In this document: positions 1 to 64,000 of the stretch, piece by piece
Layout of the letters: the number at the start of each line of letters is the position of its first letter
How positions within the stretch are numbered: position 1 is the first letter of the stretch
Assembly: GCF_013409985.1 (NCBI RefSeq)
Contig: NZ_JACCBY010000001.1
Location: forward strand, 434,001 to 498,000
Direction: 5' to 3'
DNA from: Sphingomonas melonis
Lineage (GTDB): Bacteria > Pseudomonadota > Alphaproteobacteria > Sphingomonadales > Sphingomonadaceae
Length of the DNA: 64,000 bases
Notes under the pieces: model-generated
What the model saw: the letters and a program-made list of their open reading frames with translations, nothing else
Told to the model about the DNA's origin: nothing
The model's database searches: none
Translations under genes and position numbers: made by a program

Positions 1-85
1 CGGAACCGGCGATGTCGATCTCGGCGCGGCGGCGCGCTGTACGGTGGCGAACACCGGCACCGGCTCGGTCCGGTGCGGGCGCTAG
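1..85 (+). CDS. C-terminal end of a GIN-domain (DUF2807) protein, partial
   Basis: Only the last 27 codons are present (frame starting at base 2, stop TAG at 83-85). The residues run GTGDVDLG, then a Cys, then GTGSVRCGR at the end. This repetitive Gly/Asp/Val pattern with two Cys is typical of the C-terminus of DUF2807 putative auto-transporter adhesin (GIN domain) proteins, which form a right-handed beta-helix in the envelope. The next gene downstream has the same fold signature, so the two are probably a tandem pair. The family call is inferred from a very short fragment. Confidence 0.5.
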   Translation, partial: GTGDVDLGAAARCTVANTGTGSVRCGR

Positions 86-181
86 GATCGACCTGGGGGC
101 TTGTTGCCGGACGGAGAAGGAGTCGCGCGGCGCAGCGCTAAACCCTTGCTGCGGCAGGGAAGGGGTGCGACGTTCGCGGTC

Positions 182-877
182 ATGATCCGTCTGGCCGCGC
201 TGCTTCTGCTTCTCCCTTCCGCAGCGATGGCGGAGGAACGCCGCGTCGCGCTCGGCAGCTTCGAGCGGGTGCGGATCAACGGCGCGTTCGAGGTGACGAT
301 CACCACCGGCTCGCCCGGCGCGACGGTGATCGGTGATCGCACCGTGATCGGCGACATCGACCTGCACACCGACGGCACGACGCTGATCGTGCGGCAGAGC
401 AATGCCGGACGCTGGGGCGAACGGCGGCAGGGCGCGGCGACCGCGCCTGTGCGCATCCTGCTCGTCACGCCGCGGCTTTCCGGCATCATGATGGTCGGCG
501 GCAGCACGATATCCGTGGCGCGGCTGGTCGGCACGCGCGTCGACCTGTCCGCCGCCGGCCCCGGCGCGATCCAGGTCGCCGCGGTGCAGGCCGACCAGCT
601 CACCGCGCAACTCGCCGGCGACGGCAAGATCGGCCTGGCCGGTCGCGCGACGACGGCACGGTTGACCGCAAGCGGCGCGGGGATGATCGACGCCGCCGGG
701 CTGGAGGCAGGCGATCTCAACGTGCATCTCGACGGCCCCGGCGCGGTGACCGCGCGGGCGCGCTATACCGCCTTGGTGGCGAGCAACGGACTGGGACGCG
801 TGACGGTTTCCGGGCGTCCGAAATGCCGCGTCATCGCCGCGGCCGGTGCGCCGGTGACCTGCGGTACGGCGGAGTAG
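182..877 (+). CDS. GIN-domain (DUF2807) secreted protein
   Basis: A 231-residue protein beginning with a clear Sec signal peptide (MIRLAALLLLLPSAAMAEE, cleavage likely after AMA). An upstream in-frame start would add a charged, non-secretory extension, so ATG 182 is preferred. The mature part is a regular repeat of short beta segments rich in Gly, Ala, Val and Thr (for example GAFEVTITTGS, then GPGAIQV and GAGMIDAAG), as expected for the right-handed beta-helix of DUF2807 proteins. It ends with two Cys near the C-terminus (KCRV and VTCGTAE), like the partial gene just upstream. The exact role of the family is not established; an envelope or surface location is likely. Confidence 0.82.
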   Translation: MIRLAALLLLLPSAAMAEERRVALGSFERVRINGAFEVTITTGSPGATVIGDRTVIGDIDLHTDGTTLIVRQSNAGRWGERRQGAATAPVRILLVTPRLSGIMMVGGSTISVARLVGTRVDLSAAGPGAIQVAAVQADQLTAQLAGDGKIGLAGRATTARLTASGAGMIDAAGLEAGDLNVHLDGPGAVTARARYTALVASNGLGRVTVSGRPKCRVIAAAGAPVTCGTAE

Positions 878-910
878 CGCGCCTCCGCCCCCAGCGGACC
901 GGCGCGTCGT

Positions 911-1330
911 TCAGATCAGCGCCAGTTCCGCCAGCTTGCCGACCAGCGCCGGCGGCATCTGTGCCAGCCCGTCCGCGCCATCGCCGCCGAGATCGAGCGG
1001 CGCGTCGGCTGCTTCCAGATAGCGCCAGCCCTGATGCGCGCGCTTCGGCCGCGCCTGCACCAGCACCAGCACCGGATCGATGTGGATCGCGACGCGCCCG
1101 CCTTCGGCCTCGCCGAAGCCGAGGATCGCCGAGCGCGCGACCAGCTGGTGCTTGAGGATCCAGAACAGCGAGCCCCCCTCTTCCGCCTTGGGCCCGGCGA
1201 CCTCCTCGTGGCGCTTGGGCAGGTAGCGGGTGGTGAGGAACACCGGCCCGTCGGCGGCGCGCACCGCAAGGCGTTCGGCGAGATGCTCGACACTGGTCGC
1301 GCCGAAGGCCACTTTCGTCAGGTGCAACAT
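911..1330 (-). CDS. DUF1489 family protein
   Basis: A 139-residue protein starting MLHLTKVAFGATSVEHLAER. It matches the length and N-terminal pattern of the alphaproteobacterial DUF1489 family, including the TTRYLPKRHEEV and GSLFWILKHQLVARS blocks. No signal peptide or membrane segment is visible and no catalytic motif is recognisable; the family has no assigned function. It lies 16 nt downstream of mgtE on the same strand, so it is probably co-transcribed with it. No strong Shine-Dalgarno precedes the ATG, which suggests translational dependence on mgtE. Confidence 0.85.
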   Translation of the reverse strand: MLHLTKVAFGATSVEHLAERLAVRAADGPVFLTTRYLPKRHEEVAGPKAEEGGSLFWILKHQLVARSAILGFGEAEGGRVAIHIDPVLVLVQARPKRAHQGWRYLEAADAPLDLGGDGADGLAQMPPALVGKLAELALI

Positions 1331-1346
1331 GGACGTGCGATGTGGG

Positions 1347-2750
1347 TCAGGCGTGCAGTCCCCACAAGGTCGCCAGACCCAGGAACGAGAAGAAGCCCAT
1401 CGTGTCGGTCAAGGTGGTCACGAACACCGCGGAGGAGACGGCGGGGTCGATGTTCATCCGGTCGAGCGTCACCGGCACCAGCACGCCGCCCAGCCCTGCG
1501 GTGATGTTGTTGGTGAACATCGCGGTGGCGATGACCAGCGCGAGATCGGCCCGGCCGAAGATCAGGAAGGTGCCGATCCCGATCAGCACGCCCAATGCCG
1601 CGCCGTTCGCCGCCGCGATGCGCAGCTCGCGCATCACCATCCAGCGCGTATTGGAATCGGTCAGCTGGTTGGTGGCGATCGCGCGGACGACGACCGCGAG
1701 CGTCTGCGTGCCGGCATTGCCGCCCATCCCCGACACGATCGGCATCAGGATGGCGAGCGTGGCGAAACCGGCGATCGTGCTTTCGAACACGCCGACCACC
1801 GACGAGGCGATCATCGCGGTGCCGAGGTTGACGACCAGCCACATCAGCCGCGTCCGCACCGTCAGCCGGATCGGTTCGTTGATGTCGCCGTCGCCCGCGC
1901 CGGAGAGCAGCAGCGTATCCTCGCCGGCCTCTTCCTGGATGATGTGGACGATATCGTCGACGGTGATCATGCCGACCAGCCGGTTGGCCGAATCGACCAC
2001 CGCGGCGCTGATCAGCGCATATTTCTGGAAGCGGAGCGCGACCTCTTCCTGGTCCATGTCGACCGGGATCAGCGTCTGTTCGCGCTTCATCACGTCGGCG
2101 ATGGCGATATTGCCCGGCGTGCGCAGGATCCACGACAACTGGCAGGTGCCGACCGGGTGATGGCCGGCATCGACGACGAAGATCTCCCAGAAATCGGTGG
2201 TCAGTTCCTCATGGCCGCGCAGGAAGTCGATCGCGTCGCCGACCGTCCAGTGATCCGGCACCGCGATCAGCTCGCGCTGCATCAGGCGGCCGGCGGATTC
2301 CTCGGGATAGGACAGCGCCTCTTCGATCGCGGCGCGATCGTCGGGGTCGAGCGCGCGCAGCACTGCGCGCTGCTCCGCCTCGTCCATGTCCTCGATGATC
2401 GCGACGGCATCGTCGGTGTCGAGTTCGGAGGCGAGGTCGGCGACCTCGGTCGGCGTCAGCGCGTCGATCAGGTCCTCGCGGACGTAATCGTTCATCTCCG
2501 CGAAGACGTCGGCGTCGAGCAGGTCCTTCAGCGCCTTGGCGAGCGGACCGCGATCCTCGTGCGGGGTCAGCTCGAACAGATCGGCGATGTCGGCGGGGTG
2601 CAGCGGCTCGACCAGCGCGCGCGCCGCCTCGTCGTCACCCTCGGCGACCGCATCGAGCACCGCATCGACGAACTCGGGGCGCAGCCGGTCGTCCTCGTCG
2701 AGCTCGTCCTGCTCCGGCGCGGGCGCCTCGGGAAGTTCGGTCTCGCTCAT
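1347..2750 (-). CDS. mgtE: Magnesium transporter MgtE
   Basis: A 467-residue inner-membrane Mg2+ channel of the MgtE/SLC41 type. The domains are in canonical order: an acidic N-terminal helical MgtE-N domain (roughly 20-130), a tandem CBS pair (about 135-260, with the VVDSANRLVGMITVDDIV block), a connecting helix, then five transmembrane helices from about residue 280 to the end. The pore region carries the conserved PIVSGMGGNAGTQT segment. The start is supported by a GGGAGGAGG Shine-Dalgarno five bases upstream. In characterised relatives Mg2+ bound to the cytosolic domains closes the channel. The gene leads a two-gene unit with the DUF1489 gene. Confidence 0.96.
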   Translation of the reverse strand: MSETELPEAPAPEQDELDEDDRLRPEFVDAVLDAVAEGDDEAARALVEPLHPADIADLFELTPHEDRGPLAKALKDLLDADVFAEMNDYVREDLIDALTPTEVADLASELDTDDAVAIIEDMDEAEQRAVLRALDPDDRAAIEEALSYPEESAGRLMQRELIAVPDHWTVGDAIDFLRGHEELTTDFWEIFVVDAGHHPVGTCQLSWILRTPGNIAIADVMKREQTLIPVDMDQEEVALRFQKYALISAAVVDSANRLVGMITVDDIVHIIQEEAGEDTLLLSGAGDGDINEPIRLTVRTRLMWLVVNLGTAMIASSVVGVFESTIAGFATLAILMPIVSGMGGNAGTQTLAVVVRAIATNQLTDSNTRWMVMRELRIAAANGAALGVLIGIGTFLIFGRADLALVIATAMFTNNITAGLGGVLVPVTLDRMNIDPAVSSAVFVTTLTDTMGFFSFLGLATLWGLHA

Positions 2751-2874
2751 CGCTGCCTCCTCCCGGCGTTGTTCGCTGGCGCTCTACCGCGCTGCGGCAC
2801 GATTGGCCACCCTCGCGCATTTGCCTCGCGGCGCCAGCGATACTACCTGCATGTCAACCATAAGAGGACGAACC

Positions 2875-3330
2875 ATGGCCGACACTTATTCTACCCTGAC
2901 GCTGACGCTTGCCGACGGCGACGTCACGATCAAGCTGCGCCCCGATCTCGCGCCCAACCATGTCGCGCGCATCGCCGAGCTGGCGAACGAGGGCTTTTAT
3001 GACGGTGTCGTGTTCCATCGCGTCATCCCCGGCTTCATGGCGCAGGGCGGCGATCCCACCGGCACCGGCACCAGCGGGTCGGACAAGCCGAACCTCAAGC
3101 AGGAATTCAGCAAGGAACCGCACGTGCGCGGCGTCTGCTCGATGGCGCGGACCAGCGATCCCAATTCGGCGAACAGCCAGTTCTTCATCGTCTTCGACGA
3201 TGCCCGCTTCCTCGACAACCAGTACACCGTCTGGGGCGAAGTCACTGATGGCATGGAGCTGATCGACGCGCTGCCGAAGGGCGAGCCGCCCCGCGAGCCG
3301 GGCAAGATCGTCAAGGCGCGCGCCGAGTAA
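2875..3330 (+). CDS. Peptidyl-prolyl cis-trans isomerase, cyclophilin type
   Basis: A 151-residue cytoplasmic cyclophilin without a signal peptide. The active-site block FHRVIPGFMAQGGDPTGTG starts at residue 47, with the catalytic Arg at position 49. The downstream substrate-binding blocks (SMARTSDPNSANSQFFI and the YTVWGEV segment) are intact. The ATG at 2875 is preceded by an AGAGG Shine-Dalgarno; a longer open frame upstream lacks family similarity. It is transcribed divergently from mgtE across a gap of about 120 bp. It should catalyse proline isomerisation in folding cytosolic proteins. Confidence 0.95.
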   Translation: MADTYSTLTLTLADGDVTIKLRPDLAPNHVARIAELANEGFYDGVVFHRVIPGFMAQGGDPTGTGTSGSDKPNLKQEFSKEPHVRGVCSMARTSDPNSANSQFFIVFDDARFLDNQYTVWGEVTDGMELIDALPKGEPPREPGKIVKARAE

Positions 3331-3447
3331 CGATGCGACCGGGAGCTGGGGCGGATGCGGCGGATGGTCCGCGTCCGCCCCTGCGTCGCCGCTTTGCGGG
3401 GGACCGGGGAAGCGGGTGAAGGGGGAGGACGCGGGACGTCCGCTCCC

Positions 3448-4335
3448 TCACACCTCGCCCAGCGTCCGGATCAGCCAGTCGTGGAACATGCGCACCGGCC
3501 GCTGTTGCAGCGCCCTTGGGCGGCAGACGAACCAATAGCTGTACGGGCTTTCCACGACGATATCGAACAGCCGCACCAACCGCGGATCGCGCGCGTCCTG
3601 GAAATGGCTTTCGTGCATGAAGGCGACGCCGAGCCCCTGCGCCGCCGCCTCGAGCATCAGCGCACCCGAATCGAAATAGTCCACCGCCAGCGGTTCGATG
3701 CTCGGATCGATGTTCGCCGCCTCGCGCCAGGCGGTGAAATTGTCGGGCATTTCGCGGTGGATCAGGGCGGTGAGGCGGGAGAGCTGGTCCGGCCGGGTCA
3801 CCGGGTCCGGTCCCTCCAGCAGGGTCCGCGCGCCGATCACATAGACCGAATTGCGGTCCAGCCGCTTGGCGTAGAGCGTCGGGTCGATCTCGCGCGACAG
3901 TGCGATCACCGCGTCCAGCCCTTCGCCGAGCCGCGCGATGCCATGACCGGCGGTATCGATGTCGAGATGCAGTTCGGGATGCGCGGCGCGCAATTCACCC
4001 AGCCGCGGAAACAGCCGCTGCGACGCGAACAGCGGCAGGATGCCGAGCCGCAGCCGCAGCACCTCGACCGTACCGGTCATCGCCTCCACCGCATCGGACA
4101 GGCTGTCGAGCACCGGCGCGATCTGGCCGAGCAGCCGTTCGCCGTCGGCGTTGAGCACCATCGCCTGATGCCGCCGCTCGAACAAAGGCCTGTCAATAAA
4201 GCGTTCTAGCGACTGGACGCGGCGGCTGAGCGCCGGTGCGGACAGCGCCAATTCGGTGGCCGCGGCCTTGACCGAGCCCAGTCGTGCCACCTGCACGAAG
4301 GCCTCGATCGCGCCAAGCGGCGGCAATCTGCGCAT
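3448..4335 (-). CDS. LysR-family transcriptional regulator (GcvA-like)
   Basis: A 295-residue regulator with an N-terminal winged HTH (about residues 3-62, RRLPPLGAIEAFVQVARLG followed by the ALSRRVQSLE recognition segment) and a periplasmic-binding-protein-like effector domain (about 88-290). The start at 4335 has a strong GGGGAGGA Shine-Dalgarno 6 nt upstream, better than an in-frame start 33 nt further out. The opening RRLPPL...FE/AF pattern is typical of the GcvA/AmpR subgroup. No obviously regulated divergent metabolic gene adjoins it: upstream lies the probable sRNA and then the CDC48-type ATPase. The effector is unknown. Confidence 0.92.
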   Translation of the reverse strand: MRRLPPLGAIEAFVQVARLGSVKAAATELALSAPALSRRVQSLERFIDRPLFERRHQAMVLNADGERLLGQIAPVLDSLSDAVEAMTGTVEVLRLRLGILPLFASQRLFPRLGELRAAHPELHLDIDTAGHGIARLGEGLDAVIALSREIDPTLYAKRLDRNSVYVIGARTLLEGPDPVTRPDQLSRLTALIHREMPDNFTAWREAANIDPSIEPLAVDYFDSGALMLEAAAQGLGVAFMHESHFQDARDPRLVRLFDIVVESPYSYWFVCRPRALQQRPVRMFHDWLIRTLGEV

Positions 4336-4430
4336 GACGATCCTCCCCTGCATCCGATCTTGACCCATCCCGCCAGCGAATGCAACTTCTGCAATCGTAA
4401 TACATCTTTTCGCACTTGCAACATAAAGCT

Positions 4431-4513
4431 GCGACGGACAAAAGGGACGGGCCTTTCAGGCATCCTCTCCTAAAACTTTCACGGGCCGGCCCTTCGGGGC
4501 TGGCCCTTTTTTT
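4431..4513 (+). ncRNA. Probable small RNA of the suhB/mmgR (alpha-r8) type
   Basis: The segment between the LysR gene and the CDC48-type ATPase reads like a free-standing sRNA of about 83 nt: a GCGACGGACAAAAGGGACGG start, a short CCTTTCAGG hairpin region, a single-stranded ATCCTCTCCTAAAAC stretch able to pair with Shine-Dalgarno sequences, and a perfect intrinsic terminator. The order of elements resembles the alphaproteobacterial suhB/mmgR sRNA family as I remember it. No open reading frame of note occurs here. The 5' end is estimated; a weak CATAAA-like -10 lies just upstream. It could instead be a transcription-attenuating leader of the downstream ATPase gene. Confidence 0.55.
4483..4513 (+). 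terminator. Intrinsic terminator (10-bp stem, TTCG loop, T7 tract)
   Basis: GGGCCGGCCC (4483-4492) pairs with GGGCTGGCCC (4497-4506) through one G-T wobble, closed by the very stable TTCG tetraloop and followed by seven T residues (4507-4513). It points along the plus strand, although no protein gene ends upstream on that strand. This is the main reason for placing a small RNA or attenuated leader here. Confidence 0.9.
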
Positions 4514-4590
4514 GGTTCGGCGTCCGGGTGGCGCAGCCGGAACCGCCTCCCTATCTCGCACGCTCGACGCCCTTTCGAGGACCTGACTGC

Positions 4591-6882
4591 ATGGCCGATA
4601 GCGATACCCCTCCCCGTAAGATCCAGGTGGCGAACAGCCGGCCGGAAGATTCCGGCCGTGGCCTTGCGCATATGCCGCGCAGCCTGATGGCGGCGCTGGG
4701 CGTGGGCGAAGGCGACGTGATCGAGATCGTCGGCAAACAGTCGACGCCGGCGCGCGCGGTCGGCCCCTATACCGAAGACGAAGGCATCGAGGTGCTGCGC
4801 ATCGACGGCCTGCAGCGTGCCAATGCCGGCGTCGGCGCCGGCGATTTCGTCGAGGTGCGCAAGGTCGAATCCAAGCCGGCGACGCGCGTCGTCTTCGCCC
4901 CGGCGCAGGCCAATCTGCGTCTGCAGGGCCAGCCGCAGGCGCTCAAGCGCACCTTCTTCGGCCGTCCGCTGTGCCAGGGCGATGTCGTCGCGACCGCCGG
5001 GCATCAGCGCGTCGGCAACATGCCGCCGGGCATCCAGCAGTTCATGAATGCGCCCGCTTATGCCTTGCAGGAGATCCGCCTTGCGGTCGTCTCGGCGAGC
5101 CCGAAGGGCGTCGTCCATATCGACGAGAATACCGAGATCGAGCTGCGCCCCGAATATGAGGAGCCGACGCAGCGCCGCGCCGACGTGACCTATGACGATA
5201 TCGGCGGCATGGCGACGACGATCGACCAGCTGCGCGAGATGGTCGAACTGCCGCTCCGCTATCCCGAATTGTTCGAACGGCTGGGTGTCGAGCCGCCCAA
5301 GGGGTTGTTGCTCTATGGCCCGCCGGGCACCGGCAAGACGCGCCTCGCCCGCGCGGTCGCCAATGAATCGGACGCCAGCTTCTTCCTGATCAACGGGCCG
5401 GAGATCATGGGCTCGGCCTACGGCGAGTCCGAAGGCCGGTTGCGCGAGATCTTCGAGGAGGCGGCCAAGTCGGCGCCCTCGATCGTCTTCATCGACGAGA
5501 TCGACTCGATCGCGCCCAAGCGCGGCAACGTGCAGGGCGAGGCGGAGAAACGCGTCGTCGCGCAGCTGCTGACGCTGATGGACGGGCTCGAATCGCGCGC
5601 CAATCTCGTCGTCATCGCCGCGACCAACCGGCCCGAGGCGATCGACGAGGCATTGCGCCGGCCGGGCCGCTTCGATCGCGAGATCGTCGTCGGCGTGCCC
5701 GACGAGCGCGGCCGGCGCGAGATCCTGGGCATCCACACCCGCGGCATGCCGCTGGGCGAGAAGGTCGACCTCGCCGAGCTGGCGCGCACCACCTACGGCT
5801 TCGTCGGTGCCGACCTCGCCGCGCTGACCCGCGAAGCGGCGATCGAGGCGGTGCGGCGGATCATGCCCAAGCTCAACCTCGAGGAGCGCACCGTGCCGCC
5901 CGAGGTGCTCGATACCTTGTCGGTGACGCGCGAGGATTTCCTCGGCGCGTTGAAGCGGGTCCAGCCCTCCGCAATGCGCGAGGTGATGGTCGAGGCGCCG
6001 CGCGTGCGCTGGGAGGATGTCGGCGGGCTCGATGCTGCGCAGACCCGGCTCAAGGAGGGGGTCGAACTGCCGCTCAAGGACCCGGATGCGTTCCGGCGGC
6101 TCGGTATCCGGCCGGCCAAGGGCTTCCTGCTCTACGGCCCCCCCGGCACCGGCAAGACCTTGCTCGCCAAGGCGGTCGCGCGCGAGGCGGAGGCGAATTT
6201 CATCGCCACCAAATCGTCGGACCTGCTCAGCAAATGGTATGGCGAGAGCGAGCAGCAGATCACCCGCCTGTTCCAGCGCGCACGCCAGGTCGCGCCGTGC
6301 GTGATCTTCATCGACGAGCTCGACAGCCTGGTGCCGGCGCGTGGCTCGGGCGCGGGTGAGCCGCAGGTGACCGAACGCGTGGTCAATACGATCCTGGCGG
6401 AGATGGACGGGCTGGAGGAGTTGCAGTCGGTCGTCGTGATCGGCGCCACCAACCGGCCCAATCTGATCGATCCGGCGCTGCTGCGGCCGGGCCGGTTCGA
6501 CGAGCTGGTCTATGTCGGCGTCCCCAACACCGAGGGGCGGCGGCGGATCCTGTCGATCCAGACGCAGAAGATGCCGCTGGCCGGCGATGTCGATCTCGAC
6601 GTGGTCGCCAAGCGGACCGATCGCTTCACCGGTGCCGATCTGGAGGACGTGGTGCGCCGCGCCGGCCTGATCGCGCTGCGGCGCTCGCTGCAATCGACCG
6701 AGGTGACGATGGCCGACTTCGAGGAAGCGCTGACCGAATCGCGGGCGAGCGTCACGCCCGAGATGGAGAAGGATTACGAGCAGATCGCCTCGCGCCTGAA
6801 ACAGGATGCGGCGGCGATCCAGCCGCTCGGCTTCATCTCGCCCGGCCAGTTGCAGAGCCGCGGCAGCAAGGCGGATTATTGA
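4591..6882 (+). CDS. CDC48/VAT-type AAA+ ATPase with two ATPase domains
   Basis: A 763-residue homologue of eukaryotic p97/Cdc48 and archaeal VAT. The N-terminal region (about 1-185) has the double-psi-barrel pattern (GRGLAHMPRSLM, VIEIVG). Two AAA cassettes follow. D1 has Walker A GPPGTGKT at 243-250, Walker B IVFIDEIDSI and an intact sensor ATNRPEAID. D2 has Walker A at 516-523, Walker B VIFIDELDSL and ATNRPNLID. Both retain the arginine-finger RPGRFD blocks. It should act as a hexameric protein-unfolding or segregase motor in the cytosol. ATG 4591 is preferred over an in-frame GTG 63 nt upstream because GAGG precedes it and family homology begins there. No proteasome or obvious adaptor gene is adjacent. 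The substrate is unknown. Confidence 0.95.
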   Translation: MADSDTPPRKIQVANSRPEDSGRGLAHMPRSLMAALGVGEGDVIEIVGKQSTPARAVGPYTEDEGIEVLRIDGLQRANAGVGAGDFVEVRKVESKPATRVVFAPAQANLRLQGQPQALKRTFFGRPLCQGDVVATAGHQRVGNMPPGIQQFMNAPAYALQEIRLAVVSASPKGVVHIDENTEIELRPEYEEPTQRRADVTYDDIGGMATTIDQLREMVELPLRYPELFERLGVEPPKGLLLYGPPGTGKTRLARAVANESDASFFLINGPEIMGSAYGESEGRLREIFEEAAKSAPSIVFIDEIDSIAPKRGNVQGEAEKRVVAQLLTLMDGLESRANLVVIAATNRPEAIDEALRRPGRFDREIVVGVPDERGRREILGIHTRGMPLGEKVDLAELARTTYGFVGADLAALTREAAIEAVRRIMPKLNLEERTVPPEVLDTLSVTREDFLGALKRVQPSAMREVMVEAPRVRWEDVGGLDAAQTRLKEGVELPLKDPDAFRRLGIRPAKGFLLYGPPGTGKTLLAKAVAREAEANFIATKSSDLLSKWYGESEQQITRLFQRARQVAPCVIFIDELDSLVPARGSGAGEPQVTERVVNTILAEMDGLEELQSVVVIGATNRPNLIDPALLRPGRFDELVYVGVPNTEGRRRILSIQTQKMPLAGDVDLDVVAKRTDRFTGADLEDVVRRAGLIALRRSLQSTEVTMADFEEALTESRASVTPEMEKDYEQIASRLKQDAAAIQPLGFISPGQLQSRGSKADY

Positions 6883-6890
6883 CCTTCTTC

Positions 6891-6972
6891 CGTTCGCGCT
6901 GAGCCTGTCGAAGCGCCGCTCTCCCCGAGCGTCACGCCGGCGGGGGGGCTTCGACGGGCTGAGCCCGAACGG
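6891..6972. repeat. Imperfect palindromic repeat, family B (TGTCGAAG type)
   Basis: CGTTCGCGCTGAGCCTGTCG... on the left (from 6891) and its imperfect inverse GCTTCGACGGGCTGAGCC... on the right (to about 6972) enclose a GC-rich core of about 35 nt. A second copy of the same arm pattern is at 25307-25369. The element lies between the convergent CDC48 and MFS genes and may also help terminate both. Confidence 0.7.
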
Positions 6973-6977
6973 AGCGG

Positions 6978-8270
6978 CTAGCCGCGCTCCTTCAGGCTCA
7001 CCCACGCATAGCCGAACAGCAGCACCAGCGCGGCCGCCGCCGTCAGATACGGCAGCGGCCGCGCCATCTCGTACAGCCCGACCCCGATCGACGGCCCGAG
7101 CACGAAGCTGGCGCCGTTGACGCTGGTCACCTTGCCCGCGACCGACCCTTGCGCCGCCGGTCCGACCGCAAGGCTCGCGCCCGCGGTGAACCCCGGACGG
7201 GTGAAGCCGAAGCCGAGGTTCGCCAGCGCATAGGCCGTCGCGATGCCGTACAGCGATGTCGCCACGCCGGTCAGCGCCACCCCGGCGGCGGCGAGCACCA
7301 GCCCGGTCAGCACCAGCCGCCGCGGGCTGAGGTTGAGCAGCGGGATCACGCCCCATTGCACGAGCAGCGCCGCGCCCGCGCCCATCATCAGCACGATGCC
7401 GGTCGGCTCCAGCGCCAGGCTCGGCGCGATCGCCAGCCGGTCGATGACCAGAAAGCCGATCGCCTGGCTGGTCATCGCCTGCGCATGACCCATCACCAGC
7501 CCGGCGATCATCCAGCCGCGCACGCGCCGGTCGAGATAGCCGACCCGCTCGGCATGCGGCTGCGTCGCGGCGGTGACGCTCGCCCCGGTCGGCGCGCCGC
7601 CGATCGAGGGATAGGCAGCCGAGGCGCCATGTTCGCGATGCCCCGTGCGCCGGTCGTCGGGCAGCAGCGCCCGCACCGCGATCCACACGCCGACGCCGAA
7701 CAGCGCGAAGACGAAGGCCGGCCCGGCCAGCCCGATCTCGACCCCGCCGACGCTGCCCAGCAGCAGGTAGGGCGCGATCGCCGGGCCGAGGATGGTGCCG
7801 AGCCCGAAGGCGCTCGCCAGCAGCGTCAACGCGCGGGTGCGATCCTGCCGGCTGGTCTCGCCCGCAACGAGCGCCTGCACCGCCGGCGGCGCGGCCGAGC
7901 CGAAGGTCCCGTAGATCAGCCGCCCGCCGATGAAACAGCCGAACGCCGCGGTGCCGCCGATCCAGCCGTTGATCCCGGCCGCCAGGAACAGCCCGCACAG
8001 GCCGAGCGATACCGCAAAGCCGCCGACGCCGAGCAGGATCAGCGCGCGATGGCCATGCCGGTCCGACCGGTTCGCCCAGAAGGGCGCGGCGATCACCCAC
8101 AGCAGGGCCGAGACGGAGAAGGCGGCCGCGACCGCACGGTCGGCGACGCCGAGCGAGCGGCCGAGCGCCGGCAGGATCGACTGCAACGCGGTATTGCCCG
8201 CCGCGATGGTCAGCATGACGAGGAACAGCAGCGCGAAATGCGGATCGATCGTTCTTTGATCGCCCCTCAC
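6978..8270 (-). CDS. MFS transporter
   Basis: A 430-residue polytopic membrane protein with about twelve hydrophobic segments and a hydrophilic central loop (about residues 195-235). The first half carries the motif-A-like GDR/ANRSDRHGHR loop between TM2 and TM3 and the proline/glycine-rich TM5 motif (GTILGPAIAPYLL). This is the arrangement of drug/H+ antiporter-type exporters. The start is taken as GTG at 8268-8270, which overlaps the stop of the upstream gene (GTGA), so the two are translationally coupled. The exported substrate is unknown. Confidence 0.88.
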   Translation of the reverse strand: MRGDQRTIDPHFALLFLVMLTIAAGNTALQSILPALGRSLGVADRAVAAAFSVSALLWVIAAPFWANRSDRHGHRALILLGVGGFAVSLGLCGLFLAAGINGWIGGTAAFGCFIGGRLIYGTFGSAAPPAVQALVAGETSRQDRTRALTLLASAFGLGTILGPAIAPYLLLGSVGGVEIGLAGPAFVFALFGVGVWIAVRALLPDDRRTGHREHGASAAYPSIGGAPTGASVTAATQPHAERVGYLDRRVRGWMIAGLVMGHAQAMTSQAIGFLVIDRLAIAPSLALEPTGIVLMMGAGAALLVQWGVIPLLNLSPRRLVLTGLVLAAAGVALTGVATSLYGIATAYALANLGFGFTRPGFTAGASLAVGPAAQGSVAGKVTSVNGASFVLGPSIGVGLYEMARPLPYLTAAAALVLLFGYAWVSLKERG

Positions 8271-8590
8271 GCGCGCGTCCAGGCATAGGCCCGCGTCGTC
8301 GTCGTCACGGCGACGCGATACCAGTCGTACCAGGTCGCGCGGCCGCGGTCGCGGATCGCGACATGGTCGGGGTGGTCGCGCCACGCCTGTGCGCTCGCCG
8401 TGTCCGCCCAATAGCTGATCGTGATGCCGATGCCGGCGGCATCGCGCACGCTGTCGACGCCGCGATAGCCCGGCTGCGCCGCGGCCAGGGCGTCCATCGC
8501 GGCCGCGGCGGCATCGTAGCCGTCCGGATCGACGCCGTTGCGCTGCGAAACGAAGATCACCGCCACCTCGCCTTCGGTCTTCCGCTGCAT
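8267..8590 (-). CDS. Antibiotic biosynthesis monooxygenase (ABM) domain protein
   Basis: A 107-residue small protein with the dimeric alpha/beta-barrel ABM pattern: VAVIFVSQRN as strand 1, a PGYRGVDSVRD loop, ITISYWADTASAQAWRDHPDH with the conserved W/H block, and a C-terminal WYDWYRV strand. Members include cofactor-independent quinol monooxygenases and heme-degrading enzymes, but many have no known substrate. It overlaps the MFS exporter by four bases, so the pair probably serves one process such as handling and export of a small toxic compound (inference). Confidence 0.85.
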   Translation of the reverse strand: MQRKTEGEVAVIFVSQRNGVDPDGYDAAAAAMDALAAAQPGYRGVDSVRDAAGIGITISYWADTASAQAWRDHPDHVAIRDRGRATWYDWYRVAVTTTTRAYAWTRA

Positions 8591-8782
8591 AGCCGCTTGC
8601 CCTCCATGCCGACGTGCGTCGCACCCGTCCTACGCCGCGGCGCGCATGGAGCAAGCGGGGCCGTGCTGCGATGAACCGCGATGCCAAACGCAACCCTGCG
8701 TCTTGAAACGCGTTCGGGAAACGTGGCACGGGGTGTCACCCGCGTGTCGACGCGGGCCGATCACGAGAACGACAGGAACACG

Positions 8783-9394
8783 ATGCCCAGTCCGACCACC
8801 GCCGCCCGGCGCAATTCCCGTCCTGCCGGCGTGCCGAGTCCGGTCGCGATGTTCTTCCAGGGGTTCCTCAAGCATCCGGTGATGGTCGGCTCGATCATCC
8901 CGTCGTCGGACAAGCTGATCCGCAAGATGCTCGGCCCGGTCGACTGGAACGCCTGCAAGCTGTTCGTCGAATACGGCCCCGGCGTCGGCACCTTCTGCCG
9001 CCCGATCCTCGAGCGGATGGCACCGGACGCGACGCTGATCGCGATCGACACCAATGCCGATTTCATCCGCTACCTGGATCACACCATCACCGATTCGCGC
9101 TTCGTAGCAGTCGAGGGGTCGGCAGCGGACGTCGAGCAGATCGTCCGCGATCACGGCCACGACCACGCCGATTACGTGCTGTCGGGCCTGCCCTTCTCGA
9201 CTTTGCCCGCCGGGGTCGGCCCGGCGATCGCGTCGGCGACGCATCGCGTGCTGCGCACCGGCGGCGCGTTCCTGGTCTATCAGTTCTCGCCGAAGGTGAA
9301 GGATTTCCTCACCCCGCATTTCGATTCGATCGATCACGACATGGAATGGTGGAACGTGCCGCCCGCCCAGCTCTATTGGGCATGGAAGGATTGA
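8783..9394 (+). CDS. Class I SAM-dependent methyltransferase, phospholipid N-methyltransferase-like
   Basis: A 203-residue Rossmann-fold methyltransferase. The SAM-binding motif I is VEYGPGVGTFCRP (about residues 55-67); an acidic motif II (LIAIDTNADFIRYLD) follows, then the post-II GLPFSTLP block. The start of the catalytic region (FFQGFLKHPVMVGSIIPSSDKLIRKM) is typical of Rhodobacter-type PmtA and related rRNA-dimethyltransferase-like proteins. A role in methylating a lipid headgroup such as phosphatidylethanolamine is plausible but unproven. An AGGAA Shine-Dalgarno supports ATG 8783. A phospholipase-D-type enzyme is encoded close by. Confidence 0.85.
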   Translation: MPSPTTAARRNSRPAGVPSPVAMFFQGFLKHPVMVGSIIPSSDKLIRKMLGPVDWNACKLFVEYGPGVGTFCRPILERMAPDATLIAIDTNADFIRYLDHTITDSRFVAVEGSAADVEQIVRDHGHDHADYVLSGLPFSTLPAGVGPAIASATHRVLRTGGAFLVYQFSPKVKDFLTPHFDSIDHDMEWWNVPPAQLYWAWKD

Positions 9395-9482
9395 TCGTAA
9401 ATCCAACGCTTAGAGAAATTTAGATGCGTTTTCGGTTTCGAATCCGCTTCCATTTTATACGAGGTTAAGGTACCCGTCCGTA

Positions 9483-9968
9483 ATGGACGCACCCAAGCTC
9501 TCGTCTGCGCTGTTCCTGCACGATTCGGCGATCCGTCGCGGCATGGAATTGATGATCTTCGCCCAGTCCCGGTTCGTCCGCAGCGCGGACGAAAAGCTCG
9601 CCGAAATCGGCCTGGGACGGGCGCATCATCGCGCAATGTACCTCATCGGCCGTAAGCCCGACATCACGGTCGGCGAACTGCTCATGCTGCTTGGCGTCAC
9701 CAAACAGTCGCTCGGTCGGGTGATGAAGGATCTGGTCGACCGCGATCTCGTCAAGATGCGGCACGGCGACCTCGACCGCCGCCACCGCCTGCTGCGGCTG
9801 ACCGACAGCGGCGAGGTGCTGGAACAGGCGCTGTACGAAGAGCAGCGCGACAAGATGGCACGCGCCTATTCGCATGCGGGGCAGGACGCGGTCGCGGGCT
9901 ATTGGTCGGTGCTCGAGGCGCTGATCCCAGACGCGGCGCGGGTGCACGTCGACGCGCTGGGGCGTTGA
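9483..9968 (+). CDS. MarR-family transcriptional regulator
   Basis: A 161-residue winged-helix protein. The recognition helix region is ITVGELLMLLGVTKQSLGRVM (about 60-80), followed by the beta-wing KMRHGDLDRRHRLLRLTDSG, with dimerisation helices at both ends. The upstream 88 bp (9395-9482) is unusually AT-rich for this genome, fitting a promoter/operator region, but I could not define a convincing -35/-10 pair. The neighbours are a lipid-type methyltransferase upstream and a convergent phospholipase-D-like gene. The ligand is unknown. Confidence 0.92.
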   Translation: MDAPKLSSALFLHDSAIRRGMELMIFAQSRFVRSADEKLAEIGLGRAHHRAMYLIGRKPDITVGELLMLLGVTKQSLGRVMKDLVDRDLVKMRHGDLDRRHRLLRLTDSGEVLEQALYEEQRDKMARAYSHAGQDAVAGYWSVLEALIPDAARVHVDALGR

Positions 9969-9995
9969 CACCGGGGGGCTTCGACAAGCCCCGCC

Positions 9996-11165
9996 CTATT
10001 CGTCGATGCCGAAATTGAGGCCGCGCGATACGCCGGGATCGACCACCGCGATCATCAGATAGGCGAAGAACTGGCGGATGCGCTGCACCGGCCCGGTATG
10101 CGCCTTGTACCATGCCTTGGTGATCGGCTGCGAGCGCGCGATCTCGCCCTCGACATAGCTGCGGACGTGATCGGCAAAGGCGCGGTCCTCGACGCGGAAC
10201 ATCAATTCCATGTTGATGAACAGGCTGCGCATATCGAAATTGGCCGAGCCGATGTGCACCGCATCGTCGATCACGTACAATTTGGTGTGCAGCTTGGTCG
10301 GCTGATATTCGTACAATTCCACGCCCTTGCGCAGCAGGCCGGCATAGGTGAAGCGCGCCGCGGCGATCGTCGCGGCATTGTCGGACTTGGCGGCGGTGAC
10401 GATCCGCACCTTGGCCTTGCGCCGCCCCGCCTTGTCGAGCCGGCGCAGGATGGTGGGCGAGGGGGTGAAATAGGCGGCGATGATGTCGATCCGCCTGCCG
10501 CGGCGCAGGTCGTCGCGCACCGCGCGCGCCCAGGGTGACAGCCGCCGCGTCGGGCCGCCGATCAGCCAGCGGGTCAGCCCACGCGCCTCGCTCCACCGCG
10601 ACAGCGCCTTGTTGAGGTGGCGTACCTTGCCCTTGGGCGCGCGCACCCACGCGTGCAGCGCGTCGAAATAGCCGGCCAGCCGCCCCGCCGCCGGTCCCTC
10701 GACCAACAGGCCCAGGTCGCGCCACGCCGCTTCGGCCGGGGTGCCGAAATAATCGTCCTCGACGTTGAAGCCCCCAATGATGATGCGCTGGCGGTCGCTG
10801 CCGGCATCGGCGAGCGCCAGTTTCTGGTGGTTGCGCAGCAGATAGCGGCGGCCGAACCGCGGCGAGAAGCGGCACACCGACACGCCCGCCTCGCGCAGCG
10901 GTGCGTAGAAGCTTTCGTCGGTCTCGCTGCCGAAGCCGTCGACGATCAGCGCGGTGGCGACGCCGCGTGCCGCCGCGGCGATCAGCGCGGCGTTGACGCG
11001 CCGGCCGGTCGCGTCGTCCGCATAGATATAATAGAGGATGCGCAGGTCGCTTTGCGCCCCGTCGATCAGCGTCAGCAGCGCGTCGAGCCGCCGCGGCCCG
11101 GTGTCGAGCAGCGTCAACCGGTTGCCGTCGACGGTGAACGTCGGCTGGGGGGCGGGGGCGGCCAT
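9996..11165 (-). CDS. Phospholipase D-like protein (cardiolipin synthase type)
   Basis: A 389-residue protein with two HKD phosphodiesterase motifs: NHQKLALAD in the first half and LHTKLYVIDDAVHIGSANFD in the second, both keeping the H-x-K-x4-D pattern plus the downstream GxxN. The two-motif arrangement in one chain and the C-terminal RGLNFGI segment fit the cardiolipin synthase/phosphatidyltransferase branch. There is no N-terminal transmembrane pair, unlike E. coli ClsA. The start is uncertain: ATG 11165 is used, and an in-frame ATG at 11234 would add 23 basic residues and abut the rpoZ promoter. It is divergent from rpoZ. Confidence 0.85.
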   Translation of the reverse strand: MAAPAPQPTFTVDGNRLTLLDTGPRRLDALLTLIDGAQSDLRILYYIYADDATGRRVNAALIAAAARGVATALIVDGFGSETDESFYAPLREAGVSVCRFSPRFGRRYLLRNHQKLALADAGSDRQRIIIGGFNVEDDYFGTPAEAAWRDLGLLVEGPAAGRLAGYFDALHAWVRAPKGKVRHLNKALSRWSEARGLTRWLIGGPTRRLSPWARAVRDDLRRGRRIDIIAAYFTPSPTILRRLDKAGRRKAKVRIVTAAKSDNAATIAAARFTYAGLLRKGVELYEYQPTKLHTKLYVIDDAVHIGSANFDMRSLFINMELMFRVEDRAFADHVRSYVEGEIARSQPITKAWYKAHTGPVQRIRQFFAYLMIAVVDPGVSRGLNFGIDE

Positions 11166-11218
11166 CGCCGTGTGTGTGGCGACTGCGCCGCCGCGGCACA
11201 AGCGCAGCCGCGCTTTTC

Positions 11219-11247
11219 TTGACTTTGCGGGCATAGGGGCCTAGTGC
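11219..11247 (+). promoter_or_regulatory. Probable sigma-70 promoter of rpoZ
   Basis: TTGACT (11219-11224), a 17-nt spacer, then TAGTGC (11242-11247). This places the start of transcription about 34 nt ahead of the rpoZ ATG. The -35 matches the TTGAC core favoured by alphaproteobacterial housekeeping sigma factors; the -10 is weaker. Confidence 0.6.
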
Positions 11248-11287
11248 CCCGCCTTCACTGCATCGGTATTTGCGAAGGAAAGCGTCC

Positions 11288-11632
11288 ATGGCGCGCGTCA
11301 CTGTCGAGGATTGCGTCGACAAGATCCCCAACCGCTTCGATCTGGTCCTGTTCGCCGCGCAGCGCGCGCGACAGATCTCGGGCGGCGCAGAGCTGCTGCT
11401 CGATCGCGATCGCGACAAGAACCCGGTCGTCGCGCTGCGCGAGATCGCCGACGAGCTGGTCCGTCCGGACAATCTCGAAGAGGCGGTGATCAACAGCCTG
11501 CAGCGTGTCCAGATCGACGACGACGACGAAGTCGATGCGGTCGGCTCGCTGTCGGCCTCGGCCGAGGCGCTCCGCCTGACGGCCGCCGCGCCGCCGCGGA
11601 ACCAGAATCTCGGCGCCGATTACGACGGGTGA
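11288..11632 (+). CDS. rpoZ: RNA polymerase omega subunit
   Basis: A 114-residue omega subunit starting [20 protein letters not shown], the near-invariant alphaproteobacterial omega N-terminus, with the RARQISGG and ALREIADE blocks of the conserved fold. The C-terminal 35 residues are acidic and variable. It stabilises beta-prime and assists RNA polymerase assembly. The ATG follows an AAGGAAAG Shine-Dalgarno. In many alphaproteobacteria rpoZ precedes the ppGpp synthetase gene, but here a repeat-rich intergenic region follows instead. Confidence 0.96.
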
Positions 11633-11681
11633 GGGATCGGTCAGCGGATTAGCCTGCTAATCCGCGTCCCGGACCGATCCC
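11633..11681 (+). terminator. Nested palindrome after rpoZ, probable transcription end
   Basis: An outer stem GGGATCGGTC (11633-11642) / GACCGATCCC (11672-11681) encloses an inner hairpin GCGGATTA (11644-11651) / TAATCCGC (11658-11665). It begins directly after the rpoZ stop codon. No T tract follows, so termination is inferred from position and stem strength only. Confidence 0.45.
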
Positions 11682-12096
11682 TGGCCAGCGGGCGGCTGGC
11701 CCGACTGACGACGCGGCTTTGCCGCGTCGTTTGCGTTTGGGGGCATGGGCGTCCTCCCACCCGTCATCCCCGCGGAGGCGGGGATCCATAAACGCTGACG
11801 TCCATGACTGGAGCCGCGGGACCCGCAGGTATGGATTCCCGCCTGCGCGGGAATGACAATTTTGGGAGGGAGGAACGCGGCCCCACCCCTTCGTCATCCC
11901 GGCGAAAGCCGGGACCCATGGTCACGGTGTCGCGGGAGATCCGTGCACCATCAGCCGCCCGCATCCATGGGTCCCGGCTTTCGCCGGGATGACGAGGGTG
12001 GGGGCAGGGATGGCGTTGGCCCCCGCCGCAACAAAGCCGCGTCGTGAGTCGTCGCGTGCCGCGACGCTGGCCGAGCAGGTCAGCGGACCCGCTGCG
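11682..12096. repeat. Intergenic cluster of inverted repeats between rpoZ and rlmE
   Basis: About 415 bp without a gene. It holds two inverted pairs built from the same unit: GTCATCCCCGC...GGGGATCCAT near 11763 with its inverse ATTCCCGCCTGCGCGGGAAT near 11832, and GTCATCCCGGCGAAAGCCGG near 11893 with its exact inverse near 11973-11993. ACGACGCGG / CCGCGTCGT hairpins occur at the left end and again near 12040. The stem AGGTCAGCGG / CCGCTGACCT (about 12076-12113) reaches into the rlmE stop and probably terminates that convergent gene. Confidence 0.75.
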
Positions 12097-12768
12097 CTAC
12101 TCCGCTGACCTGCCCTTGAATCCCTGCGCCACCACGAACCATTCGACCGAGCCCTTGCGGCTCGACGGCGGCTTGGCGTGCTTCACCGTGGCGAAGTTGC
12201 GCTTCATCTCGGCGACCAATTGCTGGTCCGCGCCGCCGGCGAACACCTTCGACACGAACGTGCCGCCCTTCTCCAGCACCTCGACCGCGAAGGCCAGGGC
12301 GGTCTCGACCAGCGCCATCGTGCGCAGCGCATCGGTCTGCGGGTGGCCGACCGTGTTCGCCGCCATGTCCGACAGCACCAGGTCGGGCGCGCCGCCCAGC
12401 GCCTCGATCAATTTGCCCGGCGCGGCATCGTCCATGAAGTCCATCTCGAAGATCGTCACGCCGTCGATCGGATCGACCGGCAACAGGTCGATGCCGACCA
12501 CCGACGCCTTGGGCAGGCGGCGCTTGATCACCTGGCTCCAGCCGCCCGGCGCGATGCCGAGATCGACGACGCGCTTCGACCCGCGGATGATCCCGAACCG
12601 CTCGTCGAGCTCGATCAGCTTGTAGGCGGCGCGGCTGCGATAGCCCTCCGCCTTGGCGCGTTTGACATAGGGATCGTTGAGCTGGCGTTCGAGCCAGCGC
12701 GTCGACTGCGCGGTGCGTCCGCGTGCCGTCTTCACCCGCGTGCGCAGGCCGCCACCATCACGGCTCAA
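12097..12768 (-). CDS. rlmE: 23S rRNA (uridine-2552 2'-O) methyltransferase RlmE
   Basis: A 223-residue FtsJ/RrmJ-family enzyme that methylates the ribose of U2552 in the A-loop of 23S rRNA. The fold starts after an RSRAAYKLIELDERFG segment with the catalytic Lys. The SAM site is VVDLGIAPGGWSQV, followed by VLSDMAANTVG with the catalytic Asp and GGTFVSKVFAG with the second Lys, completing the K-D-K-E tetrad pattern. It lies 13 nt downstream of the Ppx/GppA gene on the same strand, so the two probably form an operon. Confidence 0.95.
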   Translation of the reverse strand: MSRDGGGLRTRVKTARGRTAQSTRWLERQLNDPYVKRAKAEGYRSRAAYKLIELDERFGIIRGSKRVVDLGIAPGGWSQVIKRRLPKASVVGIDLLPVDPIDGVTIFEMDFMDDAAPGKLIEALGGAPDLVLSDMAANTVGHPQTDALRTMALVETALAFAVEVLEKGGTFVSKVFAGGADQQLVAEMKRNFATVKHAKPPSSRKGSVEWFVVAQGFKGRSAE

Positions 12769-12781
12769 GGGATATTCCTCT

Positions 12782-13825
12782 TCACGGTCGGGGACTCCCC
12801 ATCAAACGTCGCAAAATGCCCTCGCGGATGCCGCGATCGGCGATGCCGAGCCGTTCGGCCGGCCAGAGATCGAGGATCGTCTCGAGGATCGCGCAGCCGG
12901 CGACGACCAGATCGGCGCGCTCCGATCCGATACAGGCGAGCTGCGCGCGTTCGCGCACCGACTTGCGCGACAGGTCCGCGCTGATCCGCCGCATCGCATC
13001 GGCGGGCACGATCAGTCCGTCGACCTGCGCACGGTCGTAATGGCTGAGCCCGAGATGGACGCTGCCGAGCGTCGTCACCGTGCCGCTGGTGCCGAGCAGC
13101 CGCGGCCGCGCCACCTTCCTGGGCAGGCGCGCGGCGAAGCCGGCGAAGCTCTCCGCGACGATGCTGCGCATCCGCTCGTACGCCGCGAGCCGGCCGCTCT
13201 CGCCCTCGCCGCCACCGGCATGTTCGGTCAGCGACACCACGCCCCACGGCGCCGAATGCCAGTCGAGCACGCGCGGCATCGCGCCCGGCTTGGTGTCGAT
13301 CAGCACCAGTTCGGTCGAGCCGCCGCCGATGTCGAAGATCAGCGCCGGATCGTCGCCCGGCTCGATCAGCGCATGGCAGCCGAGCACGGCGAGCCGCGCC
13401 TCCTCCTCCGCCGAGATGATGTCGAGGTGGATGCCGGTCTCGGAATAGGCGCGGGCGATGAAGTCGGTGCCGTTGGCGGCGCGCCGGCACGCCTCGGTCG
13501 CCACCGAGCGCGCGAGCGTGACGTTGCGGCGCTTCAGCTTGTCGGCGCAGACGCGCAGCGCCGCGATGGTCCGCTCGATCGCGGTATCGCTCAGCCGCCC
13601 GGTCGCGGCCAGGCCTTCGCCGAGTCGCACGATTCGCGAGAAGGCATCGACCACCGCGAACCCGTCGCCCTGCGGGCGCGCGATCAGCAGGCGGCAATTG
13701 TTGGTGCCGAGATCCAATGCGGCAAAGGCCTGCGCATCGGACCAGCGGCCGCGAGGCGGCCGGCTCGGCGCCGGACGGGCAGGGGAGTCCTGCCGGTACG
13801 GCATTCGGGCGGATCGATCCCCCAT
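12782..13825 (-). CDS. Ppx/GppA family phosphatase
   Basis: A 347-residue actin-fold exopolyphosphatase / pppGpp-phosphohydrolase relative. It has the phosphate-1 loop ALDLGTNNCRLLIA (about 33-46), the catalytic-region ISAEEEARLA, the phosphate-2 loop IFDIGGGSTELVLID and a C-terminal LLGTSGTVTTLGS block. It lacks the long C-terminal HD-like domain of E. coli Ppx, as is usual for the short alphaproteobacterial form. Whether polyphosphate or pppGpp is the substrate cannot be told from sequence. It is first in a two-gene unit with rlmE. Confidence 0.92.
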   Translation of the reverse strand: MGDRSARMPYRQDSPARPAPSRPPRGRWSDAQAFAALDLGTNNCRLLIARPQGDGFAVVDAFSRIVRLGEGLAATGRLSDTAIERTIAALRVCADKLKRRNVTLARSVATEACRRAANGTDFIARAYSETGIHLDIISAEEEARLAVLGCHALIEPGDDPALIFDIGGGSTELVLIDTKPGAMPRVLDWHSAPWGVVSLTEHAGGGEGESGRLAAYERMRSIVAESFAGFAARLPRKVARPRLLGTSGTVTTLGSVHLGLSHYDRAQVDGLIVPADAMRRISADLSRKSVRERAQLACIGSERADLVVAGCAILETILDLWPAERLGIADRGIREGILRRLMGSPRP

Positions 13826-13936
13826 AGCCGTGGTGACTTTCTATTTTGTACTGCCGTCGCGGGACGATACCCACTCGGTGCTTGCCCCCTAGGTAGCGTG
13901 GCGCGGGGCTTGCGACAAGCGGAGGCGCGTTTGCCG

Positions 13937-13965
13937 TTGACAGCCCTGCACCCGCACCCTAGATG
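13937..13965 (+). promoter_or_regulatory. Sigma-70 promoter of tRNA-Gln
   Basis: A consensus -35 TTGACA (13937-13942), a 17-nt spacer and -10 TAGATG (13960-13965). The predicted start (about 13972) is only a few bases ahead of the mature tRNA 5' end at 13979. Confidence 0.8.
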
Positions 13966-13978
13966 CGCCGCCTGCGAT

Positions 13979-14052
13979 TGCCCGATCCTCTAATGGTAAG
14001 AGAGCGGACTCTGACTCCGTCAATCAAGGTTCGAATCCTTGTCGGGCATCCA
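13979..14052 (+). tRNA. tRNA-Gln (anticodon CTG)
   Basis: A complete cloverleaf with encoded CCA: acceptor TGCCCGA / TCGGGCA, D-arm CTC-TAATGGTAA-GAG, anticodon arm GCGGA / TCCGT with loop CTCTGAC (anticodon CTG), T-arm AAGG-TTCGAAT-CCTT, discriminator T and CCA at 14050-14052. It reads codon CAG. It has its own strong promoter. The gene immediately downstream begins only 26 nt after the tRNA. Confidence 0.95.
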
Positions 14053-14078
14053 GTTTTCATCGCCGCACGGGCGATTTC

Positions 14079-14912
14079 TTGTCACCGCTGAACCCGGATG
14101 TCGTGCTCGGCATCGACGCTGCCTGGACCGCGACGCGGCCGAGCGGGGTGGCGCTTGCCGTGCGGCGGGCGGGACGGTGGACGCTGCGCGCGGTCGTGCC
14201 GTCCTATGGGCATTTCCTGGCGCTCGCGCGCGGCGAGGCGCTGGACGGCGCGCCGATGGGAGCGGTGCCGGACGTGGTGGCGCTGCTCGATGCGGCGCAG
14301 AAGCTGGCGGGAACGCCCGTCGGGCTGGTCGCGATCGACATGCCGCTGGCGCACACACCGATCGTCGCACGGCGGCCGTCAGATAATGCGATCGCGCGGG
14401 CGTTCGGGGCGTGGCATTGCGCCACCCATTCGCCGAGCGCCGACCGGCCGGGGGTGCTGAGCGATGCGTTGCGCGCGGGCTTCGCCGCCGCCGGCTATCC
14501 GTTGCGGACCCGCGACGCGACCGCCGGCGGGCTGATCGAGGTCTATCCGCATCCGGCGCTGGTGCGTCTCGCCGGCGCTACGCGGCGCCTGCCGTACAAG
14601 GCGGGCAACAGCGCCAGATATTGGCCGGGCGAATCGCTCGCGGTGCGCCGCGGCCGGCTGCATGCCGAGTGGCGGCGGATCGCGGCGCTGCTCGCGACGC
14701 GGTTCGCGGGGCTGGCCGATCATCTGCCGCCGCTGGCGCAAGACGCCAGCGGCGCGGCGGCCAAGGCGCATGAGGACATGCTCGACGCGATCGTCTGCGC
14801 CTGGGTCGGTGTCACCGCCCTCGACGGCGCGGCGGACGCCTATGGCGATGAGGAGTCGGCGATCTGGGTGCCGCGCGCGCTGCCGGGAACCGGGGCAGGC
14901 ACGACCGGTTGA
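14079..14912 (+). CDS. DUF429 domain protein
   Basis: A 277-residue protein of the DUF429 family, whose predicted RNase-H-like nuclease fold opens with a GIDAAWT strand (acidic residue in strand 1), followed by IDMPLAHT in the middle and a DAIVCAWVGVTALDG block near the C-terminus; these carry the conserved acidic residues. The start is weak: TTG at 14079 is used because it gives a full N-terminal strand, with a GTG at codon 9 as an alternative; no clear Shine-Dalgarno is seen. Function is unknown. It lies just after tRNA-Gln and 7 nt before the isochorismatase-fold gene, probably in one transcript. Confidence 0.82.
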   Translation: MSPLNPDVVLGIDAAWTATRPSGVALAVRRAGRWTLRAVVPSYGHFLALARGEALDGAPMGAVPDVVALLDAAQKLAGTPVGLVAIDMPLAHTPIVARRPSDNAIARAFGAWHCATHSPSADRPGVLSDALRAGFAAAGYPLRTRDATAGGLIEVYPHPALVRLAGATRRLPYKAGNSARYWPGESLAVRRGRLHAEWRRIAALLATRFAGLADHLPPLAQDASGAAAKAHEDMLDAIVCAWVGVTALDGAADAYGDEESAIWVPRALPGTGAGTTG

Positions 14913-14919
14913 AGCGGGC

Positions 14920-15477
14920 ATGCCGACGCTCGACCCCCGCTCCACCGCCCTCATCCTCATCGACCTGCAAGACGGCATCGTTGCCGGCGACAAGGGGCCG
15001 CATAGCGCCAAGTCGGTCGTCGCCGCGGGCAAGGCGCTCGCCGGGCGCTTCCGCGCGCAGGGCGCGCCGGTGGTCCTGGTCCATGTCGGCTTCACGCCCG
15101 AGACGATGCCGAGCCGCACCGTCGACGACCCGCGCCTGCCCGCCGAGGGCACGCCGCCCGCATTCAGTACGCTGGTCGAGGGATTGCGGCAGGACGGCGA
15201 CATCGTCGTGCTCAAACATCATTGGGGCGCCTTCACCGGCACCGACCTCGACCTCCAGCTGCGTCGCCGCGGCGTGAAGACGGTGGTGATCGCCGGCATC
15301 GCGACCAATTTCGGCGTCGAATCGACCGCGCGATCCGCCTGGGAGCTGTCGTACGACGTGGTGATCGTCGAGGATGCGTGCACCTCGCGCTCGGCCGAGC
15401 TGCACGACTTCGCAATCCGCCACATCCTGCCGCAGATCGCGCGGGTGGTCAGCGTGGAGGCGGTAACGCTGGGGTGA
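14920..15477 (+). CDS. Isochorismatase-fold hydrolase (YecD-like)
   Basis: A 185-residue alpha/beta hydrolase of the isochorismatase superfamily. The catalytic Asp lies in ALILIDLQDGIV near the N-terminus and the Lys in VVLKHHWGAFTGTDL. The position normally holding the nucleophilic Cys reads GIATNFGVESTARSAWELSY, so Gly replaces Cys. The same replacement occurs in E. coli YecD and in true isochorismatases, so this is unlikely to be a Cys-dependent amidase. The substrate is unknown. ATG 14920 lies 7 nt after the DUF429 stop. Confidence 0.85.
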   Translation: MPTLDPRSTALILIDLQDGIVAGDKGPHSAKSVVAAGKALAGRFRAQGAPVVLVHVGFTPETMPSRTVDDPRLPAEGTPPAFSTLVEGLRQDGDIVVLKHHWGAFTGTDLDLQLRRRGVKTVVIAGIATNFGVESTARSAWELSYDVVIVEDACTSRSAELHDFAIRHILPQIARVVSVEAVTLG

Positions 15478-15505
15478 CGGAGTGGGTGGGCTGACGGTCT
15501 GAACC

Positions 15506-16099
15506 TCACCCCGCTTCCGCGATCAGCCTGGCGGCGGCGGCGCTGTTCCAGTCGTTGCCGCCGTTCCAGCGCCACACTTCCTTGCCGGCCGAATCGAACA
15601 GGATCGTCGTCGGCAGGTTCGCGCTCCAGCCGGTCGACAGCGCCATTGTGTCGTCGAGATAGGGCGTCAGCGTCGGCGCGCCGTGGTCCTTGAGGAACGC
15701 CGGCACCGTCGCCGCCGCACCCGTGTCCTGGCTGATCGCGGCGACGCGCACCTTGCCGCTCTTCGCCAGCGCCTCGAGCGTCGGCAGTTCGGCGACGCAC
15801 GGCCCGCACCATGTCGCCCAGAGGTTTACGAGCACCGGCTTGCCCTTGAACGCCGCCAGCGTCGTCGGCTTGCCGGCGGCATCCTTGAACGTCGTGGTGG
15901 GCGCGGCCTCGCCCTTGTGGCTGCGATCGACGCCGATCTGCGCGGTCGCGCCCGCGCCCGTCGCCTCGTCCGGAGAGGGCGCGGTCGCGTTTGCTTGCGC
16001 GTTTGCTTGCTCAGGGGGCGGGCTTTGCCTATCGCAGCCCGCGGCGGTGAGCGCCAGGAGACAGACGATCGCGACGCGCGCGGAAGAGGCCAAGAGCAT
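15506..16099 (-). CDS. TlpA-like thioredoxin-fold lipoprotein
   Basis: A 197-residue periplasmic redox protein. The N-terminus [20 protein letters not shown] is followed by a lipobox-like AAGCD, so it is probably a lipoprotein anchored at Cys. A low-complexity linker rich in Ala, Pro and Gln follows. The thioredoxin domain begins about residue 70, with the active-site WATWCGPC and a cis-Pro near LPTTILFD. Such proteins reduce or oxidise disulfides during cytochrome maturation or envelope quality control. Its ATG (minus 16097-16099) overlaps the ATG of divergent argH (16098-16100) in the palindrome CATG. Confidence 0.9.
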
Positions 16100-17483
16100 G
16101 AGCGGTTCCAATTCGATGTGGGGCGGCAGGTTCGCCGAGGGCCCGGCGGCGGTGATGCGTGAGATTAACGCATCGATCCCGTTCGACAAGCGGATGTGGC
16201 GACAGGATATCGCCGGATCCAAGGCGCATGTCGCGATGCTCGCGCAGCAGGGCATCGTCTCGGCGGACGATGCCGCGACGATCGACGCCGGGCTCGACAC
16301 CGTCGCCGCCGATTATGCGGCGAACGGCGTGCCGGAGGATCTGGCGCTCGAAGACATCCATATGCTGACCGAGGCGAAGCTGGCGCAGGCGATCGGCCCG
16401 GTTGCCGGCCGGCTGCACACCGCACGCTCGCGCAACGACCAGGTCGCGACCGATTTCCGCCTGTGGGTGCGCGATGCGATCGACCAGGTGCTCGCCGCGC
16501 TCGACGCGCTGACGCAGGCGCTGCTGACGCGTGCGGAGGAGCATGCCGATGCGGTGATGCCCGGCTTCACCCATCTGCAATCGGCGCAGCCGGTGACGCT
16601 CGGCCATCATCTGATGGCCTATGTCGAGATGGTCGCGCGCGACATCTCGCGCTTCCGCGACGCGCGGGCACGGATGAACCTGTGCCCATTGGGTTCGGCG
16701 GCGCTGGCGGGGACGAGCTTCCCACTCGACCGGCAGATGACCGCGGCGGCGCTCGGCTTCGACGGGCCGACGCGCAACAGCCTCGATGCGGTCAGCGACC
16801 GCGACTTCGCGCTCGATTACCTGACCGCGGCGACGCAGACCGCGCTGCACCTGTCGCGGCTCGCCGAGGAATTCGTGCTGTGGGCGTCGCAGCCGTTCGG
16901 CTTCGTCGCGCTGTCCGATCAATGGTCGACCGGCAGCTCGATCATGCCGCAGAAGCGCAACCCCGACGCCGCCGAGCTGGTGCGCGGCCATGCCGGGCGC
17001 ATCCTCGGCTGCCAGACCGCGCTGATGGTGACGATGAAGGGCCTGCCGCTCGCCTATTCCAAGGACATGCAGGACGACAAGCCGCCGGTGTTCGAGGCGC
17101 ACGACCTGCTCGGCCTGTCGATCGCGGCGATGACCGGCATGATCGAGAGCGCGACCTTCCGCACCGACCGGATGCGCGGCCTCGCCGAGAGCGGCTTCGC
17201 CACCGCGACCGATTTCGCCGACTGGCTGGTGCGCGAGGCGGGGCTGCCGTTCCGCGAGGCGCATCACGTCACCGGCCGCGCGGTCAAGCGCGCCGAGGAG
17301 CTGGGCGTGCGGCTCGACGAACTGCCCTATGCCGAATTCCAGGCGATCGACGCGCGGGTGAACGAGAGCCTGTACGACGTGCTGTCGGTCGATGCCTCGG
17401 TCGCCAGCCGGACCAGCTTCGGCGGCACCGCCCCCGCCAATGTGCGCGCCGCGATCCGCGCCGCGCGGGAGAGCCTGCGATGA
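16098..17483 (+). CDS. argH: Argininosuccinate lyase
   Basis: A 461-residue enzyme of the fumarase/aspartase superfamily that splits argininosuccinate into arginine and fumarate in the last step of arginine synthesis. Conserved blocks are [10 protein letters not shown] at the start, [29 protein letters not shown], and the signature [15 protein letters not shown] at about 278-292 carrying the mobile catalytic Ser loop. The length is normal. The start at 16098 sits inside the divergent tlpA start; a GGAAGAGG Shine-Dalgarno lies 8 nt upstream. Its stop overlaps the next start (ATGA). Confidence 0.96.
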
Positions 17484-17716
17484 AATGCCTGATTCCCGTC
17501 GCCCTGCTGCTGGCGCTCGCCGGCTGCGGCGCCGCCAAGGAACTGCAGCCGGCGCCGGGCGCGTCGCTGCCGGTCGCGCCTTATGGCGCCAAGGCGACGC
17601 CGACCCCGGCGCAATTGCTCACCCCGACGACGCAGCAGCGGCCGCAGCGCAGCGACGAACTGCTGCGCAATTCCGAACAGCGGCGCAGCGACGATTTCGA
17701 CCTGCCCCCCAATTGA
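17480..17716 (+). CDS. Small lipoprotein, LptM-like
   Basis: A 78-residue lipoprotein. [17 protein letters not shown] has a signal peptide and lipobox (LAGC, Cys at 16). The mature part is short and rich in Pro, Ala and Gln with no fold evident. Its position between argH and lysA is conserved in many proteobacteria, where related small lipoproteins (YifL/LptM type) assist assembly of the LPS transporter LptD. Homology to LptM is inferred from size, lipobox and synteny. It overlaps argH by 4 nt. Confidence 0.8.
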
Positions 17717-17726
17717 TACGGCATTC

Positions 17727-19004
17727 ATGAACCATTTCGAGTATCGCGACGGCATCCTCCATTGCGAGGACGTGCCGATGACCCGCATCGCCGACGAGGT
17801 CGGCACGCCGGTCTATGTCTATTCGACCGCGACCTTCCGGCGCCATGCGCAGGTGTTCCGGGACGGGCTGAAGGACCTCGGCCGCATCCATCTCGCTTAT
17901 GCGATCAAGGCCAATCCCAACGTCGCGGTGCTGCGCGTCCTCGCCGAGGAGGGCTATGGCGCCGACGTCGTCTCGGGCGGCGAGATGGCGCGCGCGCTGG
18001 CGGCGGGCATCCCGGCCGCGGACATCGTCTTCTCCGGCGTCGGCAAGACCCGCGCCGAGCTGTCGCGCGGGATTGACGAGGGGATCGGCCAGTTCAACCT
18101 CGAGCTGGAGGAAGAAGGCGTCGTCCTCGCCGAGATCGCCCACGCCAAGGGCAAGCGCGCGCCCGCGGTGCTGCGCGTCAATCCCGACGTCGATGCCGGC
18201 ACGCATGCCAAGATCTCGACGGGGCGCGCCGAGAACAAGTTCGGCGTGCCGATCGACCAGGCGCCGGCGATGTTCGATCGGCTCGCGCCGCTCGACGGCA
18301 TCGACCTGTGCGGGGTCGCCTGTCACATCGGCAGCCAGCTCGCCGACCTGTCGCGGCTGGAGGAGGCGTATCGCCGTATCGGCCAGCTCGTTGCCGACCT
18401 GCGCGCTGTCGGCCACACGATCAGCCGCGTCGATCTCGGCGGCGGCCTCGGCGTGCCGTACAAGCAAGGCGACGTGCTGCCGAGCCCGGCCGACTATGGC
18501 GCGATGGTCGCGCGGGTCACCGAAGGCTGGGACGTCGAGCTGATGTTCGAGCCCGGCCGCGTTATCGCCGGCAACGCCGGGGTGCTGCTGACCGAGGTAA
18601 TCTGGGTGAAGCCGGGCGTCACCAACCCCTATGTCATCGTCGATGCGGCGATGAACGACCTCGCCCGCCCGGCGCTGTACGACGCCTGGCACGACTTCGA
18701 CGCGGTCGCGCCGAGCGGCGAACGGATGACCGCCAACATCGCCGGCCCGGTGTGCGAAAGCGGCGACACCTTCGCGATGGGCCGCGATATCGATGCCGTG
18801 AAGAGCGGCGACCTCGCCGTGTTCCGCACCGCCGGCGCCTATGGCGCGACGATGGCCTCGACCTACAACAGCCGCGCGCTGGTGCCCGAGGTGCTGGTCG
18901 ACGGCGAGCGGTTCGCCGTGGTCGCCGACCGGATCGCGGCGGAGACGATCCTCGCCGCCGAGCGCGTGCCCGACTGGCTGACGCCGGGGCGCGACCAGCG
19001 GTGA
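17727..19004 (+). CDS. lysA: Diaminopimelate decarboxylase
   Basis: A 425-residue PLP enzyme of the alanine-racemase fold (type III), converting meso-diaminopimelate to lysine. The PLP lysine is K61 in HLAYAIKANPN; the pyridoxal-phosphate-binding glycine loop appears as DLGGGLGVPY, and the C-terminal barrel supplies GPVCESGDTFA, with the active-site Cys from the dimer partner, and YGATMASTYNSR. The family-specific HIGSQ motif is present. It lies 10 nt after the small lipoprotein gene; its stop overlaps the next start as GTGA. Confidence 0.96.
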   Translation: MNHFEYRDGILHCEDVPMTRIADEVGTPVYVYSTATFRRHAQVFRDGLKDLGRIHLAYAIKANPNVAVLRVLAEEGYGADVVSGGEMARALAAGIPAADIVFSGVGKTRAELSRGIDEGIGQFNLELEEEGVVLAEIAHAKGKRAPAVLRVNPDVDAGTHAKISTGRAENKFGVPIDQAPAMFDRLAPLDGIDLCGVACHIGSQLADLSRLEEAYRRIGQLVADLRAVGHTISRVDLGGGLGVPYKQGDVLPSPADYGAMVARVTEGWDVELMFEPGRVIAGNAGVLLTEVIWVKPGVTNPYVIVDAAMNDLARPALYDAWHDFDAVAPSGERMTANIAGPVCESGDTFAMGRDIDAVKSGDLAVFRTAGAYGATMASTYNSRALVPEVLVDGERFAVVADRIAAETILAAERVPDWLTPGRDQR

Positions 19005-19771
19005 CGCTGCACAGCCTGCCGCTGTTCGTGCGGCTGGCGGGCCGCGCGGTGATCCTGCTCGGCAGCGGCGAGCCGGCCGACGCCAAGCGCCGGCTGCTCG
19101 AACGCGCCGGCGCGGTGATCGTCGGTGAGGAGGCCGCCGCGTCGCTCGCCGTGGTCGCGATCGAGGATGAAGGCGAAGCGCTCGCCGCGGTGGCGCGGCT
19201 CAAGGCGCGCGGCATTCTGGTCAATGCGGTCGACCGGCCCGACCATTGCGACTTCACCACCCCGGCGATCGTCGATCGCGCGCCGGTGCTGATCGCGATC
19301 GGCACCGGCGGGGTCTCCGCAGGGCTGGCGGCGGCGCTGCGCCAGCGGCTGGAGGCACTGCTGCCCGCCGGTCTCGGGACGCTCGCCGACCGGCTCCAGG
19401 CCGCACGGCCGGCGCTGCGGCGGCGTTATCCCGACGGCGGCGAGCGGCGGCGGGCGCTCGGCGCGGCGATGGCCGCGGGCGGCCCGCTCGATCCGCTCGC
19501 AGCGGAGGCGGATGTCGCACGCTGGCTCTCCGCCGATCAGGCGCGGCCGAGCGGCCATGTCCGCATCGTGCTGACCTCCGCAGACCCCGACGACCTGACG
19601 CTGCGCCAAGCGCGCGCGCTCGCCAACGCCGATCGCGTGCTCCATCATCCCGGCGTATCGGCGGCGATCCTCGACCGGGCCCGCGCCGACGCGGCGCGGC
19701 AGCCGTGGCGGCCCGATGCGGCGTCGGACCCGGCGCCGGAGGGTCTCACCGTCGAACTGATGATGGCGTGA
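19001..19771 (+). CDS. Siroheme synthase N-terminal-like protein (precorrin-2 dehydrogenase/ferrochelatase type)
   Basis: A 256-residue protein matching the N-terminal half of CysG: LFVRLAGRAVILLGSGEPADAKRRLLERAGA (NAD-binding Rossmann start), CDFTTPAIVDRAPVLIAIGTGG and the dimerisation region LPAGLGTLADRL. Such proteins oxidise precorrin-2 and insert iron to make siroheme. The last 70 residues, with HVRIVLTSADPDDLTLRQAR, resemble the first strand and helix of the uroporphyrinogen-III methyltransferase domain but stop early, so that domain appears truncated. It starts at GTG 19001, overlapping lysA, and overlaps the next gene. Confidence 0.8.
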   Translation: MTLHSLPLFVRLAGRAVILLGSGEPADAKRRLLERAGAVIVGEEAAASLAVVAIEDEGEALAAVARLKARGILVNAVDRPDHCDFTTPAIVDRAPVLIAIGTGGVSAGLAAALRQRLEALLPAGLGTLADRLQAARPALRRRYPDGGERRRALGAAMAAGGPLDPLAAEADVARWLSADQARPSGHVRIVLTSADPDDLTLRQARALANADRVLHHPGVSAAILDRARADAARQPWRPDAASDPAPEGLTVELMMA

Positions 19772-20721
19772 GCGGCTTCGGCTATCGCGTCGCCGGCGGC
19801 TCGGTCGATCGGGTCCCGGTCAAGGAGGCGCTGTCCTGCACCGCCGACTTCGTCTGGGTGCATCTCACCAGCAACGAGGGCGAGGTGCAGGCGTGGCTGC
19901 GCGACGCGGCGGGGATCGACGAATATGTCGTCGACGCGTTGACCGCCACCGAGACGCGGCCGCGCTGCGAGGCGTTCGCCAACGGCGCGCTGCTCAACCT
20001 GCGCGGTCGCTCGACCGAGGAGGTCACCTCCGGCGATGCGCTCGCCTCGGTGCGAATCTGGGCGATCAAGGGCCGGGTCTATTCGGTGACGCGCCGCGCG
20101 CTGGTCGGCATCGCCGAGGTCGAGAAGGAGGTCGAGGCGGGCGAGATCGTCGATCCCGGCGACTTCATCGCCGCGGTGGCGACCGCGATCACGAGCGATC
20201 TCGACCCGCATGTCGCCGATCTCGGCGACGAGCTCGACGATTGCGAGGAACGGCTCGACGCCAACCGCGTGTTCGACCTGCGCCGCGTCGTCACCCGCGT
20301 CCGCGTCGCCGCGATCGGCTATCGCCGCTTCCTGGCGCCGCAGCGCGCGGCGCTGGAGAAGCTCGCGACGCTGCCCGGCGCGTGGCTGGCCGAGGACGAT
20401 CGCCGCCACCTCGCCGCCGCCGCCGACCGCGCCGCCCGCATGGCCGAGGAGCTGGAATCGATCCGCGAACGCGCCTCGCTGATGCACGAGGCGCTGACCG
20501 ACCTGCGCAGCGAACAGATCGACAGCCGCTCGCTGATCATCTCGATCATCGCGATGATCTTCCTGCCGCTCACCTTCATCACCGGCGTCTACGGGATGAA
20601 CGTCGCCGATCTGCCCTATGCGCAGGAACCCTGGGCGTTCGATGCGATCATGGGATTGTGCCTCGCGATCGCGGCGCTCGTACTCGGCTATTTTACACGC
20701 AAGCACTGGTTCCAAAAATAA
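19768..20721 (+). CDS. CorA-family divalent cation transporter (ZntB-like)
   Basis: A 317-residue CorA/MIT family protein: a cytosolic N-terminal alpha/beta domain and long helices (to about 255), then two transmembrane helices separated by the signature YGMN (275-278) followed by a short periplasmic loop. The C-terminal basic tail (TRKHWFQK) is typical. The YGMN-VADLP loop and the length fit the ZntB zinc-transporter branch better than the Mg2+ CorA branch, but ion selectivity cannot be read from sequence. The GTG start at 19768 overlaps the stop of the siroheme-synthase-like gene. It is the last gene of the argH-lysA run. Confidence 0.9.
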   Translation: MSGFGYRVAGGSVDRVPVKEALSCTADFVWVHLTSNEGEVQAWLRDAAGIDEYVVDALTATETRPRCEAFANGALLNLRGRSTEEVTSGDALASVRIWAIKGRVYSVTRRALVGIAEVEKEVEAGEIVDPGDFIAAVATAITSDLDPHVADLGDELDDCEERLDANRVFDLRRVVTRVRVAAIGYRRFLAPQRAALEKLATLPGAWLAEDDRRHLAAAADRAARMAEELESIRERASLMHEALTDLRSEQIDSRSLIISIIAMIFLPLTFITGVYGMNVADLPYAQEPWAFDAIMGLCLAIAALVLGYFTRKHWFQK

Positions 20722-20768
20722 CTCATGCCTTCCCCTGGGGGCGGGATCATGGCGTATGGTCATTTACG

Positions 20769-20903
20769 GGAGCACGTCGTTCATTTCGAACGTGCTCCGT
20801 CACCCCAGACCCGTTCCGGGGTCCACTCTGCGGCGAGGGAAGAGGCTTGATCCGACGCCGTTCTCTTGCCGCCCGGTGGGCCCCGGAACAAGTTCGGGGT
20901 GAC
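20769..20903. repeat. Palindromic repeat family A copy, preceded by a hairpin
   Basis: A hairpin GGAGCACGT / ACGTGCTCC (20769-20798) is followed at once by a 105-nt element (20799-20903) whose ends are long imperfect inverted repeats beginning GTCACCCCAGACCCG and ending in its inverse AGTTCGGGGTGAC. The core (CTGCGGCGAGG...) is shared with the copy at 42207-42311. It lies between the convergent zntB-like gene and fliS; the rest of this gap (to 20982) shows nothing else. Confidence 0.8.
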
Positions 20904-20982
20904 GGAGGGGCTAAGGCGAACAATCGCGCCTTATCGACGGACCGCCATGGCGATTGCCCTGCCCGTCGGAAGAGCGCCGTCG

Positions 20983-21381
20983 TTACGCCGCGCGTGCGAT
21001 GCGCCAGGCCTCGGCGATCTCGCTGAGGCTGCTCGCCGCGTCGCGGAACGGTGTGGGGTCGAGGCCGACCGAGGCGCTGATCACGGTCTGGCGGATACCC
21101 GCATACAGTCGCGACAGCGTCATCGACACGTCGCCGCCACGCTCGAAATCGAGGCCCGATTCGAGCGCAAACAGGATTGCGGTCGCGCGGGTCACGCGCT
21201 CGCTCTTGGTGCGCAGCTGGTTGTGCTCGACGGCCCAAGCCGCCGCGCGCAGCGCCGAGATCAGTTCCTCATAGAGCAGCTGGACGAGGCCGGCGCCATG
21301 CGCTTCCGCGGTGCGGCCGACGACGTCGATCTGGCGGTACGTGGCGTAGGGGTCGCCCCGAAGTGCGGTCGCGTAGGCCAT
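20983..21381 (-). CDS. fliS: Flagellar export chaperone FliS
   Basis: A 132-residue helical protein that binds the C-terminal end of flagellin and keeps it unfolded for export. It has the FliS hallmarks: an N-terminal YR..DV segment (DPYATYRQIDVVGRTAEAHG), then LVQLLYEELISALRAA, and the LESGLDFERGGDVS region before the third helix. It follows the fliD stop with no gap and is the last gene of the minus-strand flagellar run. The flagellin it serves is encoded at the other end of the cluster. Confidence 0.93.
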   Translation of the reverse strand: MAYATALRGDPYATYRQIDVVGRTAEAHGAGLVQLLYEELISALRAAAWAVEHNQLRTKSERVTRATAILFALESGLDFERGGDVSMTLSRLYAGIRQTVISASVGLDPTPFRDAASSLSEIAEAWRIARAA

Positions 21382-22878
21382 TTACTTGTCCGAATTCCAA
21401 GCCTTGATCTGGTTTTCGAGGAACGTCTGGGTCGATTTGTAGGCGGCGACCTTGCTGTTCATCGTCGAGAATTGCTGCGTCAGCCGCGTCGACATCGCGT
21501 CGGACAGCGTCGTCACCTTGCTCTGCTGCTCGGTCAGCTCGGTCTGCGCCTTGGTGTAGCGCGCCGCCGAGGCACCGAGGCCGGTGCTGCTGCTCGCCGC
21601 GGCCAGCGAGATGCCGCTCAGCGTGCTCGGCAGACCGATCGCATTGCCCGCGGTGGTCGCGAACATCGCCTCGACCTCGTCCGGGAAGGCGGCCATCACC
21701 TTGTTGAGCGTCGCGGTGTTGACGCTCAGCGTGCCGTCGCGGTTGGTCGAGACGCCGAGCTGCGCGAGGGTCGTCGGCGCGCCGTTGGCGCTGGTCGAGA
21801 CGAGCGATTTGGTGGTCAGCGACTGTAGCGAACGCAGCAGCGTCTTGGCGGCGGTATCCGACTTAAGGTCGCCGGTGCTCGCATCGGTCAGCCCCTTGGC
21901 GCTGGCATAGACCTGATTGTACGTGTCGACGAAGTCGCTGACCGCCTGGGCGACGGCGCTCGTCGGACGGGTGATCGACAGCGACACCGGCCCGGTCGAG
22001 ACCGCGTTGAGCTGCAGCTTCACGCCGGAGACGAGGTCGGAGATGGTGTTGCTGCTGCGCTGCACGTCGATGCCGTCGACGGTCAGCCGCGCATTCGCGG
22101 CGGTGCCGGTCAGCGTCGTCGCGGCGCCGGGGCCGACGTTGAACTGGCTGAGCGGGCTGGCGGCGTCGTCGGCCTGGAGCGTGAATGCCTGCGCGCTGCC
22201 GGTGGTGCCCTTCAGCGACAGCACCGCCTTGCCGTCGGCATCGGTGATGACGCTGGCGGTGACGCCCGCCTTGGCGGCGTTGATCGCGCTGGCGATCCCG
22301 TCGAGGCTGCCGTCGGTGACGTTGATCGAGACCGAGGTGCCGCTGGTCGCGGTGAAGTCGGTCATCGCGGTGCCGGTGCTGTTGTAGGTCGCGGTGCCCA
22401 GCTTGAGCGTCAGCGTGCCGGTGCCGATCGTCGCGCTGCGGTCGGCAACCGCGGCGGACCGTGCGCCCTGCGCCGAGGCGAGCGCGTTGACCGTGATGCT
22501 CGAGCTGAGATTGCCGACCTTGGCGCCGCTGATCGCGGTCGCGCCGAGCGCGGTCGGGTTGGAGCTGACCGGCTGCGTCTGCAACGTGCCGCTGCTGCTC
22601 AGCGCGCCGAGCGCGGTCGAAAAATTGGCGATCGTGCTCTTGAGCGTGCTCGCCGCCGAAATCTGGGCGGTGAGCGCCGTGTTGCGGCTGGCGATCGCGG
22701 CGTTCTTCGCGGCGAACTGCGCCTGCACCAGCGCGGTGACCAGCGACGCGGTGTCGACGCCCGACCCGGTGTTGAGCGAGGTCAGCACCTGCTGCGCGGC
22801 ATTCTTGGTGACGCCCACGCCGGTGGTCGCCGTTGGGGTCGGCGTCGGCGTGCTGGTCATGGCAGTCGTGGTGGTCAT
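21382..22878 (-). CDS. fliD: Flagellar hook-associated protein 2 (filament cap) FliD
   Basis: A 498-residue cap protein. The N-terminal FliD-N domain contains the LNTGSGVDTASLVTALVQAQ segment, equivalent to the SGLDT start of the family. The central part is a Thr/Ser/Ala-rich beta region, and FliD-C (about 260-490) ends in coiled helices (LTEQQSKVTTLSDAMSTRL). A Pro-Thr repeat (TPTPTPTAT) near the N-terminus is unusual low complexity. It polymerises at the filament tip and guides flagellin folding. It lies 49 nt after flhB. Confidence 0.94.
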   Translation of the reverse strand: MTTTTAMTSTPTPTPTATTGVGVTKNAAQQVLTSLNTGSGVDTASLVTALVQAQFAAKNAAIASRNTALTAQISAASTLKSTIANFSTALGALSSSGTLQTQPVSSNPTALGATAISGAKVGNLSSSITVNALASAQGARSAAVADRSATIGTGTLTLKLGTATYNSTGTAMTDFTATSGTSVSINVTDGSLDGIASAINAAKAGVTASVITDADGKAVLSLKGTTGSAQAFTLQADDAASPLSQFNVGPGAATTLTGTAANARLTVDGIDVQRSSNTISDLVSGVKLQLNAVSTGPVSLSITRPTSAVAQAVSDFVDTYNQVYASAKGLTDASTGDLKSDTAAKTLLRSLQSLTTKSLVSTSANGAPTTLAQLGVSTNRDGTLSVNTATLNKVMAAFPDEVEAMFATTAGNAIGLPSTLSGISLAAASSSTGLGASAARYTKAQTELTEQQSKVTTLSDAMSTRLTQQFSTMNSKVAAYKSTQTFLENQIKAWNSDK

Positions 22879-22927
22879 TGTCGCACTCCGCGCTTCCCTC
22901 TGATTAACGACCGCGGCCGCGGCGGTT

Positions 22928-24067
22928 TTAGGGTTTCCGTGCGGTTATCTTGATGCCGTGTTCGTCGAAGCGCGCGCCCTCCGGTACGTCGATCGGCGGC
23001 TGGGCGACGCCGCCCGCCGCGGCGTTGACGTTGAAGACGAAGGCGAGGACGGTGGCGATCGCGACATACAGATCGTCGCGCACCTCCTGATTTTCGCGGC
23101 TGGTGTAATAGACGGCGCGGGCGAGCATCGGATATTCGAGCACCGGCACGCGCATCTCGCCCGCCGCCTCGCGGATCGCCAGCGCGGTCGCGCCGCGGCC
23201 CTTGGCGACGACCACCGGCACCTGATCCTGGCCGCGCTCGTAGCGCAAAGCGACCGCGAAATGCGTCGGATTGGTCAGCACGACGTGCGCCTCCGCCACC
23301 GCCTTGCGCACGCCGCCGCTCGCCATCGCCCGCTGCATCGCGCGCTGATGGCCCTTGGCCTCGGGCGAGCCCTCGGTTTCCTTGTGCTCGTCGCGCACCT
23401 CCTGCTTGGTCATGCGCAGCTTGTTGAGCAATTGCATGATCTGGATCGGCACGTCGAACAGCGCGATTGCGAACAGCCCCGCCGCCATCGCGATCATGAT
23501 GCCGATGAAGGTGCCGCCGAGTTCCGCCACCGCATCGTGCAGGCTCGACGAGGTGAGGCCGAGCGTCGCGCGGCTCGACGTCCACAGCATGTAGCCGCCG
23601 ATCACGCCGAGCAGCACCACCTTGAGCAGCGACTTGCCGAGCTCGATCCACCCCTGCGGCCCGAGGATGCGCTTGAGGCCGGAGGCGGGGTTGATGCGAT
23701 TGCCCTTGAAGGCGATCAGCTTGTTGTTCCAGGTCAGCGAGCCGAGGCCCGCCGAGCTGATGATCGTCGCGACGATGCTGACCGCAAACAGCGTGATCAG
23801 CGACGGCAGCAGCTTCCATCCGGCCTGCTGCAACGGTCGCCACGGCGAGAAATCCTCGACATCGGTGCGATCGAACTGGAAGCTCGCCGCCATTACCGCC
23901 TTGCACGCCGCGACCAGCGAGGGGCCCGCGAAGATCAGCCAGGCGACGCCCGCCATCACCACCAGCGCCGTGGCGAAGTCCTTCGACTTCAGGATGTTGC
24001 CGTCTTCGGCCGCCTTCTGCTTGCGCTTCGGCGTCGGGGCTTCCGTCTTGTCGCTACCCTCCGACAT
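22928..24067 (-). CDS. flhB: Flagellar export switch protein FlhB
   Basis: A 379-residue inner-membrane component of the flagellar type III export gate. It has a basic N-terminus (EAPTPKRKQKAAEDGNI), four transmembrane helices (about 32-215) and a cytosolic domain with the autocleavage NPTH at 266-269, which switches export from rod/hook to filament substrates together with FliK. Its ATG overlaps the fliR stop by one base (TGATG). All family blocks are intact. Confidence 0.96.
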   Translation of the reverse strand: MSEGSDKTEAPTPKRKQKAAEDGNILKSKDFATALVVMAGVAWLIFAGPSLVAACKAVMAASFQFDRTDVEDFSPWRPLQQAGWKLLPSLITLFAVSIVATIISSAGLGSLTWNNKLIAFKGNRINPASGLKRILGPQGWIELGKSLLKVVLLGVIGGYMLWTSSRATLGLTSSSLHDAVAELGGTFIGIMIAMAAGLFAIALFDVPIQIMQLLNKLRMTKQEVRDEHKETEGSPEAKGHQRAMQRAMASGGVRKAVAEAHVVLTNPTHFAVALRYERGQDQVPVVVAKGRGATALAIREAAGEMRVPVLEYPMLARAVYYTSRENQEVRDDLYVAIATVLAFVFNVNAAAGGVAQPPIDVPEGARFDEHGIKITARKP

Positions 24068-24837
24068 CAGCCGTTCACCAGGCTTTGCGTCGCGGCGAGA
24101 CCTTCGCGGACGATGACGAGCATATAGTCGCCCATCGCCGGGAAGGCGACGGCGAGCGCGATGACGCCGACCGCAAGGCTGGCCGGCATGCCCACCGAGA
24201 ACAGGTTGAGCGCCGGCGCGGCGCGGCTGACCATGCCGACGATCAGGTTGAGGCAGAGCAGCAGGAATCCGACCGGCAGCGCCAGCAGCAGCCCGGCGAG
24301 AAAGGCATAGCCGCCGAAGAAGGCGATCTGTTTCAGCCGCTCGGGCGCGATCCAGCTGCCCGGCGGCATCGTCTCATAGCTTTTCACCAGAAGCTCGACG
24401 AGGACGAGATGGCCGTCGACCGACAGGAACAGCAGCGTCAGCATCACCGAGAAGAACTGGCCGAGCGCCGGCGTCGAGCGGCCGTTCTGCGGATCGATCG
24501 ACGAGGCGAAGCCGATCCCCATCGATCCGCCGATGATCTCCGACGCGATCATCGGCGCGGCGAAGGCGATCTGGAGGATGAAGCCGATCGCGGTGCCGAC
24601 CAGCGCCTCGGCGGCGATTGCCAGGAAGGTCGCCACCGCGAAGATCTGCGCGGGCGGCACGATCGGGTGGACGTTGAGCACGAAGATGCCGATCGCGCCC
24701 GACAGGCCGACGCGGACGGGCAGGGGGATCGCCACCGCGCCGAACACCGGCGCGACGATGAACGCCGCGCCGATCCGCACCATGACGAAGATCAGCGCCC
24801 AGAGCTTGGGCTCGATGGCGAGGCCGAAGCCGAGCAT
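24067..24837 (-). CDS. fliR: Flagellar biosynthetic protein FliR
   Basis: A 256-residue polytopic membrane protein of the export gate, with about six hydrophobic segments and the conserved start WALIFVMVRIGAAFIVAPVFG. It assembles with FliP and FliQ into the helical pore complex. It overlaps flhB by one base. The 163-nt gap to upstream fliQ is unusual for this otherwise compact run and contains a palindromic repeat. Confidence 0.95.
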   Translation of the reverse strand: MLGFGLAIEPKLWALIFVMVRIGAAFIVAPVFGAVAIPLPVRVGLSGAIGIFVLNVHPIVPPAQIFAVATFLAIAAEALVGTAIGFILQIAFAAPMIASEIIGGSMGIGFASSIDPQNGRSTPALGQFFSVMLTLLFLSVDGHLVLVELLVKSYETMPPGSWIAPERLKQIAFFGGYAFLAGLLLALPVGFLLLCLNLIVGMVSRAAPALNLFSVGMPASLAVGVIALAVAFPAMGDYMLVIVREGLAATQSLVNG

Positions 24838-24881
24838 TATGCGCCGATCTCTGCCCGCGAAACGATTGCCACGATTGCCGT

Positions 24882-24981
24882 GTCACCCCGGACTCGGGTC
24901 CACGCCGCGGCGAGGCGAACGGCCGGGGCCCCCAGCCGCGCGCCTGCGGATGAGTGGCCGCTGGAGCGAGTCCGGGGTGAC
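24882..24981. repeat. Palindromic repeat family A copy inside the fliQ-fliR gap
   Basis: The ends are GTCACCCCGGACTCG (from 24882) and its exact inverse CGAGTCCGGGGTGAC (to 24981); the roughly 70-nt core differs from the other copies except for GCGGCGAGG. It sits between two export-gate genes on the same strand, so it is probably transcribed as a large hairpin within the flagellar message. Confidence 0.75.
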
Positions 24982-25000
24982 GAAGAAGCGGCGGCGACGG

Positions 25001-25273
25001 TCACTTCACCAGATCCGGGATGCGTTCGAACATGCCGACGGTGAAGTCGGTGAGCAGGCCAAGGATCAGGCTGCCGAAGATCATGATCGAAAAGGCGACG
25101 ACCACCAGCTTGGGGACGAAGCTCAGCGTCTGTTCGTTGATCGACGTCGCCGCCTGGATCATGCCGAGGATCAGCCCGGCGAGCAGCGCCGGGATCAGGA
25201 TCGGCGCGCTGGCCAAGGCGAGCACCCACATCGTCTGATTGGCGACGGTGAGGAAATAATCAGCGTCCATCAT
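25001..25273 (-). CDS. fliQ: Flagellar biosynthetic protein FliQ
   Basis: A 90-residue protein of two transmembrane helices, with the family pattern ANQTMWVLALASAPILIPAL and GMIQAATSINEQTLSFVPKL. Several copies join FliP and FliR in the export gate. It is flanked on both sides by palindromic repeat insertions (24882-24981 and 25307-25369), separating it from fliP and fliR. Confidence 0.95.
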   Translation of the reverse strand: MMDADYFLTVANQTMWVLALASAPILIPALLAGLILGMIQAATSINEQTLSFVPKLVVVAFSIMIFGSLILGLLTDFTVGMFERIPDLVK

Positions 25274-25306
25274 CGGTCCCTGGAACGTCGACCGCCAAGT
25301 GCGATC

Positions 25307-25369
25307 CGTTCGCCTTGAGCTTGTCGAAGGGCTTGAGTCTCACGTGCTTCGACAGGCCCAGCACGAACG
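25307..25369. repeat. Palindromic repeat family B copy in the fliP-fliQ gap
   Basis: The left arm CGTTCGCCTTGAGCTTGTCG (from 25307) and right arm CTTCGACAGGCCCAGCACG (ending 25369) form an imperfect inverted pair, the same family as 6891-6972. It accounts for most of the 105-nt gap between fliP and fliQ. Confidence 0.7.
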
Positions 25370-25378
25370 GGGCAAGGG

Positions 25379-26272
25379 TCACGTCGCGAACGAATTGGCG
25401 AGGCTGCCCATCGTCAGCGCCCAGCCGTCGACCAGCACGAACAAGAGCAGCTTGAACGGCAGCGAGATGATCGTCGGCGACAGCATCGCCATGCCCAGCG
25501 CCATCAGCACCGTCGCGACGACGAGGTCGATGACGATGAACGGCAGGAACATCAGGAAGCCGATCTGGAACGCGGTCTTCAGCTCCGAGGTGACGAAGGC
25601 GGGCAGCAGCACGGCGAAGGGGATGTCGGCGGACGAGCTGTAGGGGCCCGATTTCGCCATGTCGGCGAACATCGTCACGTCCTTGACCCGCGTCTGCTTG
25701 ACCATGAACGCGTGGAGCGGCGCACCGGCGCGCTCGATCATCTGCGTGCCGGCGAGCTGGCCGGCGGCATAGGGCTGGATCGCCTGCGTGTTCATCTGGC
25801 TGATCGTCGGCGCCATGATGAACAGCGACAGGAACAAGGCGAGGCCGATCAGCACCTGGTTCGGCGGCGTCTGTTGCAGACCCAGCGCCTGGCGGAGCAC
25901 CGCGAGCACGATGACGATACGGGTGAAGCTGGTCATCATCAGCAGGATGCCGGGCAGGATCGTCAGCAGGCCCATGATGATGAGGACCTGGAGCGACAGC
26001 GACAGCGGTGCCGACTGCGTGCCCCCCGATGCGGCGCCCGAGCTAAGCTGGCCGAGCGCGCGATCGACCGCATCGCTGACGCCGGGTGCCGGCGCGGCCG
26101 GTGCCGCCGGCGCGACCTGCGCGAAGGCGGGCACCGCGATGAGCAGCGCGAGCGCGATGGCGAGGACCGCCCACACCCATTTGTGCGCACGGTCGCGGCC
26201 GCGCGTGCGCGACGGACGCGCCGCCCGGATCAGCGCCGGGCCATGGCCGTTGCGGGTTACGGTGATGCTCAC
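25379..26272 (-). CDS. fliP: Flagellar biosynthetic protein FliP
   Basis: A 297-residue export-gate protein. A basic N-terminus and a signal-peptide-like segment (VLAIALALLIAVPAFAQ) precede the mature protein; the family core follows with ILPGILLMMTSFTRIVIVLAVLRQALGLQQTPPNQVL and a C-terminal pair of hydrophobic helices ending WALTMGSLANSF. The start is taken as GTG 26272, which overlaps the fliO stop. An Ala/Pro-rich stretch after the signal is longer than in enterobacterial FliP. Confidence 0.94.
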   Translation of the reverse strand: MSITVTRNGHGPALIRAARPSRTRGRDRAHKWVWAVLAIALALLIAVPAFAQVAPAAPAAPAPGVSDAVDRALGQLSSGAASGGTQSAPLSLSLQVLIIMGLLTILPGILLMMTSFTRIVIVLAVLRQALGLQQTPPNQVLIGLALFLSLFIMAPTISQMNTQAIQPYAAGQLAGTQMIERAGAPLHAFMVKQTRVKDVTMFADMAKSGPYSSSADIPFAVLLPAFVTSELKTAFQIGFLMFLPFIVIDLVVATVLMALGMAMLSPTIISLPFKLLLFVLVDGWALTMGSLANSFAT

Positions 26273-26523
26273 CGGTCCGCCTTGTCGATCAGGGTGACGC
26301 CGCCGCGGCCGACCGAGACGAGCAGCCGCTTGCCCTCGAAATCGAGCACCGCGAGCCGCAGGCCCGGCGAGATCATCATCGTTTCCTGCACGGCGATCAG
26401 CCGGTTGGGCGCCTTGCCGGGCATCCGCGTCTCCAGCTTGCGCCAAGCGTAGAGGCAGGCGATCATCAGGCCGCAGACCAGCGGCAGCAGGATGACGAGC
26501 TTGAGGATATAGGACCAGAGCAT
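26269..26523 (-). CDS. fliO: Flagellar biosynthetic protein FliO
   Basis: An 84-residue protein: one N-terminal transmembrane helix (LKLVILLPLVCGLMIACLYAW), then a small cytosolic domain with the conserved LDFEGKRLLVSVGRGGVTLID block. FliO helps FliP assemble into the export gate but is not part of the final pore. It is shorter than enterobacterial FliO. It lies between fliN (9 nt) and fliP (overlap). Confidence 0.88.
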   Translation of the reverse strand: MLWSYILKLVILLPLVCGLMIACLYAWRKLETRMPGKAPNRLIAVQETMMISPGLRLAVLDFEGKRLLVSVGRGGVTLIDKADR

Positions 26524-26532
26524 CGGAAGCCT

Positions 26533-26835
26533 TCAGCCGCGCGAGGGGGCGGATTTGTCGGGGGTGACGAGTTCGGTCATGCGCACGCCGAACCGGTCGC
26601 CGACGGTGACGACCTCGCCGCGGCCGATCAGCGTGCCGTTGACGAACACGTCGAGCAGTTCGTTCGCCTGCCGGTCCAGCTCGATCACGCTCGATTCGCC
26701 CAGCGCGAGCAGTTCGCGCAGCGTGAGCTGGGTGGAGCCGATCTCCACGGTCAGCTTGACATCGACGTCCTGGAGCAGCCGGAAATTGGCGGCCACCCCC
26801 GCGTCGAGCGGGAAGCCGCCGGTCATATCGTTCAT
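26533..26835 (-). CDS. fliN: Flagellar motor switch protein FliN
   Basis: A 100-residue SpoA-domain protein: DVDVKLTVEIGSTQLTLREL, then LDRQANELLDVFVNGTLIGRGEVVTVGDRFGVRM, the canonical FliN fold. With FliM it forms the C-ring that sets rotation direction and docks the export apparatus via FliH. Its start overlaps the fliM stop (ATGA), indicating coupled translation. Confidence 0.95.
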   Translation of the reverse strand: MNDMTGGFPLDAGVAANFRLLQDVDVKLTVEIGSTQLTLRELLALGESSVIELDRQANELLDVFVNGTLIGRGEVVTVGDRFGVRMTELVTPDKSAPSRG

Positions 26836-27770
26836 GCGTCAGGTCCTTCGTCGTCGAATCGGGCAATGGAGGTGAGGCGGACGGCGGCATGGCCGTTCGA
26901 GGTGCCGACGGTGCCCTTGCCCAGGCAGTCGCTGCCGACCATCACCGGCACCTCGGCGCCGAAGCTGATCGGGATCACGTCGCCCGGCTTGAGGTTCATC
27001 AGCATCGACAGCGGCACCACCGGCTCGGCGAGCACCGAGCGGATCGGGAAGCGCACGTTCATCGCGGCGCGGGTCAGCGACGTGCGCCAGGCGGGGTCCG
27101 CCTCCTGCTTGTCGAGTACCTTGCCGGTCAGCGTCGGCGCGTGCGGCTTGAGCGCGGTCACCGGGTAGAGCAGGTCGATGAACACCGGCTTGTCGTCGCC
27201 CGCGGCCAGGCCGAAGCGGGTGACGATCATCGCGTCGTCCGAATCGGTGGCGAGCATCGATGCATTCATCTCGACGCGGGTCGGCGTGAAGTCCATCCGC
27301 GCCAGCGGCTCCCAGGCGGAGCGCAGCGGGCCGGCGATGGCGGCGCCGATCTTGCCGACGATCGCCTCGGCGGCGGGCGAGAATTCGGCCGGCACCACCG
27401 CGGGCGCGGCGCCGGTGCCGCCGAAGAACAGGTCGAGCATCTCGAGCACGAACACGCCGTCGAGCACGCACAGGCCGGTCGCGCCCTGCGGCGACATGAT
27501 CAGCGGCAGCCAGGCGGTCAGCCCGTCCGCGCGTTCCGCACGATAGTCGCCGAAGCGCTGGACGACGAGCGGCTCGGCCCAGGCGCGCACCTCGCGCCGC
27601 AGCAACGGCTCGAACACGCCGCGCAGCGCCCGCGCCAGCCGCGCGGACAGATGCTGCAGCGTGTGCAGGTCGCCGAACGGGTTGAGCTTGGTCTCGCCGA
27701 GCCGCGCCGCATGCGCGGCGGGGCGGCGCTCCCGCGCGCGTCGTTCGGATGTTGCCTCGGCGTTAACCAT
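26832..27770 (-). CDS. fliM: Flagellar motor switch protein FliM
   Basis: A 312-residue protein with a central CheC-like domain and a C-terminal SpoA domain (about 235-305, PISFGAEVPVMVGSDCLGKG). The N-terminal CheY-binding motif of the classical form is not obvious. FliM joins FliG to FliN in the switch. ATG 27770, four bases after the fliL stop, is preferred over a TTG 15 nt upstream inside fliL. Confidence 0.88.
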   Translation of the reverse strand: MVNAEATSERRARERRPAAHAARLGETKLNPFGDLHTLQHLSARLARALRGVFEPLLRREVRAWAEPLVVQRFGDYRAERADGLTAWLPLIMSPQGATGLCVLDGVFVLEMLDLFFGGTGAAPAVVPAEFSPAAEAIVGKIGAAIAGPLRSAWEPLARMDFTPTRVEMNASMLATDSDDAMIVTRFGLAAGDDKPVFIDLLYPVTALKPHAPTLTGKVLDKQEADPAWRTSLTRAAMNVRFPIRSVLAEPVVPLSMLMNLKPGDVIPISFGAEVPVMVGSDCLGKGTVGTSNGHAAVRLTSIARFDDEGPDA

Positions 27771-27774
27771 GGGC

Positions 27775-28395
27775 TCACTGAACAACGAAATTGGTAAAGT
27801 AGACGTTACTGATGCCGCCGAATCCCTCTTTTTGCTCGAGAGTTGCGTTGATTGCCTTGGCGATCCGCTGCTGCATCTGCTGCTTGCCGGCGGAGGTGAA
27901 CACCTGCTCCTCGGGCGTGTCGCCGAGGGTCAGCAGTACCGCGGAGCGGATCGCGATGTCGTTGGTCTTCAGGTTCTCGATGACGGTGTCGTCATAGGGG
28001 GTCGAGATGGCGATGCCGACCTGGATGACGTGCACCGAATCCTGCAGGTTCGAGGTGAACTGCGGGTCCATGGCATAATAATTCGAGGCATATTTGTCGC
28101 CGTCGCCGCCCGACGGCGTGTGCTTGCCGCCGCTCGCAGCCGCCTCGCCGCCGCCATGGCCGCCCTCGCCGCCTTCGCCGCCCTCGCCGGGGCGCTTCTG
28201 CTCCGACTTGGGGATCAGCTTGGGGCCATGCTCTTCCGGCGCCGCGGCGTGGCCGCCGCCGATCAGGCCGCTGCTCGCCGCATAGACGCCGGCGCCGACG
28301 CCGCCGCCCACCAGGACGAGCAGCGCGACCACCATGATCACGATCTTCTTCATGCCGCCCTTCTTCTTGGGGGCGTCTTCGGGCTTGTCGCTCAT
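27775..28395 (-). CDS. fliL: Flagellar basal-body protein FliL
   Basis: A 206-residue single-pass inner-membrane protein: a short charged N-terminus, a transmembrane helix (IVIMVVALLVLVGGGVGAGVYAA, about 18-40), then a low-complexity Gly/Glu linker (GEGGEGGEGGHGGGEAAASG) and a periplasmic stomatin-like domain ending SNVYFTNFVVQ. FliL rings surround and stabilise the stators. The Gly-rich linker is longer than usual. It lies 20 nt downstream of fliK. Confidence 0.92.
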   Translation of the reverse strand: MSDKPEDAPKKKGGMKKIVIMVVALLVLVGGGVGAGVYAASSGLIGGGHAAAPEEHGPKLIPKSEQKRPGEGGEGGEGGHGGGEAAASGGKHTPSGGDGDKYASNYYAMDPQFTSNLQDSVHVIQVGIAISTPYDDTVIENLKTNDIAIRSAVLLTLGDTPEEQVFTSAGKQQMQQRIAKAINATLEQKEGFGGISNVYFTNFVVQ

Positions 28396-28415
28396 CGTCT
28401 CGGGTCCTCAGGATG

Positions 28416-31103
28416 TCAGGCGACGCGGCCGTCGGCGGCGGCGTCGGTTTCGGGGGTGGACGCCCGCGCCGGCGAGGCCGGCTGGCGCGTGGAGGTCTGG
28501 TTCTGGCGCGGCTGCTGCTGGCCGGTTTGCGGCTGGTTCGCCTGCGGCTGGCCGCCGGCGGTCTGTGCCGCGGGCTGGCCGGTCGCGCCGCCCTGCGACG
28601 TCTGGCCCTGCGACGCCTGGCCGTTGGACTGGCCGGTGTTCGACTGGCTGGCGTTCGCCGGCGCGGCCTCGACCACGGTCTGGCCGATGCGCAGCCCGCG
28701 CTCCTCGGCGATCGCGGCGAGCCGCGGCTGCGCATCCTCGATCAGCGTGCGCGTCGTCGCATCCGCGGCGGCGAAGCGGACGTGGATCGCGCTGCCGACC
28801 GTCTTGACCGCAATGTCGATCACGCCGAGCGCATCGGGCACGAGGCGGATGCGCGTGTCATTGGCGTTGGCCGCGTCGCGCAGCGTCTCGATATGGTCGA
28901 TCATCGCCGCGGGCCAGCCGTTCTGGCGGAGGTCGAGGGTCGGCTGCGCCTCGGTGATCCCGCTGCTGCCGGCGACCGGCACCGCGGCAGGCGCGGCGGT
29001 CGGCGTCAGTTCGACCGGCTCGGCGGGGCGGCGGTCGTCCTGCCCGGCGGCGGCGTGGATCGCCGCGCCGAACACCTGCGATGCCGGCGCGGTGGTGCCC
29101 GCCGCCGGCTGCGGCAGCGCTGCCGCCTGGGGACGCAGCGCGACCGTCTGGCGGCTGGTGCCGGCGACCTCGCGCACGAACGCGCGCGGTTGGGGCTGGG
29201 GCTGCGGTGCGGCAGGCACAGGGCTGGCGATGACCGGCGCGCCGGCAACCGCGACGGGTGCCACGGCGGCGAGGACGGGCGCCGTCGGAGCGGCGGCCGG
29301 CACGGGAGCGGCCGGGGGCGTGGGGACGGCCGCTGGCGTGGGGGCGGTAGCGGCGGCCGGCACGATGCTCGCCTCGGCAGTCGGCGGCGTCAGCGGCGCG
29401 TTCGACGGTGCGGTAACCGTCGGCTGCGGCGCGACAGTGGCGGGAGCCACGGCCGGCAGGGTGGGCGCTGCGGACTGAGTGGCAATCGCTGGTTGCGCAA
29501 CGATGTCGGTGACCGCAGCGTCGGCGGACGCGACTGGCGCGGACATCGGTGCGGCAAGCGGTGGGGTGACGATCGGCTGCTCGACACGTGCCGACGTCGT
29601 GGCGGCTGTTGCCGTGGACGGGAGGGCCGCCGGACGGTCGAGGGCAATCGGGCGCTCCACCGGCGCCGACGAAGCTGGCGCGGCGGCGGGAGCGAGCGAT
29701 GGCATCCGCGTCGTCGGCTGTCGTAGTGTCGGTTTACCCCCTGTGCCGGGCATCGAACGCACCGCGGGGCTCTGTGCCGGTGCTGCTGCGGCCACTGCGT
29801 CCGTCACGACCGCCGTTGGCTCCGGGGCGACGGGCAGAGGACGCTGGGTATCCGTCACGCGCTGTGCGGCTTCCGGCCGGGCGGCGTTCTGCCGCGTCAC
29901 CGGCGCTGGTGCATCCGTGTCGCTCACCGGCGTCGGGATAGCGCTGGCGTCGCCGACGGGCGCGGTGGGCTCGGCTCCCGGCATCGGGCTCGGCGTTGCG
30001 GCGCGCGGTGCAGGCGCCGGCGTGGCGTCATCGCGTACCGGAGCGGTCGCGGGGTCCGGGTGTCGATTTTGCGCCATGGGAACAGGCGCCGCCCGCGGCG
30101 TCACTGCAACCGCACGCGTCGGCTGGGCATCGCTGGAAGCGGTCGGTACCGGCGCGGGCGCAGCGGCCGGGGCCACCTGCACGGCCGGCATGATCACGGC
30201 GGCGTCAGGTCGTGGCGGCGCCTGTACCTCCACGGCGACTGGCATGGCGGTTTCGTCGATCGGCTCGCTGGCAGGCGCGGGCGCGTCGTCCAACTCGGCG
30301 GGTGCCGCGGCAGCCGGATCGGCGAGACGCGGCACGCCGGATGGCGCCCGAGCGTCCTTGCCCGACGCGGCCTTCGTGCGCGCGTCGCGTGTGACGGGCG
30401 GCGTCTCCACACCGGGTGCCGCTTGCGGAGCTGCACCCGTTTCTTCCGTCAGCGGCCGGGTCTGCGGTGCCGCCGTCACCGGAGCCGCAACCGGCGTAAT
30501 GTCCGCCACCGGCGCTGCCGTCTGCAGCGTCACGACCGTTGCGCTCGGCCGCGGCTCGGCGGGCGCCGTCGTGGCTGGCGCGGCTGCGGATCGTGCCGTG
30601 ACGGGCGCGGCAATCACCGGCGCCGAGGGCCGGCCGCTCGGCGGAGTCTCGACCGGCGGGGGAGCCAGCGCCACGCCTCCGACATCCGGCGTGGTCGCCA
30701 CCAGCGCCACCACCGACGCGCCATTGGTCGCCGCCGGCCGGAAACTGCGCGGCGCCGGCATCGGCACCGCGTCCGCGCTCACCGGCACCGCGGCGAGCGC
30801 CGGCGGCACCTCCAGCGGCGCGGGAACGGCGATGTTGACCGCGGGCAGCCACGCCAGCGCCGGGTCGACCGGCATCGTCGTCGGCGTCACCGTGGCGGTC
30901 GGCAGCGCCATGCCGGAAGCGGCAAAGCCTTGCCGGTCGGTCTCCCCCGGCGTCACGATCGCGGCGGGCGCGGCGGTCGGTATCCCGCCGTCCCCGCTCA
31001 CCGCCAGCATCGACAGCGCGAACAGATCTCCACCGGCCGGCGACGCGCCCTTGCCCGGCTGGCCGGGGGCGATCGGAGTGACGGCAATGGCGGGGGTGAT
31101 CAT
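28416..31103 (-). CDS. fliK: Flagellar hook-length control protein FliK
   Basis: An 895-residue protein, about twice the length of enterobacterial FliK. Nearly all of residues 1-720 is disordered sequence made of Ala, Pro, Val and Thr, the secreted ruler part. The folded FliK-C domain is at about 735-815 (IRLVPDALGVIDIAVKTVG ... HVRFAAADATTRTLIEDAQP), followed by an 80-residue Gln/Ser/Gly-rich tail. FliK measures the hook and triggers FlhB switching; ruler length usually scales with hook length. Position between fliJ and fliL fits. Confidence 0.9.
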   Translation of the reverse strand: MITPAIAVTPIAPGQPGKGASPAGGDLFALSMLAVSGDGGIPTAAPAAIVTPGETDRQGFAASGMALPTATVTPTTMPVDPALAWLPAVNIAVPAPLEVPPALAAVPVSADAVPMPAPRSFRPAATNGASVVALVATTPDVGGVALAPPPVETPPSGRPSAPVIAAPVTARSAAAPATTAPAEPRPSATVVTLQTAAPVADITPVAAPVTAAPQTRPLTEETGAAPQAAPGVETPPVTRDARTKAASGKDARAPSGVPRLADPAAAAPAELDDAPAPASEPIDETAMPVAVEVQAPPRPDAAVIMPAVQVAPAAAPAPVPTASSDAQPTRAVAVTPRAAPVPMAQNRHPDPATAPVRDDATPAPAPRAATPSPMPGAEPTAPVGDASAIPTPVSDTDAPAPVTRQNAARPEAAQRVTDTQRPLPVAPEPTAVVTDAVAAAAPAQSPAVRSMPGTGGKPTLRQPTTRMPSLAPAAAPASSAPVERPIALDRPAALPSTATAATTSARVEQPIVTPPLAAPMSAPVASADAAVTDIVAQPAIATQSAAPTLPAVAPATVAPQPTVTAPSNAPLTPPTAEASIVPAAATAPTPAAVPTPPAAPVPAAAPTAPVLAAVAPVAVAGAPVIASPVPAAPQPQPQPRAFVREVAGTSRQTVALRPQAAALPQPAAGTTAPASQVFGAAIHAAAGQDDRRPAEPVELTPTAAPAAVPVAGSSGITEAQPTLDLRQNGWPAAMIDHIETLRDAANANDTRIRLVPDALGVIDIAVKTVGSAIHVRFAAADATTRTLIEDAQPRLAAIAEERGLRIGQTVVEAAPANASQSNTGQSNGQASQGQTSQGGATGQPAAQTAGGQPQANQPQTGQQQPRQNQTSTRQPASPARASTPETDAAADGRVA

Positions 31104-31139
31104 CGGGGCAAACTCGTCACAGAGGGTGTCCCGTCCTGA

Positions 31140-31571
31140 TCAGCAAGGATCGTGCCGTTTTGCCTTCAGCGGCGAGACGGGCGGCGTATCCTCCAGCGCG
31201 CGCATCTCCTTGGCGACCGCGGCACGGCGCGCGCGGTCGAGCAGCTTCTCGATCGCGCTCTGGTCGCGCTTGGCGGAGCGCGTCGCCTCGACCGCGCGGT
31301 TGACGAACATTTCGGCGGACTGGACGCGCATCTGCGCCGCCGCGGAGGATTGATGCAGCCGGTCGCGGAAATGCGCCTGCGCGCCCATCGCCGCGGCGCT
31401 GGCGCGCGTGTCCGGGGTGGGCGACACCGCGTCGGCGAGCGCTTGGATGCGCCGGGCGAGATGCTCCTCGCTCGCGAACTTCTCGTGCGCGCGCACCTCG
31501 TCGGCGCGGGTCAGGCCGAGTTGCAGCGTGCGCACGCGATGGATGCGCGCCAGCTTCCTGGCGTCAGGCAC
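31140..31571 (-). CDS. fliJ: Flagellar export protein FliJ
   Basis: A 143-residue, almost wholly helical, charged protein with a coiled-coil pattern (heptads through AHEKFASEEHLARRIQALAD and QSAEMFVNRAVEATRSAKRD). FliJ sits in the centre of the FliI hexamer, like the gamma subunit of F1-ATPase, and links it to FlhA. Sequence conservation is low in this family; the call depends mainly on size, coiled coil and the 8-nt overlap with fliI. Confidence 0.85.
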   Translation of the reverse strand: MPDARKLARIHRVRTLQLGLTRADEVRAHEKFASEEHLARRIQALADAVSPTPDTRASAAAMGAQAHFRDRLHQSSAAAQMRVQSAEMFVNRAVEATRSAKRDQSAIEKLLDRARRAAVAKEMRALEDTPPVSPLKAKRHDPC

Positions 31572-32892
31572 CGAAGACGCCGGTCAGTTCGCCGATCGCC
31601 TCGCCGAGCGAGACGGTCTCGTCCGATCCCTGTTTGATATATTCCATCACCGCCGGATGCGCGGCGATCGCGGCATCGATCGCAGGGTCGGCACCGGGGC
31701 GATAGGCGCCCATCAGCACCAGGTCGCGATTCTCCTCATAGGTCGCGAGATGGCGGCGCAGCACGCGTGCGGCATGGACGTGGTCGGCATGCGCGATGTC
31801 GGTCATCACGCGGCTGACCGAGGGGCCGATGTCGATCGCCGGATAGACGCCGCGCTCGGCAAGGTGCCGGTTGAGCACGATATGCCCGTCGAGGATCGAG
31901 CGTGCCGAATCGACGACCGGGTCGTTGCCGTCGTCGCCGTCGGCGAGCACGGTGTAGATCGCGGTGATCGAGCCGCCGGTGCGCACGTCGGTGCCGGCGC
32001 GTTCGATCAAATTGGGCAGCATCGCGATCGCCGACGGCGGATAGCCGCGCGCGGAGGCGGGTTCGCCCAGCGCCAGCCCGATCTCGCGACCGGCATGGGC
32101 GACGCGGGTCAGGCTGTCCATGATCAGCAGCACCTTCTTGCCCTCGTTGCGGAAGGCTTCGGCGATCGCGGTGGCGCGTAGCGCGCCGCGGATGCGCAGC
32201 ACCGGCGAATGGTTGGCGGGCACCGCGACCACCACCGAACGCTGGCGGGCGGCACCGGCGACCTTGGTCTCGAGGAAGTCGGCGACCTCGCGGCTGCGTT
32301 CGCCGATCAGGCCGATGACGATCACGTCCGCCTGCGCCGCGCGCACCATCATGCCGAGCAGCACCGACTTGCCCACGCCCGAACCGGCCATGATGCCGAC
32401 GCGCTGACCCTGGCCGATCGTCAGCAACCCGTTGATCGCGCGCACGCCGACGTCCATCGGTTCGAGCACGCGGCCGCGGTCGAGCGGCGATTGCAGCTTG
32501 CCGGCGAGCGGCCATTTGCCCGCGCCGCGGATTGGGCCGAGCCCGTCGATCGGCCGGCCCGCGCCGTCGACGACGCGGCCGAGCAGCGCCGCGCCCACCT
32601 CCGCCTCGCCGGGCGGGCCGACGGGGCGCACCGGCGCGCGCGGCAGCAGCGCGGCGGGACCACCGAGGTTCATCAGCAGCGTCCGCCCGTTGCGGAAGCC
32701 GATCACCTCCGCCTCGACCTTGGCGTCACCGTCGCCGCCGATCTCGCAGATCGTGCCGACCGGCAGCGACAGGCCGACCGCTTCCATCAGCAGCCCGTCA
32801 TAGGAGGACAGCCGCCCCGACACCTTGGGGGTCGGGCGGAAGTCGGCGGCGGCGAGCGTTTCGAGGTAATCGGCGGTAAAGCGGTTCAACAC
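31564..32892 (-). CDS. fliI: Flagellum-specific ATP synthase FliI
   Basis: A 442-residue ATPase related to F1-beta. Walker A GSGVGKS is near residue 170, Walker B (KKVLLIMDSLTRVAHAGREI) follows, and the SITAIYTVLADGDDGNDPV segment is diagnostic for the flagellar/type III ATPases. It energises unfolding and delivery of export substrates with FliH and FliJ. The start is GTG 32892 or TTG 32889; both overlap the fliH stop and neither can be excluded. It ends 8 nt inside fliJ. Confidence 0.94.
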   Translation of the reverse strand: MLNRFTADYLETLAAADFRPTPKVSGRLSSYDGLLMEAVGLSLPVGTICEIGGDGDAKVEAEVIGFRNGRTLLMNLGGPAALLPRAPVRPVGPPGEAEVGAALLGRVVDGAGRPIDGLGPIRGAGKWPLAGKLQSPLDRGRVLEPMDVGVRAINGLLTIGQGQRVGIMAGSGVGKSVLLGMMVRAAQADVIVIGLIGERSREVADFLETKVAGAARQRSVVVAVPANHSPVLRIRGALRATAIAEAFRNEGKKVLLIMDSLTRVAHAGREIGLALGEPASARGYPPSAIAMLPNLIERAGTDVRTGGSITAIYTVLADGDDGNDPVVDSARSILDGHIVLNRHLAERGVYPAIDIGPSVSRVMTDIAHADHVHAARVLRRHLATYEENRDLVLMGAYRPGADPAIDAAIAAHPAVMEYIKQGSDETVSLGEAIGELTGVFGA

Positions 32893-33647
32893 GCGTCCGC
32901 CTCCAGCGACGGCACCGGCACGCGGTCGATCGCCTCGGCGAGCTGGCCGAGCCACAAGGCCGGCCCGTCCTCGATCAGCGTCGAGGCGCTTTCGAGCACG
33001 AAGCTGCCGCGGGCCAGCGATGCGTCGCCCGCGGCGAAGATCGTCTTGGGCAGCGATGCTTCGACCAGCGGCAGGTCGTCGGGGTTGAGCCGCAGCAGCG
33101 CCGATTCCCCGGCATCCGCCAGCATCTCCGCCGCCGCCTCGATCCGGCCGTTGAGCACCGCCGGCGACACGCCGCATTCGCCGACCAGCTTGTTGACCAG
33201 CAGCAGCACCGTCTGGCGCAGCTGCCCGGCGATCCGGTCGCGGTCGAGCTGCTGGCCGTTGGCGAGCGCCGCGGCGAGCTGGGTGAGCAGCGCGCGATCG
33301 CGGTCGCCGCTTTCGCGCGCCGCCGCGGCCGCCGCGGCGAGTCCCTCGGCAAAGCCGGCGGCGTGTGCGGTCTCGACCGGGTCGATGAAGCCGCTCGGCT
33401 CCGCCTCGGTATCGAGCGGGTCCCAGCCGCGCGTCGGCTTGTCGCCGCCGGGATCGGCGGGGCTGAAGTGACGCGGGCCCGAGCGCGGCTCGGCCGCGGG
33501 TGCGGCGGGGGCGGCGCCCCCCATCGTCCGCTCCAGCTTCGCCCACATCTCGCGCGGCGAGAAGCCGGCGGGCGGCGCGAACGCGGCCTGCAACAGATGC
33601 GCGGCGGTGTCGTGCCGCGCGGCGAATCCTGCGACGAAATCAGACAT
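32886..33647 (-). CDS. fliH: Flagellar assembly protein FliH
   Basis: A 253-residue regulator of FliI. It has an N-terminal disordered, charged region, a central helix starting AAGFAEGLAAAAAAARESGD (with a GxxxG-like small-residue helix expected for FliH) and a C-terminal domain binding FliI (LLLVNKLVGECGVSPAVLNGRIEA..ALLRLNPDDLPLVE). Its start lies 8 nt inside fliG and its stop overlaps fliI, so translation is coupled along the run. Confidence 0.88.
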   Translation of the reverse strand: MSDFVAGFAARHDTAAHLLQAAFAPPAGFSPREMWAKLERTMGGAAPAAPAAEPRSGPRHFSPADPGGDKPTRGWDPLDTEAEPSGFIDPVETAHAAGFAEGLAAAAAAARESGDRDRALLTQLAAALANGQQLDRDRIAGQLRQTVLLLVNKLVGECGVSPAVLNGRIEAAAEMLADAGESALLRLNPDDLPLVEASLPKTIFAAGDASLARGSFVLESASTLIEDGPALWLGQLAEAIDRVPVPSLEADAC

Positions 33648-34659
33648 AATCGTCGTCGCCTGCGCCCATCATGATCGTGCCGTCCTTGGCGAGGTTGCGG
33701 GCGATGCCGATCATAGCCTTCTGCGCCTCCAGCACCTCGGCGAGCTTCATCGGCCCGCGCGCCTCCATCTCGTCGCGGATGCCGTCGGCGGCACGCGCCG
33801 ACATGCAGCCGAGGAAGCGGTTGCGCGCCGTCTCGTCGACGCCCTTGAGCGCGCGCGACAGGATGTCGCCGTCGACGTTGCGGATGAGCGTGCCGAGGTT
33901 CTTGTCGTCCATGTCGAGAAGGTTGTCGAAGACGAACATCGCCTCCTCGATCGCCTTGGCGACGTCCTTGTCGATCTTGAATAGCTTCGGCAGCACGCGC
34001 TGCTCGGTTGCCTTGCGCGCGCCCTGCAGGATCTTCGCCGCCTCGCGCGTGCCGCCGAGCGACAGGCCGCTCGCCGAACCGCCGCCGCCGCTGCCGCCGC
34101 GCCGGTTGGCGAGCACGGTCTTCAGCGTGTCGATCGCATCGGCGTTGATCGGCCCCAGCCGCGCGATGCGGTGGAGGATGTCGGGCTGCACCGCGTCGGG
34201 CAGCAGTTCGAGCACCTGCCCGCCGACCGCGGGGTCGAGGTTGGCGATCATGACCGCGGCGATCTGCGGATGCTCCTTCTCGATCATCTGCGCGATCTCG
34301 CTGGCGTCGAGCCAGTCGAGCAGTTCGAGCTCGCACGCCGCCTCGGCCGGGGTGATGCGCGCCAGCACGCTCTCGGCCTTTTCGGCGCCGAGCGCGCGGT
34401 TCATCACCGCCTCGATCCGCGGGCGCGGTTCGAAGGTGACGCCGGTGCGCTCGCGCGCCTTGCCGACGAAATCCTCCAGCACGTCCTCCATCTCCTGTTC
34501 GGAGACGTCGGCGACCGCGAACATCGCCGCGCCGAGCTGGCGCACCTCCTCGGGGTCGAGCTTCTGGAGGATGGCCGCGGCCTCGTCCTCGCCGACCAGC
34601 ATCATCAGCACCGCGGCGCGTTCGACGCCGGTATAGGTTCGGGTGGCAACCGCGGTCAC
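33640..34659 (-). CDS. fliG: Flagellar motor switch protein FliG
   Basis: A 339-residue rotor protein with FliG-N (contact to FliF), a middle domain with EHPQIAAVMIANLDP (the EHPQ motif), and the C-terminal torque domain containing MFVFDNLLDMDDKNLGTLIRNVDGD, whose charged helix interacts with the stator. It overlaps fliF by four bases (ATGA). Length and all family blocks are normal. Confidence 0.96.
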   Translation of the reverse strand: MTAVATRTYTGVERAAVLMMLVGEDEAAAILQKLDPEEVRQLGAAMFAVADVSEQEMEDVLEDFVGKARERTGVTFEPRPRIEAVMNRALGAEKAESVLARITPAEAACELELLDWLDASEIAQMIEKEHPQIAAVMIANLDPAVGGQVLELLPDAVQPDILHRIARLGPINADAIDTLKTVLANRRGGSGGGGSASGLSLGGTREAAKILQGARKATEQRVLPKLFKIDKDVAKAIEEAMFVFDNLLDMDDKNLGTLIRNVDGDILSRALKGVDETARNRFLGCMSARAADGIRDEMEARGPMKLAEVLEAQKAMIGIARNLAKDGTIMMGAGDDDYV

Positions 34660-36338
34660 TTGGCGTCGGCCTTGATCATGTCGCGGATCGCCAGCGCGGC
34701 GCGCGCCGGATTGTCGCGGGTGAAGCCGCGGACCGCGCCGATCCGGTCGTCGACCGTCTGCGACGCCTCCAGCCGATCGAGGCTGACCGCCTCGTGCACG
34801 GTGATGCCGTCATTGTCGGTGCCGCCGGCGGGCAGGCCGCCCGCCCCGGCAAGCGCCGGTGCCGCATCGTCGCGCTTCTTCATCAGCCCCTTGGCGAGCG
34901 GGCGCACGCCGAGCAGCAGGACGAGCAGCGCGATCACGATCGCAGTGGCGTTGCGGGCGAGCACCGGCAGCCACGCATTGTCGTACCACGCCGGGCCGTC
35001 GGCATCGGCGGAGGCATCGGCGAACTTGCGGCTGATCACCGTCACCTGGTCCTGGCGCGCCTGGTCGAACCCGACCGCGCTCTTCACCAGGTCGGTGATC
35101 TGGCCGATCTCGGCGGCGGTGCGCCGCGTCTTGTCGGGATCGCGCAGCAGCACGGCGACCGACAGGCGCTTGACCGACCCCGGGGCCTGGCGCGTCACCG
35201 ACACCTCCTTGCCCAGGTCGTAGGCGCGCTGGAAGCTGTCGCTCTGCTTGTTGGGATTGGGAGCAGGGCCGCCGGCAACCGGCGCCGGTGCCGCGGCGGG
35301 CGCACCGCTCGCGCCATTGGCGGGCTGCGGCGTCTGCAACTGGCTGGCGGGCGGCGGCGTGTTGGACAGCGCGCCGGGAATGCCGCCCGGTGTCGCCGGG
35401 CCGTTCCCCTGGTTGCCGACCCAATTGCCCGTCTCGGCGCGCAGCGCGCCGGTCTTGTCATAGGTCTCGCGCGTCGCCTGCGTCTGGTCGAGGTTGATGT
35501 CGGCCTGCACCTCGGCGGTGAAATTGCCGGCGCCGACCAGCGGGGTCAGCAGCTGCACCAGTTGCTGGCGCACCTTGTCTTCGGTCTTGCGCTGCATCTC
35601 GAGCCGCGCGTCGCTCTCGCCGTCGACACCGCCGGCGCCGGGCTTGGACAGCAAGGCGCCCATCTGATCGACGATGGTGACGCTTTCCGGCTTCATCCCC
35701 GGCACCGACGAGGCGACGAGGTTGACGATCGACTGCACCTGCGACTGGCTGAGCGCACGCCCCCCCTGCAACTTGACGACCACCGACGCCGAGGGTGAGG
35801 CATTGTCGCGCACGAACACCGACGCTTCGGGCATCGCGAGATGCACGCGCGCCTCGGCGACCGCGTCGATATCCTCGATCGAGCGGGCGAGTTCGGTCTC
35901 GCGCGCCTGGCGCAGCCGTTCGCCCTCCACCGCGCGGCTGACGCCCATCGGCAGCTGGTCGAGGATCGCATAGCCGCCCGGCGCCTGCTTGGGCAGGCCC
36001 TGGCCGGCGAGCAGCATCCGCGCCTTGCTAAACTGGTCCTCGTTGACCGTCAGCGCGCCGGTGCCGTCGTCGATCCGGCTGGCGATATTGGCCTGCGTCA
36101 GCGCGCTGGTCACCGCCTGCTTGTCGGCGTCGGTCAGCCCGGTGAACAGCGTCTTCTGCGTCGGCGTCGAGAAGGTCATCCAGGCGAGCGCCGCCGCGCC
36201 GATCAGCGCGACGAGCATCGCCATCGGCAGGCTGCGGCGTACCGCGGGCTGCGCGAGCACGCCCTTGATCTGCAACAGCGGGTTGGCGAATTTCTCGGGC
36301 AGAGCCGAGGGCGAGGTGGTGGCGAGGGCAGTGCTCAT
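34656..36338 (-). CDS. fliF: Flagellar MS-ring protein FliF
   Basis: A 560-residue protein with two transmembrane helices (about 37-57, MAMLVALIGAAALAWMTF, and about 452-475, NATAIVIALLVLLLGVRPL) enclosing the periplasmic ring-building domains with the YscJ/FliF pattern (FTGLTDADKQAVTSALTQANI and ILDQLPMGVSRAVEGERLRQARETELARSIEDID). The cytosolic C-tail binds FliG. A Pro/Gly/Ala-rich insertion lies at about 325-370. It starts 3 nt after fliE. Confidence 0.96.
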   Translation of the reverse strand: MSTALATTSPSALPEKFANPLLQIKGVLAQPAVRRSLPMAMLVALIGAAALAWMTFSTPTQKTLFTGLTDADKQAVTSALTQANIASRIDDGTGALTVNEDQFSKARMLLAGQGLPKQAPGGYAILDQLPMGVSRAVEGERLRQARETELARSIEDIDAVAEARVHLAMPEASVFVRDNASPSASVVVKLQGGRALSQSQVQSIVNLVASSVPGMKPESVTIVDQMGALLSKPGAGGVDGESDARLEMQRKTEDKVRQQLVQLLTPLVGAGNFTAEVQADINLDQTQATRETYDKTGALRAETGNWVGNQGNGPATPGGIPGALSNTPPPASQLQTPQPANGASGAPAAAPAPVAGGPAPNPNKQSDSFQRAYDLGKEVSVTRQAPGSVKRLSVAVLLRDPDKTRRTAAEIGQITDLVKSAVGFDQARQDQVTVISRKFADASADADGPAWYDNAWLPVLARNATAIVIALLVLLLGVRPLAKGLMKKRDDAAPALAGAGGLPAGGTDNDGITVHEAVSLDRLEASQTVDDRIGAVRGFTRDNPARAALAIRDMIKADAK

Positions 36339-36341
36339 CGA

Positions 36342-36700
36342 TTACACCGGCATGCTCATGATGTCCTTGTACGCGGACAGCAATTTGTTGCGGACTTGCA
36401 GCGTCGCCTCGAACCCGACCGAGGCCTGCTGGCGCGCCAGCATGACCTTGGCGATGTCGACCGTCTCGCCGCGTTCGTAGCTTTCGGACAGGCTCGACGC
36501 CTGCGTCTGGCTCGCGTTGACGTCCTTCAGCGCGTCCTGCAGCGTGTCGGCGAAGCTGGTCGGCTTCGTCGCACCCGCAGGCGCGGTGGTGTTGGCGGTC
36601 GCCCCGGCGCGGCTGAGCGCCTGGTTGCGCTCGAGGATCTGCGCGCGCAGCTGCATCACGCGGTCGACGCTCATCGCGCCGCCCATGCCTGCCACGCCGC

Positions 36701-36704
<4 letters not shown>
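36342..36704 (-). CDS. fliE: Flagellar hook-basal body complex protein FliE
   Basis: A 120-residue adapter between the MS ring and the rod. The conserved C-terminal half is present: SFADTLQDALKDVNASQTQA, then KVMLARQQASVGFEATLQVRNKLLSAYKDIMSMPV. Its ATG overlaps the stop of the upstream sigma-54 activator gene (ATGA), so the activator and the structural operon share one transcript. Confidence 0.95.
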
Positions 36705-38041
<1,337 letters not shown>

Positions 38042-38081
38042 TGCTATCCCCCAAGGATGAGCCTCCAATGCGTCGCGCCGG

Positions 38082-38098
38082 GTAAATGCCGGATTAAA
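38082..38098 (-). promoter_or_regulatory. CtrA-box-like site ahead of the flagellar activator
   Basis: Read on the minus strand the site is TTAA, seven bases, then TTTAC (plus strand 38083-38097). The alphaproteobacterial CtrA consensus is TTAA-N7-TTAAC, so there is one mismatch. CtrA controls flagellar regulators in several alphaproteobacteria. A single short match in a 270-bp region could be chance. Confidence 0.4.
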
Positions 38099-38149
38099 AT
38101 TCGTTCCTTGCCGGCAAAATTTTTCCGGGCGCGACACGCGCGTGCCGCT

Positions 38150-38176
38150 CGCGCCTCTACGCGCGCGTAGGCGCGT
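38150..38176. repeat. GC-rich palindrome in the flagellin/activator intergenic region
   Basis: The perfect 14-mer CTACGCGCGCGTAG (38157-38170) is flanked by further near-complementary CGCGCC / GGCGCG bases. It lies roughly midway between the divergent activator and flagellin genes, upstream of the candidate flagellin promoter. It could bind a dimeric regulator or insulate the two transcripts. Confidence 0.5.
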
Positions 38177-38216
38177 GCGAGGCCAGACCAAAACCGACCA
38201 TCCCGAATTTTTCCGC

Positions 38217-38245
38217 TAAATCCCCGTTGGCACTGGCCGTTCTTC
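38217..38245 (+). promoter_or_regulatory. Candidate flagellin promoter (overlapping sigma-28 and sigma-54 patterns)
   Basis: TAAA at 38217-38220, exactly 15 nt, then GCCG at 38236-38239 matches the spacing and core of FliA (sigma-28) promoters, although the rest of the -10 (TTCT instead of ATAA) is poor. Overlapping it, TTGGCAC at 38227-38233 is a perfect -24 element for sigma-54, with TTC instead of TTGC at the -12 position. Either would start transcription about 55-65 nt before the flagellin ATG. Only one, if any, is likely to be used. Confidence 0.45.
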
Positions 38246-38310
38246 ATTTTGGCGGCTCGGCCCTCCGCTCTGGGGGCGGCGGGGAGCGCCGCAGCTTTTG
38301 GAGACTTCAC

Positions 38311-39339
38311 ATGACCGTCATCGGTACCAACATCGCTTCGCTGCGTTCCGCGAACGCTTCCACCTCGGCCAACATGCAGCTGTCGACCGCCATGGAGCGC
38401 CTGTCGACCGGCAAGCGCATCAACTCGGCCAAGGACGACGCCGCCGGCCTCGCCATCTCGACCTCGATGAACGCCCAGGTCCGCGGCATGAACCAGGCGG
38501 TCCGCAACGCCAACGACGGCATCGCGCTGGCCCAGACCGCCGACGGTGCGCTCGGCGAAGCCAGCAACATCCTGCAGCGTATGCGTGAACTCGCCGTCCA
38601 GTCGGCGTCGGGCACCTACCAGAACTCCGACCGTACCAACATGGGCACGGAAATCGCCGAGCTGCAGAAGCAGCTGGTGAACATCTCGCAGACCAAGTTC
38701 AACGGCGTCTCGCTGTTCAGCGCCTCGGCCGACCAGACGATCTCGATCCAGGCCGGTGCCAACTCGACCGACCAGATGAAGCTGACGATCAACAAGCTCA
38801 ACCTGGTGCCGGTCAGCGGCACGGTGACCGCCGGTGCGGTGACCGCGGGTCTGACCACCGCCCTCGGCGCCAGCGATCCGCTGGTCGGCACGAAGCGCAC
38901 CGTGACCGCGGAAGACGTGGCCTATGGCGGCAAGCTCGGCGGCGCGACCGTCCTCGCCGCCGACATCGGCACCGAGAAGACGCTGGCGGCAGGCGACCAG
39001 ATGTACCAGGCGGCTGGTTCGGACGGCATCACCGGCGGCATCTCGGTCAGCAACGCGACCAACGCCCAGAACGCGCTTGCCACGCTCGACACCGCGCTCA
39101 GCGCCGTCAACACGACCCGCGCCTCGATCGGTGCCGGTCAGAGCCGTCTGCAGTCGGTCGTCAACAACCTGACCACCAACGTCACCAACCTGACCGACGC
39201 GAAGAGCCGCATCGAAGACGCCGACTTCTCGGCCGAAACGACCGCCCTCGCCAAGGCGCAGATCCTCAGCCAGGCGTCGACCGCGATGCTGTCGCAGGCC
39301 AACCAGAGCCAGCAGGGCGTGCTGAAGCTGCTTCAGTAA
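38311..39339 (+). CDS. fliC: Flagellin
   Basis: A 342-residue flagellin. It has the conserved N-terminal D0/D1 helices ([43 protein letters not shown]), a short variable centre (about 150-245) rich in Thr, Gly and Ala, and the C-terminal helices with [35 protein letters not shown] Shine-Dalgarno precedes ATG 38311. Central-domain length is small, as in other alphaproteobacterial flagellins. It is the only flagellin in the window and is monocistronic, ending at a strong terminator. FliS and FliD are encoded at the far end of the opposite-strand run. Confidence 0.96.
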
Positions 39340-39418
39340 TCTCCTGATCGGCGCTGGCGCTGCCCCCCAAGGGCGTTGGCGCTGACCGAGCTCGCTCCCC
39401 CAAGGACGAGCGCACCAG

Positions 39419-39450
39419 AACCCCGGTGGTCCTCCACCGGGGTTTTTGTT
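39419..39450 (+). terminator. Intrinsic terminator of flagellin
   Basis: CCCCGGTGG (39421-39429) pairs perfectly with CCACCGGGG (39434-39442) over a 4-nt TCCT loop, followed by TTTTTGTTT. It lies 80 nt after the flagellin stop. Confidence 0.92.
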
Positions 39451-39490
39451 TGTCGGGGCCGGCGGTGGCGCGCCCGGCTGGCGCCACCGC

Positions 39491-40414
39491 TTACCGGTGC
39501 GCCGCGCGGCCCAACCGGTCGTTGATCGCCTCGCCCAGTCCTTCGTGCGGCACTGGCGCAACTGCGATCGCCGCCCGGTCGCTGGCGTCGGCACGATGCA
39601 GCGCATCGAACAGCCGCGCCGCCGCCTCGCGCAGGTCGCCGGCCGCCGACAGCGTGTCGTCGCCTGCTGACACGCCGAACCCGATCAGCCATTCGCCCGG
39701 CCGCGCCGCTTGGGCCTCCAGCCGCAGCGGCTTGCGCGGCGCATAATGCGTCGCGAGCTGCCCCGGCGCGGTGATCGCGGACTCTATAGTATGCGGCAGT
39801 GCGGCGAATGGCAGTTCGGCCGCCGTGATCGGCCCCGGCCGCAGGATCGACCGTCCGGCAATGATCGTCGATTCGAGCCCCGCCTCGGTCGCGCCGTCGT
39901 CGAGGATCAGCGGCACCCGCGTCCCCAGGCTCCCCGCGACATGGCTCGCGCGCGTCGGACTGATGCCGTTGCTCGCGTTGGCGGAGGGCGCGGCGAGCGG
40001 GCGGCCCGTGGCGGCGATCAGCCCCTGCATCGCGCGATGCCGTGGCACCCGGATCGCCACCGTCGTCAGGCCCGCGGTGACCAGCGACGCGATCCCCGCA
40101 TCGTCGCGCAGCGGCAGCACTAGCGTCAGCGGTCCCGGCCAGAACAGCGCCGCCAGCGCGCGCGCATCGTCGTCGAACGCCGCCAGCCGCTCGGCGGCGG
40201 CGCGATCGGCGACATGGACGATCAGCGGATTGAAGCTCGGCCGCCCCTTGGCGGCATAGATGCCCGCGACGGCATCGGCATTCCCGGCGTCCGCGGCGAG
40301 GCCATAGACGGTCTCGGTCGGCACCGCGACGCATTCGCCGGCGATGATTCGCGCCGCCGCCTCGGCGAGCGCGGCCGTGCCGTAGGGTAAGATGCGCGGG
40401 TTTGGATCGGCCAT
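39491..40414 (-). CDS. tsaC: L-threonylcarbamoyladenylate synthase (Sua5/YwlC type)
   Basis: A 307-residue protein that makes threonylcarbamoyl-AMP for t6A37 modification of ANN-decoding tRNAs. The YrdC domain (about 12-200) shows VPTETVYGLAADAGN, KGRPSFNPLIVHV, WPGPLTLVL and SANASNGISPTRASHV. A C-terminal Sua5 domain (about 225-300) follows after a linker containing PGQLATHYAPR, making this the long Sua5 form rather than the short TsaC. It is divergent from the acyl-CoA dehydrogenase, with only 36 nt between them. Confidence 0.95.
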   Translation of the reverse strand: MADPNPRILPYGTAALAEAAARIIAGECVAVPTETVYGLAADAGNADAVAGIYAAKGRPSFNPLIVHVADRAAAERLAAFDDDARALAALFWPGPLTLVLPLRDDAGIASLVTAGLTTVAIRVPRHRAMQGLIAATGRPLAAPSANASNGISPTRASHVAGSLGTRVPLILDDGATEAGLESTIIAGRSILRPGPITAAELPFAALPHTIESAITAPGQLATHYAPRKPLRLEAQAARPGEWLIGFGVSAGDDTLSAAGDLREAAARLFDALHRADASDRAAIAVAPVPHEGLGEAINDRLGRAAHR

Positions 40415-40450
40415 CCGTCCGGCCTATATCGCGTGCGATCCTAGGAGAGA

Positions 40451-42169
40451 ATGATGTCCTTTACCGCAGCCGTGGCCGACCAGCGTTTCGTGCTGGAGCA
40501 TGTCGTCAAGATCGACGAACTCGCCGCGACCGAGCGCTTCGCCGCCGCCAGTCCCGACGTGGTCGACGCGGTGCTCGAAGGCGTCGGCCAGTTCGCAAGC
40601 GGCGAATGGGCACCGCTCAACCGCGAGGGCGACACGGTCGGCGCGAAATGGTCGCCCGACGGCGTCCACATGCCGGCCAGCTTTATCAAGGCCTATAAGG
40701 AGTATGTCGCGGGCGGCTGGGGCACGATCGGCGTGCCCGAGGATTTCGGCGGCCAAGGCCTGCCCTTCGCGATCCAGACCGCGGTGCTCGACACGCTCGG
40801 CTCGGCCAACATGGGCTTCGCGCTCTGCCCGACGCTGACCGTCGGCGCGATCGAGGCGCTGATCCACCACGGCAGTCCTGAGCAGCAGGCGCTGTATCTG
40901 CCGCATCTGGCGACGGGCGAATGGACCGGCACGATGAACCTTACCGAGCCGCAGGCGGGCAGCGACGTCGGCGCGCTCCGCGCCACCGCCAAGCCGCTCG
41001 GCGACGGCAAATGGTCGATCAAGGGCACCAAGATCTACATTTCGTTCGGCGACCACGACATGGCGGACAATATCGTCCACCTCGTCCTCGCGCGCACCCC
41101 CGACGCGCCCGCCGGCACGCGCGGCATCAGCCTGTTCCTCGTGCCCAAGTTCCGCCTCGACGACGACGGCACGCCGGGCGCGTTCAACGACGTCCGCGTC
41201 GTTTCGATCGAGCACAAGATGGGGCTGCACGCCTCGCCGACCTGCGTGCTCAGCTTCGGCGACAATGACGATTGCGTCGGCGAGCTGATCGGCGCGGAAC
41301 ATGCCGGCATGCGCGCGATGTTCACGATGATGAACAACGCGCGGCTCAACGTCGGCCTGCAGGGCGTCCAGATCGCCGAGGGCGCAACGCAGAAGGCGGT
41401 CGGCTATGCGCTCGAACGCGTCCAGTCGGCGCGCGCCGGCTCGGCCGTCAAGGACGCGGTGCGCATCGTCGATCACCCCGACGTGCGCCGCATGCTGCTG
41501 CGGATGAAGGCGCAGACCCAGGCGGCACGCGCGCTCGTCTATTATGCCGCAGGGCAGGTCGATCGCGCCGGCCTCGGCGACGGCGCCGCGAAGAACCGGC
41601 TCGAGGTGGTGACGCCGCTCGCCAAGGCGCACGGCACCGACATCGGCAATGAGGTCGCCTCGCTCGGCATCCAGGTCCATGGCGGCATGGGCTATGTCGA
41701 GGAGACCGGCGCCGCCCAATATTTCCGCGATGCGCGCATCACCCCGATCTACGAGGGCACCAACGGCATCCAGGCCGCCGACCTCGTCGGCCGCAAGCTG
41801 GCGCTGGACAATGGCGGCGCCTTCGCCGCGCTCGTCGCCGACATGCGCGCCGAGGCGGAGCATCCCGAGCTGGTCGCGCTGATCGACGCGGTCGAGGCGA
41901 TCGCCCGCCGCCTCGCCACGCTCGACGCCGACGACAAGCTCGCCGCCAGCTATCCGTTCCTGACGATGACCTCGGTCGCGGTCTGCGGCTGGCTGATGGA
42001 ACGCGAAGGCCGCCACGCCACCGGCGACGAGGCGTTCGCGATCGTCAAGCGCGCCGCGGTCCGCTTCTACCTCGACCAGATCGTGCCCGAAGCGCTCGGC
42101 CTGAAGGCCGCGGCGACCGCCAGCGCCGACGTGCTCTACGCCGTGCCGGCAGAGGCGTTTGCCGCCTGA
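40451..42169 (+). CDS. Acyl-CoA dehydrogenase (DmdC-like long form)
   Basis: A 572-residue flavoprotein with the acyl-CoA dehydrogenase N-terminal, middle (MNLTEPQAGSDVGALR) and C-terminal domains plus an additional helical C-terminal extension (about 460-572), as in the DmdC/long-chain family. The catalytic base is E435 in ITPIYEGTNGIQA. The enzyme introduces a trans double bond into an acyl-CoA, passing electrons to ETF. The chain length and substrate are not evident; DmdC acts on methylmercaptopropionyl-CoA, but this assignment is not claimed. Shine-Dalgarno GGAGAG precedes tandem ATGATG. Confidence 0.92.
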   Translation: MMSFTAAVADQRFVLEHVVKIDELAATERFAAASPDVVDAVLEGVGQFASGEWAPLNREGDTVGAKWSPDGVHMPASFIKAYKEYVAGGWGTIGVPEDFGGQGLPFAIQTAVLDTLGSANMGFALCPTLTVGAIEALIHHGSPEQQALYLPHLATGEWTGTMNLTEPQAGSDVGALRATAKPLGDGKWSIKGTKIYISFGDHDMADNIVHLVLARTPDAPAGTRGISLFLVPKFRLDDDGTPGAFNDVRVVSIEHKMGLHASPTCVLSFGDNDDCVGELIGAEHAGMRAMFTMMNNARLNVGLQGVQIAEGATQKAVGYALERVQSARAGSAVKDAVRIVDHPDVRRMLLRMKAQTQAARALVYYAAGQVDRAGLGDGAAKNRLEVVTPLAKAHGTDIGNEVASLGIQVHGGMGYVEETGAAQYFRDARITPIYEGTNGIQAADLVGRKLALDNGGAFAALVADMRAEAEHPELVALIDAVEAIARRLATLDADDKLAASYPFLTMTSVAVCGWLMEREGRHATGDEAFAIVKRAAVRFYLDQIVPEALGLKAAATASADVLYAVPAEAFAA

Positions 42170-42206
42170 CGTGCCCCCCCTGAAGCGCGCCGATTTCCAA
42201 GCCCCC

Positions 42207-42311
42207 GTCACCCCGGACTCGTTCCGGGGTCCACCCTGCGGCGAGGAGAGTGGCTTGAGAACGCAGCATTCTCCTGCGGCCCGGTGGACCCCGGAACGAG
42301 TCCGGGGTGAC
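42207..42311. repeat. Palindromic repeat family A, best-preserved copy
   Basis: A 105-nt element whose first 29 nt (42207-42235) and last 29 nt (42283-42311) are perfect inverted repeats, starting GTCACCCCGGACTCG. The 47-nt core shares CTGCGGCGAGG and CTGCGGCCCGG-like blocks with the copy at 20799-20903. It lies between the acyl-CoA dehydrogenase and the N-acetyltransferase genes. Confidence 0.85.
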
Positions 42312-42344
42312 GGACAGGAAGAGGAAGCCGATCGACCCTCACCA

Positions 42345-42480
42345 CCGCAGCCATAGGCGATTGCCCTGCCCGCCGGGGAAGGGGAGGAAAAAGGGCGGGA
42401 GCTTTCCTATATAACGCCACCTTTCCTCCCCCTCCGTCCGCGCTATGCGCTGCCACCTCCCCCTGGCGGGGGAGGAATTG
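42345..42480. repeat. Second repeat (family C) upstream of the N-acetyltransferase gene
   Basis: Two purine/pyrimidine-biased parts: CCGCCGGGGAAGGGGAGG (about 42371-42388) and CCTCCCCCTCCGTCCGC... (42426-42443), then the hairpin CCTCCCCC / GGGGGAGG just before the gene. Related text is found at 46850-46890 and 53163-53240. A TATATAA block near 42410 is AT-rich by local standards but has no -35 partner. Together with 42207-42311 this fills the 327-nt gap. Confidence 0.55.
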
Positions 42481-42496
42481 TCTGCAAGGACCCATC

Positions 42497-43315
42497 ATGT
42501 TCGACCTCGACGCCTATCTCGCCCGCATCGGCCTGCCCGCCCGCGTCACGCCCGACGCCGAGGGGCTCGGTCGCCTCCAGCGCGAACACCGCTTGTCGAT
42601 CCCGTTCGAGAATCTCGACGTCCGCCTCGGCCGCGGTATCGCGATCGACAGCGACTCGGTCTTCGCCAAGCTGGTGACCGGCAAGCGCGGCGGCTATTGC
42701 TTCGAACAGAACCGCCTGTTCATGGACGCGCTGGCCGCGCTCGACTTCGCCGTGCGGCCGCTGCTCGCCCGCGTCTGGCTCGGCGCCACCGAGGCGCCGC
42801 CGCTCACCCATACGCTCAGCCTGGTGACGATCGACGGCCGCGAGTGGATCGCCGACGCCGGCTTCGGCGGCAGCTATGCGCCGGTGATGGCGCTGGCCGA
42901 CGGCTGGGAGGCGGAGGCGCCCGACGGCGCCTGGTTCCGCCTCGAACGCCACGCCGAGCACGGCTGGATGCTCAGCCGCAAGGGCGACCCCGGCTCGACC
43001 GACGGCCGCGGCACCGGCGAGGGCTGGCAGCCGCAATATAGTTTCCACGAGACCGCGGTGTTCGACGCCGACCTTGCGCTGTCCAACCACTGGGCCTCGA
43101 CCGCGCCGCAGAGCCGCTTCACGCAGCTCACCATCGCGAGCATCGTCCTGCCGCACGGCCTCGCCGGCCTTACCGACCGCCGCTACCACCGCCGCGCCGG
43201 GGACAGCAGCAGCGCCGCCGAGATTACCGATCCGCGCGTCTACCGCATGCGCATGTCGCTGATGTTCGGTATCGACCTGACAGCCGAAGAGGTCGCAACG
43301 CTCGGCCTGTTCTGA
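42497..43315 (+). CDS. Arylamine N-acetyltransferase
   Basis: A 272-residue NAT enzyme using acetyl-CoA to acetylate arylamines and arylhydrazines. The Cys-His-Asp triad is complete: C68 in KRGGYCFEQN, H105 in LTHTLSLV and D120 in WIADAGFGG. The N-terminal RLQREHRLSIPFENLD block is typical. Length is normal for bacterial NATs. No partner gene adjoins it; repeats flank it on both sides, so it appears to be transcribed alone. Confidence 0.95.
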   Translation: MFDLDAYLARIGLPARVTPDAEGLGRLQREHRLSIPFENLDVRLGRGIAIDSDSVFAKLVTGKRGGYCFEQNRLFMDALAALDFAVRPLLARVWLGATEAPPLTHTLSLVTIDGREWIADAGFGGSYAPVMALADGWEAEAPDGAWFRLERHAEHGWMLSRKGDPGSTDGRGTGEGWQPQYSFHETAVFDADLALSNHWASTAPQSRFTQLTIASIVLPHGLAGLTDRRYHRRAGDSSSAAEITDPRVYRMRMSLMFGIDLTAEEVATLGLF

Positions 43316-44007
43316 GCGCGGCCCGGTTTCACGCGAAGACGCCACAAGGTCGCCCCACCAGCAACCGCATGCCCCACGCGCCGCCGGCCTATCGCTACGG
43401 TGATGGGATACGGTTCCACATCAGCATCGTCACCCCGGACTCGTTCCGGGGTCCACCGAGCCGCACGAGACCGGTGTCAAACCAAGCCTTCCGTTCGCCG
43501 CAGAGTGGGCCCGGGAACAGCGTCTATGAAAATCATACTTTGAAGCGTTCCCAAATCCGGAGTGAAGGAGCGGGCGCGGAACACGACGTAGTCATAACCC
43601 GCCTGCACCCAACGGCCCCCGCCACGCGCCGGAAGGCGGTCACGCCCGCGGCAGACGCAACCCCTCTGCGCCTCCGCGCCTCTGCGCGAACAAACCTTCT
43701 GAACCACGGCGACGGAGCGGAGCGGCTGACACCGGGGGAAAGAAGGGTTCACGCGAAGACGCGAAGACGCGAAGGGTTGCGTCTGCCGCGGGCACCGCTG
43801 CCTTCCGGCACGGGGTGGGCATGCGATCGCCTGCGGCGCGACCTCTTTGCGCCTTCGCGCCTTCGCGTGATCATCTTGCAGACGCTTCCGGTCGAAACGA
43901 CCCATGTCACGAAGCGATTGCGCGCAAAGACGCAGAACGACCGTTCCAGCACGCTGACGAGGACCGCCACATCGACCTGCGACGCACCCCCGCGCCGACG
44001 AACGGAA
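43316..44007. repeat. 692-bp gene-free region made of palindromic repeats (families A and D)
   Basis: A degenerate family A copy spans 43429 to about 43525: the left end is intact (GTCACCCCGGACTCG...) and the right end decayed. A family D unit follows: tandem CGCGAAGA heptamer-like repeats at 43750-43774 (CACGCGAAGACGCGAAGACG...) and their inverse at 43845-43869 (...GCCTTCGCGCCTTCGCGTG) enclosing about 70 nt. A related half-unit (CTCTGCGCCTCCGCGCCTC) lies near 43664-43690. The last 100 nt before the convergent GntR gene shows no recognisable feature. No coding region is supported. Confidence 0.7.
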
Positions 44008-44364
44008 TTACGCCCGCTCGCACTCCAGCAGGTCCGCCGCATCCAGCCCCAGCAGGTCGATGTAGCTCCGGATCCGCGGCCATTGCGTCTCGACGAAGTT
44101 CGCCCGTTCCGCCGCGCGCAGCTTCTCCGATGCGCCCGGCAGCACGAACATGCCGACGCCGCGGCGGACCTCGACATAGCCGTCGTCCTGGAAGCTCTGG
44201 TACGCCTTGGCGACGGTCAGCGGGTTGGCGCCGTGTTCGGCGGCGAAGGCACGCACCGAGGGGAGCTGGTCGCCCGCGCGATAGTCACCGCGCAGGATCC
44301 CCGCCGCGATGGTGCCGCGTAACCGGATATAGACCGGGCTGTCCTCGTTGCTGAGCGCTGTCAT
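44008..44364 (-). CDS. GntR-family transcriptional regulator (YtrA-like)
   Basis: A 118-residue protein: the GntR winged HTH (about 10-75, with PVYIRLRGTIAAGILRGDYRAGDQLPSVRAFA and NPLTVAKAYQSFQDDGYVEVRRGVGMFV) followed by only a short helical tail, which is the YtrA subfamily layout lacking a large effector domain. YtrA regulators usually control adjacent transporter genes and themselves. Here the neighbour 51 nt upstream on the same strand is a nitroreductase gene, so co-transcription is possible. Confidence 0.9.
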   Translation of the reverse strand: MTALSNEDSPVYIRLRGTIAAGILRGDYRAGDQLPSVRAFAAEHGANPLTVAKAYQSFQDDGYVEVRRGVGMFVLPGASEKLRAAERANFVETQWPRIRSYIDLLGLDAADLLECERA

Positions 44365-44415
44365 GCTGACTTAATACACCAGCCGCCGAAAAGGTCCATA
44401 TCGCGCGCGACTTTG

Positions 44416-44997
44416 CTATCCCATGTTGGGCCAATGCGAGACGACCCGTGCCAGGTCCGGGCGAGGCCGTTCGTCGAGCGGCCGGCTCGGCGTGCCGATG
44501 AAGACGAAGCCGGCGATCCGCTCGTCCGCGGTCGCGCCCAGGCCGGTGCGCACGCCGTCGGAAAAGGTCGGCCAGCCGGTCAGCCAGCCCGCGGCAAAGC
44601 CCATCGCATGCGCCGCGTGGAGCAGGTTCATCGTCGCCGCGCCGGCGGACAATTCCTGCTCCCACAACGGGATCGGGCTGCTCGTCACCGGCGACGAGAG
44701 CACCACGACCAGCGTCGGCGCCTGCCGCGCGAACTGGTCGAGCGCGTCCATGTCGCCGCGCGGCGCCTGCGGCCGTTCGGCGCGATAGGCGTCGGCGAGC
44801 AGCCGCGACAGCGCGTCGCGATCGTCGATGACGACGAACCGCCACGGCGAGAGCTTGCCGTGATCGGGGGTGCGCGCGGCGATGGCGAGCATCTGCGCGA
44901 GCTGGTCGCCGTCGGGACCGGGGGCGACGAGGTCGCGCGGCTTGCCCGAGCGGCGGGTGGCGAGCAGCGAAAGCGGCGTGCTGGTGTCGTTGAACAT
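44416..44997 (-). CDS. Nitroreductase family protein
   Basis: A 193-residue FMN enzyme. The N-terminal LLATRRSGKPRDLVAPGPDG block (the RRS region binds FMN phosphate), LAIAARTPDHGKLSPWRFVVIDD, and GFAAGWLTGWP with FIGTPSRPLDERPRP near the end are the NfsB/YdjA-type signatures. Its short length resembles YdjA. It reduces nitro or quinone compounds with NAD(P)H; the physiological substrate is unknown. It is divergent from the peptide transporter. Confidence 0.92.
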   Translation of the reverse strand: MFNDTSTPLSLLATRRSGKPRDLVAPGPDGDQLAQMLAIAARTPDHGKLSPWRFVVIDDRDALSRLLADAYRAERPQAPRGDMDALDQFARQAPTLVVVLSSPVTSSPIPLWEQELSAGAATMNLLHAAHAMGFAAGWLTGWPTFSDGVRTGLGATADERIAGFVFIGTPSRPLDERPRPDLARVVSHWPNMG

Positions 44998-45115
44998 GAT
45001 GGCGCCGACATAGCCGGTGGCGGCGATGTTTACAGCAGGGGATCAGCCGTTAGGTTGCCGCGATCCGCCGCCCGGACCGGCCGGCGCCACGAATGTGTTG
45101 GAGTTGTCAAACCTT

Positions 45116-46711
45116 ATGGCCATCGCATCAGCGAGCGGGGGCGGCGTACCGGCCCACGCGCGCACCTTCCTCGGACATCCGCTCGGGCTGTTCCTGCTGT
45201 TCTTCGCCGAGATGTGGGAGCGATTCTCCTATTACGGCATGCGGGCCATCCTCGTCTTCTACCTGACCAAGCACTTCCTGTTCGGCGAACAGCCCGCCTT
45301 CGCGGTCTATGGCGCCTATACCGCGCTGATCTACGTCACGCCGATCATCGGCGGCTATATCGCCGATCGCTATCTCGGCCCGCGCAAGGCGGTGCTGGCC
45401 GGCGGCGTGTTCATCACCGTCGGCCATCTGATGATCGCCGCGGTCGAGGCGCCGGCGGGGGTGCAGGGCAGCGCGCTCAACGGCTTCTACCTGGCGCTCG
45501 CCTTCATCATCGTCGGCACCGGCTTCCTCAAGGCGAACATCTCGGTGCTCGTCGGCAAGCTCTATCCGCGCGACGATAGCCGCCGCGACGGCGCCTTCTC
45601 GATCTTCTACATGGGGATCAACACCGGCGCGTTCATCGGCCCGCTGCTGGTCGGCTATCTCGGCGAGCGGATGGGCTGGTCGTACGGCTTCGGCGCCGCC
45701 GGGATCGGCATGGCGCTCGGCCTGATCGTCTTCGTGCTGTTCCGCCGCGAATTGTACGACGTCGGCGAGCCGCCCGTCGCCGGCGCGCTGCAGACGCGCA
45801 CCCCGATCGGCCTGACGATCGAATGGGCGATCTACGCCGGCGCGCTCGTCGCGGTGGCGCTGTCGTGGTGGCTGGTCCGCAACCAGGGCGCGGTCGGCAT
45901 CGTGCTGATCGCCGGATCGGTGCTCACCGTCGCCTATATCCTGCTCACCTCGTTCCGCGCGCTGCCCAGGGTCGAGCGGCACCGCATCTTCGCCGCGCTG
46001 TTCCTCGTCGCGCTGTCGCCCTTGTTCTGGGCCTTGTTCGAACAGGCGGGCTCGTCGCTCAACCTCTACACCGACCAGTCGGTCGACCGCACGGTGCTGG
46101 GCTGGGAGATGCCGGCGTCGTGGTTCCAGTCGGTGAACTCCTTCTTCATCATCACGCTCGCGCCGCTGTTCGGCCTGTTGTGGACCGCGATGGGCAAGCG
46201 CGGCATCGAGCCGTCGGCGCCGTTCAAGTTCGGCATCGGGCTCGTCCTGGTCGGGGCGGGCTTCTTCGCGCTGATCCTCGGCGCGCCGGCGAGCGGGCTC
46301 ACCCCGGCGATCTTTGTGATCCTGCTCTACATGCTCCATTCGATGGGCGAATTGTGCTTCTCGCCGATCGGCCTGTCGTCGATGACGCGGCTGTCGGTGG
46401 CGAGCATGACCGGGCTGATGATGGGCACCTGGTTCCTCGCCACCGCGGCGGGCAATTTCATCGCCGGGCTGATCGCGCAGGCGACCGGCGGCGAGGGCGC
46501 CGGCCCGGCACAGGTGCTCGTGGTCTATGGACGGATCGGCTGGTTCTCGATGGGCGTCGGCCTCGTCGTGCTGGTGCTCGCGCCGTTCGTGACGCGGCTG
46601 ATGCACCTCGACACGATCGGCGACCCGTCCGAGCACACGCTGGCGGGTGACACGGCGATCGGCGAACCCGCCGCGGCAGGCGTGAACACGCGCGAGGAGC
46701 GGCGGCCCTGA
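45116..46711 (+). CDS. Peptide:H+ symporter of the POT/PTR family
   Basis: A 531-residue membrane protein with about 14 transmembrane helices. The POT signature ExxERFxYYG is present as EMWERFSYYG near residue 31; GTGFLKANIS and the PTR2 block FYMGINTGAFIGPLLVGYLGE follow, and the second half contains FEQAGSSLNLYTDQ. It imports di- and tripeptides with protons. ATG 45116 is chosen because the upstream extension is not membrane-like; GGAG lies about 13 nt upstream. Confidence 0.93.
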   Translation: MAIASASGGGVPAHARTFLGHPLGLFLLFFAEMWERFSYYGMRAILVFYLTKHFLFGEQPAFAVYGAYTALIYVTPIIGGYIADRYLGPRKAVLAGGVFITVGHLMIAAVEAPAGVQGSALNGFYLALAFIIVGTGFLKANISVLVGKLYPRDDSRRDGAFSIFYMGINTGAFIGPLLVGYLGERMGWSYGFGAAGIGMALGLIVFVLFRRELYDVGEPPVAGALQTRTPIGLTIEWAIYAGALVAVALSWWLVRNQGAVGIVLIAGSVLTVAYILLTSFRALPRVERHRIFAALFLVALSPLFWALFEQAGSSLNLYTDQSVDRTVLGWEMPASWFQSVNSFFIITLAPLFGLLWTAMGKRGIEPSAPFKFGIGLVLVGAGFFALILGAPASGLTPAIFVILLYMLHSMGELCFSPIGLSSMTRLSVASMTGLMMGTWFLATAAGNFIAGLIAQATGGEGAGPAQVLVVYGRIGWFSMGVGLVVLVLAPFVTRLMHLDTIGDPSEHTLAGDTAIGEPAAAGVNTREERRP

Positions 46712-46781
46712 TCCTTCCGGCGCGGGGAGGACTATCGCATATGACCGTTACTGCGAGTCCGCCGCGCTCCCACCCCACCCC

Positions 46782-46808
46782 GTCACCCCGGAACACGTCC
46801 GGGGTGAC
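46782..46808. repeat. Minimal family A palindrome
   Basis: A 27-nt hairpin, GTCACCCCGGA / TCCGGGGTGAC with a 5-nt loop, made only of the terminal bases of the family A repeat. It lies between the convergent peptide transporter and dicarboxylate symporter genes, followed by a family C-like GCGATAGGGG...CCCTCCCCGCC stretch (46851-46880). Confidence 0.65.
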
Positions 46809-46882
46809 AGGTCCGATGAGGAAGCCGATCGAACTTCATCACCGCAGCGATAGGGGATAGCCCTCCCCGCCAGCGGGGAGGA

Positions 46883-48103
46883 TCAGTCGCGCTTCCCCAC
46901 CACCCCGGTCACCGCGACGTCCATCGTCACGTTGCCGACGGTGCGGAACAGGTCCGGCACCGTCTCCACCGCGACCAGCAGCCCCAGCGCCTCGATCGGC
47001 ACGCCCATCGCGAACGCGACCGGCGCGACGCTGGCGAAGAAGCTCACCGTGCCCGGCAGCGACACCGAACCCATCGTCGTGATCGCCGCGGTCGCGATCC
47101 CCGCGGCGAGCTGCCCCGGCCCGATCGGCACGCCGAGCCAATGCGCGACGTACAGCGCCACCGCCAGGTTCATCGCCGGACTCGTCGCACGGAAGATCGC
47201 CACCGCCACCGGCAGCACGATCCCCGCGGTCGCCGGCGCGGCGCCGATCTCCGCCGCCCCCTTGAGCATCGCCGGCAGCGAGGCGAGCGAGCTTTGCGTG
47301 CTGATCGCCACCGCCTGCGCCGGTGCGACCGCGCGCGCGAAGCGGCGCAGCGGCACGCCGCCGGCGAAGCGCGCGACCGGATAGGCGGCGAGCAGCACGA
47401 TCAGCCCGATCGCCGACACCATCACGATATAATGCAGCAACGCGCCGAACGCCGCCGCGCCGGTCCGCGCGCCGACGCCGTAGGCGAGCGCGAAGATGCC
47501 CACCGGCGCCAGCCTCAGCACCCAGCCGATGATCACCAGCATCGCATCGGTGATCGCCTGGAACAGGTCGGTCAGCCGCTGCCGCGCCGCATCCTCCAGC
47601 CGGGTGATCGCGAAGGCGAAGGCGAGCGTGAACACGGTCAGCGGCAGGAAGGCATCGCCCGCTGCCGCGCCGACGACGTTGGTCGGCACGATCGTCGCGA
47701 AGAAATCGGCGAGCGTCGGCACCTTGCCCATCGGCGGCGCGGCGGTCAGCGCGCTGCGCAGCGCCACCGACCATGCTTCGGGCAACGGCCACAGGTCGAG
47801 CAGCACCGGCATCACCGCCGCCGACATCAGCGTCGTGCACCACAGCACGACGACGAACAGCACCACCGCCCGCCCGGCGATCCGCCCGGCCTTCGCCGCC
47901 TCCGCGGTGGCGGCGATCCCGGTCACCAGCAGCCCGACGATCAGCGGCACGATCACCATCTGCAATCCGTGCAGCCACGCCTCGCCGATCGGCTGGCTGA
48001 CGCTGGTGACGCGCAGCGCCCAATCCCGGTCGAGCGCCACCGCCAGGATGCCGAGCGCGATGCCGGCGACGAGCGCCAGCAGGATACGGGTGGCTTGCGA
48101 CAT
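46883..48103 (-). CDS. Dicarboxylate/amino acid:cation symporter (DAACS family)
   Basis: A 406-residue membrane protein of the GltPh/DctA fold. It has eight predicted helices and two re-entrant loops; the serine-rich hairpin 1 reads AISTQSSLASLPAML and hairpin 2 includes TMGSVSLPGTVSF, with the TM7 ATSPAMNLAVALYVAHW region replacing the usual NMDG. Substrates are probably C4-dicarboxylates or acidic amino acids coupled to Na+ or H+. ATG 48103 is chosen over an upstream in-frame start opposite glmM. It is divergent from glmM. Confidence 0.9.
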   Translation of the reverse strand: MSQATRILLALVAGIALGILAVALDRDWALRVTSVSQPIGEAWLHGLQMVIVPLIVGLLVTGIAATAEAAKAGRIAGRAVVLFVVVLWCTTLMSAAVMPVLLDLWPLPEAWSVALRSALTAAPPMGKVPTLADFFATIVPTNVVGAAAGDAFLPLTVFTLAFAFAITRLEDAARQRLTDLFQAITDAMLVIIGWVLRLAPVGIFALAYGVGARTGAAAFGALLHYIVMVSAIGLIVLLAAYPVARFAGGVPLRRFARAVAPAQAVAISTQSSLASLPAMLKGAAEIGAAPATAGIVLPVAVAIFRATSPAMNLAVALYVAHWLGVPIGPGQLAAGIATAAITTMGSVSLPGTVSFFASVAPVAFAMGVPIEALGLLVAVETVPDLFRTVGNVTMDVAVTGVVGKRD

Positions 48104-48161
48104 CGGGTTCCTTGGCGCATCGGGGGATCGACACGCGGCATAGCGGAACGGATCGCACGCA

Positions 48162-49514
48162 ATGGCAAGGAAATATTTCGGCACCGACGGCATCAGGGGC
48201 GCGACCAACGCGGGCGCGATGACGGCCAGCATGGCGATGAAGGTCGGCATGGCCGCCGGCACCTACTTCCAGCGCGGCGGCCACAAGCATCGCGTGCTGA
48301 TCGGCAAGGACACGCGCCTGTCGGGCTATATGCTCGAATCCGCGCTGTGCGCCGGCTTCACCAGCGTCGGCATGGACGTGATCATGGTCGGCCCGCTGCC
48401 GACGCCGGCGGTGGCGATGCTCACCCAGTCGATGCGCGCCGACATCGGCGTGATGATCTCGGCCAGCCACAATCCCTATGCCGACAACGGCATCAAATTG
48501 TTCGGCCCGGATGGCTACAAATTGTCCGACGAGGCGGAGGAGACGATCGAGCAGCTGATCGACAGCGCGATGGCCGGCGACGTGCCGCTGTCGCCGTCGG
48601 CGCAGATCGGCCGCGCCCGCCGCATCGACGACGCGCAGGGCCGCTACATCCATTTCGCCAAGGCGACCTTCCCGGAGGATCTGCGCCTCGACGGGCTGCG
48701 CGTGGTGATCGATTGCGCCAACGGCGCCGCCTACAAGGTCGCGCCGCTGGCGCTGTGGGAACTGGGCGCCGACGTCGTCTCGATCGGCATCACCCCCAAC
48801 GGCACCAACATCAACGACGGCGTCGGCTCGACCGCGCCGCAGGCGCTGTCGGAGACGGTGGTCGCGGCGGGCGCCGATATCGGCATCGCGCTCGATGGTG
48901 ACGCCGACCGGCTGATCATCGTCGACGAGACCGGCCGCGTGGTCGACGGCGACCAGCTGATGGCGACGATCGCGGCGGGCTGGGCGCGCGCTGGGCGGCT
49001 CGCCGGCGGCGGGCTGGTCGCGACGGTGATGTCCAACCTCGGCCTCGAACGCCATCTGTCGGCGCAGGGGCTCGGCCTCGTCCGCACCAAGGTCGGCGAC
49101 CGCTACGTGCTCGAGAAGATGCGCGGTTCCGGCTACAATGTCGGCGGCGAACAGTCCGGCCATATCATCCTGTCGGATTACGGCACCACCGGCGACGGCC
49201 TCGTCGCCGCGCTCCAGGTGCTCGCCGAGCTCAAGCGCGCCGGCGCACCGGCGAGCGAGGTGCTCCACCGCTTCGAGCCGCTGCCGCAGGTGCTCAAGAA
49301 CGTCCGCTTCGCCGGCGGCAAGCCGCTGGAGGAGGAGTCGGTCAAGGCGGTCATTGCCGCCGCCGAGGCCGAGCTTGCCGGCACCGGCCGCCTCGTCATC
49401 CGCCCGTCGGGCACCGAGCCGGTGATCCGGGTGATGGCGGAGGGCGACGACGCCCGTCAGGTCGAAACCGTCGTCGACCGCATCTGCGACGCCGTGCGTC
49501 AGGCGACCGCCTGA
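48162..49514 (+). CDS. glmM: Phosphoglucosamine mutase
   Basis: A 450-residue enzyme converting glucosamine-6-P to glucosamine-1-P for UDP-GlcNAc, peptidoglycan and lipid A. The N-terminus [10 protein letters not shown], the phosphoserine loop [17 protein letters not shown], the Mg2+ loop [14 protein letters not shown] and the sugar-phosphate loop [12 protein letters not shown] are all intact. Length is normal. In many bacteria it neighbours folP and ftsH; here folP is 3.7 kb further on. Its stop shares one base with the next start (TGATG). Confidence 0.97.
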
Positions 49515-49738
49515 TGCTCGCGATGCATCCCGATTGCGAGCGTTGCGGTGCCGACCTGCCCGCCGACGCGCCCGGCGCGTTCATCTGCTCGCTGGAGACG
49601 ACCTTCTGCAGTGAATGCGCGGACGAACTCGACGAGCGCTGTCCCGACTGCGGCGGCGAGCTGCTCGACCGGCCGACGCGGATCGGCAAGGCGCTGAAGG
49701 CGCATCCGCCGGTCACGGAACGGCGCTTCCAGAGCTGA
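49514..49738 (+). CDS. DUF1272 zinc-ribbon-like protein
   Basis: A 74-residue protein with paired Cys motifs: CERCGADLP, CSLETTFCSECADELDERCPDCGGEL (C-x2-C spacing repeated), typical of the DUF1272 family, which is expected to bind zinc. No function is established. It is translationally coupled to glmM through a shared base (TGATG). It contains no signal peptide. Confidence 0.88.
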   Translation: MLAMHPDCERCGADLPADAPGAFICSLETTFCSECADELDERCPDCGGELLDRPTRIGKALKAHPPVTERRFQS

Positions 49739-50298
49739 AGAGGATTTCGCGCGAAGCCGCGAAGCCGCCAAGATGGTGCGCGCGCGGCAGCTTCACCGCC
49801 TGCACCGCGGCCGTTGCCGCGGCCGGAGGGGAAGAGCTGCCGCAAAGCCAACCGGAACACCTTCGCGTCTTCGCGCCTTCGCGTGACTCACTATTCTCTA
49901 TCCTCTCCCGCCCGCGTCGCCGGATCGGATTGCCGTCGCGCGTCGGCGCGGAGAGAAGGGATTCGCGCAGAGGCGCAGAGAACACGGAGGTGCTTCGCCG
50001 ATGCCCCGGTCCGTTCCCCCGACCATGTCGAAGAACATCGGGTCCGCCGTGCCCCGACACGCTCCGCACGAACGGTGGCGAGGGAGACGCGCGGCACAAG
50101 GTGACGGCCCCTCCGCGTCCTCCGCGCCTCTGCGCGACCCAAAGCTTCCGCTGTCTTATGCCCCCCGACCTGTGGCATGGGCGCCGCCATGGCGCATACG
50201 ATCAGCCACGCTCCGCCCATCGCCGGTCCCGCCCTGCCACGCGGACGATGGTCTCGACGCCGAAACGGCCGCCACTCCGCTAGAGTCCGGGGCCTGGG
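49739..50298. repeat. 560-bp gene-free region with two nested family D palindromes
   Basis: The first pair is CGCGCGAAGCCGCGAAGCCG... (49748-49772) against CTTCGCGTCTTCGCGCCTTC... (49861-49885). The second is TTCGCGCAGAGGCGCAGAG... (49962-49990) against ...CGCGCCTCTGCGCGA (50110-50137). Both use tandem CGAAG/CGCAGAG-like units facing their inverse, as in 43740-43880. No coding region or promoter is evident up to thiD. Confidence 0.65.
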
Positions 50299-51066
50299 AT
50301 GATCCCGCGCGTGCTCATCGTCGCCGGGTCGGATTCGGGCGGCGGCGCCGGTATCCAGGCGGATATCAAGACGGTCACGATGCTCGGCGGCCATGCGATG
50401 ACCGCGATCACCGCGCTTACCGCGCAGAACACGCGCGGCGTCCAGGCGGTGCATGCCGTCCCGGTCGACATGGTCGTCGCGCAGATGCGCGCGGTGATCG
50501 ACGACATCGGCGTCGATGCGGTCAAGATCGGCATGATCGGCTCGGCCGCCATCGCGCATGCCGTCGCCGACACGCTCGACCGGATCGACGCGCCGATGGT
50601 GTTCGACCCGGTGATGATCGCGACCAGCGGCGCGGTGCTCGCCGATGCCGCGACGGTCGCGGCGTTCGAACGGCTAATCCGCCGCGCGACGCTGGTGACG
50701 CCCAACCTGCCCGAGCTCGACGGGCTCGGCGGCGAGGGGGGCCTGCGCGCGATGGGCACCGCGGTGCTGGTCAAGGGCGGCCATGCCGAGGGCGACATCA
50801 TCGAGGATCGGCTGATCGATGCCGAGGGCGTGCAGGCGCTGTGGACGCATCCCCGCGTCGACACGCGCCACAGCCACGGCACCGGCTGCACGCTGGCGAG
50901 CGGCATCGCGACCGGTCTTGCCGCCGGCCTGCCGCTGACCGATGCAGTGGCGCGCGCGATCGCCTATGTGCAGGCGGCGCTGGCCGCGGCGCCGGGGCTC
51001 GGCGCCGGCCACGGGCCGATGGGGCACGCGCTCGGTGGCGTGCCGTTCGATCGAATGGAGGGCTGA
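50299..51066 (+). CDS. thiD: Hydroxymethylpyrimidine/phosphomethylpyrimidine kinase
   Basis: A 255-residue ribokinase-fold enzyme that phosphorylates HMP to HMP-P and HMP-PP in thiamine synthesis. It has the N-terminal IVAGSDSGGGAGIQADIKT, AVKIGMIGS, PVMIATSG, LVTPNLPEL and the anion-hole motif HSHGTGCTLASGIA with the catalytic Cys-region. Length is normal. No other thi gene or TPP riboswitch is visible nearby. It is directly followed by rnhB with no gap. Confidence 0.95.
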   Translation: MIPRVLIVAGSDSGGGAGIQADIKTVTMLGGHAMTAITALTAQNTRGVQAVHAVPVDMVVAQMRAVIDDIGVDAVKIGMIGSAAIAHAVADTLDRIDAPMVFDPVMIATSGAVLADAATVAAFERLIRRATLVTPNLPELDGLGGEGGLRAMGTAVLVKGGHAEGDIIEDRLIDAEGVQALWTHPRVDTRHSHGTGCTLASGIATGLAAGLPLTDAVARAIAYVQAALAAAPGLGAGHGPMGHALGGVPFDRMEG

Positions 51067-51753
51067 ATGCCCGGATGGAAGCATGAGAAGACCTGCCAGC
51101 CCCCCGTCGCCGGGGTGGACGAGGCGGGACGCGGGCCGCTCGCCGGGCCGGTGGTCGCCGCCGCGGTGGTGCTGCCGGCGAAGGGCACGCCGCGCGGCAT
51201 CGACGATTCGAAGAAGCTCTGCGCCGCCGAGCGCGAACGGCTCTACGGCCTCATCACCACCCGCGGCGTCTACGGCCTCGGCATCGTCGAGCCTGCCGAG
51301 ATCGATTCGCTCAACATCTATTGGGCGACGATGAAGGCGATGACGCTGGCGGTCGATGCGCTCGTCGCGCGGCTCGGCTGCGATCCCGGCCATGTCCTGG
51401 TCGACGGCAACCGCCTGCCGCGCTGGAGCTATGCCGCCACCGCGATCGTCTCGGGCGATTCGCACAGCCTGTCGATCGCCGCCGCCTCGATCGTCGCCAA
51501 GCATACGCGCGACGCGATCATGCTCGATCATGCCGCGGTCCACCCGCAGTACAATTGGCATTCGAACAAGGGCTATGGCTGCAAGCACCATCTCGCCGCG
51601 CTGCACGAACACGGGCCGACGCCGCTCCATCGCCGCAGCTTCGCGCCGGTCGCCGCCGCTTATGCCCGAATCACGGCGGCGGGTGGTTCGGCCGCCCCGC
51701 ACCCCGCTGCGGGGGATGGCGACGGCAGAAATCTGCACCAAGTCGCACGCTGA
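51067..51753 (+). CDS. rnhB: Ribonuclease HII
   Basis: A 228-residue type 2 RNase H that removes ribonucleotides from DNA and RNA primers. The DEDD active site is visible: VAGVDEAGRGPLAGPVVAAAV at the N-terminus, LVDGN in the middle and the HPQYNWHSNKGYGCKHHLAAL C-terminal part. A Gly/Ala-rich tail of about 20 residues is extra. It starts immediately after thiD, so the two form a unit. The first GANTC of the ccrM control region overlaps its stop. Confidence 0.95.
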   Translation: MPGWKHEKTCQPPVAGVDEAGRGPLAGPVVAAAVVLPAKGTPRGIDDSKKLCAAERERLYGLITTRGVYGLGIVEPAEIDSLNIYWATMKAMTLAVDALVARLGCDPGHVLVDGNRLPRWSYAATAIVSGDSHSLSIAAASIVAKHTRDAIMLDHAAVHPQYNWHSNKGYGCKHHLAALHEHGPTPLHRRSFAPVAAAYARITAAGGSAAPHPAAGDGDGRNLHQVAR

Positions 51754-51908
51754 GTCTTTTGAGTCACAGACCCCATCACTTGGGGTTGGAGGCGGCCGCA
51801 CTTCCCAACATCTGGATCGCGGGCGCCGTGGCCGGTCGCGTTAACCGAACGGCAGGACTCATCGTTAACCAATCATCCCTTGACGAGAGTCCGGTGTTTC
51901 GCGCGAAT
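51752..51908 (+). promoter_or_regulatory. ccrM control region: four GANTC sites, two TTAACC half-sites, candidate promoter
   Basis: GAGTC at 51752-51756 and 51761-51765, GACTC at 51856-51860 and GAGTC at 51887-51891 are four targets of the downstream enzyme's expected specificity within 140 bp. TTAACC occurs at 51841-51846 and 51865-51870, resembling CtrA half-sites. A TTGACG -35 (51880-51885) could pair with a poor -10 near 51903-51908. In Caulobacter, ccrM is activated by CtrA and its promoter carries GANTC sites that tie expression to replication state. Confidence 0.6.
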
Positions 51909-51910
51909 AG

Positions 51911-53080
<1,170 letters not shown>

Positions 53081-53154
53081 CCTTCATTTCTCCGACCCTG
53101 CGCTGGGAACCGCCCGCGCCGGCGGGTGGTGGAGGGGGCGGTCCCGCATAGGCC

Positions 53155-53245
53155 GAAGTTCGCCGCATCCTCCCCTCCGTCCGTGCCTTGCACTGCCACG
53201 ATGTCGGGTCGCACCCGCGCTTGCGGGGGAGGAATTAGGGATATT
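53155..53245. repeat. Family C repeat between ccrM and folP
   Basis: CCTCCCCTCCGTCCGTGCC... (from about 53169) and GCTTGCGGGGGAGGAATTAG (to about 53239) form the same outer pattern as the repeat before the N-acetyltransferase gene (CCTCCCCCTCCGTCCGCGC... / GGCGGGGGAGGAATTG). The rest of the 198-nt gap shows no further feature. Confidence 0.55.
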
Positions 53246-53278
53246 GCCTTGTTCGAGCCGCCGTCGGAAGGGTCGGCC

Positions 53279-54334
53279 ATGAGCCTCCACCTCCGCCCCG
53301 TCCAGTTCGTCGACACTCCCGTCACCCATGCCGACGGCGCGGTGGCGCGCCTGGCCGGCGGCCTGCAATGGTTCGCCGCCTATGAGGTCATCGAGCCCGG
53401 CAAGCGCCGCACCGTCGCGGTCGCCGAACTCGCGACCCTCGGCGACCGCGCCGCCCGCCTCCACGCCGCGATCACCGCGCCGCGCCCGCCGCTCCGGCTC
53501 GGCGAGCGCACGCTGCGGCTCGACCAGCCGCTGGTCGCCGGCATCCTCAACGTCACGCCGGACAGCTTTTCCGACGGCGGCCAGCATAGCGACGACCCCG
53601 CCGCCGCCGCTGCGGCCGGCGTCGACATGGCCGCCGCCGGCGCCGCGCTGGTCGACCTCGGCGGCGAATCGACCCGCCCCGGCGCGGCGCAGGTCTGGGA
53701 GGGCGACGAGATCGCCCGCGTCGTCCCGGTCATCGAACGCCTCGCGCGCAGCGGCACCCCCGTCTCGATCGACACCCGCAAGGCGGCGGTCATGGAAGCG
53801 GCGCTGGCCGCCGGGGCGCATATCGTCAACGACGTCTCGGCGCTGCTGTGGGACGAGCGCGCGCTCGACGTGGTGGTGCGGGCGCAATGCCCCGTCGTGC
53901 TCATGCACTCGCCCGATCCCCGCGAGGGCGGCCATGCCCGCACCGGCTATCGCGACGTGCTGACCGACGTGTTCGACTGGCTGGAGGCGCGGATCGCCGC
54001 GGTGGTCGCGGCGGGCGTGGATGCGACGCGGATCATCGTCGATCCCGGCATCGGCTTCGGCAAGACGCTCACCGAGAATCTCGCGCTGATCAACGGTCTG
54101 GCGCTGTTCCACGGTCTCGGCTGCCCGATCATGCTCGGTGCCAGCCGCAAGCGGATGATCGGTGCGCTCGACCATGAAGCGCCGGTGGCGGCGCGACTCG
54201 GCGGCAGCCTCGCGCTGGCGCTGAAGGGTGCCGAGGCGGGGGTGCAGCTGTTGCGCGTCCACGACGTCGCCGCGACGGTTCAGGCGCTGCGCGTCTGGCG
54301 CGGCCTGCGCGACCGTGCGCTGGTCGGTGGCTGA
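53279..54334 (+). CDS. folP: Dihydropteroate synthase
   Basis: A 351-residue TIM-barrel enzyme that joins p-aminobenzoate to hydroxymethyl-dihydropterin diphosphate in folate synthesis; it is the target of sulfonamides. The barrel motifs are GILNVTPDSFSDGG, ALVDLGGESTRPGA, VSIDTRKAAVMEAAL, AHIVNDVSAL, PVVLMHSP and LGASRKRMIG. About 80 residues precede the barrel, a longer N-terminal extension than in E. coli (282 aa), as in other sphingomonads. A GGAAGG Shine-Dalgarno supports ATG 53279. Confidence 0.95.
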   Translation: MSLHLRPVQFVDTPVTHADGAVARLAGGLQWFAAYEVIEPGKRRTVAVAELATLGDRAARLHAAITAPRPPLRLGERTLRLDQPLVAGILNVTPDSFSDGGQHSDDPAAAAAAGVDMAAAGAALVDLGGESTRPGAAQVWEGDEIARVVPVIERLARSGTPVSIDTRKAAVMEAALAAGAHIVNDVSALLWDERALDVVVRAQCPVVLMHSPDPREGGHARTGYRDVLTDVFDWLEARIAAVVAAGVDATRIIVDPGIGFGKTLTENLALINGLALFHGLGCPIMLGASRKRMIGALDHEAPVAARLGGSLALALKGAEAGVQLLRVHDVAATVQALRVWRGLRDRALVGG

Positions 54335-54405
54335 ATTGTGATTTTGCGTTGCAGCAGAACGATTGTTGATGCGTTCGGGCCGCTTCGATCCCATTTGGAC
54401 CCGCT

Positions 54406-55290
54406 ATGATCGTTGCATCCTCGCCCCGCCTCGGCCGCATCGTTTCCGAAGTCTGGAAACCGCTCGTCATCCTCTTCGTCTGGGACGTGATCGTCACGGT
54501 CACTTACTACGTGCTGCCGTTCAAGGCGCCGTCGCTGCCGCTGACCCTGTTCGGCTCGGTGCTGGCGCTGTTCCTCGGCTTCCGCGACAATTCGGCCTAT
54601 CAGCGCTGGTGGGAAGGCCGCGTGCTGTGGGGTGCGATGATCAACGCCTCGCGCAGCCTCAGCCGCGAGGCGCGCAACTTCCTGCCGATCGACGAGGCGC
54701 ACGATCTGCGCCGGACGATCGTCATCCGCCAGATCGCCTATGTGAACGCGCTGCGCTGCCAGCTGCGCCGCCAGCCGGTGGACGAACAGGTGCTCAAATT
54801 CCTGTCGCGCGGCGAGGCGGAGCCGGCGCTGACCCGCAGCAACATCGCCAACGGCCTGCTCGACGGCACCGGCCGCCGCATCGACGATGCCCGCCGCCGG
54901 GGCTGGATCGACACCATCCAGCAGACGCGGATGGAATCGACGCTGGTTGACATCGCCAACGCGCAGGGCGGCATGGAACGGCTCAAAAACACGCCGCTGC
55001 CCAACCAATATCGCTTCTTCCCGACACTTTTCACCCATATCTTTTGCATCCTGCTCCCCATCGGCCTCGTCGAAACCCTTGGATTCGCTACGCCACTGGG
55101 CTCGACTGTTGCTGGGCTGATGTTCCTGGCGGTGCTGCAGATCGGTGACGATCTCGTCGATCCCTTTGCGGATACGGTCCACGACGTGCCGTTGACCGCG
55201 ATGTGCCGGACGATCGAGATCGACCTGCTCCAGTCGATCGGCGATCCCGCCCCCGACCCGGTCAAGCCGGTCAAGGGCGTGTTGTGGTGA
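54406..55290 (+). CDS. Bestrophin-like (UPF0187) membrane protein
   Basis: A 294-residue integral membrane protein with hydrophobic segments at about 20-40, 45-62, and 205-245 and conserved blocks SVLALFLGFRDNSAYQRWWEGRVLWGA near the N-terminus, plus LPNQYRFFPTLFTHIFC and the acidic IGDDLVDPFADTVHDVP region near the end. These match the bacterial bestrophin homologues, which form pentameric ion channels. Ion selectivity is unknown. Its stop abuts the convergent SDR gene. Confidence 0.9.
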   Translation: MIVASSPRLGRIVSEVWKPLVILFVWDVIVTVTYYVLPFKAPSLPLTLFGSVLALFLGFRDNSAYQRWWEGRVLWGAMINASRSLSREARNFLPIDEAHDLRRTIVIRQIAYVNALRCQLRRQPVDEQVLKFLSRGEAEPALTRSNIANGLLDGTGRRIDDARRRGWIDTIQQTRMESTLVDIANAQGGMERLKNTPLPNQYRFFPTLFTHIFCILLPIGLVETLGFATPLGSTVAGLMFLAVLQIGDDLVDPFADTVHDVPLTAMCRTIEIDLLQSIGDPAPDPVKPVKGVLW

Positions 55291-56031
55291 TCACAACGTA
55301 TAGCCGCCGTCGCTGACCAGGCAGGCGCCGGTGATCAGCGTCGCCGCGTCGGAGAGCAGGAAGCCGATCTGCGCGGCGATTTCCTCCGGCTTGGCATAGC
55401 GGCCGAGCGGCGTCGCCAGCGCGGCGAGTTCGGCGAAGGCGGCATCGCGGCCGACCGCGGCGACCCGGTCGGCGAACATCGGGATCGCGTCCCACACCGG
55501 CGTCTCGACCCCGGCCGGAGCGATCGCATTCACCCGGATGCCGCGCGGCGCGCCTTCCTTGGCGGCGACCTTGGCCAGATGGATCAGCGCCGCCTTCGAC
55601 GCGCCATAGGCCGCGACGCCGGCCTCCGCCTTGATCCCCACCGCCGAGGCGGTCGCGACGATCGCGCCACCGCCGTGCATCGCGCGCAGCGCCGCCCGCA
55701 GCGTCAGGAACGCACCGTCCAGATTGACGCTGAGGATGCGCCGCCATTCGGCGAGAGGGAGATCGGCGATCGGCCCCGCCCCGGCGACCCCTGCATTGAT
55801 CACCGCGCCATCGATCCCGGCGAGGCGAGGCGCGGCCTCGTCCCAGAAGCCTTCGTCGGCGACATCGCCGACCAGTGCCTCGACCGGGCAGGACAGCGCG
55901 ATCCGCGCCAGCGCCGCCGCGTCCCGATCGACTATCACGAGCCGGTCGGCACCATGCGCCGCGAGATGCTGCGCGGTGGCGAGGCCGATGCCGGAGGCGG
56001 CACCGGTAACGAGGATCTGGCGACAGGGCAT
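55291..56031 (-). CDS. SDR-family oxidoreductase
   Basis: A 246-residue classical short-chain dehydrogenase. The nucleotide loop is TGAASGIGLA at about 7-16, an Asp ending strand 2 (VIVDRDA) indicates NAD preference, NAGVAG follows, and the active site comprises the Ser in ATASAVG and YGASK. The C-terminal GACLVSDGGYTL is typical. The substrate is not evident. It ends exactly against the bestrophin gene (convergent). The upstream response-regulator gene is 36 nt away on the same strand. Confidence 0.93.
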   Translation of the reverse strand: MPCRQILVTGAASGIGLATAQHLAAHGADRLVIVDRDAAALARIALSCPVEALVGDVADEGFWDEAAPRLAGIDGAVINAGVAGAGPIADLPLAEWRRILSVNLDGAFLTLRAALRAMHGGGAIVATASAVGIKAEAGVAAYGASKAALIHLAKVAAKEGAPRGIRVNAIAPAGVETPVWDAIPMFADRVAAVGRDAAFAELAALATPLGRYAKPEEIAAQIGFLLSDAATLITGACLVSDGGYTL

Positions 56032-56067
56032 CAGTCGAGGCTAGCGCCGCCCCGTCGCCGATGGAAG

Positions 56068-57486
56068 TCAGGCGGCGTTGTCGATACCGAGTTCGCCGAG
56101 CTTGCGGTACAGCGTCGAGCGGCCGATGCCGAGCCGGCGCGCCACCTCGGTCATCCGGCCCCGGTAATGGCCGATGGCGAGCCGGATCACGTCGGCCTCG
56201 ATATCCTCGAGCGGGCGCAGATTGCCGTCCGGCCGGAACAGGGTGATGCCCCCGGCCGACGCGCTGGCCGAGCCGGTGGTGCCGACGCGGCGATCGCCGA
56301 GCGCGGCGATCTGCGGGAAGTCGGCCCGGGTCAGCGCCGCGCCCTCGCAGAGCACGGCGGCGCGGAACAGCGCATTCTGCAACTGCCGGACATTGCCGGG
56401 CCAGTCATATTGCACCAGCAACGCCAGGGCGTCGTCGGTGATGCCGAGCGGGCGCAGGCCCGGCTGCTGCGCGATCCGCGCGAGCAGATGGCGGGCAAGC
56501 GCCGGCACGTCGCCCAGCCGCTCGCGCAGTGGCGGGATCGTCACCTGCACGACGTTGAGCCGGTAATAGAGGTCTTCGCGGAACCGGCCCGCCTCGACCT
56601 CCTGGAGCAGCTTCTTGTTGGTCGCGGCGATGACGCGGACGTCGACCTCGCGGCCGTGCCGCGCGCCGATCGGCTGGATCACGCCCGATTGCAGGACGTG
56701 CAGCAGCTTCGCCTGCGTCTCCAGCGGCATCTCGCCGATCTCGTCGATCAGGATGGTGCCGCCGTCGGCGTCGACGAACTTGCCGATCTTGCGTTCGAAC
56801 GCGCCGGTGAAGGCGCCCTTCTCGTGTCCGAACAGCTCCGATTCGACTAGGTTGCCGGGAATGGCGCCGCAATTAACCGTGATCATCGGCTTCTTCGATC
56901 GCGGCGAGGCGGCGTGGATCGCATCGGCGACCACCTCCTTGCCGACACCGCTCTCGCCCTCGACCAGCACCGACACCCGGGCGCGCGCCGCCTTGGCGGC
57001 GATCGCCAGCGCGGCGCGGAAATCGGGCGACGAGCCGACGATTTCGTCGAAGGCGAGCAGCGCCGGAATCTTCTCGGTCAGCGGCCGCAGCTCGCCGACC
57101 GCGGTGCCCGCCACGGCCGATTCGAGCGCGGCGAGCAGCCGTTCGGGCGCGAGCGGCTTGACCAGGAAGTCGGTCGCCCCGGCGCGCATCGCCGCCACCG
57201 CATGCGCCACCGAGCCGTTGGCGGTCACGAGCAGCACCGGCAGGGCCGGGCGCCGCTCGCGCAGCTCGGCGATCAGCGGCGCGGCATCCGCATCGGGCGC
57301 CCAATGGTCGAGCAGGATGGCGTCGAGCTGCATGCCATCCTGCGTGCCGAGCTGGGCGAGCGCCATCTCGCCGTCGGAGGCGAAGATCGATCGCCACCCG
57401 GCGCGGGCGGCGAGCGCCGACACCAGGCGGCGCTGGGCAGGCTCGTCGTCAATCAGCAAAAGCAGGCGCTGTCCGTTGCGCGTCAT
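56068..57486 (-). CDS. Sigma-54-dependent response regulator, NtrC type
   Basis: A 472-residue regulator with a full receiver domain (acidic pair D13/D14, phospho-acceptor D60 in ILLDHWAPD, K110 in FLVKPL), an AAA+ domain with Walker A GESGVGKE at 177-184 and the sigma-54 loop GAFTGA at 224-229, and a Fis-type HTH at the C-terminus (EVARRLGIGRSTLYRKLGEL). No cognate histidine kinase is encoded next to it. It differs from the flagellar activator by its intact receiver. The target genes are unknown. Confidence 0.93.
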   Translation of the reverse strand: MTRNGQRLLLLIDDEPAQRRLVSALAARAGWRSIFASDGEMALAQLGTQDGMQLDAILLDHWAPDADAAPLIAELRERRPALPVLLVTANGSVAHAVAAMRAGATDFLVKPLAPERLLAALESAVAGTAVGELRPLTEKIPALLAFDEIVGSSPDFRAALAIAAKAARARVSVLVEGESGVGKEVVADAIHAASPRSKKPMITVNCGAIPGNLVESELFGHEKGAFTGAFERKIGKFVDADGGTILIDEIGEMPLETQAKLLHVLQSGVIQPIGARHGREVDVRVIAATNKKLLQEVEAGRFREDLYYRLNVVQVTIPPLRERLGDVPALARHLLARIAQQPGLRPLGITDDALALLVQYDWPGNVRQLQNALFRAAVLCEGAALTRADFPQIAALGDRRVGTTGSASASAGGITLFRPDGNLRPLEDIEADVIRLAIGHYRGRMTEVARRLGIGRSTLYRKLGELGIDNAA

Positions 57487-57640
57487 GGTCTATTCCTGTC
57501 CCGGTTCGGGGCAGGTGATACAATGCACGAGTAAAGGCGACCTTAAACCCCCGATGCGGCGGCCCGCCTTGACGGCTGCGACGCTTTGCGGGCAGGTATC
57601 GGCCACAATGGCGCATACGCCAGGAGCAGACGAGGGTTGG

Positions 57641-57766
57641 ATGATGGCCGGCAATGGTGATTTGAAGGCGCATGAATCGACCTATTCAAGCGTCACGAAG
57701 ATGCTGTTCTGGGGCGCCATCGCCTGCGCGGTCATCGTCGCGCTGGTGATCTGGCTGATCGCCTAG
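57641..57766 (+). CDS. aa3-type cytochrome c oxidase subunit IV
   Basis: A 41-residue single-helix membrane protein: a short hydrophilic N-terminus (NGDLKAHESTYSSVTKM) then one transmembrane helix (LFWGAIACAVIVALVIWLIA). This is the pattern of the bacterial aa3 oxidase subunit IV family, a small accessory subunit packed against the oxidase core. GAGGG precedes the tandem ATGATG. In sphingomonads it is commonly found directly ahead of pntAA, as here (10 nt). No other oxidase subunit gene is in the window. Confidence 0.9.
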   Translation: MMAGNGDLKAHESTYSSVTKMLFWGAIACAVIVALVIWLIA

Positions 57767-57776
57767 GCCCGCCGAC

Positions 57777-58898
57777 ATGAAGATCGCCGTCCTCAAGGAA
57801 CATGCAGACGGCGAGCGGCGGGTCGCCGCCACGCCGGAAACCGTCCGGAAGTTCGCCGCCCTGGGCGCGCGTGTCGCGATCGAGGCCGGTGCCGGGATCG
57901 CCGCTAGTTACACCGATCAGGCCTATGCTGACGCCGGCGCCATCGTCGCCGATCGCGGGGCGACCATGGCGGGGGCGGACATCATCCTTGGCGTGCAGGG
58001 CCCCGATCCAGCCGACCTCGCGGCGGCCGCTTCCGGAGCGTGGATCGTCGCCGGTCTCAACCCCTTTGGCGAGCGCGCCCGTATCGAGGCCTATGCCGCC
58101 GCCGGCTTCGAGGCGCTGGCGATGGAGTTCATGCCGCGCATCACCCGCGCCCAGTCGATGGACATATTGTCGTCCCAGTCCAACCTCGCCGGCTACAAGG
58201 CGGTGCTCGACGCCGCGTCGGAATATGGCCGCGCCTTTCCGATGATGATGACCGCCGCGGGGACAATATCCGCCGCCAAGGCGTTCGTGATGGGTGTCGG
58301 CGTCGCGGGACTGCAGGCGATCGCCACCGCGCGGCGGCTGGGTGCGCAGGTGTCCGCCACCGACGTCCGCGCCGCGACTCGCGAGCAGATCCAGTCGCTC
58401 GGCGCCAAGCCGGTCTTCGTCGAGAATGTCGCCGGCATCGAGGGCGAGGGGACCGGCGGCTATGCCGGCGAGATGAGCGACGCATATAAGGCGGCGCAGG
58501 CCGAACTCGTCTCCAGCCATATCGCCAAGCAGGATATCGTCATCACGACCGCGCTGATCCCCGGCCGCCCGGCGCCGCGGCTGATCAGCGACGCGCAGGT
58601 CGCCTCGATGAAGCCGGGTAGCGTGATCGTCGACCTCGCGGTCGAGCAGGGCGGCAATGTCGAGGGCGCGGTGGCGGGCGAGATCGTCGAGCGGCACGGC
58701 GTGCGCATCATCGGTCACCGCAACATGGCGTCGCGCCTGCCCGCCGACGCCTCGGCGCTGTTCAGCCGCAACCTCTACAATTTCCTGTCGACCTTCTGGG
58801 ACAAGGACGCCGGTCGTCCGGTGCTCGACGCCGAGATCGGCGATGCGATACGGCTGACCAGGGGCGGGCAGATCGTCAACCCGCGGTTGCTGTCATAG
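57777..58898 (+). CDS. pntAA: NAD(P) transhydrogenase, alpha subunit part 1
   Basis: A 373-residue soluble NAD(H)-binding subunit (domain I) of the proton-translocating transhydrogenase. Motifs include the N-terminal MKIAVLKEHADGERRVAATPETV, an SQSNLAGYKAVL block, MTAAGTISAAKAFVMGVGVAGLQAIATARRLGAQV (nucleotide-binding fold) and VIVDLAVEQGGNVEG. It lacks the membrane helices, which are encoded separately as pntAB, the split arrangement usual in alphaproteobacteria. It begins an operon with pntAB and pntB. Confidence 0.96.
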   Translation: MKIAVLKEHADGERRVAATPETVRKFAALGARVAIEAGAGIAASYTDQAYADAGAIVADRGATMAGADIILGVQGPDPADLAAAASGAWIVAGLNPFGERARIEAYAAAGFEALAMEFMPRITRAQSMDILSSQSNLAGYKAVLDAASEYGRAFPMMMTAAGTISAAKAFVMGVGVAGLQAIATARRLGAQVSATDVRAATREQIQSLGAKPVFVENVAGIEGEGTGGYAGEMSDAYKAAQAELVSSHIAKQDIVITTALIPGRPAPRLISDAQVASMKPGSVIVDLAVEQGGNVEGAVAGEIVERHGVRIIGHRNMASRLPADASALFSRNLYNFLSTFWDKDAGRPVLDAEIGDAIRLTRGGQIVNPRLLS

Positions 58899-59050
58899 AC
58901 CGTGGAGGCCGACGCCCTTCTCGGCCGGATGCGGCGGAACCAGCGTTGGCGAACGCCTATGATGCGGTACGTGGCTGGATCGAGGCGGCCGAAGAGATCG
59001 GGCATCCGGTATCATCACCGCACCGCATCGCCGCCTGAAGGAGTGGGATT

Positions 59051-59350
59051 ATGGACTTCGTAGCGATCCTGTCGATCTTCGCACTGGCGTGCTTCGTCGG
59101 CTATTATGTCGTCTGGTCGGTGACGCCGGCGTTGCACACGCCGCTGATGGCGGTGACCAACGCCATCTCCAGCGTGATCATCGTCGGCGCGCTGATCGCC
59201 GGCGCGGCGGCGGGAAGCACTGCGTCGAAATGGCTCGGGCTGCTCGGCGTCGTGCTCGCCAGCATCAATATCTTCGGCGGCTTCGCGGTCACCCAGCGGA
59301 TGCTGGCGATGTACAGGAAGAAGGACCGGCCGGCGCCGGCGAAGCACTGA
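59051..59350 (+). CDS. pntAB: NAD(P) transhydrogenase, alpha subunit part 2 (membrane)
   Basis: A 99-residue membrane protein with three helices (about 5-27, 36-55 and 60-82), containing [32 protein letters not shown] and the [15 protein letters not shown] end, which are characteristic of the PntA membrane part. It supplies the first helices of the proton channel. A GGAG Shine-Dalgarno is present. The 152-nt gap after pntAA holds no coding region that I can support. Confidence 0.95.
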
Positions 59351-59391
59351 CGGGCGCAGCCCACACCGACACATGACGATCCGGGGGTAGG

Positions 59392-60945
59392 ATGGAACAC
59401 GCAACCGCAGGCAGCTCGTTCGCAGCGCTCGCCTATCTGATCGCCGGGATCTGCTTCATCCTCGCGCTCCGTGGCCTCTCGTCGCCGACGTCGAGCCAGA
59501 GCGGCAACCGTTTCGGCATGATCGGCATGACCATCGCGGTGGTGACGACGTTGGTCACGCATCTTCCCGGCCGTATGCAGCCCCCAGGGAAGAGTCAGTT
59601 ATGTAGCCAGCTGCATACTGCTGCGGGCAGCGGCGAGCCCGTTTGTCACACATTCATCCATTCACCTGCGTTCGCCTTGGACTGGACGACGATCGGACTG
59701 ATCCTAGCCGCGATCGGTATCGGCGCGGTCATCGGCATCACCACCGCGCGGCGGATCGCGATGACCGCGATGCCGCAGCTCGTCGCCGCCTTCCACAGCC
59801 TCGTCGGGCTCGCCGCGGTGCTGGTCGCCGCAGCAGCCTTTCTCAACCCGATCGCCTTCGGCATCGCCGACATGGTGATCCCGATGCTGGGCCGGCCCTT
59901 TGCGGCGATCCATCCGGTCAGCCGGATTGAGATGGGGCTGGGCGTCGCGATCGGCGCGATCACCTTCTCGGGCTCGGTGATCGCCTTCCTCAAGCTCAAC
60001 GGCACGATGGGCGGCAAGCCGATCCTGCTGCCCGGCCGCCACGTCATCAACCTCGGCGTGCTCGCCGCGATCCTGCTGCTGATCGTCGCCTTCACGCAGG
60101 ACCAGAGCCCCTGGATCTTCTGGACGATCACCATCCTCAGCTTCGCGATCGGCTTCCTGCTGATCATCCCGATCGGCGGCGCGGACATGCCGGTCGTGGT
60201 CAGCATGCTCAACAGCTATTCGGGCTGGGCGGCGGCGGCGATGGGGTTCACGCTGCACAACAGCGCCATGATCATCACCGGCGCGCTGGTCGGCTCGTCC
60301 GGCGCGATCCTCAGCTACATCATGTGCCGCGCGATGAACCGCAGCTTCGTGTCCGTCATCGCCGGCGGCTTCGGCGCGGAGAGCGGCGGCAGCGGCGACG
60401 CCGCCCGGATCGACCGGCCGTGGAAGCGCGGCAGCGCCGAAGATGCGGCCTTCCTGATGAGCCAGGCCGAACAGGTCATCATCGTTCCCGGTTATGGCAT
60501 GGCGGTCGCGCAGGCACAGCATGCGCTGCGCGAAATGGCCGACAAGTTGAAGGCGCACGGCGTCCGCGTCAAATACGCCATCCATCCGGTCGCCGGCCGC
60601 ATGCCGGGTCATATGAACGTGCTGCTCGCCGAAGCCAACGTGCCCTATGACGAGGTGTTCGAGCTGGAAGACATCAATTCCGAGTTCGCGCAGACCGACG
60701 TCGCCTTCGTCATCGGCGCCAACGATGTCACCAACCCCGCCGCCAAGACCGACAAAAGCTCGCCCATTTACGGCATGCCGGTGCTCGATGTCGAAAAGGC
60801 GAAGACCGTGCTGTTCATCAAGCGATCGATGGGCGGCGTCGGCTATGCCGGTGTCGATAACGACGTGTTCTACAGAGACAATACGATGATGCTCCTCGCC
60901 GACGCCAAGAAGATGGTCGAGGAGATCGTCAAGTCGCTCGACTGA
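59392..60945 (+). CDS. pntB: NAD(P) transhydrogenase, beta subunit, with an unusual loop insertion
   Basis: A 517-residue protein. The N-terminal part is the membrane domain (eight to nine helices) and the C-terminal 180 residues form the NADP(H)-binding domain III (VIIVPGYGMAVAQAQHALREM, IHPVAGRMPGHMNVLLAEANV, GANDVTNPAAKT). Catalysis couples proton re-entry to reduction of NADP by NADH. The loop after helix 2 (about residues 58-97) is longer than usual and includes two Cys (71, 85); its DNA has less GC-biased codons and an 8-bp inverted repeat. Reading frame is unbroken. Confidence 0.95.
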   Translation: MEHATAGSSFAALAYLIAGICFILALRGLSSPTSSQSGNRFGMIGMTIAVVTTLVTHLPGRMQPPGKSQLCSQLHTAAGSGEPVCHTFIHSPAFALDWTTIGLILAAIGIGAVIGITTARRIAMTAMPQLVAAFHSLVGLAAVLVAAAAFLNPIAFGIADMVIPMLGRPFAAIHPVSRIEMGLGVAIGAITFSGSVIAFLKLNGTMGGKPILLPGRHVINLGVLAAILLLIVAFTQDQSPWIFWTITILSFAIGFLLIIPIGGADMPVVVSMLNSYSGWAAAAMGFTLHNSAMIITGALVGSSGAILSYIMCRAMNRSFVSVIAGGFGAESGGSGDAARIDRPWKRGSAEDAAFLMSQAEQVIIVPGYGMAVAQAQHALREMADKLKAHGVRVKYAIHPVAGRMPGHMNVLLAEANVPYDEVFELEDINSEFAQTDVAFVIGANDVTNPAAKTDKSSPIYGMPVLDVEKAKTVLFIKRSMGGVGYAGVDNDVFYRDNTMMLLADAKKMVEEIVKSLD

Positions 60946-60989
60946 GTCTAGGGTGCATCCGTTTCGGAGGTGATAAGGTCTGGTGGATG

Positions 60990-61016
60990 TTTTCGCGCGT
61001 GGCAGTGGCGCGAAAA
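60990..61016. promoter_or_regulatory. Inverted repeat upstream of the winged-helix regulator, possible operator
   Basis: TTTTCGCGC (60990-60998) and GCGCGAAAA (61008-61016) are perfect inverse copies separated by 9 nt, 50 nt ahead of the next start codon. The spacing between arm centres (18 nt) would suit a dimeric winged-helix regulator, possibly the product of the next gene itself. Confidence 0.45.
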
Positions 61017-61065
61017 TGGAGGTGAATCAGCGCGAACCGTTTTGCGTGCTGCTTATCCTGACAGC

Positions 61066-62076
61066 ATGGGGATCGCGACGTTTGCTGAAGCCGAGACGAT
61101 GGATTGCCGGGCGCGGTCCTATACCGATCGAGGCCGGCCCGTGCTGCTGATCGCCGAGCCCGCCGCCGCGGCGCCGTTCGAGGCCGCGATCGCGCGCGTC
61201 GGTGCGCGGCTGCTGCAGCGGATCGGCTGGGCCGACGTCGCCGCGACGCTGCCAATGCTGGCGGGGCGGCCGACCATCGTCGCAGAGGCCAGCGCCATCG
61301 ATCCCGTCGTGCTCGACACGGTGCTGCCGCTCGTTACGGCGCACATGATGGCCAACGATGTTTCCGCCGTGATCGCATTCGACGAGCCGCACCTCGACCT
61401 CGTCGCGCGCCATTTGCTCGGCCTGTCGGCGGACATGCTCTGCCGTCCGACCGCGGAGCAGCGGGTGGCGAGTCTCGCCGCGACGCTCCGTCCGCCGCTG
61501 CCGGCGCTGCACGACCGCCTGCGCGACGCGGTGCAGACCGATCGCGAGCCGTTCCAATATGACGGGCGCGACAGCGCGGAGGAGCGGCTCCGGCGACTGA
61601 CCGAGGGGATGGAGCGCATCTCGCGCTTCGCCGCCGACGTGATGCGCCACAGCGGCGTGCCCGCCGACCTCGGCGACCGTCGCACCGCCTACGACAGCGA
61701 GCCGGCGACGGCCGGCCTGCCGGTGCGCGCGCAGGATGTCCGCCGCGTCATCCACCGCCGGCAGTTGCGCAGCAAGTTTTTCGGCCAGTTCGGCGGCGAG
61801 GCGCTGTTCGAGGACCCGGCGTGGGACATGCTGCTCGACCTGTTCGCCGCCGAGCTGGAGGGGGTGCAGGTCAGCGTGTCCAGCCTGTGCATCGCCGCGG
61901 GCGTCGCGCCGACCACGGCGCTGCGCTGGATCGCCAAGATGACCGAGATGGAGCTGTTCATCCGCCACCCCGACCCCGCCGACCGCCGCCGCGCCTTCAT
62001 GACGCTCTCCCCCCGCGCCAGCGAGGCGATGCACGCCTATATGATCGCGCTGCGGAAGATCGAGGCGGCGGGGTGA
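61066..62076 (+). CDS. MarR-like winged-helix regulator with N-terminal extension
   Basis: A 336-residue protein. The first 190 residues resemble a small alpha/beta receiver-like domain (VLLIAEPAAAAPFEAAIARVGARLL) but without clear phosphorylation residues. The C-terminal 100 residues form a winged HTH (VSSLCIAAGVAPTTALRWIAKM, then a wing with HPDPADRRRAFMTLS), as in MarR proteins. The start is uncertain: ATG 61066 has no good Shine-Dalgarno. It is the last host gene before the tRNA-Val fragment. A perfect inverted repeat lies upstream (60990-61016). Confidence 0.72.
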   Translation: MGIATFAEAETMDCRARSYTDRGRPVLLIAEPAAAAPFEAAIARVGARLLQRIGWADVAATLPMLAGRPTIVAEASAIDPVVLDTVLPLVTAHMMANDVSAVIAFDEPHLDLVARHLLGLSADMLCRPTAEQRVASLAATLRPPLPALHDRLRDAVQTDREPFQYDGRDSAEERLRRLTEGMERISRFAADVMRHSGVPADLGDRRTAYDSEPATAGLPVRAQDVRRVIHRRQLRSKFFGQFGGEALFEDPAWDMLLDLFAAELEGVQVSVSSLCIAAGVAPTTALRWIAKMTEMELFIRHPDPADRRRAFMTLSPRASEAMHAYMIALRKIEAAG

Positions 62077-62082
62077 TCCTCC

Positions 62083-62133
62083 CCCCTTGCGGATCGCCGT
62101 CAGCTTTGGCAGGGCAGGCGAACCCGCAAGGGG
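62083..62133 (+). terminator. Hairpin after the regulator, touching the tRNA-Val 5' end
   Basis: CCCCTTGCGG (62083-62092) pairs with CCGCAAGGGG (62124-62133) across a 31-nt loop. The right arm overlaps the first two bases of the tRNA acceptor stem. It lies just after the regulator stop but has no T tract, so a termination role is uncertain; alternatively it is a family C-like repeat. Confidence 0.4.
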
Positions 62134-62175
62134 GCGATTAGCTCAGTTGGTAGAGCGTCTCGTTTACACCGAGAG
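62132..62175 (+). pseudogene. 5' part of tRNA-Val (anticodon TAC), truncated by an insertion
   Basis: GGGCGAT (62132-62138, acceptor 5' strand), D-arm GCTC-AGTTGGTA-GAGC, and the anticodon arm TCTCG / CGAGA with loop TTTACAC (anticodon TAC at 62165-62167) match a normal tRNA-Val gene exactly. After about 62175 the expected variable loop, T-arm and acceptor 3' strand (ATCGCCC) are missing, replaced by unrelated sequence that does not fold into a tRNA 3' half. The transition coincides with the change to small phage-like genes, so this is read as the left attachment junction of an integrated element. The complete gene may be restored at its other end. Confidence 0.8.
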
Positions 62176-62233
62176 ATCAGCCCCAAGATACACGGTTCTA
62201 AGCCACTTTGCTTCGCGAACGGAGTGGCAACAG

Positions 62234-62530
62234 ATGCAGAACAATCCCGAATTTGCGGTCCATCCGCGGACCATTAATCAGACGGTCGTATTGACCGATG
62301 TTTACCCAAAGCTACGTGTGCCAGTGCCTGACGACGGCGAGTGGCTGGACTTCTTCATCGCTGACACCACGGCGCGCTATTCGCTGTACTGGCGCTTGAA
62401 CGATGGTTCGCGCGTCGATCCCGACACCGTAGAGTTCGGTCTGATATCGAGCCACAAGAGCATGCAGAGGGCGCAGTCGAAAGCCGCTTGGCTTATCCAT
62501 TCGCAGCTTATGTTGGGGCTAGCAGCATGA
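62234..62530 (+). CDS. Hypothetical protein, integrated-element gene 1
   Basis: A 98-residue protein of unknown family, first gene inside the presumed element. ATG 62234 has a GGAG Shine-Dalgarno 10 nt upstream. A longer frame would read through the tRNA fragment and is rejected. The protein is soluble, with Trp/Tyr-rich segments (DGEWLDFFIADTTARYSLYWRL) and no signal peptide. Codon choice is less GC-biased than in the host genes. Its stop overlaps the next start (ATGA). Confidence 0.7.
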   Translation: MQNNPEFAVHPRTINQTVVLTDVYPKLRVPVPDDGEWLDFFIADTTARYSLYWRLNDGSRVDPDTVEFGLISSHKSMQRAQSKAAWLIHSQLMLGLAA

Positions 62531-62871
62531 GCGGCGTCTGCGCAACATGCGGCTTTCCTTGGGGGATAGATGCCATTCGGCATTCGGACATGTGCGACGG
62601 TCGCCGCCTTGCCATCGCTGATGACGCGGTCGCCGAGATGCTGACGCAAACTGACGAGCAAATTCTTGCCTCCTCCACGCCAGAGGAAATCGATGCCGCC
62701 TGTAAGCTGCACGGCTCAATCATGGCCACCAGTGAACGCATGTCTGTCATCGCCTTTCTCCGCAACGGCGGCCAGACGATTAGGGGGCAGTGGTTCGCGT
62801 GGGACATGGAGATGCGTGGCTACGCCAAAAGCTTCGCAGACATGATCGAGCGGGAGGACCACAACCAATGA
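62527..62871 (+). CDS. Hypothetical protein with possible zinc-binding N-terminus
   Basis: A 114-residue protein of unknown family. The N-terminus shows C5-x2-C8 and, after ten residues, H19-x3-C23 (MSGVCATCGFPW...RHSDMC), a spacing able to bind one zinc ion. The remainder is helical and acidic. It overlaps both neighbours by four bases (ATGA at each end), the compact style of phage accessory gene runs. No function can be assigned. Confidence 0.65.
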   Translation: MSGVCATCGFPWGIDAIRHSDMCDGRRLAIADDAVAEMLTQTDEQILASSTPEEIDAACKLHGSIMATSERMSVIAFLRNGGQTIRGQWFAWDMEMRGYAKSFADMIEREDHNQ

Positions 62872-63035
62872 CGCAGGAAGTCGCGCCCACGCTCTACGCC
62901 GCTTTGGTCGAGGCAAAGAAGGCCTTGTGGATGGAGCACCGCCACATGTGGAACCTCGAAGACTTCAACAATTTCGCCGTCGTGCAGCAGATTAATGCTG
63001 CCCTGACGCGCGCCGATGGAAAGGTCCGTCCATGA
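62868..63035 (+). CDS. Hypothetical small protein, element gene 3
   Basis: A 55-residue protein (starts MTQEVAPTLYAALVEAKKAL) predicted to be mostly helical, with an aromatic centre (WMEHRHMWNLEDFNNF). ATG 62868 overlaps the previous stop, and its own stop overlaps the next start. No family is recognised. Confidence 0.6.
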   Translation: MTQEVAPTLYAALVEAKKALWMEHRHMWNLEDFNNFAVVQQINAALTRADGKVRP

Positions 63036-63340
63036 GCGACAATATGCCTGTAGCGTGTCCGAACGTTCGCACGGAATGGGACATGGCTCTGTCCGCTATC
63101 GCAGCCGGCAACGCTGCTACGCTCGACGTTGCTGAGGCAATGCGCGGTGACATGCCGATCGGAGACAACCTCCGCCATCGCGAGACGGCTTACCAGATGG
63201 CCGACGCGCTCCGCTCGGTTCTCGCGCTGCTGCATGGCGCACCGCCTGAATATGAGAACCTCGACCAGCGAGGGCAGTACGATGACGGCTGCCGGCTGCT
63301 CGTCGCGGTTCAAGAATACCTTGAGGGGTGGGAAGCATGA
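63032..63340 (+). CDS. Hypothetical protein, element gene 4
   Basis: A 102-residue soluble, acidic, mainly helical protein beginning MSDNMPVACPNVRTEWDM. No motif is recognised. It is coupled to both neighbours by ATGA overlaps. A pattern of two related helices (MALSAIAAGNAATLDVAEAM and YQMADALRSVLALLHGA) suggests a small helical bundle. Confidence 0.65.
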   Translation: MSDNMPVACPNVRTEWDMALSAIAAGNAATLDVAEAMRGDMPIGDNLRHRETAYQMADALRSVLALLHGAPPEYENLDQRGQYDDGCRLLVAVQEYLEGWEA

Positions 63341-63645
63341 CGGCCGATGAGATCAAGAGCATCATTCGCACATGGCTTGACGCTGACGATGCAACCCATT
63401 GGGGCGCATTTGAACAAGCGCTTGATGCGGCTACATCCGGCGAAACAGAGCGCTCGCTGATCGTATCAATGTTGCGATCAGACGCGAAAACGATGCGTGA
63501 GAACGCGAACGCATACAGCGAAGAAGCGCCATCTGACGCCCGCGCTCTGCATGAGGTGGCTGCTACTCTAGCTTTCAAAGCTGCGCAGATAGAGCGCGGC
63601 GATCATTATTTGCAGCTTCTAGATCAGCATAGGGAGGCGCTGTGA
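63337..63645 (+). CDS. Hypothetical protein, element gene 5
   Basis: A 102-residue helical protein starting MTADEIKSIIRTWLDADDAT at ATG 63337, overlapping the previous stop (ATGA). It is rich in Ala, Glu and Asp with no recognised motif. Codon use is clearly less GC-biased than in host genes (gcg and gaa mixed with act, gct, tta-like choices). Confidence 0.62.
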   Translation: MTADEIKSIIRTWLDADDATHWGAFEQALDAATSGETERSLIVSMLRSDAKTMRENANAYSEEAPSDARALHEVAATLAFKAAQIERGDHYLQLLDQHREAL

Positions 63646-63827
63646 TGTCTATCCATAATCTACGACTAGACGAAATTCAGCAGGCACTTTTTGACGCGCA
63701 ATCTGTAGAGTCTCTGATTGCGCCAGACGAAATGCCTGATCTACCTATGGCAGTGGCTACTCAAAGGCATGTTGTTAGCTTCCTGCAACGGCTGTGGGAC
63801 GCCAAGCTTGCCGACGTTGTAAAGTGA
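63645..63827 (+). CDS. Hypothetical small protein, element gene 6
   Basis: A 60-residue protein (MSIHNLRLDEIQQALFDAQS) starting at ATG 63645, which shares its first base with the previous stop (TGATG); AGGGAGG lies 7 nt upstream, a strong Shine-Dalgarno. A GTG one codon earlier is also possible. No family is recognised; acidic and helical. Confidence 0.62.
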   Translation: MSIHNLRLDEIQQALFDAQSVESLIAPDEMPDLPMAVATQRHVVSFLQRLWDAKLADVVK

Positions 63828-63834
63828 TCGCGCC

Positions 63835-63933
63835 ATGAAGCGCCCCCTTTGGCAGATCATAGCGCTTATACCGCTGTGGCTGATCTACGCCCCGGCACGG
63901 GCATACGTCACATTCATGGATAGGAACCTGTGA
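63835..63933 (+). CDS. Very small single-helix membrane protein, element gene 7
   Basis: A 32-residue open frame (MKRPLWQIIALIPLWLIYAP...) with a basic N-terminus and one hydrophobic helix (about 6-20), ending MDRNL. It is below usual gene-finder limits, but it fits between its neighbours (7-nt gap upstream, TGATG overlap downstream). Small membrane proteins such as holins or superinfection-exclusion factors have this layout, but no homology is claimed. Confidence 0.45.
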   Translation: MKRPLWQIIALIPLWLIYAPARAYVTFMDRNL

Positions 63934-64000
63934 TGAGCAACGACATCACCAACCGCGCGGGCGACTTCGAGAAGGCATACTTCGAGCGCGGCATGTTCGC
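63933..64000 (+). CDS. Hypothetical protein, element gene 8, partial
   Basis: The first 22 codons of a gene (MSNDITNRAGDFEKAYFERG) running off the window edge. Its ATG shares a base with the previous stop (TGATG). Too little is present to assign a family. Confidence 0.5.
   Translation, partial: MSNDITNRAGDFEKAYFERGMF

Follow-up and report, generated by a model that had tools for sequence, protein, structure and literature searches.

A probable 44-kb prophage at the 5′ half of the only tRNA-Val(TAC) gene in a Sphingomonas melonis genome, and an integrase clade found in both orientations on that tRNA

Why does a tRNA-Val gene of Sphingomonas melonis end just after its anticodon stem, and where is the rest of it? 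The window, the whole stretch of 64,000 nucleotides analysed here, corresponds to C1:434001-498000 of a 4.41-Mb genome in 14 contigs, and positions given without a contig name are window positions. An earlier note on this DNA had described a tRNA-Val(TAC) 5′ half that stops after the anticodon stem with its 3′ half missing, and had read it as the left end of an element integrated through an anticodon-region attachment site. The junction carries the following features.

60970..62076, + strand: host gene left of the site, an ORF of 368 aa with orthologues near the empty site in relatives
62087..62115, + strand: putative native tRNA-Val promoter, TTGCGG-N17-CAGGGC, recognised from its letters and now upstream of the fragment and the left operon
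62132..62174, + strand: attL, the displaced 5′ fragment, nt 1-43 of tRNA-Val(TAC), a 43-bp direct repeat
62163..62169, + strand: anticodon loop TTTACAC, flanked by TCTCG and CGAGA, the putative 7-bp overlap region of strand exchange

The final base of the fragment is the last base of the anticodon stem, and the sequence after 62174 is unrelated to any tRNA 3′ half. The Rfam model RF00005 scored the fragment at 28.8 bits against a gathering score of 29, while the intact copy described below scored 68.8 bits. ARAGORN reported 62131-62216 as tRNA-Val(TAC) with an 86-nt span, which we read as a spurious full-length prediction; annotation of such sites calls for caution, since a truncated tRNA-Val that passes as a full gene in ARAGORN could lead automatic annotation to count a single-copy gene twice. 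The host gene to the left has a weak C-terminal winged-helix match (HTH_27), slightly below the Pfam cut-off. We also observed a perfect 11-bp inverted repeat with arms at 62082-62092 and 62124-62134, spaced by 31 nt, whose left arm overlaps the presumed native −35 and whose right arm overlaps the first bases of the fragment; these two arms are the only matches to the 11-mer in the window, against 0.05 expected.

The earlier note had suggested looking to the right along the contig. The genome contains a single further identical copy of the 43-bp block, at C1:540098-540140 (E 5e-15), 43,966 bp downstream of the first and beyond the window. The repeat is exactly 43 bp: identity has no leftward extension and stops at 62174, at the end of the anticodon stem and inside the 62160-62180 interval where the left boundary had been placed. 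The right copy forms the front of an intact tRNA-Val(TAC) at C1:540098-540173 that ends in CCA, so the expected rebuilding of the tRNA at the far end is borne out. An integrase had been anticipated near either end, and a tyrosine integrase gene of 407 aa (C1:538864-540087) is directed at the restored tRNA, with its stop codon 10 bp before it; the protein matches PF00589 and PF13102 above cut-offs and belongs to phrog_1 (integrase, PHROGs). Both junctions lie on one 1.41-Mb contig, so the assembly break that the note had named as a possible objection does not separate them in this assembly. A whole-genome search with the tRNA returned the intact gene, the 43-nt fragment and a next best match of only 74% identity, which makes tRNA-Val(TAC) single copy in this assembly. 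Because the repeat is nt 1-43, the element supplies the 5′ half of the working tRNA together with its upstream region, and the native upstream region remains with the 5′ fragment at the left end. The rebuilt tRNA is thereby deprived of its own upstream region, a consequence that goes beyond the earlier note, as does the occurrence, described below, of one integrase clade in both orientations.

The DNA between the two copies differs in composition from the host part of the window (G+C 0.630 versus 0.695) and encodes a tailed phage. Matches to PHROGs and Pfam, which come from a part of the element's ORFs, include a portal, a major head protein, head closure Hc3, adaptor Ad3, DNA ejection, the terminase large subunit and an endolysin, so that structural, packaging and lysis genes are all present, along with an O-like replication initiation protein, a YqaJ recombinase, a DNA methyltransferase, HNH endonucleases and a weak CII-like match. 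The left end begins with a set of short genes, all on the + strand, that we call the left operon.

62234..62530, + strand: leading gene of the left operon (98 aa), without a family match; its start codon is at +71 from the loop
62527-62871, + strand: left operon gene, ORF
62868-63035, + strand: left operon gene, ORF
63032-63340, + strand: left operon gene, ORF
63337-63645, + strand: left operon gene, ORF
63645-63827, + strand: left operon gene, ORF

The five genes from 62527 to 63827 mostly have overlapping stop and start codons, and none of the six left-operon genes within the window had a PHROG match. Among the structural genes we observed a 679-aa protein with a SASA carbohydrate esterase domain (C1:515687-517726, minus strand; L004:1687-3726), which may be a tail protein that modifies a receptor. 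Two overlapping ORFs of 245 and 244 aa (C1:521514-522982, minus strand; L004:7514-8982) represent the terminase large subunit, and each of them also matches its own PHROG family; this may be a natural split or a break, and the phage may therefore be defective. An IMG/VR record (L134) holds an identical integrase (100%) and an identical restored tRNA and, if colinear, begins about 2.2 kb inside the true left end.

Two genomes of the same genus, G017 and G008, have an empty site at this locus, which provides the comparison with element-free relatives that the earlier note had proposed. In G017 the intact tRNA adjoins the same right-hand genes and the left-hand gene (71% identity) lies about 0.7 kb off; in G008 the intact tRNA adjoins the left-hand gene (48-49%) and the right-hand gene lies 1.9 kb off. 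When the two flanks of the element are joined, the resulting tRNA is identical to that of G017. A truncated tRNA shared by relatives that lack a right-hand junction, which the note had considered as a possible refutation, is not the picture in either genome. Additional ORFs occupy the empty sites, one of 189 aa between the tRNA and the left-hand gene in G017 (L036:10081-10800) and one of 576 aa, by eye sensor-kinase-like, on the right in G008 (L037:13658-15515), so the flanks of this tRNA turn over. A synteny search with the right-hand gene gave matches in 62 of 100 genomes, and among the 30 loci examined the tRNA lay within the flank only in the source genome (G000) and G017, that of G008 being 1.9 kb away; G137, which ranks third after G000 by its left-hand gene, had no tRNA in the locus examined.

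The terminal repeats, the adjacent tyrosine integrase, the phage genes and the empty site in relatives support the reading of the truncated tRNA-Val as one end of an integrated element. We conclude, with a probability of roughly 0.93, that a temperate tailed prophage of 44 kb extends from window position 62132 to C1:540140 in the sole tRNA-Val(TAC) gene and has replaced its 5′ half. The displaced 5′ fragment lies upstream and the integrase precedes the tRNA on the same strand, the arrangement of a 5′-fragment, SIT-shaped integration.

Is this orientation a fixed property of the integrase? Among 397 genomes drawn from the family, 14 including G000 contained an integrase match at E 1e-20 or better, and in six relatives the match was near full length at 43-58% identity. 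All six integrases adjoin a tRNA-Val at their 3′ end. We assigned each integrase a class by the strand of the tRNA or half tRNA that follows it: G428 and G143 share the orientation of G000 (5′ class), whereas G206, G210, G344 and G192 have the opposite one (3′ class), the gene in G192 being tRNA-Val(CAC). Direct repeats, found in five of these six close relatives (G344 lies on a 13.9-kb contig), agree with the classes: they span nt 1-41 in G428 and nt 1-43 in G143, against nt 27-76 in G206, 28-75 in G210 and 25-75 in G192. Some related viral contigs carry a half tRNA after the integrase, as in an attP.

A broader set of 15 genomes, searched with one tRNA-Val(TAC) from L127 so that extents denote similarity to that query, gave the same division (L113, L116 and L125 are taken to be the genomes of G206, G344 and G143). 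All five 5′-class genomes contain a fragment from nt 1 to nt 40-45, and eight of the ten 3′-class genomes contain one that starts at nt 24-29 and runs to nt 76, except that in L116 both the fragment and the intact gene match only to nt 68. In the other two 3′-class genomes, L126 and L128, the prophage sits in a tRNA-Val(CAC) gene and is invisible to the TAC query. Fragment and intact gene lie on one contig in four of the five 5′-class genomes (all but L114) and three of the eight 3′-class genomes; elsewhere the pairing is based on class, not on joined sequence. The L119 genome has a second, weaker 3′ match, and the L128 genome also holds a 5′ fragment of tRNA-Val(TAC), nt 1-38 (G546:C27:40619-40656), a sign of a further 5′-class element. 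G534 (L115) has an intact tRNA-Val at C33:125522-125597 and two 5′ fragments, at C33:166366-166405 (nt 1-40) and C32:18253-18295 (nt 1-43); the L115 integrase is followed directly by a fragment, not by the intact tRNA, which lies 41 kb away on the same contig. One fragment on the contig of the intact tRNA and one elsewhere is as expected of a tandem pair, and this genome looks like a case of two 5′-class elements in tandem on one tRNA.

The repeats of the two classes overlap only in the anticodon arm, TCTCG-TTTACAC-CGAGA in G000, which places the crossover in that arm, as judged from the repeat ends. Tyrosine integrases generally work in a way that would put strand exchange within the loop itself, and in G000 a crossover at 62163-62169 is likely. 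The anticodon stem would then offer identical half-sites in both directions, so that the integrase could take either orientation of the core and only the 7-bp overlap would have to match. Besides the overlap, the half tRNA carried by the phage would have to match as well. Members of the clade also lie beside other tRNAs, L129 beside tRNA-Gly(GCC) and L147 and L164 beside tRNA-Thr, while L173 and L175 have, by eye, a tRNA-Thr-like half, so the clade changes its target tRNA too. The far more distant integrases L079 (29%) and L081 (28%) likewise adjoin a tRNA-Val, with anticodon GAC.

What stays in place when the core is turned? With the first base of the anticodon-loop 7-mer as the reference point, a 9-bp direct repeat, TGC[GT]G[AT]CCA, occurs at about −179, −130 and −119 in the last codons of the integrase and at about +91 and +102 within the first left-operon gene. 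The copies in G000 are the following.

62254..62262, + strand: arm-like repeat TGCGGTCCA, putative integrase arm site, +91 from the loop
62265..62273, + strand: arm-like repeat CGCGGACCA, putative integrase arm site, +102 from the loop
L005:5951-5959, 6000-6008 and 6011-6019: integrase-side copies of the repeat

With at most one mismatch, the repeat was present at about −130 in 29 of 42 rows, at −119 in 29 of 42 and at −179 in 21 of 42; among rows that cover the interior side it was present at +91 in 15 of 18 and at +102 in 13 of 18, compared with 43 of 5124 control windows, though this repeat, like the promoter-like motif below, had been noticed in these same rows before it was counted. The repeats keep fixed distances on either side of the core, where a heterobivalent, lambda-like integrase would bind arm-type sites, and by their placement they look like such sites. 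Their positions and direction are equal in the 5′ and 3′ classes; what turns is thus the core alone, together with the half tRNA it carries. In nine of 22 elements examined, from both classes, an ORF begins at +70 to +72.

A rebuilt tRNA that has lost its native upstream region raises the question of what transcribes it. We found TTG-N17-TA between 70 nt upstream and 30 nt downstream of the integrase stop codon in 25 of 53 rows, as opposed to six of 1142 control windows in the integrase body, and each other spacing from 13 to 21 occurred in at most six of 53 rows. The start of the site lies 80-85 nt before the loop wherever this is measurable. A Caulobacter-type promoter consensus was set aside in favour of the 17-nt spacing. 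By class, the motif is present in seven of ten 5′, 15 of 34 3′ (one of them, L177, spurious because its site lies inside the tRNA) and three of nine unlabelled rows, so enrichment in the 5′ class is not significant (Fisher p 0.28) and the motif as a speciality of that class is ruled out; being common to both, it did not arise to serve the tRNA. The remaining 28 of 53 rows have no such motif. G000 itself fails the strict form and has TTGACA-N17-CAGAGT 82 nt before the loop, with a −10 that resembles the −10 of the presumed native promoter, whereas L114 and L115, both of the 5′ class, have no clear promoter-like site. Upstream of the tRNA, G008 and G206 are by eye similar to the putative native promoter, and G017 is not.

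In the circular phage, a sigma-70-like site that overlaps the 3′ end of the integrase gene would read through attP into the left operon. After 5′-class integration the same site would become the promoter of tRNA-Val, and the native tRNA promoter would read via the 5′ fragment and on into the left operon; the first start codon of that operon follows the fragment's end by 60 bases. After 3′-class integration the phage site would instead read antisense to the tRNA, which would retain its own promoter. Judged from the placement of these promoter-like letters, integration has perhaps a slightly better than even chance of exchanging promoters between the phage and tRNA-Val. The fuller proposal, in which the core is invertible, the arms and an outward promoter are fixed, and the exchange is reciprocal, with the phage promoter passing to an essential tRNA and the tRNA promoter to the left operon, is tentative and stands for us somewhat short of even. 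A phage might acquire the other half of the tRNA by reverse integration where the overlap matches and then imprecise excision, or alternatively by recombination between co-resident elements of the two classes.

The alternative that survives best is that no promoters are exchanged: TTG-N17-TA would be a binding site for the integrase or an accessory protein, or a by-product of a conserved integrase tail, and the tRNA would be transcribed by read-through from the integrase gene or from another promoter. This would agree with the presence of the motif in both classes, with the arm-like repeats close to it and with its overlap with integrase codons; indeed, in most rows that have the motif, TAG is the integrase stop and the −35 falls within the coding sequence, so a cause at the protein level is possible. 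The preference for a spacing of 17 speaks against it, however, as does the fact that in G428, L133, L163 and L170 the stop codon lies elsewhere while the motif still stands 83-84 nt before the loop, which argues against a purely coding cause. tRNA-Val(TAC) is also single copy, and an integrase gene is expected to be silent in a lysogen, which counts against read-through. We regard this alternative as a serious one, with perhaps a third of the probability on its side.

Whether the two classes instead represent two integrase lineages, each fixed in one orientation, can be judged from the integrase tree. Our scans yielded 21 integrase loci in named genomes and 44 in viral contigs; of 69 integrases considered for the tree, nine were dropped (seven identical copies, plus L137 and L168, which nearly duplicate G210 and L167, respectively), L113, L116 and L125 stood in for G206, G344 and G143, and the distant L075-L081 were left out. 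The 60 rows retained comprise ten of the 5′ class, 34 of the 3′ class, three of which sit in tRNA-Gly or tRNA-Thr genes, and 16 unlabelled, giving 44 with a class. Class is clustered on the tree, as separate lineages would predict: several groups are wholly of the 3′ class, and the six orientation changes compare with a mean of 9.1-9.2 after shuffling, a count as low being reached in four or seven of 500 shuffles. Against lineages fixed in one orientation stand the six changes themselves, a count that the bootstrap trees also give at both their 5% and 95% points. Well-supported branches force at least four of these changes, and they place the 5′ pairs L114/L115 with L148 and L125/L165 with L133, both of the 3′ class. 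A single 5′ clade was rejected by the AU test (p-AU 3.8e-67, at a cost of 314.7 log-likelihood units). One caveat is that L127, one of the ten 5′ rows, sits on a long branch in an unsure position, as does the unlabelled L144. Two fixed lineages thus seem very improbable, and comparison of these integrases and their sites shows one clade that, as read from its sequences, has switched repeatedly between 3′-half and 5′-half replacement on the same tRNA.

Two further readings of the truncated gene fare no better. An origin by gene decay, duplication or misassembly, independent of the right-hand copy, is a general possibility for any such fragment, but it is scarcely credible given an identity of exactly nt 1-43, a single contig, an integrase at the copy, empty sites in relatives, the same layout in other genomes, and L134 with its matching integrase and restored tRNA. 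tRNA-dependent lysogeny, in which a temperate phage splits a host tRNA gene and makes good the loss with a phage-borne tRNA gene, as described for actinobacteriophages in the accessible part of one paper (PMC10865867), is refuted here because attR holds an intact tRNA; moreover, the two ends share 43 bp where about 10 would be expected, and ARAGORN found no tRNA across the element besides the two att copies.

The configuration of this prophage junction is uncommon but known, given surveys whose accessible portions we draw on here. Of the 3919 islands in Islander, 159 have a 5′ fragment and 3760 replace the 3′ half; the 5′-fragment islands resemble our element in having the 5′ tRNA fragment at one end, the restored tRNA at the other and the integrase between, and the Islander site types also include an anticodon-centred crossover (PMC4383910). 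In the survey of the KplE1 paper, SIT and OD shapes together make up less than 8% of 1273 integrase/tRNA pairs, and SIT pairs, like ours, have the integrase before the tRNA on the same strand (PMC2951348). The clade studied here differs in that SIT (5′ class) and OC (3′ class) occur within it at the same crossover site. As far as the accessible parts of these two papers go, Islander does not describe an integrase clade that alternates between the two fragment types on one tRNA (PMC4383910), and the KplE1 survey classed shapes and did not trace them on an integrase tree (PMC2951348). We found no account in the open-licence literature of orientation switching within one integrase clade, and repeated inversion of the core around fixed arms was not found described, though we make no claim of priority. 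A literature search for Sphingomonas prophages in tRNA-Val gave only one paper, about a Pseudomonas genome. The closest integrase in the phage collection searched was that of Sphingobium phage Lacusarx (40.5% over 98% of the length), a phage of 130 kb, unlike the 44-kb element here; the record taken as Lacusarx (L171) had no significant tRNA-Val match after its integrase gene.

Precedents for the proposed promoter exchange are partial. The pTN3-like archaeal integrases, like this one, have their attachment site in the 5′ half of a tRNA gene (PMC8371274, PMC5495485), and the part of the review available to us states that the integrase promoter drives the restored tRNA and that a comparable case is seldom encountered in bacteria, citing Williams 2002 (PMC8371274). 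Those elements are archaeal, whereas here a bacterial phage has a putative promoter at the 3′ end of the integrase gene. In ICEKp1 the host tRNA promoter drives the integrase gene once the element is integrated, and as in our proposal integration switches the promoter of an att-adjacent gene and the element uses the host tRNA promoter (PMC13023037, as far as accessible). ICEKp1 is the experimental precedent for an att-dependent change of promoter. Unlike in ICEKp1, the integrase gene here lies at the end opposite the native upstream region, so the host tRNA promoter would not drive it; the left operon would be driven instead, and the tRNA would receive a phage promoter.

If the promoter exchange is true, the left operon would be transcribed whether the phage is free or integrated, and the lysogen would rely on a phage promoter for its tRNA-Val. 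tRNA genes are very common landing sites for mobile DNA, and most described elements keep the tRNA promoter by replacing the 3′ half (PMC4383910, in its accessible part). The orientation pattern at the level of the family is the part most worth following: with the rest of attP little changed, this clade is a natural experiment on the rarity of 5′-half replacement. The limit may be the integrase, which seems indifferent to orientation, or it may be the requirement that the element supply an adequate promoter for an essential tRNA.
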